DNA of 64,000 nt from Hysterangium stoloniferum (taxonomy: Eukaryota > Basidiomycota > Agaricomycetes > Hysterangiales > Hysterangiaceae). Positions 1 through 64,000 of the stretch are shown here, piece after piece. Where the stretch lies: assembly GCA_015178975.1 (NCBI GenBank), contig WHVD01000152.1, positions 62,001 through 126,000 on the forward strand. The letters run 5' to 3'. The notes below the pieces were generated by a model. It saw only the letters and a list, made by a program, of their open reading frames with translations, was not told where the DNA came from and did not search any database. A program made the translations under genes and the position numbers. How positions within the stretch are numbered: the stretch's first letter is position 1; every line of letters begins with the position of its first letter.

Positions 1-510
1 GAATTATTCACCACATACACTGATGCTGCTCATGGTGATTGCATTGATTCTGGAAGATCCACTGGTGGTTATGTAACTATGATGGCTGGAGGTGCTATTG
101 GCTGGAGTAGTAAACTACAAAGTATTGTCACACTTTCTACAACTGAAGCAGAATTTGTCTCTGCTGTAGAAGCTGGCAAGGAGATTGCCTGGATGCGGCA
201 AATCCTAGGTGAATTTGGCTACCAAGTTGATCAACCCTCCACTCTACACATTGACAACCAGTCTGCCATCAGTGTTGCTAAGAACCCTGAGCATCATGGA
301 AGGATGAAACATCTTGACCTGCGCTACTATTGGCTTAGGGATGCTGTAAATGCCAAGTGTATTGCTCCTTCCTATATTCCTACTGCAGAACAAATTGCAG
401 ATATTCTAACCAAGCCTCTATCTACTCCCAAGGTTCAATTTTGCCGCGATGGAATGGGTATAAGGACTTAGTTTCTTGTTTTCTTTCTTACTCTCTGTAG
501 TTTAGCAAAG

Positions 511-532
511 TCTCTCTCTCTCTCTCTCTCTG
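511..532. repeat. CT dinucleotide microsatellite
   Basis: An uninterrupted TC run lies between the copia RNase H end and the 3' LTR. It is the only sizeable simple repeat in this part of the window. Confidence 0.9.
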
Positions 533-669
533 TTTCTTTTTCTTTGGAGACATGTGAGATCAGGGGGGTCTGTTAAAACTGCCTCCACTGTCTCCAAAAC
601 CTTCTGGAACCTTCTAGAACCTTCTAGAAGCTTCCAGCATGTTCCAGGGTATTCCCAGTTCATTTCCCA

Positions 670-805
670 TGACAGCTGTCAATCAGCTGTCACTTTGTAT
701 TCCAGCTGTCAATCAGCTGTCAGTTTCCATTCAAGCTGTCAATCAGCTGTCACTTATGACAGCTGTCAACCAGCTGTCAACCAGCTGTCACTTATGACAG
801 CTGAC
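670..805. repeat. Tandem palindromic CAGCTGTCAA repeats in copia LTR
   Basis: Several units of the form CAGCTGTCAATCAGCTGTCA follow one another. The core GACAGCTGTC is a perfect 10-bp palindrome containing the CAGCTG E-box. The inverted LTR copy (about 5118-5223) has fewer units, so the array varies between copies. Confidence 0.75.
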
Positions 806-853
806 AAGCCTACTGATGTATAACATATATAAGCTTGTAGTTAGTGACCTGAA

Positions 854-1104
854 TGTTAGAAATGGGAAAATACAATATCTATATGTGACAGACTGTTATA
901 AGACCCAGGTTTGCCATCAGTTATATAAACTGTTATAAGAGCACAAGTTGGCAACATAAGTCCTTATATATATGTATATATAATCCATCATATAATACTA
1001 GACTATAGGTCCAGTAGCTCAGTGGTTAAGAGCACCTGCATATAAAGCCAGGAGGTCCTTGGTTCAATCCCAGGCTGGGTCAATTCTTTTCTATACCTTT
1101 AACA
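854..1104 (+). repeat. Left LTR of the miniature element
   Basis: A 251-bp LTR, TG...CA ended, containing AT-rich sequence with TATATATA motifs and then a tRNA-type unit at 1008-1081 about 23 bp before its end. Confidence 0.92.
1008..1081 (+). tRNA. tRNA-like Pol III unit within LTR (copy 1)
   Basis: The 74 nt fold as a cloverleaf. The acceptor stem GGTCCAG/CTGGGTC has 7 pairs, two of them G-U. The D stem is GCTC/GAGC, and the T stem CTTGG/CCAGG carries loop TTCAATC. The anticodon stem closes with five pairs plus one bulged C, presenting loop ATATAAA (U33, anticodon AUA, A37). A-box (TAGCTCAGTGG) and B-box (GGTTCAATCC) match Pol III consensus, and a TTTT terminator follows at 1087-1090. The anticodon would read the Tyr codon UAU, but the isotype is uncertain because of the bulge. 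It could be a functional Pol III unit or a captured tRNA used only as promoter. Confidence 0.75.
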
Positions 1105-1170
1105 GGTTATGGGCCCCGTGAGCTTGGTGCGCTGCATAGGGTATAGACTAGATATTGATTTCAGGGGAAG
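1105..1170 (+). other. Interior of miniature element: PBS and purine tract
   Basis: Only 66 bp separate the LTRs. The PBS GGTTATGGGCCCCG abuts the left LTR and the purine tract abuts the right LTR. Nothing in it can code for protein. Confidence 0.88.
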
Positions 1171-1421
1171 TGTTAGAAATGGGAAAATACAATATCTATA
1201 TGTGACAGACTGTTATAAGACCCAGGTTTGCCATCAGTTATATAAGCTGTTATAAGAGCACAAGTTGGCATCATAAGTCCATATATATATGTATATATAA
1301 TCCATCATATAATACTAGACCATAGGTCCAGTAGCTCAGTGGTTAAGAGCACCTGCATATAAAGCCAGGAGGTCCTTGGTTCAATCCCAGGCTGGGTCAA
1401 TTCTTTTCTATGCCTTTAACA
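1171..1421 (+). repeat. Right LTR of the miniature element
   Basis: A 251-bp direct repeat of 854-1104 with about five substitutions, all outside the tRNA-like unit. Confidence 0.92.
1325..1398 (+). tRNA. tRNA-like Pol III unit within LTR (copy 2)
   Basis: Identical over 74 nt to the copy at 1008-1081, with the same A-box, B-box and downstream T4 run. Confidence 0.75.
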
Positions 1422-1492
1422 CTGAATAGTAACAACTTTCCTCAGACTTGTGTGTGTCACGTGTCACAGTAAGTCACAGGTCACATTTATCA

Positions 1493-2951
1493 GTTTTGAC
1501 ATCAGAGAATGTGATAGCAGTATTCATCATTAAAGATGAAGTCTACACAGAGTCAGATTCAGGTAGAGAACGAAGTAAAGTGAGAGCAGCAAGCTCATCA
1601 TCCAGCATGGCAAGAGTGTACCCCCTTGGACGCAAGTTCTGGACACGTGCACAAACCTTGTCAACACGACTCATTAATGAAGTTAGAGATTCATCAGGTT
1701 CCTTCCGAATATTAAAGAGGTCATTGTAGGCACTAAAACGAACTGCAGGGAGTTGTTTATTATGTGCCTTGTCAATTTTAGACCACATATCATCAGGACC
1801 ATCATCAATGTCAACATGGGTGCGCTGTGTAGGTCCAAGAGAGCGCCATATGATACCAGCTGCTTTATTGGAGCGCTCCAACCAGGCAGACTGTAAACTA
1901 GTCTCACTAGGTTGTTTTTCTTTGCCAGTGGCAATAGAGAGACAGTTCTCCATACGCAAAAGACCAATTACGTCATGTCTCCAATCCTCATAATTATTCT
2001 CTCCCAATATGACACTACGTTTGTAAGTATCACTGGATGCCATGACACGTCAATATCCACCAAGAATTTAACTTAAAAAGAACTAAGTAATTGGACTCGC
2101 AGTTGTAACACCGCCTTGCTCAACAGGGTTACCGTGATATTGCAAGGAAGGTAAAAACAAAGGCCCACTGAAGAGCACAATGCCAACAGTTTAAGTTCAA
2201 TGTATCTAAAAGACCGTGTTAAAAAGGGAAAATGACGTGGCACAGACCCAGATGATACTGTGAAGTGCTTGAGGTGTGAGGGAAGAGTGTGACTGGAGAG
2301 AAAGAGGTGACAGGGTGTGACAGGGTGAGTCACAAGGGTGATAAAAATGAAGTTGCCCAAAAAAAGGGAAATTAAGGACGACAAGCGATTTGGAGTGTGG
2401 GAATATATTACTTTTTATGGACACGGGCGCCTAAATGGGCGAAAAATGCGCACAATCACAGGTGTGAGATGTGAGTCCAAAAAGCGACCAAATCAGGCCA
2501 AAATCCAAGGAGATATAACCAAAATAAAATCCAAACGCAATGTAGAGTGTTTTGGACAAGTAGAAGTTGTCAGAAAAGATGTGCAAAGTGATGGATTGCG
2601 CAGATGACAACTGGATGTACCAGTTTAGAAGCCGGGGCCCATAACCTGTTGAAACAGTTGAATAACTCTTGACAAACACCCTGTGAGTGTGAGGAAAGTA
2701 AACACTAAATGTATTCAACTGTAAAATAACTACATACCTGTGAGTGTGAGGAAAGTAAACACTAAGGAGACTTTCCCACACCCATAGCGGAGTATACTAC
2801 AGGGTGCTTACCTAAGCACCTACACATCAGTTACCTTACTAGGTAACTCACTCAATACTGCACCTACAGTGCTGGGAAAAATACTACAAATATCAGAAAA
2901 ATATAGGGAACATCATAGACTATGTAAGAGCTGTAATATCATACTCTAACA
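1493..2951 (-). mobile_element. Ty1/copia element, 5' part: LTR, PBS and gag (LTR family A2)
   Basis: On the minus strand an LTR (2951-2647, ends TGTTAGAG and TCAACA) is followed by the PBS GGTTATGGGCCCC (2646-2634), a leader, and a gag reading frame starting at 2043. Its N-terminal region (GENNYEDWRHDVIGLL; later NIRKEPDESL) is typical of copia gag (UBN2-type). The gag is cut by the 3' LTR end of the family A element at 1492, so one copia element sits in another. Fossil; only its 5' part is present. Confidence 0.82.
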
Positions 2952-3240
2952 GGTGAATGGTGGAAAGTACAACTAGCTCCAGCTCTAGCTAAGGATGATG
3001 ATGAGAACATTGATTATGAGGAAGTACAGTTTGTTGGAACAGCTTCAACTGCTGATCCACAAAACTACAAGCAGGCTATGAAAGGTGATGATGCAGATAA
3101 ATGGCAAGAAGCTATCAATGCAGAGTATAATACACTGGTAGAGAACAAGACATGGGAACTTGTTGATCTTGCAGTTGGTGCAAAGGCAATTGGTTCTGGT
3201 TGGGTATTTAAAGTCAAACACAATGCAGATGGCACAATTG
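2952..3240 (+). mobile_element. Copia reverse-transcriptase N-terminal fragment
   Basis: This stretch reads in the plus direction as the start of a copia-type RT, with motif KWQEAINAEY followed by GSGWVFKVKHN. It is a fragment wedged between an LTR and an inverted tRNA-bearing LTR. It may belong to the same family as the flanking copia pieces, but this cannot be shown here. Confidence 0.7.
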
Positions 3241-3413
3241 TGTTAAAGGCATAGAAAAGAATTGACCCAGCCTGGGATTGAACCAAGGACCTCCTGGCTT
3301 TATATGCAGGTGCTCTTAACCACTGAGCTACTGGACCTATGGTCTAGTATTATATGATGGATTATATATACATATATACAAGGACTTATGATGCCAACTT
3401 GTGCTCTTATAAC
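3241..3413 (-). repeat. tRNA-bearing LTR, minus orientation, partial
   Basis: This is the reverse complement of the last 173 bp of the 251-bp LTR. It is directly abutted by a full-length plus-orientation copy at 3414, giving a head-to-head arrangement. No matching target duplication was seen. Confidence 0.88.
3264..3337 (-). tRNA. tRNA-like Pol III unit within LTR (copy 3, minus strand)
   Basis: Identical to the consensus 74-nt unit. It converges with no gene and lies in a partial LTR. Confidence 0.72.
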
Positions 3414-3664
3414 TGTTAGAAATGGGAAAATACAATATCTATATGTGACAGACTGTTATAAGACCCAGGCTTGCCATCAGTTATATAAACTGTTATAAGA
3501 GCACAAGTTGGCATCACAAGTCCTTATATATATGTATATATAATCCATCATATAATACTAGACTATAGGTCCAGTAGCTCAGTGGTTAAGAGTACCTGCA
3601 TATAAAGCCAGGAGGTCCTTGGTTCAATCCCAGGCTGGGTCAATTCTTTTCTATGCCTTTAACA
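3414..3664 (+). repeat. tRNA-bearing LTR, full length
   Basis: A 251-bp LTR copy (TGTTAG...TTAACA) lies within the gag-protease region of the minus-strand copia element. The flanks ATAAC and TGTGG do not match, so simple insertion is not demonstrated and rearrangement with the neighbouring inverted copy is likely. Confidence 0.88.
3568..3641 (+). tRNA. tRNA-like Pol III unit within LTR (copy 4)
   Basis: The 74-nt unit has one C-to-T change relative to the other four copies, in the 3' strand of the D stem (a G-U pair remains possible). A-box and B-box are intact. Confidence 0.72.
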
Positions 3665-5322
3665 TGTGGTACATGCAAAACTCTTGTAAGCTCCACAGAT
3701 CGCGATTTCCTTCCATTTATAACTGGGTTGAATACCACAGAACCAACTCCTGCAGAGTAGATAACAGTGTGATCTGCTAACTTGATTGGGACACATAATG
3801 GTGTGTAGTTACGCAGCCAATGACTATGAGGAGTCATATGACTACTAGCACCTGTATCAGCAAGCCAATCATAGTCAGAACCATTCTGCAGGGTGGATGA
3901 GGAGAAAGCAAGTGCATTTCCACTATATTCAACATTGTTCTGAGACATTGTCTTCTGAGGCCTATTTGGCTTTTTCTTCCCTTTAGCACGATTGGTAAGG
4001 ACACTCTCCTGTGCTTCCTGCTGCTTCTTGATGAAGCGATGACACTTGTCTATAGTATGGTTGGTCATAGAGCAGAAAGTATATTTGAGAAATGCAGTGG
4101 ATGCATTGCCCTTTACAGTAAGTGCAGATGCAACTGCAGGAGCTTGTGAAGCCTGATGACGGCGTTGTGACTCTTCTGTGACAAAAGCTTGTTGGATAGT
4201 AGCCTTGTCCAGCTTGTCCATCAGAAGGAGAGAAGAGGCAAAGTTGTCAAACTGCTCAGGAAGTGCCCTGATCATTGCCATTGATGCAAGTTCCTCATCA
4301 AGTTTGGCAAGATCAAAATTCAATGGGCGCAGATCCTGGATGGCACGGATGGCTAGATCCACCCGATTCATAAGAGTTTGCAAATTCTCATTCTCTTCCT
4401 TTCTGATGGAGAAGAGATCATCATACGCATTGAAGTGCATGCCAGGGTGCTTCTACAAGTATACATCACACAGACTGGTCCACATCTTGACCGGATCACT
4501 CTCAATCCCTTTAAGATGAATCTTTTGATCATCCTCAACACTCAAGTACATCCAACCTGCTGCTTTGTCTGACTTGAGAGCCCAAGCATCAAATGCAGTT
4601 TGCTGGGCCTCTGTGGGAGATGAGGATAGTGCAGGTGCAATGGAGGTGGCCTCAACAATGCGCCAGACACCCTGGGCACGAAGCCAAGCCTGCATCTCAC
4701 CAGACCAGGTGTTGTAGTTATGAGAGTTGAGTTTAGGGAATTGGAGGATGGAAGATGACATTGTAGTATACACAGAGCAAACTCGCAAAGAAGTTCAGAA
4801 AAAAGGTATTTAACTCGAGGTCCAGACGGTAGTCTCGAGGGAAACTCAGCCTTAGTGGCGTACAAGTTCCTCCCTACTAGCAACAGCAATAAGGCTGGGC
4901 CTGGCAGGGGAATATAAAAGTATAGGCTGAAACTTACTCAAAAGAAGCGAGTTTGCAAAACGTTATACTGTACTAGAGCGCTTAGAGCGCGGGGCCCATA
5001 ACCTGTTAAAAGTGACCTGTGACTTACTGTGACATGTGACACACACAAGTCTGAGGAAAGTTGTTACTATTCAGGTCACTAACTACAAGCTTATATATGT
5101 TATACATCAGTAGGCTTGTCAGCTGTCATAAGTGACAGCTGGTTGATAGCTGGCTGACAGCTGTCATAAGTGACAGCTGATTGACAGCTTGAATGGAAAC
5201 TGACAGCTGATTGACAGCTGTCATGGGAAATGAACTGGGAATACCCTGGAACATGCTGGAAGCTTCTAGAAGGTTCTAGAAGGTTCCAGAAGGTTTTGGA
5301 GACAGTGGAGGCAGTTTTAACA
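3665..5322 (-). mobile_element. Ty1/copia element (family A), 5' LTR and gag to protease region
   Basis: On the minus strand: LTR (5322-5004), PBS GGTTATGGGCCCC (5003-4991), leader, gag from about 4788 with the copia gag start LNSHNYNTWSGEMQAWL, and, after the zinc-binding region, the protease motif DWLADTGASSHMT. The LTR is the same family as that at 571-1492. It is a fossil with several breaks. Its downstream part is replaced by the tRNA-bearing LTR at 3414-3664. Confidence 0.85.
5004..5322 (-). repeat. Copia family A LTR, uninterrupted copy
   Basis: A 319-bp LTR. It serves as the empty-site reference for the miniature element: at 5070-5074 (reverse complement CTGAA) there is a single copy of the target pentamer in otherwise matching sequence. 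Confidence 0.87.
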
Positions 5323-7099
5323 CCAACCTGCCTTCTCTTCCCCCCATACCGTTGCCCCTCCTCCCAGCAGAATCTTCCCTCATACCACTGCCTTCACCTG
5401 CACCCGAGCCCTCTCTGGCACCATGGCCAACCCCACCCCCCCACATGTCCCCTGAACCCCTTGTCATCACCCGCTCTATCCCGGCACCATTTTTCCCTGC
5501 AGTATCAGACACTTCCCTGGTTCCCCTGCCAACATGGAGCCCACCTGTCACGAACCGATTATTCTTCAATAGAGTCGAATAATATTCTACTAATTGAACT
5601 CGAAAGCCTCGTTCGACGAAGTATATATTTGCCCTGTCAATGAAGTAAGAGGCTATTACCAGTCATGATGAATCTTTCAAGACTTGTAAGGCCTTTGGTG
5701 CAAAAACTACAACTTCAACTTCATTCAATATACCGAACGTTCCGACCGAATATTCCGACTTCTCGGATGTTTTTGACAAAAAAGAAGCTGAAGCTTTACC
5801 TCAACATCAAAGTTATGATCACACTATCCCATTAGAAGAAGGAACTATTCCACCTATGGGTCCAATCTATTCGTTATCCGAGACAGAACTTCAAGTGCTA
5901 CGAGAATATCTCCAAGAGAACCTTTCGAAGAAGTTTATTCGATCGTCGCAATCTCCTGCCGGTGCACCAATTTTATTCATTAAGAAGAAAGACGGAAGCC
6001 TACGACTTTGTGTCGACTATCGAGGACTTAATAAAATCACACGGAAAAATCGATATCCACTTCCTTTAATTCCTGATCTTTTGGATCAACTTTGAATGGT
6101 GAAATATTTTACAAAAATCGATCTCCGAGGTGCCTATAATTTAGTTAGAATTGCTCCAGAAGATGAGTGGAAAACAGCCTTTCGGACTCGATATGGATCT
6201 TTCGAATATTTGGTTATGCCTTTTGGACTATGCAACGCTCTGGCAACCTTTTAACAATTAATGAATGAAATATTTTTAGATTTACTTGATATTTGGGTAA
6301 TTATCTATCTCGACGACATACTAATATTTTCCGACACTCTCGAAGAACATTTATGACAAGTTCAAGAAGTTCTTCAATGGTTTCGACAAAATCGATTATT
6401 TGCAAAACCTGAAAAATGCGAATTTCACAAAACCAGTGTCGAGTTTCTAGGATACGTTATTTCTCCTCAAGGCGTATATATAGATGAAGAAAAATTCAAA
6501 GCTCTACATAAACATCTCAAATCAAATATCCAGAAAGCACAAATACGTTATCAAAAATATTCCGACATACATCGAAAAGAGTCTTTCGACTTTCCGATCC
6601 ATTCTCAAGTCTTCGTACGATCCGACTTCATTTGAACGACTCGACCATCGAAAAAATTATCGGAAAAATTATTAGGCCCATTCGAAATCATTGCTCGACC
6701 AGGATCTCATTTATATACATTAAAACTCCCCAATCGTCTCAAAGGAATTCATCCCGTCTTTCACATCTCAATGTTAGAACTGTTTTATCCCAATACTTTC
6801 CCAAATCGAAAACAACCTCCTCCTCCACCAATTTATGTTGAAGAAGAACCCAAATATGAAATTCGAGAAATTTTGGATTCAAAATTCGATAAAAGATATA
6901 AAGATTCATTACAATATTTAGTTGCTTGGTTAGGTTATGAAGGAACAGACAAAGAAACTTTGTGGTTAGGCTCTCAAGATCTCGAACATGCTTTCGACCT
7001 TATCGAAGAATTTCATCAAAAATACCCAAATCTTCCACGACATTAAAAATTTCATTCAACTATCATTCAACACTTATTTCGACATCTATTCGACAAAAT

Positions 7100-7992
7100 C
7101 GAAAAACATATCAAAATGCAAAAACATCAATTATATCAAAATTTAAAAGTAACTACAAATCTTCAATTCCTTCCTCTCTCAATTCCTCCATCTTATCAAA
7201 CCACGCCCTCCTAAATCTTCTACTATTCACACTAATGTCAGTCTCTTCACTAAAATCGCCACTTTCGACCAATTTCTTCGACAAAACTGAAAAATCCTTT
7301 CTGAACGCTTTCACCTTACCGATTAAATCTTCCATGGTTTCCTCTAATTTTGACATCCTTTCGCCAATTGATTTTATCTCTTTCTCCAAGTCCTTATCCG
7401 ACCGATGTTCTGACCTTCTCGACCGTTTAGAAAAATTCGACATTCTTGACATGACCTTGCGACGACTATTTTTCCTTTGTCCAAGCTTTCGAATCTCTGG
7501 ACTACCATTTTCGTTTTCATCCTCCGATTCTTCGATCACATTTCGACTCTTTTTCTGGTTTCGACGCAGTTTTCCAGCTGGCCTATTTACGGTCCAGTAA
7601 CAAGCCCAATGCAATTAATTGCACCGATCGCAATTCGACAACACGTTAGTTTTCTTGCACATGAAATTCATGTTAAAACACATAGTGCAACTGGAAAAAA
7701 AAACAAATTAGCAAAATTCAACAAACATTTGATAAAAACGAAAAATTACAAATTTTCCGATTTTGCTTCAAATTCCCATTGCATCCCAATTCCCTTACGA
7801 GTCGCCTTATTGAACGGTTCTTCGCAATCTTCTATCCACTTTTTGGGAATTTCTTCTAAAAAATAACTAATTAACTAATTCTAAAGAAATCCCAGAAATT
7901 GACTTACCAACCGCATCAACAACCACATTCCTATTCTCAAAACCCAAAAACTCGGATCCTGATTCGAGTTGATCGACTTCTATATGAGACAT
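7100..7992 (-). other. Antisense ORF region between chromodomain and 3' LTR
   Basis: The minus strand carries a protein-like frame starting at 7992 (ATG), with candidate GT-AG introns, a cysteine-rich middle and a charged, coiled-coil-like C-terminal part (7153-7614, rich in E/K/R). It lies entirely inside the family F retroelement, antisense to pol. I do not recognise the product. Whether it is expressed is unknown; described as part of a fossil element. Confidence 0.45.
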
Positions 7993-7994
7993 TG

Positions 7995-8628
7995 TGTAAA
8001 GAGTCGATAGATTCTGACCGTTCAATATATGAAGAATAGTGTTTATTCAACTACTATTAGCAGGTATTGACTGTACAGTACAATACCGTAGATTACTAGA
8101 CTAGCAGTACTAGTAAGGAGACACGCTATGCGTCACAAGAGCAACTGTACAGACGGCTAGAATGAAAGAAGGAAAGAGTTGACCTTCACGGTACAACTCG
8201 TAGCTAAACGTAAGATAGATAGTCAACAAAAAGCTGAATATCTAAAGTAAAGAGATAGTAGCGCGAGTCGACTATAGTGTCAACGAGCGCAAAGACCTTA
8301 AAGGGGAACTCGACCTTCGCGGTTCAAGTTCAAAGTACGTTAGTATGCGAGAGAACACTACCTTTATAGGTAGTTAAGACGTTACCCTTGACACCTCTCG
8401 CTATTTGACGTCTGGGTTGTTTATGAGGTGGTGTCTGCTGGGTAAAAAGTGTCTGTCGTTTGGCGCCGAGAGCGCCCATATGTATACACAAAGCTTTGAA
8501 CTACAAAATAAGGGTATGCTCAAAATATAGAAAGAATGTAAATGAAGAAAATAAAAGGTAAATAATAAAGTACTATAATCCAACTATTATTCCTTAGTCC
8601 AATTATGCATATATGCATACCCTTCACA
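7995..8628 (-). mobile_element. Solo LTR, gypsy family B, with target duplication
   Basis: The 634-bp LTR (plus-strand ends TGTAAAGAG and CCTTCACA) is flanked by a perfect CATTG duplication (7990-7994, 8629-8633). The duplication overlaps the ATG of the antisense frame, so that ATG survives at the border. Related copies are at 49489, 54923 and 57929. Confidence 0.9.
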
Positions 8629-8715
8629 CATTGATTGAGGAACACGAAAATAGACGATGAAAAAAGTTTTCAAACTCCGACCTCGTGGGCTCGGTCGGTC
8701 ACAAAGGGAGGATAC

Positions 8716-9145
8716 TGTCACAACCGTCACATGTCACGTATCGTCACAAACATTCAAAGGTAATATTCGACAACTCTTCGACCTATCGAATTCAACTCGA
8801 CAAAACCGAACATTATTCGACACCATCGAATCACTTTTGACATGTCTCATTTCGACATCATATATGATTTCATAATTAGTTCATAACATAGTCATAACAA
8901 TACGACGAAAAGCATAAAAGGGCTATGAAAGGAGCGAGGGAAGTCAGTCGAAATATCTGTATATTAGTGATATTAGTAATCTACCTTGTCGTAACTTCTT
9001 CAACAAATACTTCTGTGAGTTCTCACGACTGGTAATAGCCTCTTACTTCATCGACAGGGCAAATATATACTTCGTCAAATGAGGCTTTCGAGTTCAATTA
9101 GTAGAATATTATTCGACTCTATCGAAGAATAATCGATTCATGACA
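8716..9145 (+). repeat. 3' LTR of family F chromovirus
   Basis: A 430-bp LTR, TGTCACAACC at the start and TTCATGACA at the end, preceded by AAGGGAGGATAC. Its last 119 bp recur inverted at 5546-5664. Confidence 0.75.
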
Positions 9146-9956
9146 CCACCTCCTGTCTCTCCCTGCTCACCTTGCATTTCTCTGAGGAGCCCCATTCATC
9201 AACCCAATACTACATTGATGGATGTCGATCACCCTATCCAGGAAATCCTCGCGGCGCCTTCCTCAGCCATGGAGGAAGTCCTCAAGGTGCCTCCCTCAGC
9301 CATGGATATCTTTGAGGAACCCCCTCCCACCACGGAGGTCTTCAAGGAACCTCCCCCAGCCATGGAAGTCTTTGAGAAGCCTCCTCCCTTAAGTGAAAAA
9401 GTGAAGGGGAAGCAGAAAGCTGATGTTCAGGTTGATGAACCCCTTGACCCTTTCCTAGCTGACCCCATTTGCCGCCCCCCACCACAGCCGCCCTCTCCCC
9501 CTCACTCTCGAGACACAGCCGATTTGGCCCATTTCTTACAGATTAGTTGGATGTGTGTGTCCATTAACTACTCCTCCAACATTTTCACTGTGGGACACAC
9601 ATTAACATGCCAACCTTGCGGCACCCCCTTCTTAAAGGGCATATCCAAGGATATAGCGGGTCTCTCACACTATCGGATCGCATGAGTACCTTTTACTTAT
9701 GTGTCAACGACCCTAAGGAACAGCTGTGTTTGGCAGAGGATATCAAGCAGGTTGAGCTCTCCATGTTTCAGTCTCTGCTTGTTGACTCCTCTTGTGTCCT
9801 TCCTGAGCATGTGCCAATCCACTTGGCTCTGGACCTAGTTGACCTGTTGGAGCATCTGTTGTCGGATTCCGATACCCTGGGAGGACTTCCCTCTGGTGGG
9901 GACACGAGCTACACACACCTCTTCTCACTCCTGCCCCACCATCACTACACCCCTGG

Positions 9957-10586
9957 TGTGAAGAGTGTTGGAAGTTCTAACTGTTCTATATACGAAGAAT
10001 ATCAACCGTTTAGGTACGACACCAAGATGTATTGACTGTCGAAGTCTAATACAGAACGAACGCATATTGACTACTCAGTTCAATACGGTAGAAGGAAGTA
10101 GCTATCTAGAATAAGGTAGAGAGCTAAAACGAATAAGTAGAATCAACTGTCTAGTGCGATTCTGAACGACTGCTCGAGAGTAAAGTAGAGTACTAGAGAG
10201 TCGAATAATAGAATAGCGTGGATGTGGTCCACGCGAGTAGCGATGAGGATTGAGTTTCGACTGGTACAGTTCAAAACTCTGATAGAGTAGATAGCTAAAG
10301 CCCGTCTGTGACGGTCGAGATGATACACCAATCACAACTTACAGGACACTAATGGGTGTCTGGGTAAGTCGTGGTTGCGGTGTAAAAAGTGTCTGAGTTC
10401 TAAACTACAGGCACTAGAATACATAAGTCTGGCATGTGTGCGCCCACAAGAGTCGATGTACCGCATATATAGGTCGTCGAACTAATTATAGATATAATAA
10501 AAGAGAGAAAATAGAAATAATAAAGGAAATATAGTAAGAGCTCATCCGACTATATTTCCTGAGTGTATTTCGCCATACCTCTCACA
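9957..10586 (-). mobile_element. Solo LTR, gypsy family C, with target duplication
   Basis: A 630-bp LTR in minus orientation (plus-strand ends TGTGAAGAG and CCTCTCACA) inserted into the 3' ORF of the family C element. The duplication CCTGG is perfect (9952-9956, 10587-10591). Confidence 0.92.
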
Positions 10587-10931
10587 CCTGGCCTCCTCTC
10601 ATCACTCACATTACTGATGCCTCTGCTGATCGCATTCACACCATCATTCAAACATGCCAGAAGGCCTACGGCCATTGGGTCTCTTCAATCCAGAAACTGG
10701 ATGGGTTGACATCCACCAATGACATTTTGAAGTGGGAAGACATTGCCCTTTCCTTTTGCACCAAGCGTCTCGCCTGGGGAAATGCTATCCTGCACCTCGG
10801 AGGTTCCTCGCAGGACACGTTCCAAATGTCCTTCGCCACCTTCTTTGACATAGCTCTTCGACCTGGGGGGCACTGTGAGAGGTACGGCAAAATATGCTCA
10901 GGAAATATAGTCTGGATGAGCCCATACTATA

Positions 10932-12526
10932 CAGTGACTCAAAAAACCCTTCCAATGTTTGGTACTTCAGATGTATATCTTGATAACTCAGAAGAGAAAA
11001 TTGCAAAAATATCACAAATATTTGTAAATATGCTTTAACATATCTACATTGTTGAAATACAATGCCATTACATAAGCTCCAACTATGGAAATACTACAAA
11101 TATATTTATACAGGAGACTCATTGGAAGAGTTTTTTGGCTGACAATTCTGACCCACAAAACTACTAATATTCAGTACTTAGTATGGGTGCCCTTTGCCTT
11201 CAACACACCTGCAACCCTTCTGGGCATACTCTCAATCAAATTTTGACACACCTCTACATCAATTTTGTTCCACTCCTCCTTCACCCTCTCCCACAACTCC
11301 AGTATCCCTTAGCCTCCTCTTTTTATGATCCCACAAGTATTCAATGGGGTTGAGGTCTGGAAACTGTGCTGGCCATGGGAGGACATTAAAATCATTATCT
11401 TAAAACCAAGTCTGGGCCTTCTTGCAGGTATGTTCAGGTCATGATCTTGCTGAAAGATGACATTACCCACATATTTTCCATAATAGCTGAGGCTGGCTTG
11501 AAGATTCTCCTCCATAATCTTGAGATAAAGGTACCCATCCATCCTCTCATCTATCTTGAAAGAATACCCAGGTCCTTCCCACAGCATGTAGCCCCATAAT
11601 ATCACAAATCCATCTCCAAACCTCACAAAAAGTCCCTTCCAATGAGTCTCCTATATATAAATATTTGTAGTATTTCCATATTTGGAGCTTATGTAATCGC
11701 ACTGTATTTCCATAATATAGATATGATAGAGCGTATTCACAAATATCTTTGATATTTTTGCATTTTTTATTCTCTGAGTTATCAGGGATGTAAATCTGAA
11801 GTACCAAACATTGGAAGGGTTATTAAGGCACCCCCAACCATATTGAGACTATTGCACACAGTTTGGATACAGATGGACTGGTTGGTGACATTCTTAAGAG
11901 CTTTGGCCACATCAAAAGCAGTGTCAGCCTTCCCAGAGCTGATGAGATGCTGTGCATAGTGAATATTGGTAGGAGAAAGCTTGGAGGGGTGACCACCAAT
12001 GGACTTAGAGAGATGACAACAATGCTTGGAGTAAACTCTAAAGACTGTGCCAATGCCATAACCAGGAGCTGCAATGTGGCTAGCTGTATGGCCAGCATCA
12101 AGCAGTGAGAGGATATGATTCTGGCTGGCAAGAGACAAAGTGCACATTTTGGGAATTGGGACATTGCTAATTGCTAAAGGCCATGTATTTATACTCCAGC
12201 ACAATGTGGTCATGTGACATCATGTGACATCACATGATTTTGTTGATAGGACCCAGTTGGAGGTGAACAATCAACAAGGTCACATGACTATAAGTATTTA
12301 TAGTCATCAAGGCTGCTGGCCAAAAAACCCTTCCAATGAGTCTCCTGTATATTTATATTTGTAGTATTTCCATATTTGGAGCTTATGTAATGAAATTGTA
12401 TTTCCACAATCTATATATGATAGAGCATATCAAAAATATTTTTGATATTTCTGCATTTTTATCCTCTGAGTTATCAAGAATATACATCTGAAGTACTAAA
12501 TATTGGAAGGGTTTTTTGAGTCACTG
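10932..12526 (-). mobile_element. Tc1/mariner-type DNA transposon with ~205-bp terminal inverted repeats
   Basis: The element is bounded by TA duplications (10930-10931, 12527-12528) and ends CAGTGACTCAAAAAACCC / GGGTTTTTTGAGTCACTG. Inverted repeats extend about 205 bp inward on each side (about 10932-11145 and 12316-12526). The transposase lies on the minus strand in two parts. The N-terminal helix-turn-helix part is at 12213-11830 (DAGHTASHIA motif). A C-terminal part at about 11620-11160 contains DLNPIEYLWD, the Tc1 signature before the last catalytic acid. They are separated by a third copy of the inverted-repeat sequence (11626-11826). The C-terminal part also has an in-frame stop and shifts, so the element is non-autonomous. 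Confidence 0.88.
11626..11826. repeat. Third, internal copy of the mariner terminal repeat
   Basis: About 200 bp matching the right terminal repeat in the same orientation lie between the two transposase parts. It ends in TTGGAAGGGTTATTAAGG rather than the standard GAGTCACTG tip, so it is a diverged or end-damaged copy. Confidence 0.75.
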
Positions 12527-14659
12527 TATTTCCATTATTATTTCTTCCTTCTCTCTATTTTATTATACACTTATATTTAGTTCGACGACCTATGTATGCG
12601 GTACATCAACTCTTATGGGCACATACACGCCAGACTTATGTATTCTAGTGCCCATAATTAGAACTCAGACACTTTTTACCCCGCAACCACGACTTACCCA
12701 GACACCCAGTTAGTGTCCTGTAAGTTGTGATTGGGGTATCATCTTAACTGTTATAGACAGGCTTTAACTACCTATGCAATCAGAGTTTCGAACTGTACTA
12801 ATTGAAACTCCATCTATATCTCAATCCATGCAGACCACATCCACGCTATTCTATTATTTGACTCTCATTACTCTTTTCTACACTCGAGCAGTTATTCAGA
12901 ACTGCACTTAACAGTCGATTCCCTTTCTTTGTGTTAGCTCTCTACTCTACTTTAGATAGCTATTTCACTCAATCGTATTGAACTAAGTAGTCAATACCCG
13001 TTCGGTCTGTACATATTAGACTTAGACAGTCAATACATCTACATGTCGTACCTAAATGGTCGATATTCTTCGTATATAGAATGGTTAGAACTTCCACCAC
13101 TCTTCAAAAGCATGCATTGGTTCTATGGGTCAATCATATACTGGAGAAGAATGAGACTGTTAGTGGACCCATGTTGCATGAAAAGTGCAAGTGTTTCGAG
13201 ATTTTATTTGATGTGCCTGATGATCAACAACTCACTGGTAATGGGTGGATCCCTTCCTTTTGTGCAACCTATAAGCTCAAGGAATACCAGCGACATGGGG
13301 AGTCAGTGCTGTAGAGGCTGAACAGAAAAGGCTTCAAAGCTTGATGGAAACATTCAAGCCCCGTGACTGGTGGAATTTTGATGAGACAAGTCTATTTCCA
13401 AAGTGAGTAATTCTTGTTTGTTGAATGAGAGATTATCACATGTATTTCCAGGTGTCCTCCTGATAGTGGCCTGTCAGATAAACATATGAGTGGAAAGAAA
13501 AAAGACAAGTTTCAAATTACCCTGGGATTTGCTTGCAATGCAGAGGCAGTGAGAAAATGCCACCAATTTACATTGGAAGGTCAAAGCAACCCTGCTGCTT
13601 TGGAAAAAAATCACCTCGAGATCATGGCTTTAATTATTGGAACAACAAAACAGCATGGATGACATTTGAAATATTTCAAGAGTAAGCCCTCCCTCCATAT
13701 TTACTCAGGACATTGAGAGCTAGCACTTAATTAATGCTACAAATGGATTAAGAAGTTTGACCTGAAGATGCAAGCTGAAGGACGGCACATCTTGCTTGTC
13801 ATTGATAATTTTTCAGGTCATTCATTACATTGAATATCAGCCAAAAAACATACACATTGAGTATTTCAAGCCAAATCTCACCTCTTTTGTGCAGCCACTT
13901 GATGCAGGAATAATCCCCTGCTTCAAAGCATATTACCGTGGCCTTTTCTGTCATTGTGCAATTGACCTAGATGAGGCAAATGAACCAGACATCTATAAAA
14001 TTGACCTCCTTGAAGGAATGCAAATGGCTGATGCAGCCTGGGAGGCAGTAGCGACTGTGACCATTCAGCATTGTTGGAACCACACTAAAATTCAAAGGTT
14101 GATTCTTTTTACTCTCTTCATGCAGCTACTAATTATTTTTTTTGCATTTATGTATGACAGACAGCTATTGTCAACATCTGCTGAAGACAGCTCTGAGAAG
14201 ACTACTCCACAGGTGACTTCTGATCCTGGTGCATAGGATATCTTGTGAAGATTTGCAAGCAGTGACATGACACTTCCACAAGCAGAGATGGCACTGATTC
14301 AGCATCTTAGTATCAATACAAGGATGCTCACTGGCGTCCAGCTCTTAAAGCTGTTATGGAAGCTGAGGGTGATGTTTCAAAGGCACAGGAAGCCATTCAA
14401 GCATTGTCTGCTGTCTGTGGAAGGCCCAAGCTCACCATCAAACTTCCAGCATTCTGTCCTTCCCAGTTTGTAACAGCCAAAGAAAATCTTGGGAGCTTTA
14501 TTAAAATTCTTCATCAAAAGAACTGTATCTTTGGTCAATTACCAACTGTCGAAGAACTAATCAACCCTGTTGAAGAGGGAAAAAATAATGGAGATGAATC
14601 TCCCTATGCATTTCCTGGTGGAGATAAGGATATTGTGCAACAGGTAGTACATGAACAGC

Positions 14660-15265
14660 TGTGAGAGGTATGGCGAAATACACTTAGGAAATATAGTCAG
14701 ATGAGCTCTTACTATATCTCCTTTATTATTTCTATTTTCTCTCTTTTATTATATCTATATTAGTTCGACGACCTATGTATGCGGTACATCGACTCTTGTG
14801 GGCGCACATGCAGACTTATGTATTCTAGCGCCCGTAGTTTAGAACTCAGACACTTTTTACACCGCAACCACGACTTACCCAGACACCCATTAGTGTCCTG
14901 TAAGTTGTGATTGGTGTATCGTCTCGACCGTCACAGACAGGCTTTAGCTATCTACTCTATCAGAGTTTCAAACTGTACCAGTCGAAACTCAATCCTTATC
15001 TCAACTCGCGTGGACCACATTCACACTACCCTATTATTCAACTCTCGAGTAGTCGTTCAGAATCGCACTTGACAGTCGATTCTACTTATTCGTTTTAGCT
15101 CTCTACCTTATTCTAGATAGCTACTTCCCTCTACCGTATTGAACTAAGTAGTCAATACACGTTCATTCTGTATTAGACTTGGACAGTCAATACATCTTCG
15201 TGTCGTACCTAAACGGTCGATATTCTTCGTATATAGAACGGTTAGAACTTCCACTACTCTTCACA
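14660..15265 (+). mobile_element. Solo LTR, gypsy family C, inside the pogo transposase
   Basis: A 606-bp LTR (TGTGAGAGG...CTCTTCACA) with perfect target duplication ACAGC (14655-14659, 15266-15270). It interrupts the transposase near its C-terminal region. Confidence 0.93.
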
Positions 15266-15488
15266 ACAGCAAGTGGAGAAGGGGGAAATCATGGAAGTTG
15301 ATGAATCTGACAATGATGATTCAAACCCAACTGACAATCTCAGTCGACATGATACAATCAAATTGGTAAAACAACTGGAACAGTTGGTAATCAAGTATGG
15401 GGCAAGTCTATCTGACAATCTTGAGTTGAATTATCTGCTGTATAAATTTTGTACCCATTTGGTCCATGAAGACTCTATTAACTCAAAA

Positions 15489-15512
15489 CAAACTACTCTT
15501 GACACCTTTTTT
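15489..15512 (+). other. Codons for a PCNA-interacting (PIP) box at the transposase C-terminus
   Basis: The octapeptide QTTLDTFF fits the PIP-box rule Q-x-x-hydrophobic-x-x-aromatic-aromatic. PIP-like motifs at the C-terminus are known for pogo-family transposases. Position near the end of the protein agrees. Confidence 0.7.
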
Positions 15513-15545
15513 GGGCACACTATGGTAAGAGCTCATACTACATAG

Positions 15546-16651
15546 ATAATGGGATATACATTTATTATCAATGGTTTCCAATCTAGAGAAAAATATAGTA
15601 GACAACCTATTGCCTTCTCAAAACTAAATCACTTGTCTTTTTGCAAAAAATAATATTCTAATAAAATGTCATTTACATTGAAGACTGGCCCTAGACAATG
15701 CCATAAACAACGTATATGTCACATATTGTCACACATGTGTGACACTTCTGGTGTTGCATAAATCTCATAATGCATTGGCTGAGGGTGGAGGCAAGCATTA
15801 TGCATTATGACATAATTGACTGTAATGGGATCAAATAAATAACTGTTTGGCCTCATCACTAATTGCCACTTCTCTCTAACAATGATCTACAAACCATAAT
15901 ATTGTACATCCTAAGTATCCAGTTTTGCCCGTATTATCCATGCAATCACCAGCTACAGACGTTCACATACCATACTTGCACACGATAAAAATGTCACAAT
16001 TTAACGTGTGGGATGTAGATCCCTGCTGTTTACTGAAGGTGTTCCTTTATTTAGTCTTTCACCGACATCCCCATCACAGAGGAAGGTATAAAAACTATCT
16101 CTTTTCTCGTGGCCTCTGATGAACTTATTCGGTAAGTGCCAATGTTCCCACGGAAAAAAACTTGACTAAAATACAATTTTAGATTTTACCCCCACAGATG
16201 TCGTTCGCTCGCGGACTCCAATCAAAACCGTAAGAACAACTTGCTCCCGTATTCACCTTTGCCCAGGCGGATTTAAGGACAGTCATTAGTGCTGTAAGCC
16301 CTAACTGGTCGCTTCCACGGAGCGTTCTGTGAACGATACAATAAGGCGCCATCAGAGACAAAAACGGTTCAAAATCTTGTAAAGAATGATGATTCTTGTA
16401 GTAATTTTGAATTCCCCTCGAAGTGTGGAGGTACATCCACACCCTATTCATCAAGGAAGTCTCACATAATTGCTGACTTGGGTTCCGTGAAGGGGACTGC
16501 GGTTTGCCTGAACGGCAATGCGATACTTGTTGGATAACAAATCAGTTCCTCGTTTAGGCGTTCATATGATAAAACATTTCGATGTCATCGTCATGCGCAC
16601 CTTGCCCTCTTCCTGTTATTCGATTCGACCTACTTTGTATCATAATCATAG
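15546..16651. other. No recognised gene (transition from transposons to host block)
   Basis: AT-rich sequence without a convincing gene. Short frames exist on both strands (for example minus 16454-16179) but none shows a known motif. A short intron-like GTAAGT...CAG stretch at about 16131-16199 hints at a decayed or unrecognised plus-strand gene continuing past the LTR at 16652. Confidence 0.5.
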
Positions 16652-16902
16652 TGTTAGAAATGGGAAAATACAATATCTATATGTGACAGACTGTTATAAG
16701 ACCCAGGCTTGCCATCAGTTATATAAACTGTTATAAGAGCACAAGTTGGCAACATAAGTCCTTATATATATGTATATATAATCCATCATATAATACTAGA
16801 CTATAGGTCCAGTAGCTCAGTGGTTAAGAGCACCTGCATATAAAGCCAGGAGGTCCTTGGTTCAATCCCAGGCTGGGTCAATTCTTTTCTATGCCTTTAA
16901 CA
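16652..16902 (+). mobile_element. Solo tRNA-bearing LTR with target duplication
   Basis: A complete 251-bp LTR (TGTTAG...TTAACA) flanked by a perfect CATAG duplication (16647-16651, 16903-16907). It shows the LTR family transposes into host-side DNA and leaves a standard solo LTR. Confidence 0.95.
16806..16879 (+). tRNA. tRNA-like Pol III unit within solo LTR (copy 5)
   Basis: Identical to the consensus 74-nt unit, with A-box, B-box and a TTTT run a few bases downstream. It is about 1.3 kb from the start of the TAD2 gene and closest to the host block. Confidence 0.75.
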
Positions 16903-16987
16903 CATAGTTTTGCCTGAAAACGCTCCCACACGACGGGATTTTTACAGGAAATCATTGGAGGCTCACTCCATGAGTTGACATTCTGAA

Positions 16988-17297
16988 ATGGATAAAATGC
17001 TTCAACATCTGGACAAGCTTTTGAATCAGATAATTAAATTTCTAGAAAATGAGGACTATGAGATGCTGTAACGGCGTGTATTAAGCTAAAACATTGTTGT
17101 TTCCCAGAGAGGCAGCAGTAATAATGATATGGCGTTCATCAAAGCGTTGGCAATGTTTCTGTGAGGACTTGTCCCATTTTGAGAATTGTCAAAGAACTAT
17201 GAGCGAACATGTTAGCGAATACGCAGTAGAGAGCACCATGCTCCCTAGGCAGGGTCCCGATAGACCTATCGTACGGGTATTGGAAGGTGTCATTTAG
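16988..17297 (+). CDS. Possible small host gene, 89 aa
   Basis: Two exons (16988-17067, 17108-17297) joined over a 40-bp GT-AG intron give an open frame beginning MDKMLQHLDKLLNQ and ending VRVLEGVI. The N-terminal part is predicted helical; I recognise no family. The same frame continues open upstream for about 25 codons before a stop, so this could be the 3' end of a longer gene damaged by or predating the LTR at 16652. It ends 31 bp before the TAD2 stop on the other strand. The intron is shorter than most here, which lowers confidence. Confidence 0.3.
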
Positions 17298-17328
17298 GAT
17301 TGGTTTTTCACATGGATATGCCTAGATT

Positions 17329-18142
<814 letters not shown>

Positions 18143-18360
18143 GTTTCTTTTCTTCCAAGGCACTTATTTCCAGTTAAGCCGAACCAGGGCGCCTATTGCC
18201 ACCGCCCCTGATACATCGCGTGTCTAATGCCTGTCTAGACGCAGGAACCTCTTACTCCTTCTCCTACATCATTGCATCGTTTTATAAGCTATAATCTGTC
18301 TGAAAAATACACTAGGACGACGAGAAACATATCTGTGTCCTTTTCACGGCTAGCAATAAT
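18143..18360. promoter_or_regulatory. Divergent promoter region TAD2 / JmjC gene
   Basis: The 218 bp between the two start codons must hold both 5' leaders and core promoters. No clear TATA box or named site is evident. Confidence 0.5.
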
Positions 18361-21300
18361 ATGGATTCTTCGACCTCTGTCCTAGCAAAGCCTGTTGCGG
18401 AGCTCAACTTCGTCCAGTCTCAGCCAGAGATCCACCAGTCACACCAACAATTAGGAATAGCTCTCCCGACTCACTCTGATACAGCTAATCAATCCCAGTT
18501 TTCTCCCTCCCTCCCTCCAGACCACCCAGCCATACAAGCAAGTCTTATACAATCCGCTGCAGATACAAATTCATTCCGCCTTACTCGAGCTTCTTGGGGA
18601 GGTGACGGACCACCTCCAGAAGGATTAGAAGAAGAAGGTATCATCCAAAGGAAATCGTTGGATGTTATTCAAGGTGTGCAGGTCTGATATATAACACACG
18701 GCACAGCTTAATTGCCTCTCGATGCCCCAGAGAACAGCCAAGGAGTGACGCGGCTGGGTATGTCGGTGTCGTCTATTTCCGCAAGTGCGTGTAGATGAAT
18801 ACCCGTCATAATAGACTAATAACTGAACATGGCTGTTCTTTTTATGGTTACAAGGCAATTCCACCGGTGCCGCCGTTACTGTATTACCCAAAGCCAAAAT
18901 AACGATTCCTGCTAAGAAACCTAAAGGCAGGTCCAAGGTTGCCAGGAACAAGGCTGCTGCGGCTAATCTCCCTCCCTCCCGTATGTATGCTCTTTTTACA
19001 CGTTTACTATACTCTTTGTACCCCCCAAAATCTTGTATCAGTCAACACCTGATTATGAGCATATGCAGCGATGTCACTTATATCATTTTACTAGAAATAC
19101 AATATCCTACCGAGCCATATGTTCCTCAAGGCTCGCATTGCACACAGCCTTCGGTTGGGCTAGGGGAGGCCATCCCCGTTCCTTTACCTCTTGCGGCACC
19201 TCAACTACAGCCTGATCTGGCCAGGATCAAATGGAAGAACTCGAGTGACACTAGTAGTGATAAGAATGAGGGGACACTCTCAGAACCTGGTACGTTTTTT
19301 AATGACTTTTCGTTTCTCCCTGTTCTTCCTTGTATTTCCGGGTCAAAATTGTGGTCATTTATGTTTTCTTGCACACCCCTTTCCCTTTTCTCTCATACCT
19401 CAGTTGTGTAGAACCACTAACAGACCGCGGATGGTCTTTCCAGAGTCTCAGTTTCAATCTAGACAACGTGTTTCCCTTCGTCTAGTTGCTAAGGAAAGCG
19501 ATAATGGCACATCTCCGCCGCAGTCTTCTGGGGATTCTCATACATTGCATGGTCAATTTTCAACGGACAGTCAGCTTGCTGAAGAGACTCGGGTATTGAA
19601 TGGCAAGCGGGTTCGGGGCGATGATGTTACTAACAGTACAGCAACGAAGCGAAGGAAAAGTGATGCAACAGCACCCATTAGTGCCGTTGAGTCTCATCCA
19701 TATAAAAGCCTTCCTGTGCCTACTCAGATGCCACTGCACATCAACATGGATGGTGGAAAGTTACCGCTCAATCCTTCATTTTTCTCGACTTCCACACCGC
19801 CTCACAATGGACCATATTATACTTCCTCCGGGCATGATTCTTCCTTTCAACCGCAGCAATTTCCGACACAAAGCGTTCTGGCTTACCAGCCGGGACAATC
19901 GCATCCACCTCCAGCGCCGCCTTATAATTATTATGCAATGAGTGACTATATGCCTCCACGACACAAATTATTACCAGAACTACAATACGCACGCTGCATG
20001 TCAAGTCGATATAAACCGGACCCTTTCCCGCGTTGCGTGAGTTGCACTCGTCGATGGGCTGGGGATACATGTCGCTTTCAAGGCATTCGGTATGTGATTT
20101 TCGTCCCATGTGTGCAGAGTCGTCATGTGATACACCTCTTCCAGATTTTTCTTGAAAGATGCTGAACAACGTGTATTAGGCATAAGTTTTGTTGACAGTC
20201 AGACAGCTGAGAGTCCCATGATGGATTTCCCAGACACTTGGAATGTTCCATTACAAGCTTCAGACATTATCAGGCTTAAAGTAGGCATTATCGAAGGATT
20301 GCCTCGATTTATGTGCTTATAGCTCACTGATTCCACCGCCATACAGTATACTGTTGCAAAAGCGATTCTCCCTACTTTAAAGGCTGAGCAAGAGCATCTG
20401 CACCTAACGGAGGTTATTCGTCGACCACGTGAGACAGAAGTTCGCGCAACATGTGGTGAGTTTCGTCACAATAACAATTTCAATATTATGCACACTGATA
20501 TGCTTAATAGATACTTGTATGACGTCGATCTTCGCCTGCGCATGGATGTGTCGTGTCTGTGGACGAGAAGCTTGCAAATACTGCATTAAGCAAGTTCGTG
20601 AGCTCACATTTCCCACTCGTGCTTTGCTCCCTTCAGGGGAGAAGAAATGTCATTCAAACCCTTTTTTCCTGAGCTGTACTAAACGACAAGAGCATGCATT
20701 TAAAGACTTTTCACCCGTATCCCGATTCTGCGGGGAGGAGCTAGGCCAGGTCGTTGTGAATATGGAACTGCTAATCGAAGAAGGACACACCAGTTCCATA
20801 ATACCACCCTTAAATCCCGATCGGCAATGGGGGGACCTCGAAGACAATAGTTCTATTGTCTCCGGTTCAATCATGACAACTACTGAGACTAGCAGTGTGC
20901 GCACATCTCCCAACGAGCCCACTCAGCCATTAGAGCTCGACCCAACGCTAGGCGATACTGTATTTGAACACTCTGAGCGCCTAGAGCCGCCGCAGCCTCT
21001 CACAAACGTCGTTGATATCACAATGCTGCGACATGTTATGCCAATACAGCCTGTGCAGCTGCGATACGGCGATCCCGCTGATCCTGCAGGTGTCCCTTCG
21101 CAGCATTACCACGTTTTTCATCGCACTCTGTCAGACACACAATTCCAGGAAATATGGAGAACAGGAGTACCGATTGTTGTGACCGATCTCCTTGACAAGT
21201 TTTCAATACAGTGGAGCCCAGACTATTTTATTAAGAATTTTGAGCAACAAAAGTGCTTAATTCTGGAGTGTAATACTGATCAAAACAGGAGCGTTAATGT

Positions 21301-22283
21301 GGGCGAGTTTTTCAGTCAATTTGGTTTATACGAAGGGCGGGACAAATGTTGGAAGCTAAAGGTCTTATCTCCTTTGTGCTGTCTAGATAAGTTATTTATG
21401 AGCTTTATCCCAGGATTGGCCTCCTTCAGCGGACTTTAGAACGACATTCCCAGATTTATTTGAAGATTTTTTGAAAGCCGTCCCAGTGCCGAATTATACA
21501 CGACCCGATGGTTGCCTAAATATTGTATCTCATTTCCCAACGAACACCATAGCTCCCGATATTGGCCCCAAGATGTATAACGCATTCGTGAGCACACCCT
21601 AATTTTTGTTTACAGCGCTGCACATGACTTTTCTAGGCTTCATCAGAGTTACCGGGTTTCAAAGGTTCCACTCGTCTACACATGGATATGGCAGACGCTG
21701 TGAATATAATGCTATACTCTGCCAAGCGTCCTGACGGCGGAGAAGGTATGGCCGCCTGGGACATATTCAGAGCTGACGACTCCCCAAAAATTCGACGCTT
21801 TTTCCGCAAGTACTTTAAGAACCAATATACAAACGATCCCATCCATTCCCAGACATTTTATCTGGATATTCACTCTAGGAAAGTACTGTATGACGAATTT
21901 GGTGTCAGCAGTTGCCGACTCTATCAACGACCTGGAGAGGCGGTCTTCATACCAGCTGGGTGTGCTCATCAGGTACGGACAAATCATTATTATTACGGTT
22001 CGAAATATCTCAAGAAAGATCCTAGGTAGTCAACCTGGCGGACTGTATTAAGGTGGCTTGCGATTTTGTTAGCCCGGAAAACGTGGATCGCTGTAGTGCA
22101 CTTACACGAGAATTTCGAGATCAAAACCAGCTTCAAACGTGGAAAGAGGACGTTTTGCAACTATCAGCAATGTTGTGGTTTTGCTGGCTAAATTTATGCA
22201 AGGTTGAACGACGTTTAGCTTCAGAATCACAGAAGTACAGTGACGCTAGTCCTACGCATACCGGACTGATGATTTCAAACTAA
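18361..22283 (+). CDS. JmjC-domain histone demethylase, KDM3/JMJD1-like
   Basis: The product is a probable Fe(II)/2-oxoglutarate histone lysine demethylase in the nucleus; KDM3 proteins act on H3K9. Visible exons include 18361-18673, 18855-18980, 19095-19289, 19404-20089, and more to a stop at 22281-22283, with about ten short introns. A disordered S/P/Q-rich N-terminus is followed by cysteine-rich zinc motifs (CVSCTRRWAGDTC; later CDTC...CRVCGREACKYC, the KDM3-type finger before JmjC). The JmjC core shows RLHMDMADAVN (iron ligands H and D) and IPAGCAHQ (distal H), with IKVACDFVSPENV typical of KDM3. The product is roughly 1,000 residues. Substrate preference is inferred from family. The shared 218-bp upstream region suggests co-oriented regulation with TAD2. 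Confidence 0.88.
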
Positions 22284-22565
22284 CTTGATTACTCAGTTTG
22301 TCTTCATCGACGTATTTTGCTTTAATAATACATCAGTGGCCATACTAATATGCTTGGAATCAGAAGAAACATGTGTAGTGGTGATGCGTGAATGTAACGA
22401 CTGAAAAAAAAATTGATGATAGAGTGTAACAAAGCCCTGAATATCCCAATTACCCTAGAAATGAAAAGTAACAAAACATAACTAATGCCAATGCATTGAG
22501 CAGGCGGCGGTCTTCCAGAGTGCGATGATTTTTTCTCGAAGCCATGCGAAGATCCCCAAAAGCCG

Positions 22566-25500
22566 TCAAGGCGTGAATTTCTCTTGTCTGGATGATGTTG
22601 GTTCAGGAGGATCCTTCAATTCCAAAAAAGTAGTCAACGTTGATGATGGAACATCATGCAACACTGACGAGATCGATGTTGAAGAGGTTATTGTACTAAT
22701 TGTTCTCTCTCCCAGAAGAGTGAGACGTGTCGGATCGGCCACTTGCTGGGACGATTCAATAAGTTGAAGCAGCGCCTCCTCCCCTGTAACTTGGCTGGGA
22801 TCATGCTCGATATTCGGGAGATCAACGATGGAGCGAATAGGGGTCTGAATAACGGCTGGGGGTTCTGTGATGGGATCTTGTGTTACTTCATCATCCGAAG
22901 ACCACCGTTCTTTCATTGAATAATGTTAGATGTGTTACGCATAGTAGAACAGACATACCTTTACTAGAACTAGAAGACGTGTTTTCTTTTTCAGAGGTGG
23001 CTGTGAGTGGAACATGGCAATATTCAAGGAGACTGGCAAAAACAAACCTTTCTCACCACTCGATAGGTCTCGCTTCTGCTTTTTATGCTGGCGGCCACCA
23101 TCTTCAGCAGCTCAGAGATCGATATTGAAATATAGTGACTGGTACTTACCCGATGTTGCTCGATGCGACTCTGTGCTAGCAGGAAGAGGAATAGTAACAC
23201 TCTTTCCTGGTGAATTCCGCGCAGAACCCGGCGGAACATGAAGTCTGTCGGCCACTGCTTGTGCCTGAGCTGCCTGATCCTCTCTCATATTGTTTGCTAT
23301 ATCTGGCCGAAGCTCGGCCCACATCTGGAGAGCTTTGATGGAGCCCCACTCGATAATCTTGTCGTTGAGCCAGGAGTTAGTCACAGGTTTCGTTAAGAAA
23401 TCGTTACAACCCGCAGCAAGGGCTGCTACACGATCGCTTTGAAGAGAAGAAGCCGTGAGCGCAACGATAATCACCTGAGAGCGAAACGGTGTGGTCGCAG
23501 CAGTGGATGATCGGGAACCTGGAGAATCAATAGCAGAATGTCTTGAACTTTCGCTAGGAGTGGAAGGAAAATGTCCCGAAATGGCTTCAGCTCTCTCCAG
23601 GCGCCGAATCTCCTTCGTAGCTTCAATTCCGTCCATCACAGGCATCTGGATATCCATCTAGAACGCACTTTAATGTGGGCTAAAGAGTCATTGTATCGTC
23701 GAACATACCAGGATAAGGTGAAAATTGCCCGTTTTCCATTTATCAACAGCCTCACGGCCGTTCCACGCTACCTCATACTTGATCTTGTTTCGACGCATGA
23801 AGGTTGACAAAATCGTTTGATTGATGGCATTGTCTATATCAGAATTAGCATTGCTGAAACAACCATCGCGTTGTAATTAATGGATGCGAACCTTCGACAA
23901 TTAGTACGCATATGGGAGGTACGATATTGTTCCCAACCGACTTAGATTTCTTTGTGTTCGGTGCTGTCCCTGGACTTTTGGGACCCACTGTGGAGCGTCT
24001 GGCTGCCTTCTTTCCGTCTCCAGACGCTGGTGAGGTAGGTGAACGGATAGGGGTGGTGGATATGCTTGGGATACTGGGTTGGCGTACAAGAACAGGGATG
24101 ACATGCTCCTGAATTTGGGATTGTCCAGTTGCATCGCTGACATCAGTTATGGGGAGAATAGGTGCGGAAGACGATGTAAGAAGAGGCTCCACAAGTTTTT
24201 GTGTAGCTTCTCTCCAAGATATCGGTGACGAGGTACGAGCTTGTACTTGCTCTGGGCTAGACCGCTGCCACTTACCCTTATACGCCTTTCCGTATTCACT
24301 TTGGTTGGGACGGGATCGATCAGTGGAGAAAACAGATGTTGGGGAGAGGCGGTCGGTTGAGGGAGCGATGGACGATTTCGTAAGAGGCGAAACCAGTGTA
24401 ACAGGAGGCTCATTGCGCGGCTCAACTCCTTCCGTTACGCTCTCCATACTAGCCATCCGTGAAGTACCACGACGGCTTCGCGAGATCTGTGCAGGAGGCC
24501 CAGGAGCAGAAGCACGATCATGATCCATGGCCGGCAAAGATACATCAGTCCTTGTTGATGACGACCTCGACTGCGGCTGGAATAAGATAGCAGGCCGACC
24601 ATCTGGGCTTTGCATTAAGAAACCAGATGCTGCGTTGCCGCCTAATTTCTTGATAGAACCCTCAGAGAAATATTCATCTGGTATAGACAGCGGAGAAGAT
24701 GAAGATACTGTAGTGGTCGCTTCGGAAGTGCCTCGCACTAGCTTTTCAGGCCCGGTACGATTGCTTGAGGGTGGGGGAACGGTAGATGGTGGTTTTCGCC
24801 CAGACATGAAAGGAGATACGCCACCGCCAGGGCTCGTTGGAAACGTAGCGATGGGAGAAAAACAAGGATCTACCATAGGCCTTGAAACCGCCGTATGTAA
24901 AGCGGTCAGGAAGCGACGAGGACCCGCTGGCTTAGGAATAACAATGATTTCAGGGTGAAAAAGTAACGATTCTGGCGTGAAAACAAAAGCATGTATAATA
25001 TTTTTGATGACCTTGTATTTCGCCAAGCTTGTAAAGTGTACGATAGGAACAGGGATGAATGCTGCAGGAGGTGATTGCAGGTGCTGCATCTGAGCGTTTG
25101 CGGTCAGAAGCGCATTGCGAATAGAGGGCGATGACCTAGGACGATGATGAGCTGCGAGTGTCGGCCTCTTACGTGAGTGGAGAGTTAAATTCGGTAGTAC
25201 TTCTGCGCGGTGCTGCAACAGTCGACGTCGCAGCACCCTAGGATCATCATCGATGATTATGAAGGACATGGTTGTTTCCGAGGATTTAACATTCTCAGTG
25301 GGGGGGTCCGTGTCGATGATTGGTGGGATGCTGTCACCGTTGGGAACATTTGCAGTCTGGACGGCGGAGCTGTTACCAAAACTATGCGATAGCTGGATTT
25401 CAGCGGAATCCTCGACCGGATTCTCTTCAACTTCCTCAGTAGGGATATGTGATATGTCCATCCCCCAAGCGGTTAAATAGCGTGTCAAATGGTGGGCAAA

Positions 25501-26824
25501 AGAACCCCGCGAGCTTGCGTGGAAGGCTACCCTCTTGCCTCGCAGCGTATCCGCAAACGATATGAGCTCGTCAATACTTGGTTCGCGTGCCAAAGGGATA
25601 TCTGTCAACAAGTCACGACAAACATCGTCTACCGGTGGGGTCTTTTGATATAATGTTGCCAGAGACGGTCCACGATCTAAAGTCACGGATAACTCACATC
25701 GTCGACCTCTAGGGAACGATCGTGCTTCTAGGGATGGCCGCAAAGTACCGCCAATATGTGCAAGTAAACGCCGTAAAATGACCGAGTCTAATGCAGGCTC
25801 TGGACGGGATTCAACATGAGTAGGCGTCTCATTCTCCTCTACTGCTTGGGCATCATAAGAGACTTCAGAAAATGACATATCCGATATCGATGCGAACATA
25901 TGAGCGACATCGAACGTGCACACCACAGGCCCGTCAGCATCAAGCAATGGAGAATCAGCATCCTCTATAGGAGGGTCTAGTCTACCCTCAGGATGTGGAT
26001 GTCCTGTTATAGACAGACCAATCTCGATGCTATCGCCTCGCTTTGTGGTAGCCAACACCTGCTGCATTATCTGTAAAGAATATCAGACGACGATTATTCA
26101 TCCGATAAGGATCCTCAAATACATGAGATAGTGCATATGATAGCCCACATTCATCTCCTTTTACACCCATGTGCTTAATTGCATCTCCATGATGTAAGAC
26201 AAGGTCAACATCAGCCTCAGATGCCAGCCCCGCAAACGAATCTCCAACACTTTGGAGGACCTCGCCTATATCAAAATCGTCCTTTACTAGCGCATCTTGT
26301 GTAACTTGGAAGTCTGAGTTCTCATATGGACCTTCTGGTTGAGATGGAAAACCCAAAGTCTGTATGTTTGCTGATATATAGTTCAAGTTCTTCATAGAAG
26401 TCAAAAGAGCGTTTAGCGATGGCGTGGGTATTTGTACTGTGCAGGCAGAGAGCTGCTCTTTTCCCGGATCAAACAGATGAGGAGGCGATAGGTGAAAGAG
26501 TGTCTGTATGGCGAGTTGCACAGAATCCGCTAGCTCAAGCGCAAGATCTTGGAAGTGGTTCTGGCTTTCAAGGGCAGGAGTCAGCGAATCTGACTCCATG
26601 CCTAACTGAGAACGGACTGGGTGTTGCCAATGACCTAATTGTGACGGTAATGGCATAGAGAACGCGCGAGATAGCCGAGGAAGTGAGGGAGCCTCTGAAT
26701 GAGTGCTTGGAGTTTTTGAAGACTCGCCAGGAACCTCGTTTAGGGCTACATCATTGTCGGGAATAGTATCTTCGTATTCCGTAGGAATTTGGGCATTAAT
26801 GGACATTTTTTTTGAGTCGTGCAA
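22566..26824 (-). CDS. SSK1: Ssk1/Mcs4-type response regulator of the stress MAPK phosphorelay
   Basis: In fungi this regulator receives phosphate from the Ypd1 carrier and controls the Ssk2-type MAPKKK of the Hog1/Sty1 pathway. Exons on the minus strand: about 26824-26123, 26070-23892, 23833-23709, 23657 onward, then small exons to 22566. A long low-complexity N-terminal region (about 950 residues, with PLPSQLGHWQ and a GDSFAGLASEADVDLVL segment) precedes the receiver domain: VLIVEDN (acidic pocket), LILMDIQMPVMDG (phospho-acceptor D) and FLTKPV (conserved K). The tail is S/T-rich. An inner Met (MSINAQIP) is an alternative start. Receiver residues are all present. It is divergent from the uS15m gene. 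Confidence 0.92.
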
Positions 26825-27237
26825 GTCGTGTCCTAGGAATAACCGAAGAGTGTAGGCGATTCCGTGCGGTCGTCCGACGACACCGTCAAGGCTGTTTGAA
26901 GGAAGGTCCTATACACCAACTACTGGACAAACCAATAGACTAATTATGGCTTGTCTGGATAATCAGGGTGATTGTCAGAGACATACTTGCACTTTGAGGC
27001 TACACTTACATAACGGCAATAATATATCTTTAAACGCTTGCTGTTGCGATTTTCAAAGAAAAAAAAAGATGAAAGATCTTACCCTGAAGCCTGAGAACTG
27101 GATGTAGGCCTTAAAATGAGGCCGAGTAAAGTGAAGCTGGTGTAGTCAACGGATAAGCCTGGAGTCTGCTGTCAGTTCAATGGCAAATGTATTTAAGGAG
27201 GTTTGGTGTGCCTCCGGGTTTTTCCGTAACGCCAACT

Positions 27238-28222
27238 ATGTCCATTGCTGCTCTTCTGCGAGGTCGAATACACAAAGGTAAGTCTGCTTTGTTTTTCTCT
27301 TTCTTTTTGTAGATTCTATAAATTGGTAAATATACAGGCCTGAGAGATGCAATTCAATCTATCTCGTCTGCTCCTGCCTCATCTTCATTCCATACCTCGA
27401 TTCCAGCGCAAGCATCTCGTCGTACCATTGTCGCACGCTTGACAAAGAAAGTTAACACTTCAAAGCGCATCGAAAGAGAACGCTTTGCGGCGAACACAAA
27501 GGCTGATCCAATCCTTGGTCATCGGCCAGGCGACGAGGCAAAATGGCTTAACTGCGACCTCGCAAAACTACTGGTGTCTGAAAAGGAGCTCCAGGTCGCT
27601 CCAGTAACACGACTGGATGTTGACGCTCATGTCAAGCTGCCGCAACATTTCCAGTGGGGTGTCGGCGGTAGTGCCGAATTACAACATCTCCTTTTCGACT
27701 CGCTACCAAGTGTATCGGCTCAACGAGTCCTTCGCAACAAAGAAGTCTTAAATCCGAATAACCATTACCTACAACATGAGATGTTGAAGGCTCAGTGGAA
27801 TGAGTTGCGTGGCACTCATATGCTTGCACGACTAGTGGATCTGCGCAATGCAAGCGCAAAAGGCATTGCATTTGAGAATAGACGAAGATGTGTCGAGGCG
27901 TTTTCGGCTCCTGGGAAACCTCATGATACCGGAAGAACTGAAGTGCAAGGTTTGTTTAGCAGTTTTTTTTGGGATATGGTTAGGTGAATAATTATGCATT
28001 CACTCAGCTGCCATTCTCACTATGAAAATTCGCAATCTATACACTCATTTACAATTGAAGCGAAAAGACATTGCAAATCGTCGATCGCTACGGATCCTTG
28101 TGCACAAACGAGCCAAGCTACTCAAATACCTAAAACGATTAGATCGAGAGCGTTTCGAGACAGCACTTGGTCGACTCGGTCTAGAGGAAAGCGCCATAGA
28201 GGGGGAACTCATAGTTTACTAA
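27238..28222 (+). CDS. Mitochondrial small-subunit ribosomal protein uS15m
   Basis: A structural protein of the mitochondrial ribosome small subunit (bacterial S15 family). Three exons (27238-27277, 27338-27949, 28008-28222) give 288 residues. The N-terminus MSIAALLRGRIHK and following basic, hydroxylated stretch look like a mitochondrial presequence. The C-terminal part has the S15 core: TMKIRNLYTHLQLKRKDI, then RRSLRILVHKRAKLLKYLKR, and a final LGL motif. The long N-terminal extension is usual for fungal mitochondrial S15. The start is chosen as the first ATG joining in frame across the intron. Intact. Confidence 0.9.
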
Positions 28223-29580
28223 GTAGGCGGTTCGAACAGAACAATATCCGGTGCATAATATGAAAACTATCTCTCGAGAAGCATCTCTCTCACGTCATGT
28301 CTTTCATACATGATACGGCTGGACGCAATGGCATGTGAGCGAGCGCACTGTCTGAAAAGGCCGATATGCGCTAGTCTTCGTAACGATTGTTTGCCTGGCC
28401 ATGGTTTCTAGTTCTAACATGCACCTTTCTAAATCTCTTGTGTTATATACCATAAAGGCGATGTCAACCTTCTAGCTTTATAGCCTCTCTGGAAAGGAGT
28501 TCGGCTCCTTGTAGTAGGCATGGTGAGGATACAACAAGCTGGAATTCGCACTTGGTCAAAGTCCAAGTAATTTGGATTTAGAATTTGTTTCTTAGAACCC
28601 AGCCAATCAAAACTGTGGTTGGGTGTGACCATGCGTGCGTGACTAATGCTAATGTGCTATATCATCTTCTGTACTCGGACGTGATGCATCAACCTAGACT
28701 CCCGCTTCCAATAACAGTCTACGAAACCAGGAGCACTCCTGCTTGTATCACTCAAATAGTCGCTGTCTTTTGAGCCTAGGTCCTGCCAGAACGGTCTATC
28801 ACGATGCTCTGTCCAACTACCTAGGCACTGCTGACATATTGTTCTCATTACTGTCACGCATGGTTTTAGTCCAGGGAGCTTCTCTAGCAATCCCCCAATT
28901 TTTCTTCCCACTGCCTAACTCCGTGGACAACTAAAAAAACGTCAATCTGAACTTCACAGGCACGAAAAGCCCCAGTGTAAATGCCTACTTGTTGATTAAT
29001 ATGGACATAGTCCTCTGTGTCGTGCCTGAACAGACTCGCATGTAAGTTCAAATGACAGTTCTGAGAATATCCGCTGGAAGCTCCAGTTCTTGGGCTTATT
29101 CTCTGCTATGCCCTCGATTTGGTCTCTAACAGTATTCACGTCACCTACACCTAAACTACCTCCCCACGAAGCACTGGTGACATGTGCTGACTTGCTTTGG
29201 ATATTCCTTGTCAAAAATTACAAAACTTCAAGCAAGTATTGTTCTCAAAAATCAGTCCAGTGAGATTATTGGGGGGATCACACATAGCTTCCGGAAGAGA
29301 AGCAGTAACCTGGTCACTGATGTACATCATTACGCGGTTGGCTGAATCTGTCAACTTTCAGTGGCATGCCTATCCGACCGCCACACGCCTTCTCAGTATG
29401 ACCATCTGCTCGCTGCAATGGACCTGGATGGCTCGTTCGACTGTGCAGTCTACCCCTGGTTTAAAATTACTTTCATTGCTACCAATGACCCCTGAACTCA
29501 GAAAAATGTATAAATGTTAGGCATATTTCGTAGGAGTGCTCCAAGAACTCAAGCGGACATTCCTTGTGTCATTGTGCCCA
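28223..29580. other. Intergenic, no supported gene
   Basis: About 1.36 kb. Short frames occur on both strands (for example minus 29214-28996 and minus 28911-28657) without recognisable motifs, consistent starts or splice support. I see no transposon ends. Confidence 0.5.
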
Positions 29581-30412
29581 ATGCCTTCTTTTGCTCAATT
29601 ATTCACCGTTGCTGCCCTTGCCGCTGTTGGTTTCGCTGCTCCGAATGGTGAGTCTTTCGTGATGAGCAGCAAAACGCGATATTGACCGCTTGGTTCATCG
29701 CCCGCTCAGCGCCCAGCCTGTGCAAAGGTGCGACGCTCATCCAGAGCTCCACCTTCGTCGTTACTGGTAACACGCTCACCTACACTACTCACTCCTGCGG
29801 CGTCGTTTCTCGTCGCGGGCTTTTGGATTGGCCACCACTCTGTTATCTCCTCGGCACATGCAAGCCTCCGCCGCCAGATGCACCCCCGCCGGCTCCCAAA
29901 GACGTATGCAATAACAGCTGTCGGTTTCTCAAATGTATCATTCCATGAGGTCGAGCTCATTACACATTAAGGCTCCCTCAGCTGTACGAACGTGACGGGT
30001 ATTCTCCCACCAATCAGTGATGATTGCCAGACCATCGCGAATTCGATTTCGATTTTGCAGAATATCCAATCGCCAACCTTCACAGTCGATCCTGGGCATG
30101 TCGATACTCTTTCATTCCAGACTTGTAATATGTTCTTTGAGAATGTCAGTCCCAGTACTCTCGAATACTGCTGGTCTAGCTTGGTGGGGTTTTTGTTCTA
30201 ATTGTTTATGGGATTCATTCTGATGGATATACCCCATACTTCAGGCTACCAACGGTATTGCTGCCGGTGGTAACTGTTTCCCTCCTAATCAACCATTCTT
30301 CTCTGAAGGACTTTGCACTGCGACAGATGGAACCTGGGCAGTTGGGTGTGTAGTATTCAGTTTAGATACGATATTCAGATATTGATGCGTTCTCACAGCG
30401 CAAGTCACTCCT
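29581..30412 (+). CDS. Predicted secreted cysteine-containing protein
   Basis: The start codon gives MPSFAQLFTVAALAAVGFAA, a standard signal peptide with cleavage near A20 after GFAA. A first intron runs 29648-29709. The mature part contains S/T-rich sequence, spaced cysteines (PSLCKG; HSCGV; CDYLL-like YLLGTC) and a proline stretch PPPPDAPPPAPK, then a segment with DDCQTIANSISILQNIQSPTF and DPGHVDTLSFQTC, and a last part GNCFPPNQPFFSEGLC. The likely stop is 30410-30412. One splice junction (about 29909-29979) could not be placed with standard signals. No enzyme motif is seen; it resembles small secreted proteins common in agaricomycetes, function unknown. Confidence 0.6.
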
Positions 30413-30939
30413 AGACCCATGGCTATCTCCATGAGATGTTGTAATTCACCTCCATTCAAATGTCTATATCAAGACTGTGATAGTGCATGTGTTTAAGTAG
30501 TATGAAATATATTTCGATGGTATGGTTGAATACTCTCTGGAAACCTCTGGTGGCAAGACACGGTAACACTGCAATTAGCTGGACAGAAATTTGAAACGGC
30601 ACTTTGTATATACATGAAGATGTCATAAATGTCCCAGAAACTGATTAACCGTGCCAGCCAGTAGCAGAAAAAAGTGTACGGTATGCCCAGTTCCTGTTGT
30701 ACAAAAGCGTTCTTCTACACGTTCCTTACACCAAACAAGACACCACCAGGCAACGACATGATCGGCGCACAGTAGTCCTGGTCGGCGTCAAAGGAGCGAG
30801 ATGACTGTAAAGAAAAGGACCGAAGAGGCGAGACAGCTTTATATACCACAAACCATGCTTACGTAACCGGAGATTGGCGCCACCGGGGGTTGCAATCGAT
30901 ACAATCAAACCAGTGTCACTCACCCCTTGTCCCCAAACC
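30413..30939. other. Intergenic, no supported gene
   Basis: About 0.5 kb between the secreted protein and the first WW gene, holding the 3' end of one and the promoter of the other. No recognised site. Confidence 0.5.
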
Positions 30940-31810
30940 ATGTCGCAACCACCGCCAGCTTATGGAGGACCTCCCCCCCAAAACCCCACAAATCCTGACA
31001 CAAGGCCTCTTCCCGAAGGATGGATCACACAGTTTAATAAAGAGTAGGCAATTTAATCCACAATCCTTCTAAATGTACGCTTAAGTTTAATTCATTACAG
31101 TTACAATACCTGGTATGTCAAGTAAAGTTAAAGGATAGACGTGGCCTTACAAGCTATTGTTATAGGTTCTATGTCAATACCCGCGAAACGCCTCCTCGCT
31201 CAGTCTGGGTACACCCCCTAGGTCCCCTTCCTCCTCCAACTGCCACTGGATACGCACCTCCACCCGGTCCTCCTCAGCAAACCCCTCCCATTGATCCCTA
31301 TCGCGCTGCTTCCCCATATCGTGCCTCCTCTCCATACGCTCAGGGCCCGCCTCCCGGTCCCAATCCTGGATACGGCTATGGACAACCAGGCTATGGACAG
31401 CCAGGCTATGGACCTCCTCCCCAAGCAGGATACGGACCTCCTCCCCAGCAATGGGCCCAGCCCCCTCAACAATACGTACCACCTAACCCACCTCCCCAGC
31501 AGGCTTATTACCCTCCACCAAAGAAGGGCTTCTTTGGTGGAGGAGGGGGAGGTGGCGGTGGTGGTCTAAGCACAGGACTTATGGCTGGTGGTGCCGGATT
31601 GTTGGGCGGTACGTAATTTGTATATACGCAAGCCGTATCTATCACTTACAACTTTTGCTCAGGCGTTCTTTTGGGCGAAGCTCTTGGTACGTCATGCATT
31701 CCTTATTGTCTTTTAGCGTCTTAAGACTGATCCGTTATCCAGCTGGAGATGGAGGAGGCGATGGAGGAGACTGGGGAGGCGATGGCGGAGGAGACTTCGG
31801 TGGGGATTGA
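30940..31810 (+). CDS. WW-domain protein with proline- and glycine-rich tail (paralogue 1)
   Basis: A WW domain sits at the N-terminus: LPEGWITQF, an aromatic FYVN centre, and second tryptophan in SVWVHP, so it should bind proline-rich ligands. Exons: 30940-31043, a 12-bp microexon 31101-31112, 31166-31606, a 24-bp exon 31663-31686, and 31743-31810. The middle is P/Q/Y-rich with GYGQPGYGQPGYG repeats; the end is a glycine tract followed by LSTGLMAGGAGLLGG and an acidic glycine tail (GDGGGDWGG). The hydrophobic glycine segment could be membrane-associated. No enzyme domain. A paralogue with the same microexon layout follows 0.6 kb downstream. Confidence 0.85.
31101..31112 (+). other. 12-bp microexon within the WW domain (paralogue 1)
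   Basis: Both flanking introns have GT-AG ends. Including these 12 bp restores the frame and completes the WW motif; the last two bases form the first part of a split tryptophan codon (TG|G). Confidence 0.82.
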
Positions 31811-32408
31811 AATCTATTGGATTTCTCAAATCCATGGTGCCAGTGAGCTTTATAAATGCCTTATCAGTATGTTGTATGGAAATATGTATCGCGCTCCGGC
31901 GCCCATTTTTGGTTGTGGTATAGACGAATGATATTCATCGTATGTTTATTTACTGACCTCATCACTTACCCATTGAGTATCAATGAGTTTGCATCCGAGC
32001 CAAAGCGATTGCCTGTTAATGGTCACTGCCTTGGTCAAGTCTGTTGTGCTGCTAGATTAATCGAAATCTGGTGTGAGTTGATTGCTGGAGCCAGATCCGT
32101 CTGTCATGTACATATGGTAATCGTCACCATGCAGTTGATAAATAATCTCAATCGTCGAAGGTTGACATATACGTGATCTTCCTGGAGGAGTCTAATGATT
32201 CTGCGATCTTCTGTGCTCTATCTATAGCCATAATACTTGTCGCCTAGCTTGATGCTCTCCTGCGATCATCGGCCTACTCCGTTTTATGACAGGCTCAGGT
32301 CCAAATCACAATGTTTTAATGGCTGTGACTTGATACTATGTTAAGATGGCGGAAAGCCTGAGAGCGCATATTTTGCACTCGTGGGGTTGACCAGTCTCCA
32401 CCGTGACC
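31811..32408. other. Intergenic between WW paralogues
   Basis: About 0.6 kb; no gene or named site recognised. Confidence 0.5.
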
Positions 32409-35400
32409 ATGTCAGGAAATCCAGATAAACGTCCATTGCCGGATGGCTGGATAGAGAGTTTTGATGAGAAGTATGTACATCCCTTAACACTGTGGTTAAC
32501 TTGCAGAACAGTTAACATGATTACAGGAGAAAGAAATGGTCCGTTAGTCGAGGATCATAATGATATGAGTTCTGACGCCAAATCATCCTGTCTCTCCTCT
32601 CTAGGTTCTATACGCAGACCAACGTAAACCCTCCGCGAGTCTCATATGCACACCCACGGAGTGCAATAATAAGGCCCGTGAGTCTCAAGAATTCACTGAT
32701 CAATGTAGCAAGCTCAGACGAAGTTCAACGACAAATGCCTCCTGAGTCTTCTTTCACGAGGTCCAGTCCGCTTGACGCTGTCAATAGTGTTGAACAGCTG
32801 TACCGCCATGGAACCTCTACATTGGTAGGACAACCCGCATCTTCCTCTACTCCTGGCGCGACTGCTACTCCAAACCTTCCTGCACGGTTAAGACAAAAGC
32901 TCTCAGTTGTCCCAGCGGAAGTTACCCAGGATTCCATTCAGCCCACCCCGGCCCAACTTATAGCCATGCAAGCCAGAGGCGAGATAATGCCTTCGCGATC
33001 ATCTTCTGTTAGCTCAACTGCTTCAGGTCGCGACTCTCCGAGTGCTAGTAGTTTTAATGTCCCTTCCACCCCTTCCCCGAAATTTGGGACTTCTGCTCGG
33101 TCTCATCTAAAGGTGATGCATCGGGTGTCCCTACCTCCTCAGTTAGATTCTCCCCTGCCTCCCTTTCCTACCCCGTCATCCCCTCAATCAAGCTCGGTCC
33201 CAGGTCCACAAACTCGACCACAACGTCCCTCATATTCACCGACTCAATTCACTTATGGTCAACAAGGTCATCCCCAACCACAGTCCCTGCTCCCTCAAAT
33301 CCAAGAGTATCAACCAGTCCAGCAACAACTACCCCAGGTTGTGGTTAACGGACAGACATATGCGGCGTACCAAGTACAACAATCGCCACAAGTTTACGTT
33401 CCGATTCAGGTACAGCAGCCACCCCAATCATATGTTCCAATTCAGGTGCAGCAGCCGCAGCAAACATATGTTCCGGTTCAGATGCAGCAACCTACTCAAA
33501 CAATGCAAGTCCAACGACCCCAAACATATATCCCTGTCAGTCTCAATAGTTCACCCGCTGGACAAACAACACACTCTGTGCCTGAGCCCTCAAGGCCTCC
33601 AGCTCACCACACTTCGCAGCCTCAATCGTATGCTCCAGTACAGTACAACTCGGGACCCCCACACTCACAACCTCCGAATCAAACAAATAACAGTAATAAC
33701 ACGTCAGTACACCACAACTCGGGACCTCCACTGTCACAGCCTCCGAATCAAGGAAATAACAGTAATAACATGCCAGTACAGTACAACTCGGGACCCCCAC
33801 TTCCACAACCTCCGAATCAAACAAATTACAGTAATAACACGCCAGTACAGTACAACTCGGGACCTCCACTGTCACGACCGCCGAATCAAGCAAATAACAG
33901 TAATAACACGCAAGTACAGTACAACTCGGGACCCTCACTTTCACAACCTCCGAATCAAGAAAATAACGGAAATTATACGCCAGTACAGTACAACTCGGGA
34001 CCCCAACCTCCACAACCTCCGAATCAAGCAAATAACAGTAATAACACGCTAGCACAGTACAACTCGGGACCCTCATTTTCACAACCTCCGAATCAAGAAA
34101 ATAACGGAAATTATACGCCAGTACAGTACAACTCGGGACCCCCACTTCCACAGCCTCCGAATCAAGCAAATAACAGTAATAACACGCCAGTACAGTACAA
34201 CTCGGGACCCACACTTTCACAACCGCCGAACCAAGCGAATAACAGTAATTACACGCCAGTACAGTATAACTCGGGACCCTCACTTTCACAACTCTCGAAT
34301 CAAGCGAGTAACAGTAATTATACGCCAGTACAATACAATTCGGGACTCCCACTTCCACAACCTCCGAATCAGGCAAGTAACAGTAATTACAAGCCAGTAC
34401 AGTACACTGCCCCTCCCCCGCAGAGGCCTCACACAGACTACACACCAGTACACTACGGTAGTCCTCCACCGCCTTCGCAACAGGCCTATGCGCCCGTACA
34501 ATACCAGCCTCAGTCGCCCCAAGCACACCAAACGCCTAATCCTCAGAGGCCGGGACCATCCAGACCTTCCATGTCAGATGTTTTGAAATATGGAAAGAAG
34601 ATTTATCAGCATTTCGAACAATCAGGCTCGTCTGGGAGCGGTTCTGGAACTGGATCCTATCACACGAATAATCCATCAGGCGGAGTCAACAATGTCAATC
34701 CAGGATACGGCGGAGGAGGAAATGGTGCAGATGGCGGAGGGAGCGGCTCTGGATATAACGGTGCAGGGAATGACTCTGGAAACAATGGCAGCGGGGACAA
34801 TGGAAACGGGGGAGGTTTTGGAGACCTTGGAAATGGTGGGAATTCTGGGAATGGTGGAGATTTCGAAAATGGGGGAGATTTCGGGAGTGGAGGAGATTTC
34901 GGGAGTGGAGGAGATTTCGGGAGTGGGGGAGGTTTCGGAAATGGGGGAGACCCCGGGAATGGTGGAGATTTTGGAAATGGGGGAGACTTCGAAAACGGCG
35001 GGAATTTTGGTGGTGGAGGTTTTGGAAACAACAACTTCGGAAATGGAGGAGGGAACGACGGGGGTGGTGGGGATGGTGGCTTAACCGGTATTATGAACTC
35101 TTTTGGAAATCTTGTTTTGGGACAAGGTGACGGAGGAGGCAATAACGGTGAATATTTCGGAAGCGACAGCAACCTTGGAGGAGGGGATGACGAGGGTAGT
35201 GGTGATGGTGGCTTAGTTGGTATTATGAACTCTTTTGAAAATCTTGATCTAGGACAAGGTGACGGGGGAGGCAATAACAATAACGGTGAGTAAAACTTGG
35301 CTCGGTTTTCATGTCCCTTAATTCTGTCACAGAAGGAGGAGATTTTGGAACTGGTGGCGACTTGGGGATAAATGTGAACTTTGGTGGAGGCGTGGATTTT

Positions 35401-35472
35401 GAGGTTGCGGGAAATTTTGGAGCAGGCGGAGACTTTGGAGAGAATCTCGGGAGCGAGACAGGCAATTTTTAA
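32409..35472 (+). CDS. WW-domain protein with N/P/Q repeat array and glycine-rich tail (paralogue 2)
   Basis: Exons: 32409-32470, a 12-bp microexon 32527-32538, 32605-35285, and 35333-35472, giving about 960 residues. The WW domain is LPDGWIESF ... WFYTQTN ... VSYAHP, where the second W position is Y, so ligand binding may be altered. S/P-rich sequence follows, then VQQPPQ-type repeats, about eleven 23-residue units (VQYNSGPPLPQPPNQ...), and a glycine/asparagine/aspartate tail with GDFGSG repeats. Low-complexity composition of this kind suggests disorder or assembly. The gene is tandem to paralogue 1. The antisense strand is also open across the repeats, a consequence of composition. Confidence 0.85.
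32527..32538 (+). other. 12-bp microexon within the WW domain (paralogue 2)
   Basis: Same length, same phase (2 to 2) and same split tryptophan codon as in paralogue 1, which supports both gene models. Confidence 0.8.
33640..34410 (+). repeat. 69-bp in-frame minisatellite (about 11 units)
   Basis: Each unit encodes a 23-residue repeat with consensus VQYNSGPPLSQPPNQ then ANNSNNTP. Units differ mostly at the codons after GP and near NN; two variant types (ENNGNYTP and ANNSNNTP) alternate in part, pointing to unequal exchange. Confidence 0.9.
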
Positions 35473-35804
35473 TCGGATTAATCTTTCACTGGGACCTTGT
35501 CAAACAATCGGGGTACAGAGTGCTCTTCCGGGATTTTGGGGTATTCGTGGATGCATGTTATACCATTTGTATGATATATCACAGTGACATTATCGAATGA
35601 TTGATGTATTTATCTTCATATACCCTCGTAGCTTATATCAAGTGAATTTTCTTCCGCACGCCAATACTTCTATTGGACTTGAACACTCACTTATCGAACG
35701 CGTCAGTCACGTGCAAGACGCGTCTGCTCATGCCCGGTCGGGCCGGTTTAGATTCAGTATAAGAACTTCTCACTTGCCTATTACCACCATCACTTATTAA
35801 GCCC

Positions 35805-38454
35805 ATGGATAACTATATAGGCATCGATGTGTAAATATTTTCTTTTTTTCTCGGATTGGTTGCTTGACAGAAAAATTATTAGAGGAACTGGCTCCGTTCG
35901 TGCGAGTTTAGTTCGTAAAGATGGCCAGATCCTGGCATCATCCACTCATAATATATTAACATTTCGAGACACATCGGATCACAGGATATTTGAGCAATCC
36001 ACGACAGATATTTGGCGTGGAATTGCCGCTTCAGTTCGTGCCTGTTTGGCTGAGGCCAAGGTTGACCCTTCAACAGTCAAAGGATTGGGTTTCGACGCGA
36101 CGTGCTCTTTGGCGGTGAGCGATGAAAATGGAAAGCCCGTTACTGTTACCAAAGGGTCCAGCATTGGTCTGCCTGGCGAGAGAAACGTAATATTATGGGC
36201 CGACCATAGAGCAGAAAAAGAAGCGGAGACTATCAATAAAAGCGGGTCCATTGTCTTGAACTACGTTGGCGGTACTATGAGTGTATGTTTCTGGAGACTC
36301 AAGTTACGTTTTATATATATTGAATCACATGATGTACTAGCTTGAGATGGAAATTCCGAAAGTTCTCTGGCTGAAGAACAATATGCCAGAGGATCGGTTC
36401 GTTCGCTGCCAGTTCTTCGACCTCCCTGATTATCGTTAGTCCCTCCGGCTGTTTAACACGCTGTTCAGTTTCACAAATCTGATTATATAGTTACCTACCT
36501 TGCGACGTCTTCCCTAGAACGCTCTTCCTGCTCTTTGGCCTGTAAATGCTCCTATGTCCCTGACCCAACAACTTTCCCCTCTGACAGTCCCCATCTTAAC
36601 TCCCGCTCCCCTGCGACAGACCCTCATCCACCTGTAGGATGGCAGCCGGCCTTTTTCTGTACCATCGGCCTCCAATCGCTCCTGGAGGATGATTTCAGGC
36701 AATTGGGCGGCCCAGCCCCACAAATCAGTCCCAATCTGCTTCCCGGGCACGCACGTAAGAAGCATGATTCAGACACAGATAAAGGTATGTTTGCATATCA
36801 ATGAATTCTCCGACACGCTTGTCAATATTCACAGAATATGACGGAAGGCGAGGTCTTTTGACTGCAGGCCTACCTGTGGGCAAGGGCCTTTCTTCGGAAG
36901 CAGCGGAGGAACTGGGTTTGCTCGAAGGCATACCAGTCGGAAGTGGTGTTATAGACGCGTGTGTACTTCATTTATTTGTCCCTTTGTATTCTCAGACCTG
37001 TGAATGTGAAGCTATGCCGGATGGGTTGGCACTATTGGAGCACGTTATCGACTAGCAGATAACGAGAGCGTCAGCGAGTGTCCAACCGAGGAAGAAGCAC
37101 AATTTCGACTTGCTGCTGTTGCTGGAACGAGTACATGCTATCTTATTCAGGTATGATGGAAAGTGACACATTCTTTTGCTATGACAGTCATGATTCTGTT
37201 GGAATATTCAGACTCCTAAAGGCAATTTCGTTCCAGGCGTTTGGGGTCCCTACCAGGTATAGATATCTTTGGCCTGCAAGTGATTATGATATATTAACCA
37301 CCTGTTGCACAGAATGCCGTATTTGGTGGTTGGTGGATGAATGAGGGAGGACAAAGCTCCACCGGTCAGGTTCGTACCCAAGCGCCTCTATGCACCTACT
37401 TATATGTCTTGCTTGTACAGCTCATTGAGTTTATATTATCTACTCATCCAGCACACACAGTCCTCCAGAAGACTGCATCGGAGCGCGGTATCACAGAATT
37501 TGATGGTAAGGCCTAGTTCTTTGCCGATTATTGAGCCACATACGGATGAATGTTGCACAGTCTTAGCGGAAGAACTGGAGAGGCTGCGCAAGGAAGCTGG
37601 CGTGTATACAACGACGGAGCTCACGAAGGATATCCACATTTACCCAGACTTTCATGGTAATCCATATTTTTTTAAAATTATTTTCATGAAACTAAGACTA
37701 CTCAGGAAATCGATCACCCATTGCAGACCCGAGGATGACAGGTTCTATTTCTGGCCTTATGCTGGTACCTCACACAATCCTATATTTGTCGACTCATCAG
37801 CTGACTGCATACGTTCAGGATGATGGTCTTTCTGATTTGGCAAAGAAATTCAATGTAACCCTTGAGGTAAAAATATCTTATCATCTCAGTTTATGAATTA
37901 TTCAAGTCAAGTCATATAGGCTATTGCGTTGCAGACGAAACATATTTTGGATGAAATGGAGGCGCACGGACATACGATTCGTGGTATCTACGTGAGCGGT
38001 AGGTATGATATCGTAGTCGAGTTCTTATACGACTGACATCACAAATGCCAACACAGGAAGTCAAGCTAAGAATATTCCACTGATGCAGCTGCTTGCCAAC
38101 ATCTGTGAGATCGAAGTTATCATACCACAATCTCCCTCTGCCGCTGTTGTTCTCGGTGCAGCCATGTTGGGACGCTTCGCGGCAGAGGTGACTGTTTCAG
38201 GAAAGAAATACAGCGATCAGGAACAGCGAACGAAACTTTGGAGCATCATGGTACACTATAACGATCGTATCTTTGCCTCTCGTCTAACATAGAACTCTGT
38301 CTAGGTCGATATGACAAGACCTGGACAATTAATTAAACCCGCAGTCTCAGCACGAGATAAGAGACTGCTGGAGGCGAAGTATAAAATTTTCCGGGAGACG
38401 ATCGAGACTCAGAAACGTTGGCGAAAAGAAATGGAGGAGGCTCTTCAAGACTGA
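35805..38454 (+). CDS. FGGY-family carbohydrate kinase (D-ribulokinase-like)
   Basis: A predicted cytosolic ATP-dependent sugar kinase of the FGGY/D-ribulokinase group. The start codon is placed at 35805 because MDNYIGIDV joins across the first intron to [14 protein letters not shown], the phosphate-1 motif. Downstream are [17 protein letters not shown] (a family marker), [19 protein letters not shown] in the first domain, then [18 protein letters not shown], and near the end [18 protein letters not shown], ahead of the tail VDMTRPG...[11 protein letters not shown]. About ten or more short introns; the exact middle exons were not resolved. All visible motifs are intact. Substrate is inferred from family only. 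Confidence 0.85.
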
Positions 38455-38634
38455 TACTAATATTTATACAATTATCCCAATATTGTTTTTGTCTCATCGT
38501 ATGTCACGCATGAACATAGAGTTTTGCATATTTAAGTCTCATGATATATGCATACAATTTTTGTGTTGAGGGATGTGAAATGCAAGCCATAGAAGAAAAT
38601 ATAATCCGAGCAACCACAGAAAGACAGTCCAGAT

Positions 38635-39656
38635 TTATACTTCTTTGACTTTGACAGTACCACGTAGGAGACCAGTCTGGTAGACACAATGAATAGGGTT
38701 ATAGGTGATAAAAAATTGCGGAAACATACCCGGCGAGCGGCAATAAGACCGACTTTTTGACCGGGGACCGCAGAGCGGGCAATGGTCGAGGCTTTCCCGA
38801 TGTGCTAAAATACCATCAGTATACAACTCTTTGCAAAAATATTTGCGACTTACTTGATGATTACCACCACCATGAGGATGATCTACGGGATTCATAGCCA
38901 CACCACGAGTACGGGGCCAGCTGAGTCGTCATGTCAGATACCAACTTTAGGACAAAGAGTCTTATACTCACTTGTAACGCTTAGCCTTGAATTTGTGGAA
39001 CGCGCGACCAGCTTTCAATAGAGGCTTGTCGATACGTCCACCTCCAGCGACAATACCAACACTTGCACGTGCACTTCCGCTGATGGTCTTCTTTGCACCA
39101 CTGGGAAGCCTGATTCGAGTTTTGTTGTCATCGGGGGAATGTCCGATGACGGTAGCATAGTTGCCAGATGTCCTAGCGAGCGCACCACGGTCGCCAACTT
39201 TCTCCTCGACGTTGCAAATAATAGTACCTTCAGGGAGTTGCCCGACGGGAAGGACATTGCCAACAGTGAGTGCGGCCTTTTTCCCACAGTAAACGAATGC
39301 ACCGGTGTGCATGCCTTCGGTCGCAATAAATGTCTCTTGACGGAGCTTGTACCGGTAGGGGTCGCGGAAGACGACACGAGCAAGAGGTGCACCACTGCTT
39401 GGATGTCAACAATAGATACTAAAAATATAGTACCACTGACCGGCCAGCATCGTGGATGATTTCCTTTACGATTCCGCGGATATAGCCATTTCGCTCGGCA
39501 AAGTCTAATGGACGGAATGCAGCGGGCGACTTGTTGTGATGAGTATGTGCCTTGAACTGTTACATAGTAGTGTTAGACAGTCAAGAGGGATATAATTCGA
39601 TATAAAAAACATACGATGGCGTGGGACCGCCTTTGAGTCCTAATTACCCGTCCCAT
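38635..39656 (-). CDS. RPL8: 60S ribosomal protein L8 (uL2)
   Basis: Cytosolic large-subunit protein uL2, near the peptidyl-transferase centre. The first exon (39656-39615) encodes [14 protein letters not shown]; the second starts at 39555 with [18 protein letters not shown]. Later exons encode [56 protein letters not shown], the invariant [13 protein letters not shown] loop and the end [14 protein letters not shown]. Introns of about 50-60 bp separate these. uL2 is essential and highly conserved; no defect seen. Strong codon conservation makes this the most certain call of the window. Confidence 0.95.
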
Positions 39657-39801
39657 TGTAGAAACTATTGGAAATGAAAGCGTCAGTAAATACTATTCGG
39701 GATGGACCTAGGCAAGGAGAAAGCGAAAACGGCTGAACACGAATGTGCATCCAAAAGTCGAGCGTGTCATCCATCGAAACCATTGTGTTTAAGCTGGGTT
39801 T

Positions 39802-40251
39802 TCAATACCATATAAGTTTCATAGACCAATAGCAACCTCTCCATGCATGATTTCCACAGCAAATAGGAATGGAACTGGTACTCACGTTGTTGTCAACGTC
39901 GACGAGGGTGAATCTGAGTTTTGGAGTGCCAGCCAGCGAGCCGCAAATACTTCCGCGGCGTTTCCATAGACGCTTATGTAATAAAGCATGTTTAAAGACG
40001 TCGTTTATCATAAATTTCTGACCTTCTGTGCTGCTTCACTCAGTTACGACTGTAGCTCATGTACAGTGTAAATGGGTATTGTCCTCAATTCATAATTTTA
40101 TTGTCAGTTAGTAGTACGCCACAGACTTCAATTGAAAGAGGACACAGCGTTGATACACTGTGATAGAACTTAATGTCTCTGAAATGATTCTTTGCAGCAT
40201 CCCCGGTCGCGTCAGTGACCAAAGGTGGGTCGCTATCTTTTTGGGCGGCCA
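39802..40251 (-). CDS. Uncertain minus-strand coding stretch
   Basis: An ATG at 40251 opens MAAQKDSDPPLVTDATGDAAKNHFRD and a further minus-strand frame ends with RLWKRRGSICGSLAG and GTPKLRFTLVDVDNN before a GTGAGT. These may be exons of a small gene or 5' leader sequence of RPL8. I recognise no family and cannot join them confidently. Confidence 0.25.
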
Positions 40252-40498
40252 TAATATGCTAGCGCAAACAAGGTGCATAATCATGTAAAAATGAACTACA
40301 AATGCGCTTTACATTGGAAATTCCTTGAACGCGAGAATGTAGCACATAAACTAACAGGGCCTAAGAAATCGTAGACAGACACATCTAAATGAAGGAGAGT
40401 GTACAATAATCATCAAAGTGACCGTATCTAATTAGCGGACGCGTCTTGGTTTTTGGCGCCTACACCTTTTTCTTTTGACCCTCTTGCCCCAGACGCAC
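40252..40498. promoter_or_regulatory. Upstream region of the Rad16 gene
   Basis: About 250 bp with no recognised site; it includes a pyrimidine-rich stretch just before the start codon. Confidence 0.4.
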
Positions 40499-43400
40499 AT
40501 GGCGCGTCCTAGACGGAAGGAAAACACAGAGACCACTGGTACCCCATCTTCAAATGTTACTAGAGCTTCCACCGCTCAATTCAGTGCCTCAAACTCAAAA
40601 GAATCGACACCCCCAACGTCTGATATAGATGGCCAGAACAAAAAGGCGATGCTTGTAGCACCACCGAGAAGGATGACTCGCTCTAGCCTTGCATCTGTTG
40701 CATCTGTTGCTTCAAATAAAAGACCGCGTAGTACGAAAAGCGAAGATTTAGATGTGACTGATGATGAGATGCCCGTCAAGAAACGCGCCACTGCAAAAAC
40801 TATGTTTGTTGAGCTTCCTCAGAGAAAAGTCAGTATAGGCCCTACATCCAAGAAGGTAAGAACATTCTCATGTCCAAGTTGGTTGAATTTTGACGACGGG
40901 ATTCTTCCAGTCGCCACTGAAATCCAACACACCAAAAACGCCACTAAGAACTTCAAGCCCATCTTCCGACGTAGAAGCGTTAATATCCGAAGATGAACTC
41001 GAGTATGGAGATGATGAGGACCTAGATAGCGGCTCAGAGTTTTTGCTCTCAGAAGATGAGGATGTGATACTCAATGACTTGGATGCAGAAGTCAAACTAG
41101 CCGACGCCTTAGATGGTATGGACGAAGATGAAGCTGAGGGTGCAATGATGTCTGCTGCTATCCAACTTTCCCTTCAGACCTCCAAAACTGACCGCACCGT
41201 CGGCTCTTCAAGTTCGAAGGTTGGTCCGTCAGCCTCAGGAGCCCGTTCGACAGCAGCAGCTCTCCGCGCTGCAGCCGCTGAAAAGCGTCTTGCCTCACAG
41301 AATAAATTTGATATTTTTGATGGAGAACTTTCAGACGCCGACCCTTGCAGTTCAGAAGATTCGGAACCTTTAGCCAAAAGAAAGGGTAAAGGCAAGGCGA
41401 AGGCTCCATCCAAAAGAGCAGCCAAGAAGACTGTGGTAGCTACCTCTTCCAAAATCACATCTTGGTCAGAGCATAAAGTCTCACGTCGAGAAGCTCTCAT
41501 GAATGCACGTCTGGCCCGAAATGCGAACAGAATAGAAGAGTTGGAGTTGAGAAAGAGATTAGGGAGAAAGCTAACTCATGTATGCCATCCCACTCTACTG
41601 ACCGAAGAAACTTTAGCTTAATACAACCTAGGCTGAGAAGACCACGATTGCACTATACAAGCATCATTCAGGTAAAATCGCTCTCCTCCCTTACACGTGA
41701 GACGCGGCTCATGTTGACATCATGGCAGAACTCAAGACCGTTTGGGGCGATGTTGAAGATAGCATACCTATTACTATACCACAGAAGGATGTTCAACCTG
41801 GAGGTTTGAAGCTCACTTTACTGCCGTTCCAACTTGAAAGTCTTTTCTGGATGAAAAACCAAGAAAAAGGCATCTGGGCTGGTGGCATGCTTGCTGTAAG
41901 TTTATGAATAACTCCACTAACATTATTCTGATCAAGACTATTAACATTATTAGGACGAAATGGGGTGGGTTGTCATTCATTTCTCAGTAGTTTTTTGCTA
42001 TGTTTATTTTGGGTTTCTTAGTATGGGTAAGACAATTCAAACAATAGCCCTTCTAGTGTGTGACCGACAGAAACCAAATTTAATTGTTGCGTGAGTTTAT
42101 TGGATATATGTTTTCAGACCTGTTCTTAAACATTCACAGGCCCACGGTCGCCGTTATGCAGTGGAAAAGCGAGATAGAAACTCATACTGAAGATTTTAAG
42201 GTCTTAGTCTGGCATGGCGCATCGCGCGAGCAAGATGTAAAGGAGTTACAGAAATACGATGTCGTAAGTCTCTCCTCGTGTCTACAGTGTATGGACTTAT
42301 GTCCTTTGTGAAGGTACTCACAACCTACGCTGTTTTGGAAAGTTGCTTCCGGAAGCAACAGAGTGGCTTCAAGCGAAAGGGCAAAATTGTCAAAGAACAA
42401 TCTGCTATGCATGCAATCACCTGGAAAAGGATCATCGTTCGTTCCTTCGTGTTTCTTGTTCCATTGCAGTCCACTTACCATGATACGAAGCTTGACGAGG
42501 CCCATAATATCAAAGAACGAAGCACTAACACTGCTAAGGCCACCTTCGAACTAAAGAGTCAGTTTAAGTGGTGCCTTTCTGGTACGCCTTTGCAGAATCG
42601 TGTGGGAGAATTATATAGTCTTGTACGGTTTTTGGGTGGCGATCCCTTTTCATACTATTTCTGTGAGCCTCCTCTCTCCATGCGTAAATTAAACACTACT
42701 ACAATAACTCTCAGGTAAACAATGTGACTGCAAGTCGCTACATTGGAAATTTAGTGATAAAAGATCTTGCGATGGTAAGTCATGTGTTGGGATTCTTTTG
42801 GGCTTGCGTTCAAATATGAGAAAAGATTGTGGTCACAGTCCCATGAAGGTGTGTCCCGCGTCTGTCCAGTTTATTTTGGTAGTAATACTCACCCATTATC
42901 TAGCACGTATGTTGGATCATTTCTATTATCCTCATCTTTTGTTCGAACACAATGCGTAGACATGCTTCTGGAACAATGAAATTCTAACTCCCATTCAAAA
43001 GGTAGGCTGTCTTTTGACAACTATTCGTGTATTTTGCTAAGCTTTTTTCAGCATGGCATGGTTGGACCAGGCAAACCAGCATTCAAGAAGCTGAAAATTC
43101 TTCTGGACAGGATGATGCTGCGAAGGACAAAGGTCCGCCTTTTCGTCTGCAACTTGCATGTGCTAAAGCAGTCTTTCACAGATCGAGAGAGCTGACGATT
43201 TGGGATTGCCACCGAGAACGGTCATCGTACGAAGAGATTATTTCAGCGAGGAAGAGAAAGAATTGTACCTGTCTCTTTTCTCCGACGCGAAAAGACAATT
43301 TTCGTGAGTATGAAAACGAAATGTCTTTTCTATATAGTTCTAACATGGTACATAGAACATATGTGGACTCGGGGACTTTACTGAATAGTATGTCCTTCCT

Positions 43401-45073
43401 GAGATGTAATTTACAGGTCCTTCCATAAATCTCCATGTCAGATTATTCCAATATTTTTAGTTTAATTACTCGGATGCGACAGATGGCATGCCATGTAAGT
43501 GTCAGAATATGTTACAGCAGCGACGTACTAATGACTACTTAGCCTGATCTTGTTTTGAAAAGTAAAACTAATGTTGGGAAACTCACGGAAGATCTTGGAG
43601 AAGCGGCCGTCTGTAGGATATGTCATGATATCGCCGAAGATGCGATTCAATCTAAATGTCGCCATATATTTGTAAGTTGTCCTGCTATATGCCTATTAGC
43701 TGTAATGCCGAGTAAGCACGAAGGATCGCGAATGTATGAAGCAATACCTTACGACAGCAGTCGAGGATACGGTAGGTCACCATGAAAAGGAAAACATTCT
43801 AACTGGCCCTGACTTGGATTAATGATAGCCCGCGTGTCCAGTCTGTCACTTGCCGCTATCAATTGATCTTGAAGCTCCAGCGCTGGAATTCGGTGAGGAG
43901 ACAAGGACTGTCGCTAGCCGCCAAGGGATTCTTGGTCGCCTCGATCTTGACACTTGGCGGTCCTCCTCCAAGATTGAGGCATTGATTGAAGAACTCACCA
44001 ATCTCAGAAGACAAAGTGCAACGACGAAGAGTCTAGTGTTTAGCCAATTTGTCAATTTCTTGGACTTGATCGCGTTCAGATTGCAAAAGGCTGGATTCAC
44101 TGTACGTCACTACCTTCTCATGCACATAGATGTCCACCCCAATGATAGGCTCATGTTTAGATTTGCCGACTCGAAGGAACGATGAGCCCTCAAGCGCGTG
44201 ATGCAACGATTAAACATTTCAGTTCGTCACTGTTATCTGTATAAACATCATCTAACCGTCTGACTCCAGTGAACAATGTACATGTTACCGTGTTTTTGGT
44301 CAGCCTCAAAGCAGGTGGTGTGGCTTTGAATCTTACAGAAGTATGGACCAATCGATAGATTATTATGTTGAATCCTAATATTTTTGCAGGCTTCCAGAGT
44401 GTATCTCATGGATAGCTGGTGCGTAGACTACGAGGGCAAAATAATTTTCTCTCATTGATCAAACTGATTATCAGGTGGAACCCTGCAGTTGAATTCCGTT
44501 GGTGCATCTGGCCATTCTCCTTTCAGTTTCTCACACCGTATTTCAGAGGCTATGGATCGTATCCACCGTTTAGGGCAACATAGACCCGTACAAGCAATCA
44601 AACTGGTGATAGAGGACTCCATTGAAAGCCGCATTGTTCAGGTAGGTGTCAGCAAGGCTGGCATCCTCAGAAGTAATGATTTCTTGCAAATAGTTACAAG
44701 AAAAGAAGTCCGCTATGGTCGACGCTACAGTAAGCATATCGTTGAAATGCATTTGGTACTTGATGCTTATGGCAATGGTAATTTAGTTGTCCGCAGATGA
44801 TTCGGTATGTGCGATCGTTGTTAATCAGCTTGTATAACATTACTCATGATGGATTGAAGGCTATGGGCAGATTGACACCAGAGGTATGTGTTAAGTCTTA
44901 TTTCGCCATACATTATGCTAACTACGTTCTAGGATGTAAGTTTACATGATATTGACGTGTCTAGAGCAAATATACTGACGTACATATTTTACAAGCTCGG
45001 ATTCTTATTCAGGGTTTGTCTGTTTCTTAATTGATATTTGATTGTAAATCTAATTTGTTCATGCCAGCTTTAA
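40499..45073 (+). CDS. RAD16: Rad16-type SNF2 ATPase with RING finger (global-genome nucleotide excision repair)
   Basis: In yeast Rad16 works with Rad7 to recognise damage in non-transcribed DNA. The start at 40499 gives [14 protein letters not shown]. After a disordered acidic N-terminus ([17 protein letters not shown]) come [13 protein letters not shown] and [16 protein letters not shown], then Walker A (GMGKTIQT), the Ia region [12 protein letters not shown], the DEAH box (LDEAHNIKE), [15 protein letters not shown], the RING finger ([16 protein letters not shown]...CPVCHLPL), [11 protein letters not shown], and motifs V-VI ([25 protein letters not shown]). The tail MGRLTPEDLGFLFRL matches Rad16. 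At least a dozen short introns. No motif is broken; RING lies between helicase halves as the family requires. Confidence 0.92.
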
Positions 45074-45613
45074 TTTCGTAGCGAGGTTTCTTCTCCACGG
45101 AACATTATACCTAGCGTTGGCTGGATAATGCTATTCAATGTTTGTTGCGTGAATTGCACTTGGGTCAAAAATGCCTGTTCTGGTTATAATGTGTAAAATA
45201 AAAATAATGCAGCTATTTCTTCGATTTTCAGATGAATAATCGTCGGCCCAGCTTGTATGAGTATGCAACGTTTCTCTCAAGTCATTAAAAAGCTGAAGGT
45301 TTTGTAAATGCCGATTTTGGTACAAACTTTGGCGAGCATGAACAAACAAAAAAGACAGATGGAGAGCTACGAGACAATGCTGGAGGCGAACTAGATCCAG
45401 GCATAGTTAAGCTTGCCGTTCAAGGATCCTTGAACGTTGCCAACATTTCAAATCCACCCGAAGGGCACACGGCAAGAGTCAGTCAGAAGTCACTCGTCCT
45501 TGCTCTGACCATGTGTGAATATTGGAACTCCGCAAAGTCTCTTTGGCGCGGTCTGCAACGACATCCAAACCACTTTGTACACCGGCTTACTAGTATTCTA
45601 CATAATTTTAACA
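45074..45613. other. Intergenic
   Basis: About 0.54 kb between the Rad16 stop and the next start codon; short frames only, no gene supported. Confidence 0.5.
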
Positions 45614-48047
45614 ATGTCTCGACCTGCTTCTCGACCTGCCACAAGCCCTCTTCCCCCTCGACCAGCCACTTTCTCAGTCAACACACAGACCAAGGTTCTT
45701 GATACTGTTGCTGGCCGTATTCTTTGCCTTGCAGACATTCGCGGTCGTATATCTGGTCTTAACGAGCTTGCAGAGGAGGCCAAAGCCAACGCTATCATCC
45801 ACACCGGTGATTTTGGGTTTTTCGGTGAGCTGCCGTGACTTCAATGGGACGTTGGAAGCGTTGGGCTTATCTTTTTGCCATGTCCTTTAGAGAACTCTAG
45901 TTTGGACAGAATCCCCGATCGGTATGTAATTATGCTACTATGAAACATCGTTGGTCATTCTTATCTCATTTGGCGTTTTTTTAGGACGCTTCGCCATCTC
46001 ATACAATATTCGCCACTCATACCTACCAACCAGCGCAACTCTCTTCTTCTTCCAGATGCATCGCCTGCTTCTATACGCGATACCATAATTTCTTCTCCAG
46101 TTCCTCTTCTTTCCGAATTTCCTCAACTTCTTTCCGGTTCCATCAAGCTCTCAGTTCCCGTATATACCGTCTGGGGCGCATGTGAAGATGTCGCAATCCT
46201 CGAAAAATTTCGCGGTGGTCAATATGAGGTGGTCAACCTCAATGTTCTTGACGAAGCCACAACACGTTGTTTAGATGTCGGTGGCATCAAATTACGGTTA
46301 TTCGGACTTGGCGGTGCCCTGGTCCCTCATAAAATGTTTGACAATGGTGACGGTCAAGCAACTATCGCTGGCGGTCAAGGAACAATGTGGACCACCGCAT
46401 TGCAAATAGGTGAACTTGTCGACACGGCGCAAAGGGTATTTGATCAGACGGAAACGCGATTGCTTGTGACACATGCTGCCCCCGGTAGAGATGGTCTCAT
46501 TGCACAGTTAGCTTTGGTTCTCAAGGCTGATCTAACAATCTCCGCGGGTCTTCATTTCCGTTATGCGTCGAGCTACAATGAATTCAGTGTCCAAAGCGAT
46601 TTGGAAGGCTTTAGGCATAAACTCGTAGTTGGCAAAGCGGCGTTTGATAAGGTTTGGGAAAATGTAAAGCCTCAAGTAGATGCCGTTATAGAGTGTGTCA
46701 TTTTCATTATATTAATTTCCTTCATCCTATAATCCGACGTTTTGACAGTGAAAACCAACGCCTCCTTCTTGACAAGGCCCTGGCAGTCATCGAGCGCATT
46801 CCGCCGATTGCTGGGCCTAACACCACCGGACTCTCCTCGGGTGAGGAATCGGCTTGGAAGAATTGCTGGAATTGGAATCTCTGCGATGCTGCCAACGGCT
46901 CTCTTGTTTTAGACATTAAAAACGGAAGAGTCAGCGCTGAACTAAAGAGTCAAGGTGTGTTAGATCGATGGTTCTTGACATTGATAATCCTATAGAATCA
47001 TTCTTTATTAGGATTCAATTATGCCTATCGCCGAACTGCTACTCCCAGCACCACAGCGCCTACGCCTCAATCCACGACCTCTGCGTTACCCCCGCCCCAA
47101 GCGAAGACACCCACTCCAGCTCCAGCTGCTTCCCCCTCGATTCGTAGCAACGGAACTCCTGTACATGGAGATTTCTCTGCTCCCTCACCCGTTAATCCCA
47201 CATCGTCTAGGCCCGAGTCTGCCAATGGGTCCAGGGGCACCCCTACCGCATCGGACTCGGCCAGGGAGAGGCACCAGGCAAAGAAGCAGCAAAAAAAGGA
47301 GCGTGAGAGGGAGCGTAAAAAGGAAGAGAAGGAACGGGAGCGTGCAGACAAAGATAGTGTGGCGAGAGACGAAACTGAAGTGACAGAGCTTGCCCACGAG
47401 GCACAACCTAGCACATCGACTGCCCCGGCTGGTCAGGACGCTGAGCCAATGTCGCCTGCTGACGGTGGTAATGTTACAGGAATCCGCACACCGACCGGTC
47501 CACCACGGCGACAACGTAATCCCTGGACTTTATTCATGAAACTTCCAGGCCCATGCACTGAGACCGAAGTTCGGGAGTTTTTTTTAACCGCGAAAGAGGG
47601 TGTAAGTCAAGATTCAAATTTTAAATTTTAAATATTGCACTACTGATAATTTTTGACCTAGATCATAGCCGTGAAATTCCCACAAAACAATTTTGGACGC
47701 TCGCGGGTTGCATTCGTTGAATTCGGTGATGAGGAAGCTATGAAGGATGGGTTGAACAAGCACGCCGAAGTATGCTATATTTTTCTATCCGCAGACGGAC
47801 AAACCAACATAATGTTTATTTACAGAAACTCAAGGATCAGGTAATTCATATATCCATCGCAGACGATCGTGAACGTGACCGACCCTCTGACCGTGGCGGC
47901 TTCGGTAATCGTGGTCGTGGTCGTGGCGGGTATGCATCAAGAGCGGTCGCTCAAGCTGGCCTGGTTAGAGGTGGTGGGCCTAGCAGGAGATATGAAAATG
48001 GCGACACGGGCTCCAGGCCAGTTGGCGAAACACCGAATCAATCGTAG
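45614..48047 (+). CDS. DUF2433-type phosphoesterase-like protein with C-terminal RRM
   Basis: A fungal protein combining a metallophosphoesterase-like N-terminal region (ILCLADIRGRISGLNE; AIIHTGDFGFF; VYTVWGACED; LLVTHAAPGRDG; SAGLHFRYASSY) with a basic K/R/E linker (QAKKQQKKERERERKKEE) and an RNA-recognition motif (PWTLFMKLPGPCTETEVREFF; GRSRVAFVEFGDEEAMKDGL), then an RGG tail (GGFGNRGRGRGGY). The canonical D-x-H of active phosphoesterases is not obvious (D-x-R instead), so activity is doubtful. Five or more introns; start at 45614, stop at 48045-48047. RNA binding is inferred from RRM plus RGG. No known pathway assigned. Confidence 0.8.
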
Positions 48048-49488
48048 GCCCAAGTTTGTCGATTCAACCTGTGCACGGTTATTGTTGTAATTGCCAACAG
48101 CTTGACATGATGCACGACCATTTTGTTCATATTTGTTCGCCAATAAAGTGGCCTCGGGGAAAATTTCTACCTTATCTTCCTTTACTATATGTTATGGAGA
48201 GTAGGTATTCAAACTTCAAATATGCACCGCCCAAGCGGATATTAATATGATGTTTCATGCCGTTTTCTGATCGCACATTGCTATCGTTATAGTACAACGT
48301 GGATTTTTTCCGGCTATGCGTGTCGTAGAGTATCTAGCATGTCTTTCACGCAATTTCTCTTCACATCTTCTCTTATCTGTAGCTCAATTGGGAGTACAAT
48401 TTTATCTCCTCTGTTTTCTCCTCTGTTTTCTTATTTTGCATGAGCAATTAATTAATGTGTGATGTTTGTGAATGCACCTTTGAAACCGAAATTTAAGCTA
48501 AGCCAACGAAAGATTAGTTATATACTAATGATCGAAATAATACTTATTATATTAGCACAACGCCATTTCCAACAGTACTGTACTGACTTTTCGGTCTAGG
48601 TTGCGAGGTCTGCTTGACCTTCATGATCAGAAAGGGGACAGACACGTGTATGCTGAAAAAAGACAACTGTATATTGCAGAATGTATGTACAAGATAAGAG
48701 CGTGTCGATATCTAAGGTGTTGACTTTTCTGGGATTTAGGTTAGCGAGAGATTATGAGCATTAGGGCTCGGGTCGCTGCGGTTGGGAATCACCGCGTATT
48801 TTAGATTACATAAGGTCTATTTGTATTTGTTTAGTCCTTAAAACAAGTACCATCACCTCACTCAGACAAATGGAAAGTTATATGGTCTAGGAGCAGCATC
48901 ATGAAAATTTCAACATAAGGTATTTCTACTTGTATGGGAATGTGTTATATAAGCATTCCCTGCAATGAACACTATACCAACTGGGCTAAAAGAGCCACTA
49001 TGCCAGGCTATCTGACATATGTAGATTGCAGGCACTATATGTTAGATTTTTGGGTAAATTGAGCAGCCAGAGTCGTATAGTGACCGGGGGCACTAATTCT
49101 CACATTAATTACTGATCTTGTTATTAGTATATAATCCCCGTAGTTATGCATGTGACCCCCCATGCATTTATAACCAACAATATCACTCAGACAGTATTGC
49201 ACTCGTCCTCTATAGGTCTGGTCATATTTTCACTGAAAAGTTAACATAAACACATGACCTAGCTTGAAGGGCATTATCAAGCAACGCCGAGTGGGGCTGA
49301 AACCACTAGACTTGCATGGCTTTGAGTAGCCGCTCGCTTTATTGTCGTGGACATCGTACACCAATCCATTACAACACTTGTGCTATGAAGTTGAACCTGA
49401 ATTGGAACTGTGGATGCCTCGTTGAAAAGTGTTGCATGCTGACCCCGAATTGGAACTGTGGATGCCTTGTTGAAAAGCATTGCACACC
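48048..49488. other. Intergenic, host block to transposon boundary
   Basis: About 1.44 kb of AT-rich sequence with no supported gene. Near its right end (about 49397-49486) a segment GAATTGGAACTGTGGATGCC occurs twice in tandem, about 45 bp apart. Confidence 0.6.
49397..49486. repeat. Two-unit tandem repeat next to gypsy LTR
   Basis: GAATTGGAACTGTGGATGCC followed by TTGAAAAG and TTGCA occurs twice with few differences. Confidence 0.8.
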
Positions 49489-50130
49489 TGTGAAGGGTAT
49501 GCATATATGCATAATTGGACTAAGGAATAATAGTTGGATTATAGTACTTTATTATTTACTTTTTATTTTCTTCATTTACATTCTTTCTATATTTCGAGCA
49601 TACCCTTATTTTGTAGTTCAAAGCTTTGTGTATACATATGGGCGCTCTCGGCGCCAAACGACAGACACTTTTTATCCAACAGACACCACCTCGTAAACGA
49701 CCCAGACGTCAAATAGTGAGAGGTGTCAAGGGTAACGTCTCAACTACCTATAAAGGTAGTGTTCTCTCGCATACTCACAGACTTTGGACTCGAACCGTGA
49801 AGGTCGAGTTCCACTCTAAGGTCTTTGCACTCGTCGACATTATAGTCGACTCGTGCTATTATCCCTTTACTTTAGATATTCGGCCTCTCATTGATTATCT
49901 ATCTTACGTCTAGCTACGAGTTGTACCGTGAAGGTCAACTCTTTCATTCTTCATTCTAGCCGTCAAGAGCAACTGTACAGTTGCTCTTGTGACACATTGT
50001 GTGTCTCCTTACTAGTACGGCCAGTCTAGTAATCTACGGTATTGTACTGAACGGTCAATACCTGCTAGTAGTAGTTGAATAAATGCTATACTTTGTACAT
50101 TGAACGGTCAGAATCTATCGACTCTTCACA
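49489..50130 (+). repeat. Gypsy family B LTR (5' LTR of the gag-bearing element)
   Basis: A 642-bp LTR, TGTGAAGGG at the start and CTCTTCACA at the end. It is followed by TGGTGATCTGGGCC, a probable primer-binding site beginning one base past the LTR. It precedes gag in the same orientation. Confidence 0.85.
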
Positions 50131-53038
50131 GTGGTGATCTGGGCCGGACCATTCTTTTCCTATGAAGAAAGATCTTATTATTGGACTACTAAAACTCGAA
50201 CACGCGAATGACTATGGGCAAGAACCAAACACCTAGGTCTTCATCAGCTCCGAGTAGCTCCATGCCTCATCAAAAATCCGCTAATTTGGAACCACCCCGT
50301 AACGTCACTTTGAGGAAGTCTTCGTCGACTCTCCAAGGATCAACTCCTCTGGAGGATCCTTCCGGAGTAGTAGCGGATTCGTCAATGAACATTCCATCCG
50401 ACCCACCTGAAGAACGCTCGTCACTCGGGCAGTCGAACGCCCCTGGAGCCAACGTTGAGGCTGGTCGAGCACCCTCGCCTGTTCTCAGGTTCCCTCCGAG
50501 ACAGGTTATTCTCAAGCAGTTCCTTGGAGGTCATATGATTTATGCTCAGCCCATCGACTTACAATGGGATATGTACTACACCGATCGAATCTCCGAGGAT
50601 CTGGTTACCCCCTTTGTAGAGGAGTACAATATGGATTATCCCATTTTACCAGTGACTGTAGCAGTGTGGTTAGGTCGTTACCAGGCGATCTTATCGGCAC
50701 AAGATTTATTCACGCGACCAGGGAACCTTGAGGACTTGACCCGATCGATTCCTGAATGGTCGAACGAGGTGACTACCACTACAGAAGGTGGAAGAAGGAT
50801 TCTCAAGCAGGAGGTGTTTTCTCTATTCCTTGAAGCACTTCGTACGCATGATGATGCGTTGCAGATCCTGCACGTCCTGCTCGGCGGAGACCATGTCGTG
50901 CCTAAGGTTGACTACCAGTACATGTATATCTGCATGTTGGAGGAGTCTCTCAATGGAGTCACGCCAAATCTGCCGTTTGCGTACTTCACTTTAAGGGGTC
51001 GGCTGAAACGAAATCAAAGAAGACTTGATAAGATGGTTTTAGAGGTATTCCTCCCCTATAATGACTCGATACAGGTCCCCGATTCGCCTATCTCCATGAC
51101 TAATTCGTTCATTCACAACCTAAATGGGTCTCCAGATACTCGTTTCCTACATTCTCTCAACCATCCTGTGATAATGGAGGACTTTCCGCTGGACTTGAGG
51201 ACACAGGTGATAGAATGCCTTCAAGAAAAGAGGATTGAGGTCTGTGCTCCCTTTCATCAACCTCAGCTGCATCAACTCCTGAACACGATGGAGATGAGAG
51301 ACAAATTGCGATGGAATCTGGTCCCACGCCTGTTCAGGGAGATCCCCGCTCTCGCATCGCGTTTGAGGGAGTTTCCAACAGCCCTAACGTCGGGAATGAG
51401 GTGACCACTGTCAGAAACTGATCGGTCGCCAGCAAGGGTCGACCCTCCTTCTCTACAGCGTTCACTGAGGGTATAGCTGGCCCAGTTGCTGGTCAAGGAT
51501 CGCTGAACCCAGACGGTCCCCACCATTCTCTGCCGATCACTTCAAATCCTTTCTTGCCATCAGGAGGACCCCCTAGTGATTCATCCGGGAGTTCGAATAC
51601 TTCAGACCGAGGAGGGAACTCGGGACGTGGGGAGCGCCACAATAGAGTGCCTAATACCCCTTTTCGAACTCCGATGCAGTCTCAAGCTAGCGCGCTTATT
51701 GATGACTTACCTAAGGACAAGAAGATCACTCTTAACACCAGCGACCTCAAGATCAAGTGGTCTGACCTCCCCGAATACGATGGAGCCCAATCCAAGGCCT
51801 TGGACTATATCATGGACATCATGAGTCTTGCGGAGATATCAGACTCTTTGAGTGTGATGTTAGGAGTCGCTCTGCCAAGACGACTCATGGGAAACGCTAA
51901 AGTCTGGTGGAGCACCCTAGACTGTGAGCATCGTACTGAATTCAGTCAATCTCATGGGTCATTTCTCTGGGGCATCATGGAAGGATTGCTTGGAACTCGC
52001 TGGCGTGAATCCTTGGCCTTAGAATGGGAAGCCATGAAATTTCGACAAGTTGGTCATGATCGCGAGACACCCGTCCACTATATCCAATGGAGAGTTAAAC
52101 TCTATCGCTTTCTGTACGGGTTCCACCAGGACAGAGGAGATGAGACACGCAGACTCATTCTCACGCTGCCTACAGAATGGCTCTACCTTCTTCAAGGACA
52201 ACCCATTGACGATATCATGAGTTTGCAGACTTATGCTAATAACCTGCAAGAAGCTCTGATTAACGCTTGGGTCCAAACACACCGGGAACGTTACAGGTTC
52301 TAGAAACTGCACGTAATGTTAGCAGAGGGTCAGGAAGTGGATTTTAGAGTCACCGACGACTTCTCTTCACCTAACCAGGTTCTCGTTAGTCTCACTAACG
52401 AGAGAGGCTCGATGAGAAGGATCGTCCCTGACGTCGCTAATCCAATGCAGGGAAAGCATCACGGAAAAATGTTCTTTGAGAAGAGTAACAAGAGGAGCTT
52501 GGTCAAACCCACCAAGGAATGTTGGATATGCGGAAGTCCGGAGCATTTCAAGATAGATTGCCCCCACGCTGGCAAAATGTCTCATTATGTCTCTATCAAC
52601 AATGCTCTGCACAGGATATGTCGGAGGAAGCTGAGGAGCAAAGGTTATATGAAGCGGTTCATGGACTATCTATACAAGGACAAGTAAATAGCTCTGATGA
52701 CAAATTGACTTTTGTTTCCATTTATGCGCCCCATGTCGGAGACAAATTAGTAAGGGAGGAAAATCCAACGACTGGTGAAGCTCTTCCGTCTGAAGCTTAT
52801 GTATCCATACTCGCCGCAGATTTCTTCGAAAAGGGAGACCGATTGAGTGCTCATCGGCAGGACCTTGAAGGCCTGACCGAGAAGTATGGGCAGACTGGAG
52901 ATTCTCACGAACAAATCAGCCCAAACTCGCTCTGTTCGCCTGGAACTGATGTTGACACATTCCCGTTTGATCCTGGAAACCCCCCCAACTTACTACCGTA
53001 CGAGGACTCGGATTCGGAGGACAGCAACAATGACACGG
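50131..53038 (+). mobile_element. Ty3/gypsy family B element, gag and adjoining region
   Basis: Two long frames (50208-51404 and 51554-52303) cover gag-type sequence; the second carries the capsid-like region from KIKWSDLPEYDG. A zinc knuckle (CWICGSPEHFKIDC, CX2CX4HX4C) lies at about 52519-52560. The frame near 52519-53043 ends in an acidic stretch at the LTR border at 53039. A fossil with a few breaks; pol is not contiguous here but a matching plus-strand pol lies beyond 58576. Confidence 0.8.
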
Positions 53039-53669
53039 TGTGAAGAGTGGTAGAAGTTCTAACCGTTCTATATACGAAGAATATCGACCGTTGAAGTACG
53101 ATACCACAATGTATTGACTGTCTAAGTCTAATACAGACCGAACGCGTATTGACTACTTAGTTCAATACGGTAGAGAGAAGTAGCTATCTAAAGTAAGGTA
53201 GATAGCTAGAACAAATAAGCAGAATCGACTGGTTAAGTGCGATTCTGGACAACTGCTCGAGTGCAAGTAGAGTAGTTAGAGAGTCGAATAATAGAGTAGC
53301 GTGGATGTAGTCCACGCGAGTTGAGATAGGGATTGAGTTTCGACTGATGCAGTTCGAAACTCAGTTTGAATGAGTAGCTAAAGCCCGTCGGTGACGGTCA
53401 AGACGATACACCAATCACAACTTACAGGACACTAACGGGTGTCTGGGTAAGTCGTGGTTGCGGTATAAAAAGTGTCTGAGTTCTAAACTACCGGCGCTAG
53501 AATACATAAGTCTGGCGTGTGTGCGCCCACAAGAGTCGATGTACCGCATACATAGGTCGTCGAACTAATTATAGATATAATGAAAGAGAGAAAATAGAAA
53601 TAATAAAGGAAATATAGTAAGAGCACATCCGACTATATTTCCTGAGTGTATTTCGCCATACCTCTCACA
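53039..53669 (-). repeat. Gypsy family C LTR, 3' LTR of the minus-strand element
   Basis: A 631-bp LTR with plus-strand ends TGTGAAGAG and CCTCTCACA. The purine tract next to it (reverse complement GACCTGGGGGGCAC) is the same as at 10860-10873. Flanks do not form a 5-bp duplication. Confidence 0.82.
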
Positions 53670-56600
53670 GTGCCCCCCAGGTCGAAGAGCTATGTCAAAG
53701 AAGATGTCGGAGGACGCTTGGAACTCCTCCCCATGCATCCTGCAATGAACCCCCAAGGTGTAGGATAGTGTTGCCCCAGGCGAGACGCTTGGCACGAAAG
53801 GAAAGAGCGATGTCCTCCCGTCTCGAAGCGTCATTGGCGGATGTCAACCCATCCAGTTTTTGGATTGACGAGACCCAACGACCGTAGGCCTTCTGGCGCA
53901 TTCGAATTATGGCGTGAACACGATCAGCGGAAGCGTCAGTTATACAGGCAAGGAGAGGGGGTCGAGGGTGTAGTGATGGCGGGGTAGGAGTGATGAGTGG
54001 TGTGGAGCTCATGTCTCCCCCAGAGGGGATTCCTCTCGAAGTGTCTGAATCCAGCAACAGTTGCTCCAACAAGTCAACGAGGTCCACTGCAGAGTGGGTT
54101 GGTGTGTGGTCAGGAAGAACACAAGAGGAGTTGACAAGTAAGGACCGAAACATGGAAAGTTCCACCCGTTCTATATCCTCTGCTAAACGCAGCTGTTCCT
54201 TAGGGTCGTTGATGCATAAATAAAATGCGCTCATGCGGTCCGACAAAGTGAGAGACCCACTATACCCCTGGATATGCCCTTTAAGAAGGGGGTGCTGCAG
54301 GGTTGGTCCCAGTCGCGTTAATGTGCATCCCACAGTGAAGATGTCAGAGGGATAATTAATAGACCCGCGCATCCAACTTGACTGGAAGGGACGGGAGGGG
54401 CCAGCCGTATCCTCAGAGTGGAGGGGAGAGGACGGCTGCGGCGGGGGGCTGCGAATGGGGTGGGTCGAGGGGGGGTCCATGACAAGGGGCTCGTCGGCCT
54501 GAGTTCTTCGTTTCCCTTTTGCTTTTTCACTTGAGGGGGGAGGCTCCTTGAAGGCTTCCATTGCTGGGGGGGGTTCCTTGGAGACGTCTATGGCTGAGAG
54601 AGGCGCTTCGAGGACTTCCTCCATAGGCGTTGCGAGAACTTCCGGGATAGGGTGATCAACATCCATTAATGTATTGTTAGGATGCTGAATGGGACTTCCC
54701 AGAGAAATGCAAGGGGAGTAGGGAGAGGCAGGCGGTGGACTCCGCGGTGTCAAGGAAGTGAGGGGAATGTTAGACACCGCAGGGACCAAAGGCGTCGAAG
54801 TAGAGTGGGAGGCGACGAGAGGGTCAGGTGATGTGCGGAGGGGTGAGATTGGCTGCGGTGCTGGAGGAGGCTTGGGTATGGATGAGGATGGTGATATAAG
54901 ACAATGTCCTGCGAAGGAGAGGTGTGAAGGGTATGCATAATTGGACTAAGGAATAATAGTTGGATTATAGTATTTTATTATTTACTTTTTATTTTCTTCA
55001 TTTACATTCTTTCTATATTTCGAGCATACCCTTATTTTGTAGTTCGAAGCTTTGTGTATACGTATGGGCGCTCTCGGCGCCAAACGATAGACACTTTTCA
55101 CCCAGCAGACACCACCTCGTAAACGACCCAGACGTCAAATAGCGAGAGGTGTCAAGGGTAAAGTCTCAACTACCTATAAAGGTAGTGTTCTCTCGCATAC
55201 TAACATACTTTGAACTCGAACCGCGAAGGTCGAGTTCCCCTCTAAGGTCTTTGCGCTCGTCGACACTATAGTCGACTCGCGCTACTATATCTTTACTTTA
55301 GATATTCAGCTTCTCGTTGATTATCTATCTTGCATCTAGCTACGAGTTGTACCGTGAAGGTCAACTCTTTCCTTCTCTCATTCTAGCTGTCAAGAGCAAC
55401 TGTACAGTTGCTCTTGAGATGCATAGCATGTCTCCTTACTAGTACTGCCAGTCTAGTAATCTACGGTATTGTACTGTACGGTCAATACCTACTAATAGTA
55501 GTTGAATAAACACTATTCTTCGTATATTGAACGGTCAGAATCTAGCGACTCTTCACAGGAGGGGTAGTGGTATAGGGGGAAGAGAAGGCAGCTCAGAGGA
55601 TGGTACAAGACTTCCTGGTAGCTCCGAAAAGGGTGTAAAGCGCTGTAATGTGGGTACGGAAGAGACTGGCGGGGGTGGAGGGAGATGAGAGGAAGTGGAT
55701 GGGATTGCAGAGTCTGCTGGACGATACCCTCTCCAAACTCTGACGGAAGTTGGTAGCTTTCGTCGTTGGTTAGGATCACTCGTGAAGAAGTGAATGTTGT
55801 CAGGGAGTAGGAAACCTTCATGGCAGTCAGCACCGAGGTACTTGCTGTCGTAGGTGGGGTAGCGAGATTGGTCGTCCTCCAAGTCATATGAAAGATCACT
55901 GGGCCCCATCCGGTAGGTCCGTTCCTGAGGTCCACAGTGTGAAGGGGGTCTGGGAGGTAATGCAACTCCATCTCCACGTCACAATGCAATGCTTTGTAAT
56001 TTGATCCTTCGTACTTTGTCCCAATCGTAGAAGGTGACCCCATCTTTTCCTTTCCTACTTTTTTGGCCTACACTCCGAACACATGGCGTGCCCCCGTCGC
56101 TGCAATCCGTTTCAGCGAAATCCGTCCATTTATGACCCGAAGGGGGAGCGATGATTGAAGGATTATTGTGCCCTTCCATTTTCCTCCATTCCTGCCGTGT
56201 CCACCTTGAAGGGACATTATCCCTAGCCCCCATCCTCCGCTGTCCTTCCAAGTACTCCTCTCTCCTTTTCCGTTTAAGCGTTTTCAATTCCTCCTGAACC
56301 TGTGCGGAGAAGGCCTCAGACTGCTGTTTCTTCCTGATCTCCTCTTCGGTAGAAGGGAAAATACTACGAGAAGGTGGTGGGGTTTCGCTCCATGTTCCCG
56401 AGGGAGCCCCCCAAGTATTAGAGGACCATGGTGCAGCTTTTGAAACGGAGTCCATCCACATAGGATTCGTGGACGATGAGGTCTCCTCCACACACTCGAC
56501 AGTTTCTGTTCGAGGTGATGGGACAGAAGGAACTGTAGTTTGAGGTTGAGGTATTCTTTTAAAATTGGGAAATCGGGGTCTGGAAAGAGGAGTGTATGGA

Positions 56601-57928
56601 GTAAAGGCGGTTCCGTTCCCCGAGTTGGTGGATGTTCCCGCGATGTCGCCCTGCGCAGCGGAGGGTATTGGCAAAGGCATTCCAGAATTACTCATGGAGT
56701 GCTCAACTTGTTCAATGCGAGACGGCATGGTAGAGGTATTAACGGGTTGAGGTCGCAGTATTCTTTTGAAGTTGGGGAACTTGGGTTTGGGTTGTTGCTC
56801 CTGCGACATAGTGTACTGATTAGAGAGGTTGACGTGGAGGGAAGAGATAGGGGGAATAAAATTTTCTTTAGCGAATTTACGTATTTTATATTAATTTCAA
56901 GCTCTGCTCGGTTATTGAAGTGAAAGGCTGAGGGGGAAGAAAGTAGGGGGGGGGGTAGAGCTAGAAGTAGATAAACAGTGTTATCGTCGTAAGGATGTGA
57001 AATGATCATTAAATTCGATAAATAGTCTTGTAAGCTCTAAGAAGAGCGGGAGCATTACGAAGGTCATTGCCGTTTAACCAAGTGTCCTCCTCCGGTCCAT
57101 ATCCTTTCCATCGAACCTGGAAAAGGAGTCAATTGCAATGCTTTTTGTGTCCTACTATAGCTTCTACTTTGTACTCCTCGTTGTTACGATTGAGTTCTCG
57201 AGGGTTCTCGAGTAGCTCCCTGGATCCGAATTCCTTAGGGGAGAGGTGGTACTTTTTAAGATGGTCTCGATTAATCACTGGATGTAATTGATATTCCAAG
57301 GGGACGCGGAGTCGGAAGACTTGAGGATTGATCTTTTCCAAGACCTCAAACGGCCCTATCCGTTTTTGTATAAGTTTTCTTCCGGGTCCCTTGGCCTCAA
57401 CGAGCTTGAGAGAATGGGGATTAATCAGAACATAATCTCCCTCTGAGATATCTTCTACTAATCTCCGTCTCTTGTTGTAACTGCGAGCTTGGGTCTCTTG
57501 TGCTCACGCAATTGAATCCCACGCCACTTGTCGGTGATTTTCCAATTCTAAGATCCATTGGTCAGCTACAGGGCTATCTGATAATTCTCTGGGAACCACA
57601 GGGTCGTCCCCTCCTAGACAGCTAGACATTTCCCTTGGTAAGTAGCCTATCAGCAAAAAGGCCGGCGCATAGCTTGTTGAGCTTTGAACCGTCAAATTGT
57701 AGGTATGAGCCACTACTTGAGTCCATTTAGACCATTCCTCCTTCGAAGAGGCGCAGTACGCTCTGAGCATTTGCTCCACAATAGCATTAGCGTTCTCCAT
57801 TTGACCGTCGGTCTGAGGATGGTGGGACGAGGATACTGCAAGGGCACTTCCGTATACTTTGCAGACTTCTCTCCAAAACCTACAGGTCCACCTCTTGTCT
57901 CGATCACAGATTATCCTTGAAGGCAGGC
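53670..57928 (-). mobile_element. Ty3/gypsy family C element, integrase end, chromodomain and 3' ORF
   Basis: Read on the minus strand: integrase (region of TENANAIVEQML at about 57800), the integrase tail and chromodomain-type end (EKINPQVFRLRVP at about 57340), then a long 3' ORF from 56809 (MSQEQQPKPKFPNFKR) to about 53690, then purine tract and LTR. A solo family B LTR (54923-55557) interrupts the 3' ORF. At 57929 it meets another LTR. Fossil with several breaks. Confidence 0.8.
54923..55557 (+). mobile_element. Solo LTR, gypsy family B, inside the 3' ORF
   Basis: A 635-bp LTR in plus orientation. Flanking pentamers AGAGG and GGAGG match at 4 of 5 positions, so a slightly decayed target duplication is likely. 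Confidence 0.83.
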
Positions 57929-58575
57929 TGTGAGGAGTATGCTTTTACCACAGTTTCATTGTGGTAAAACACTCCTTTTATTTTATTTATATTTTACATA
58001 TTCTATTCATATTTTTTCTATCTTTCATATTCTTCGAATATTGCATATTTCATTAGTTCGAAGCATTGTGTATACTTGTGGGTGCACTCAGCACCAATTA
58101 GAACTCAGACACTTTTTACCCAACAGACACCACCTCGTAAACGACCCAGACGTCGAATAGCGAGAGGTGTCAAGGGTAACGTCTCAACTACCTATAAAGG
58201 TAGTGTTCTCTCGCATACTCACAGACTTTGGACTCGAACCGTGAAGGTCGAGTTCCACTCTAAGGTCTTTGCACTCGTCGACATTATAGTCGACTCGCGC
58301 TATTATCCCTTTACTTTAGATATTCGGCCTCTCGTTGATTATCTATCTTACGTCTAGCTACGAGTTGTACTGTGAAGGTCAACTCTTTCATTCTTCATTC
58401 TAGCCGTCAAGAGCAACTGTACAGGTTGCTCTTGTGACGCATTGCGTGTCTCCTTACTAGTACGGCCAGTCTAGTAATCTATGGTATTGTACTGAACGGT
58501 CAATACCTGCTAGTAGTAGTTGAATAAATGCTATACTTCATATATTGAACAGTCAGAATCTATCGACTCTTCACA
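57929..58575 (+). repeat. Gypsy family B LTR, variant with a different U3
   Basis: A 647-bp LTR ending CTCTTCACA. From about 58105 on it closely matches the copy at 49489-50130, but the first 170 bp or so are largely unrelated to the other B copies. It contains a perfect hairpin at 57943-57969. No 5-bp duplication is seen at its borders. Confidence 0.8.
57943..57969. other. Perfect 10-bp stem hairpin in the variant LTR
   Basis: TTTTACCACA and TGTGGTAAAA pair perfectly around a 7-nt loop (GTTTCAT). Confidence 0.85.
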
Positions 58576-59870
58576 CCTTTGGAGTAGACGGGTGTTTAGG
58601 ACAAGTAGACGTCAAAGTCAATGTTCTGTTAAAAGAAGGCGTGCAACCTATTTCAATGTCAATGTTTACGACCTCCCCAGCTAATAGGAAAGTCATTGAC
58701 GAACAAATGGATACTTGGTTTCAACAGGGAGTAATCGCACTGTCCAAGAGTCTTTGGGGGGTGCCAGCCTTTGTCGTCTATCGCAACAGGAAACCGCGAG
58801 TGGTGATTGACTATAGAAAGTTGAACAGTCTAACAGTTCCCGATGAGTTCCCACTGCCACGCCAGTCAGAAATCATGCAAGCACTTTCAAGATCCAATGT
58901 CCTATCTTCCTTTGACGCACTAGCCGGCTTTACCCAACTTGAGATGTTAGAAGAAGACAAACTGAAGACTGCCTTCACATCCCATTGAGGACTGTGACAA
59001 TTCAGGAGAATGCCCTTTGGACTTTGTAATGGACCTTCTATATTTCAAAGAGTTATGCAGACTGTACTTGCACCTTATTTATGGATATTCTGCCTAGTTT
59101 ATATTGACGACATCGTGATCTTTTCTAAGACATGGGATGATCATCTAGAGCATTTAGATCAGGTTCTGCAAGCCATAATTGCAGCAGGAATCACTCTCTC
59201 GCCAAAAAAGTGCTATGTTGGGTATAATTCAATTCTATTACTAGGACATAAGGTGTCTAGACTCAGTTTTTTGACCCATCAAGAAAAGGTTGCCGCTATA
59301 CTAGAACTAGCTACGCCTTCTAGGATAGCAGATCTTCAACATTTCCTCAGAATAATCCTGTACTTTTCCGCATACATACCATTTTACTCCTGGACGGTTG
59401 CTCCGCTCTTCAACCTCTTAAAGAAAGGAGTTCATTGGACCTGGGATTCTGAACATGCCCGAGCTTTTGAAGACATTAAGGTCGTGTTGAGCTCTGCTCC
59501 TGTACTCAGACACCCCGTGAGTGGTATGCCTTATCGGTTATACACGGACACTTTGAATTTCGCGCTGGGATGTTGTCTTCAACAAATACAGAAGATGACG
59601 CTTAAGGACCTAAAGGATACAAAAATTTACATCCAAGCAAGAGTAGCCTTTGATCAATCACGAGATGTGCCCATTTTTCGTCACTCATTATAAAACCAAG
59701 GAGCCGGAATTTACTTGGACAGATTCCTGGGCCTCAGATTTTGATGACACCAGTGTCACGGTTGAGCGCGTCATCACCTATTGGAGCTGTACGCTCAAGA
59801 AAGCAGAATGTAATTACTCAGCCACAGAGTGAGAGGTGTTAGCTGCTAAAGAGGGACTAGTCCATTTCCA

Positions 59871-60924
59871 TGTCAGGAACCGGAAAACCCGCCAGCCTCC
59901 GGGCCCCCGGACCCCATCCTACATGCTCCTGACCCTCTATATTGTATAGTAACAACCGGAGTTCCCACGGGAGCCCGCATGTCAACTTGTTTATGCCTGA
60001 CTCTCTGTATGCACCCCACCTGTCTGCACCTAACCCTCTGTGTCTCATACACCAGTCCTCGGACTCCACCGGACTCCGGACTCCACTCTATGTACACCCG
60101 ACACTCTGTGTCTTATGTACCAGTCACCGGACTCTGACCGGACTCCTGGAACCCCTCTAACAGAGCATAGAACCCTGCTCCTGTTATCTGTCTCTGCGTC
60201 TCACACACCAGTCATTGGAAAACCCACCGGACTCCACCGGACCTCCTGCACATCAAGCCTGTCTATACCCAACACTATCTTGTGCACCAAGTCACCGGAC
60301 TCCGACCGGACTTCCGGAACCCCTCTAACTGAGCCCCGCTCCAGTTATGGTTAAATGATCTGTCATGATTCGTTCTCTGCTCCCGTTCCGTTCCGTCCCT
60401 AATTCCCAGTTTAGTATTTACTTGTTTCGTTTTATGTTTAATAGTTCTGCCTCTCATTAATACTGGATTTGGTATTATTACATTTCACAGTCTATATAAG
60501 TCTGCTATATTCATGTACTTAGAATCCAGTTTCAATCTTGAACTAGTTTTCCCCCGAACAAGTTTGATCCTTGAACAGTCTCTAGTCCTCTTGTCTGTCT
60601 GCACACTCGATTCCCGGAACTCCCACGGGAACTCCGGAATCTATATCTTCCTGTATGCATTCTGTCAGCTCGAAATATGGACACCCAAATGAATGTACGA
60701 GGGCGCAGCCTATAAGCTGAAGCCAAGTCCATCTCAGTCGTTCACCAGACTTTCTGGTAATTATTCTGATATCACCATTCCTTGTACTAATAATCCCCGG
60801 AACTTTCCCGGGACCTATTACCCGGGGACTCCGTGGGACTATTCCCGGAAGCAAGTGTGTGTTCGGAATAGTTACCAGAAACCTCCGTGGGACCATCCGT
60901 GGAGCTTTGTTCGGGAACTGAATA
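59871..60924 (+). mobile_element. Solo LTR (family E) in RNase H region, 1,054 bp
   Basis: An insertion rich in CCGGACTCC-type motifs, starting TGTCAGGAACCGG and ending GGGAACTGAATA. A 5-bp duplication TTCCA flanks it (59866-59870, 60925-60929), and RNase H sequence is continuous across the empty site. The 3' terminus is not the expected CA, so the exact edge or a diverged end is uncertain. Confidence 0.78.
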
Positions 60925-61697
60925 TTCCAGCCCTTTATTGAGGGAGAACATATCCTCCTGATCACTGACCATGCGGCGTTACAATGGGCCAGATCTTATG
61001 AGAATACCAATCATCAACTGGCCACATGGGGGGTGGTATACGCTGCATACCCCGGTCTGGAAATCTTACATAGAGCGGGACGGATACACAGCAATGTTGA
61101 CCCACTGTCTAGACTTCCTCGAGTACCTGATTGTGCTAGCCCCACGAGAGACGACCTTTTACCAATCGTAGCAGATTCTTACAACCAGAATGACAACAAG
61201 ATGTTATGGGAGAACAAACCAGCGGAAAAGGCCATCTTTCTCACTCACTACGAGTTAGTTGAACCAGTCAGAACGATGGAAGAGGTCCCCCAAACGAAAT
61301 GGGATTTGCACAACCTCCCCAGGAACAATGAAATCAATGAGGTGAATTTTACTCTCTCGAATCCCCAATTGCTTATAGAAATCAACGAAAATTACGCCAA
61401 GGAACTTCATGATGGATACCAGAAAGATCCTGCCTTTAGAAATCATTACGCTGCCGATCCTATTTCTCCAAACATGGTAGCTACCCCTTCGCATTATTTC
61501 ATCGGCAAGAATAAGCTATTGTTCTTTCAAGATTCGGACTGGAAAAGTCAAATCTGCGTTCCTAGCAGCATGACGTCAACCATACTCAAGTTGATACATG
61601 ATAACCCCTTCAAAGGAGCTCATGCAGGCGGTCACAGACTCTTTCAGCTGATGAAGGACTGTTTCTTCTGGCCGAGGATGTTGCACAACTGCATGGC

Positions 61698-62282
61698 TGT
61701 TACGACCCGTTCCCGGATGTTTCAATATCCGACTTCCGGTCTCCCACTCCCGACTTCCGATCCCCGACTTCCGACTTTGACCTCCGACTACGGAACATCA
61801 TAGTTACCGTATCATCCACATTCTTCCCTTATTCCGCATTTGGTAATTTGTCCGTTGACAAGTATTCACTCGTTTGTTTGTTATATTCCTGTTACGGAAT
61901 ATTGCCTTCCTAATATGTCTTATTGTATTTCCGTTTTAAGAACACTTCCGTTTCCATCTTATTATGGTCTTAGTTTGTAGTACAATAACGAGCAGACTTA
62001 TATTAGTTTCCGCGAATTTGTACTTTACCTTAGATCTGATATCGACTTAGTTTCTTATTCCTTCTTCCGTCTTTCTGTACGCTCGATATTCAGAACTCTT
62101 CAGAACTCTGAATATCCGTAACTCCCATCATAAGTCTCACCTCCGAAATTAAGGACATTGAGCGTTTGTGTAGAGGTGCAGCACATAAGCTGAAGCCGAC
62201 GTCCTGACCCTATCTAGTTGTTCCCGACTTCCCGGTGACTTCCCAATAGTTCCGGAATAAGTTCCCGACACGGCACTTAACA
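61698..62282 (+). mobile_element. Solo LTR (family D) in integrase region, 585 bp
   Basis: The insertion begins TGTTACGACCCG and ends CACTTAACA, with perfect duplication ATGGC (61693-61697, 62283-62287) inside the integrase zinc-binding region. Confidence 0.93.
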
Positions 62283-63724
62283 ATGGCATACGCTCGCAGC
62301 TGTGACATATGCCAGAAAACTAAGGTCGATCATTCCACTCGACAAGGAGCTCTTCGACCCGCAGATGTACACAAAATGAGCTTTTTCCCCTTACGGAGCT
62401 GAAGGATGCCAGGCAAGTGTACCCTTAAGGCCGTTTGAGGTTGTCTTGATGGTCCTGATTACGGGATTGCCTCCTTCTGCAGAGGGTGCCATCTTCGTCA
62501 CTGTGGATAAACTCACGTGTTTCTTAATTTGTGAGCCCACAACTTCAGATCTATCCGCAGAAGGATTCACATGAATCTTTGTGAATAAAGTGGCCGCTCC
62601 TTTCGGCCTACCTTCGAGGATAATCTGTGATCGAGACAAGAGATGGACCTGTAGGTTCTGGAGAGAGGTCTGCAAGGTATACGGAAGTGCCCTTGCGGTA
62701 TCCTCGTCCCATCATCCTCAAACCGACGGTCAAACAGAGAATGCCAATGCTATCGTTGAGCAAATGCTCAGAGTGTACTTGCGCTTCTTCGAAGGAGGAA
62801 TGGTCTAAATGGACTCAAATGGTGGCTCATACCTACAATTCGACGGTTCAAAGTTCAACAAGCTACACGCCGGTCTTTTTGCTGATGGGATACTTACCAA
62901 GAGGAATGTCTCACTGTCTAGGAGGGGATGACCCCATGGTTCCCAGAGAATTATTGGATAGCCCCTTAGCTGACCAATGGATCTTAGAATTGGAAAACCA
63001 TCAGCAGGTGGCATGGGATTCGATTGCATGAGCACAAGAAACGCAAGCCTGCAGCTACAATAAGAGAAGGAGATTGGTGGAAGATATCTTGGAGGGAGAT
63101 TATGTTCTGATCAATCCCCATTCCCTCGAGCTCGTCGAAGCCAAAGGACCTGGAAGGAAACTTATACAAAGACAGATAGGGCCATTCGAAGTCTTGGAGA
63201 AGATCAATTCTCAAGTCTTTCGACTTCGCATTCCCTCAGAATATCAATTACACCCAGTGATCAACCGAGACCATCTTAAAAGGTACCATCTCTCCCCTAA
63301 GGAATTCGGATCCAGGGAGCTACTCGAGAATCCTCAGGAACTCAATCATAACGATGAGGAGTACAAAGTAGAAGCTATAGTAGGGCAAAAAAAGCATCAA
63401 AATTGACTCCTTTTCCAAGTTCGATGGAAAGGTTATGGACCTGAAGAGGACACCTGGTTAAACGGCAATGACCTTCATAATGCCCCCACTCTTCTTAGAG
63501 CTTACAAAACTATTTATCGAATCTAACGATCATTTCACCTTCTCACGACGACAATACTGTTTATTTACTTCTAACTCTACCCCTCACTTTCATCCCCCTC
63601 GGCCTTTCACCTCAATAACCGAGTGGAGCTTGAAATTAATATAAAATATGTAAATCTGCTAAAGAAAAAGTTCATCCCCTTACATATCTCTTTCCTCCAC
63701 GTCAACCTCTCAAATCAGTACACT

Positions 63725-64000
63725 ATGTCGCAGGAGCAACAACCCAAACCCAAGTTCCCCAATTTCAAAAGAATACCATGACCCCAACCTATTAATACTT
63801 CTATCACATCATCTCGTACTGAAAAAGTCGAGCACTCCACAGGTAATTCTGGAATGTCTTTGTCAATACCCTCTGCCATGCAGGACAACATGGTGGGAAC
63901 ATCCACCAACTTGGGGAACAAAACCACTTTCACTCCATACACTCCTCTCCCCAGACCTTGATTTCCCAATTTTAAAAGAATACCTCGACCCCAAACAACA
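63725..64000 (+). other. Start of gypsy 3' ORF (third copy)
   Basis: MSQEQQPKPKFPNFKR recurs after the chromodomain as in the minus-strand element at 56809. It runs to the window edge. Confidence 0.75.

Follow-up and report, generated by a model that had tools for sequence, protein, structure and literature searches.

A Helenus-type miniature LTR retroelement, very probably mobilised by Copia proteins, with a tRNA-like Pol III unit in each LTR

The DNA analysed here, which we call the window, is a continuous stretch of 64 kb. Positions 854-1421 of the window form a complete miniature LTR retroelement of 568 bp. A direct-repeat comparison places the 251-nt 5' LTR, which runs from TGTTAG to TTTAACA, at 854-1104 on the plus strand, and the 3' LTR, also 251 nt and identical to it at 246 of 251 positions, at 1171-1421. 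The interior (1105-1170) spans 66 nt, with a PBS, GGTTATGGGCCCCG, at its start (1105-1118, plus strand) and a polypurine tract, CAGGGGAAG, at its end, where it adjoins the 3' LTR (1162-1170, plus strand). The TSD, CTGAA, is repeated at both flanks (849-853 and 1422-1426). The longest stop-free stretch across the whole element is 50 codons and there are no protein genes, so that with its two LTRs, its total length below 1000 bp, its PBS and its purine tract the element has the makeup of a TRIM. The coordinates given in the preliminary description, a 568-bp element made up of two 251-bp LTRs, a PBS and a purine tract, are exact. A TATA-rich block at 964-983 (plus strand) is a possible Pol II TATA element or a possible upstream Pol III element. 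GGTTATGGGCCC would fit the anticodon-loop initiator-Met primer pattern, and we presume GGTTATGGGCCCCG to be of this type, going by the pattern in PMC10886601. The two LTRs differ at 5 of 251 sites (K 0.020), which, with the fungal rate of 1.05e-9 substitutions per site and year taken from PMC5689174, dates the insertion to roughly 10 million years ago, the rate being a borrowed one that may not be that of the host.

The element lies within the 3' LTR of a larger retrotransposon, Copia A (572-1491, plus strand, defined by LTR alignment), which it splits. The two parts of this LTR, 572-853 and 1427-1491, align to positions 5322-5004 on the minus strand with five mismatches and one 30-nt gap, and it is this alignment that identifies the site as an insertion of the miniature element into the Copia A 3' LTR. 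The aligned segment is the LTR of a second element, Copia C (5004-5322, minus strand), which runs uninterrupted across the point occupied by the miniature element in Copia A and so confirms the TSD. The Copia C PBS begins at 5003, and downstream lie matches on the minus strand to Pol_BBD (PF22936, E 1.7e-13) and to a Copia-type gag domain (PF14223, E 2.6e-4), the latter at 20.9 bits and hence under the curated cut-off of 27. Between the two is Copia B, also on the minus strand, with a probable LTR at 2647-2951 that is seen in one copy and whose ends we infer, a PBS from 2646, and a downstream gag domain (PF14223, E 2e-15). Pfam gave no match to the C-terminal piece of Copia A at 1-471; we take this piece to be an RNase H-like C-terminus, a reading that draws on sequence motifs.

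The Copia elements around the insertion are themselves nested. Within 1-5322 the miniature element sits in the Copia A LTR, Copia A abuts the minus-strand gag of Copia B, Copia B abuts a plus-strand Copia RT piece, and this is followed by an LTR pair and then by Copia C on the minus strand; we infer the nesting order of Copia A, B and D from adjacency. Short tandem repeats rich in AGCTGTCA occupy 674-807 of the Copia A LTR; the Copia C LTR has a different number of them, seen as the 30-nt gap.

The 14-nt PBS of the miniature element is found, identical at 14 of 14 positions, directly behind the LTR ends of Copia B and Copia C, after which the three interiors diverge, and the first 12 bases of GGTTATGGGCCCCG have exact matches in the 64-kb window only at these two elements and at the miniature element. 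This exact PBS, common to two Copia elements, indicates that Copia elements of that group probably mobilise the miniature element. The LTR ends of Copia A, B and C share TGTTA with it, and the purine tract upstream of the Copia A LTR likewise has CAGGGG. The Copia elements differ from it in having gag or pol pieces and in having LTRs in which ARAGORN detects no tRNA, and the best match of the Copia B and C LTRs to the 251-nt LTR, at E 0.063, is not significant. Copia B and C are fragments here, and an intact Copia that could serve as helper was not found in the stretch analysed.

Each LTR of the miniature element contains a tRNA-like unit of 75 nt on the plus strand, at 1008-1082 in the 5' LTR and at 1325-1399 in the 3' LTR, detected in both cases by ARAGORN and by the Rfam tRNA model RF00005. 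For the 5' unit the model returns 48.6 bits (E 2.4e-7) against a threshold of 29. The unit measures 75 nt rather than the 74 nt given in the preliminary description, and its intact A and B boxes were located in the 5' LTR as TAGCTCAGTGG (1015-1025) and GGTTCAATCCC (1061-1071). The preliminary reading, a miniature element whose LTRs each contain a Pol III unit of tRNA type, is borne out by the sequence. Of 3000 dinucleotide-shuffled versions of the LTR, ARAGORN found a tRNA in 1, which shows that the unit is not a chance product of composition. ARAGORN labels it tRNA-Tyr(ata), and alignment to the Rfam model places a bulged base in the anticodon arm. Folding energies did not provide thermodynamic backing for the cloverleaf, which comes to -18.3 kcal/mol against -21.4 kcal/mol for the minimum-free-energy fold, and set against shuffled sequences this minimum-free-energy fold has no excess stability (z -0.30). 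Since the best fold is not the cloverleaf and its stability is that of shuffles, the case for a cloverleaf comes from the covariance model and ARAGORN. Nor is the unit significantly more conserved than the rest of the LTR, with 1 variable site in 75 compared to 8 in 176 (p 0.19).

The 251-nt LTR is present in five copies within the window, and all five contain the tRNA-like unit. Besides the two LTRs of the miniature element there is a solo LTR at 16652-16902 (plus strand; unit 16806-16880) flanked on both sides by CATAG, a further full-length LTR at 3414-3664 (plus strand; unit 3568-3642) with the unmatched flanks ATAAC and TGTGG, and a truncated LTR at 3241-3413 (minus strand; LTR positions 79-251; unit 3263-3337). 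The units in these three copies were found by ARAGORN and Rfam, and the extent of the solo LTR was established by repeat comparison. The Rfam tRNA score is 48.6 bits for four of the five units and 46.2 for the remaining one, which has a change in the D stem, and between any two of the full-length LTR copies 2-6 of the 251 positions differ. The five tRNA genes that ARAGORN calls in the 64 kb all fall within copies of this LTR; no other tRNA-like unit was found there by ARAGORN or by an Rfam search with the E limit relaxed to 5. The preliminary description named absence of the unit from other copies of this LTR as an outcome that would count against it; within this one window no copy lacks the unit. 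At 3241-3664 the truncated minus-strand LTR stands head to head with the intact plus-strand LTR, with unmatched 5-bp flanks, the plus-strand Copia RT piece on the left and the minus-strand Copia C gag on the right; this arrangement looks like the product of recombination between two copies of the 251-nt LTR that fused two Copia fragments.

A run of four T residues (T4) follows the unit in each LTR, at 1087-1090 after a 4-nt spacer in the 5' LTR and at 1404-1407 in the 3' LTR (both plus strand), and the element's plus strand has no other run of four or more T. The first is a possible weak Pol III terminator. Composition suffices to explain it: one T4 is observed per 317-nt unit where shuffles have 0.84 on average, and when the 22-nt T-rich tail in which it lies is itself shuffled, 79% of the resulting sequences contain a T4. 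With both number and position close to the compositional expectation the T4 alone is not significant.

We consider it very probable that the miniature element is a Helenus-type TRIM mobilised by Copia proteins, the family being assigned by way of its published description. According to PMC10886601 (Kojima 2024), Helenus elements are TRIMs whose LTRs include a tRNA-like sequence. They are known from animals, from a plant and, among fungi, from Pucciniales and some Agaricomycetes; those of fungi and the plant have a 5-bp TSD. The same paper describes fungal Helenus elements as 311 to 1263 bp in size, with a PBS like that of Copia and LTRs without similarity to Copia, infers their dependence on Copia, and reports a primer site of the same kind as GGTTATGGGCCCCG for most fungal families. 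It also states that box A and box B motifs are retained by most families in fungi and animals, and that a functional Pol III promoter has not been experimentally validated. The miniature element resembles the fungal members in its two LTRs with a tRNA-like unit, its PBS and purine tract, its lack of genes, the occurrence of solo LTRs, its LTR without Copia similarity and its length of 568 bp, which lies inside the reported range. Its TAGCTCAGTGG has the TRGCY and YGG motifs of the Helenus box A and its GGTTCAATCCC the GGTTC of box B; a 5-bp TSD is found both at the element (CTGAA) and at the solo LTR (CATAG), the flanks of LTR 3414-3664 being unmatched; and its PBS, apparently of the anticodon-loop initiator-Met type, is Copia-like in agreeing with Copia B and C at 14 of 14 nt. 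Comparison by description reveals no departure from fungal Helenus among the features tested, and the T4 behind the unit goes unmentioned in the available portions of PMC10886601. tRNA-type TRIMs, fungal members included, have thus been known since their description in 2024 as Helenus (PMC10886601, as available), which removes the novelty implied in the preliminary description and makes 854-1421 a further example.

Among other known systems, the comparison with the plant TRIM Cassandra drawn in the preliminary description is sound, in that both are gene-less elements with a Pol III unit inside each LTR. Cassandra, a plant element, differs in that its unit is 5S rRNA and not tRNA, and no 5S rRNA was found in the LTR here, tRNA being the only model to reach its Rfam gathering score in the window; its PBS is given as TGGTATCAGAGC in PMC7215508, compared to GGTTATGGGCCCCG in the miniature element. 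The tRNA-derived SINEs (SINE2) are alike in being short gene-less retroelements with a tRNA-derived Pol III promoter (PMC10886601), and the miniature element differs from them by its LTRs, PBS, purine tract and integrase-type 5-bp TSD. Relatives were also sought outside the window, in viral and prokaryotic collections, where negative results say little about distribution in fungi. Viral contigs yielded no match to an LTR-specific 19-mer, to a combined B-box and PBS pattern or to the RNase H-like piece of Copia A. A 16-mer joining the LTR end and the PBS had one exact match there, on a contig without a tRNA and extending to 17 nt of the element, which we take to be chance. In genome contigs the combined pattern matched once, at a tRNA-Met gene; the contig belongs to a bacterial MAG and lacks a long direct repeat, and this match is likewise attributed to chance.

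How such an element would obtain its genomic RNA is less clear than its family, and from sequence we rate Pol III transcription as the source at about even. Pol III would begin at 1008 or slightly ahead of it. With a terminator already in the 5' LTR the polymerase ought not to reach the PBS unless that terminator is leaky; budding yeast Pol III terminates weakly at T4, more strongly with a hairpin within 7 nt (PMC9278858), which allows for partial read-through, and by analogy the T4 here would be a weak to moderate terminator that suggests the same. Pol III would then either halt at the first T4, giving a tRNA-sized RNA, or continue across U5, the PBS and the interior into the 3' LTR, ending with the second T4 at 1407, to give an RNA of ~400 nt. 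In the longer RNA an R region of ~83 nt would be repeated at the two ends (about 1008-1090 and 1325-1407), as strand transfer needs, with a U5 of 14 nt (1091-1104) and the PBS adjoining it. Priming would be by the 5' part of an initiator-Met tRNA, at its anticodon loop, and copying by a Copia reverse transcriptase; a Copia integrase would insert the product, duplicating 5 bp. The role of the tRNA-like unit would be that of a promoter, neither primer nor working tRNA. If the genomic RNA adopts a tRNA-like fold, enzymes of tRNA processing might gain access to it, which would count against this scheme. The specific proposal that the T4 sets the R region, a leaky first and a final second T4 producing the tRNA-sized RNA and the ~400-nt genomic RNA that Copia machinery replicates, is put forward tentatively, and we think it rather more apt to fail than to hold. 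If true, promoter, R region and terminator would form one block of ~83 nt in a Pol III transcript replicated by Copia.

The main competitor to this scheme also has a TRIM moved by Copia, with Pol II transcribing the genomic RNA from the TATA-rich block (964-983), and we regard it as a serious contender that falls somewhat short of an even chance. The tRNA-like unit would then be a captured passenger or yield nothing longer than a tRNA-sized RNA, Pol III being halted at the T4 within the 5' LTR. The location of the block 25-44 nt upstream of the unit fits this account, as does the lack of significant conservation of the unit, and the T4 stands just four bases behind the unit, a distance at which a hairpin should make termination more efficient (PMC9278858). 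Use of the unit as a promoter is favoured instead by the intact A and B boxes of the miniature element and by the retention of both boxes in most Helenus families (PMC10886601).

Other accounts of the unit fare less well. AUA is not the usual eukaryotic tRNA-Tyr anticodon, and the intron usual in tRNA-Tyr is absent from the unit; together with the bulged anticodon-arm base and a best fold other than the cloverleaf, features that make a working tRNA unlikely in themselves, this leaves it highly improbable that the unit is a functional tRNA gene carried as cargo, despite the tRNA-Tyr(ata) label from ARAGORN and the possibility left for a few Helenus families in PMC10886601. The entry of a tRNA gene or SINE into an LTR is proposed there as the origin of Helenus-type elements, but a one-off event of this kind in one LTR is extremely improbable here given that the unit is in all five LTR copies of the window: its presence in the solo LTR, which has its own and different duplication, CATAG, indicates that unit and LTR were copied together. 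A tRNA-like RNA would arise next to the PBS and might on that ground be the element's own primer for reverse transcription. We give this practically no credence, as exact complementarity of the unit to the 21 nt beginning at 1105 nowhere exceeds 6 nt, which rules out the unit as primer source, and PMC10886601 describes the Helenus unit as without such complementarity.

As a Helenus-type TRIM very probably moved by Copia, the miniature element is of more value as a test case for Pol III-driven LTR retrotransposition than as a discovery. It is a clean copy, with intact ends, an uninterrupted-site comparison in a Copia LTR and elements with an identical PBS within 5 kb, and this would make it possible to test whether an LTR retrotransposon can replicate from a Pol III transcript. 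Helenus-type elements also inflate predicted tRNA counts, as illustrated by the ARAGORN predictions in the 64 kb, every one of which belongs to this LTR family.

The remainder of the window contains further repeats. At 33635-34406 a unit of 69 bp (23 codons) is repeated in tandem 11.2 times, inside a 905-codon open frame (32576-35293) that has no Pfam match. A dispersed repeat of ~520-640 bp occurs in four copies that are 88-95% identical (7995-8628, 49489-50131, 54932-55558 and 58054-58576), and a 1.4-kb repeat is present in inverted orientation at 56534-57937 and 62597-64000 with 87% identity. Pfam was run on 10 of the 28 listed open frames and matched one of the ten, a retroelement integrase/RNase H fragment; such a fragment lies at 60922-61800, near the inverted 1.4-kb repeat.
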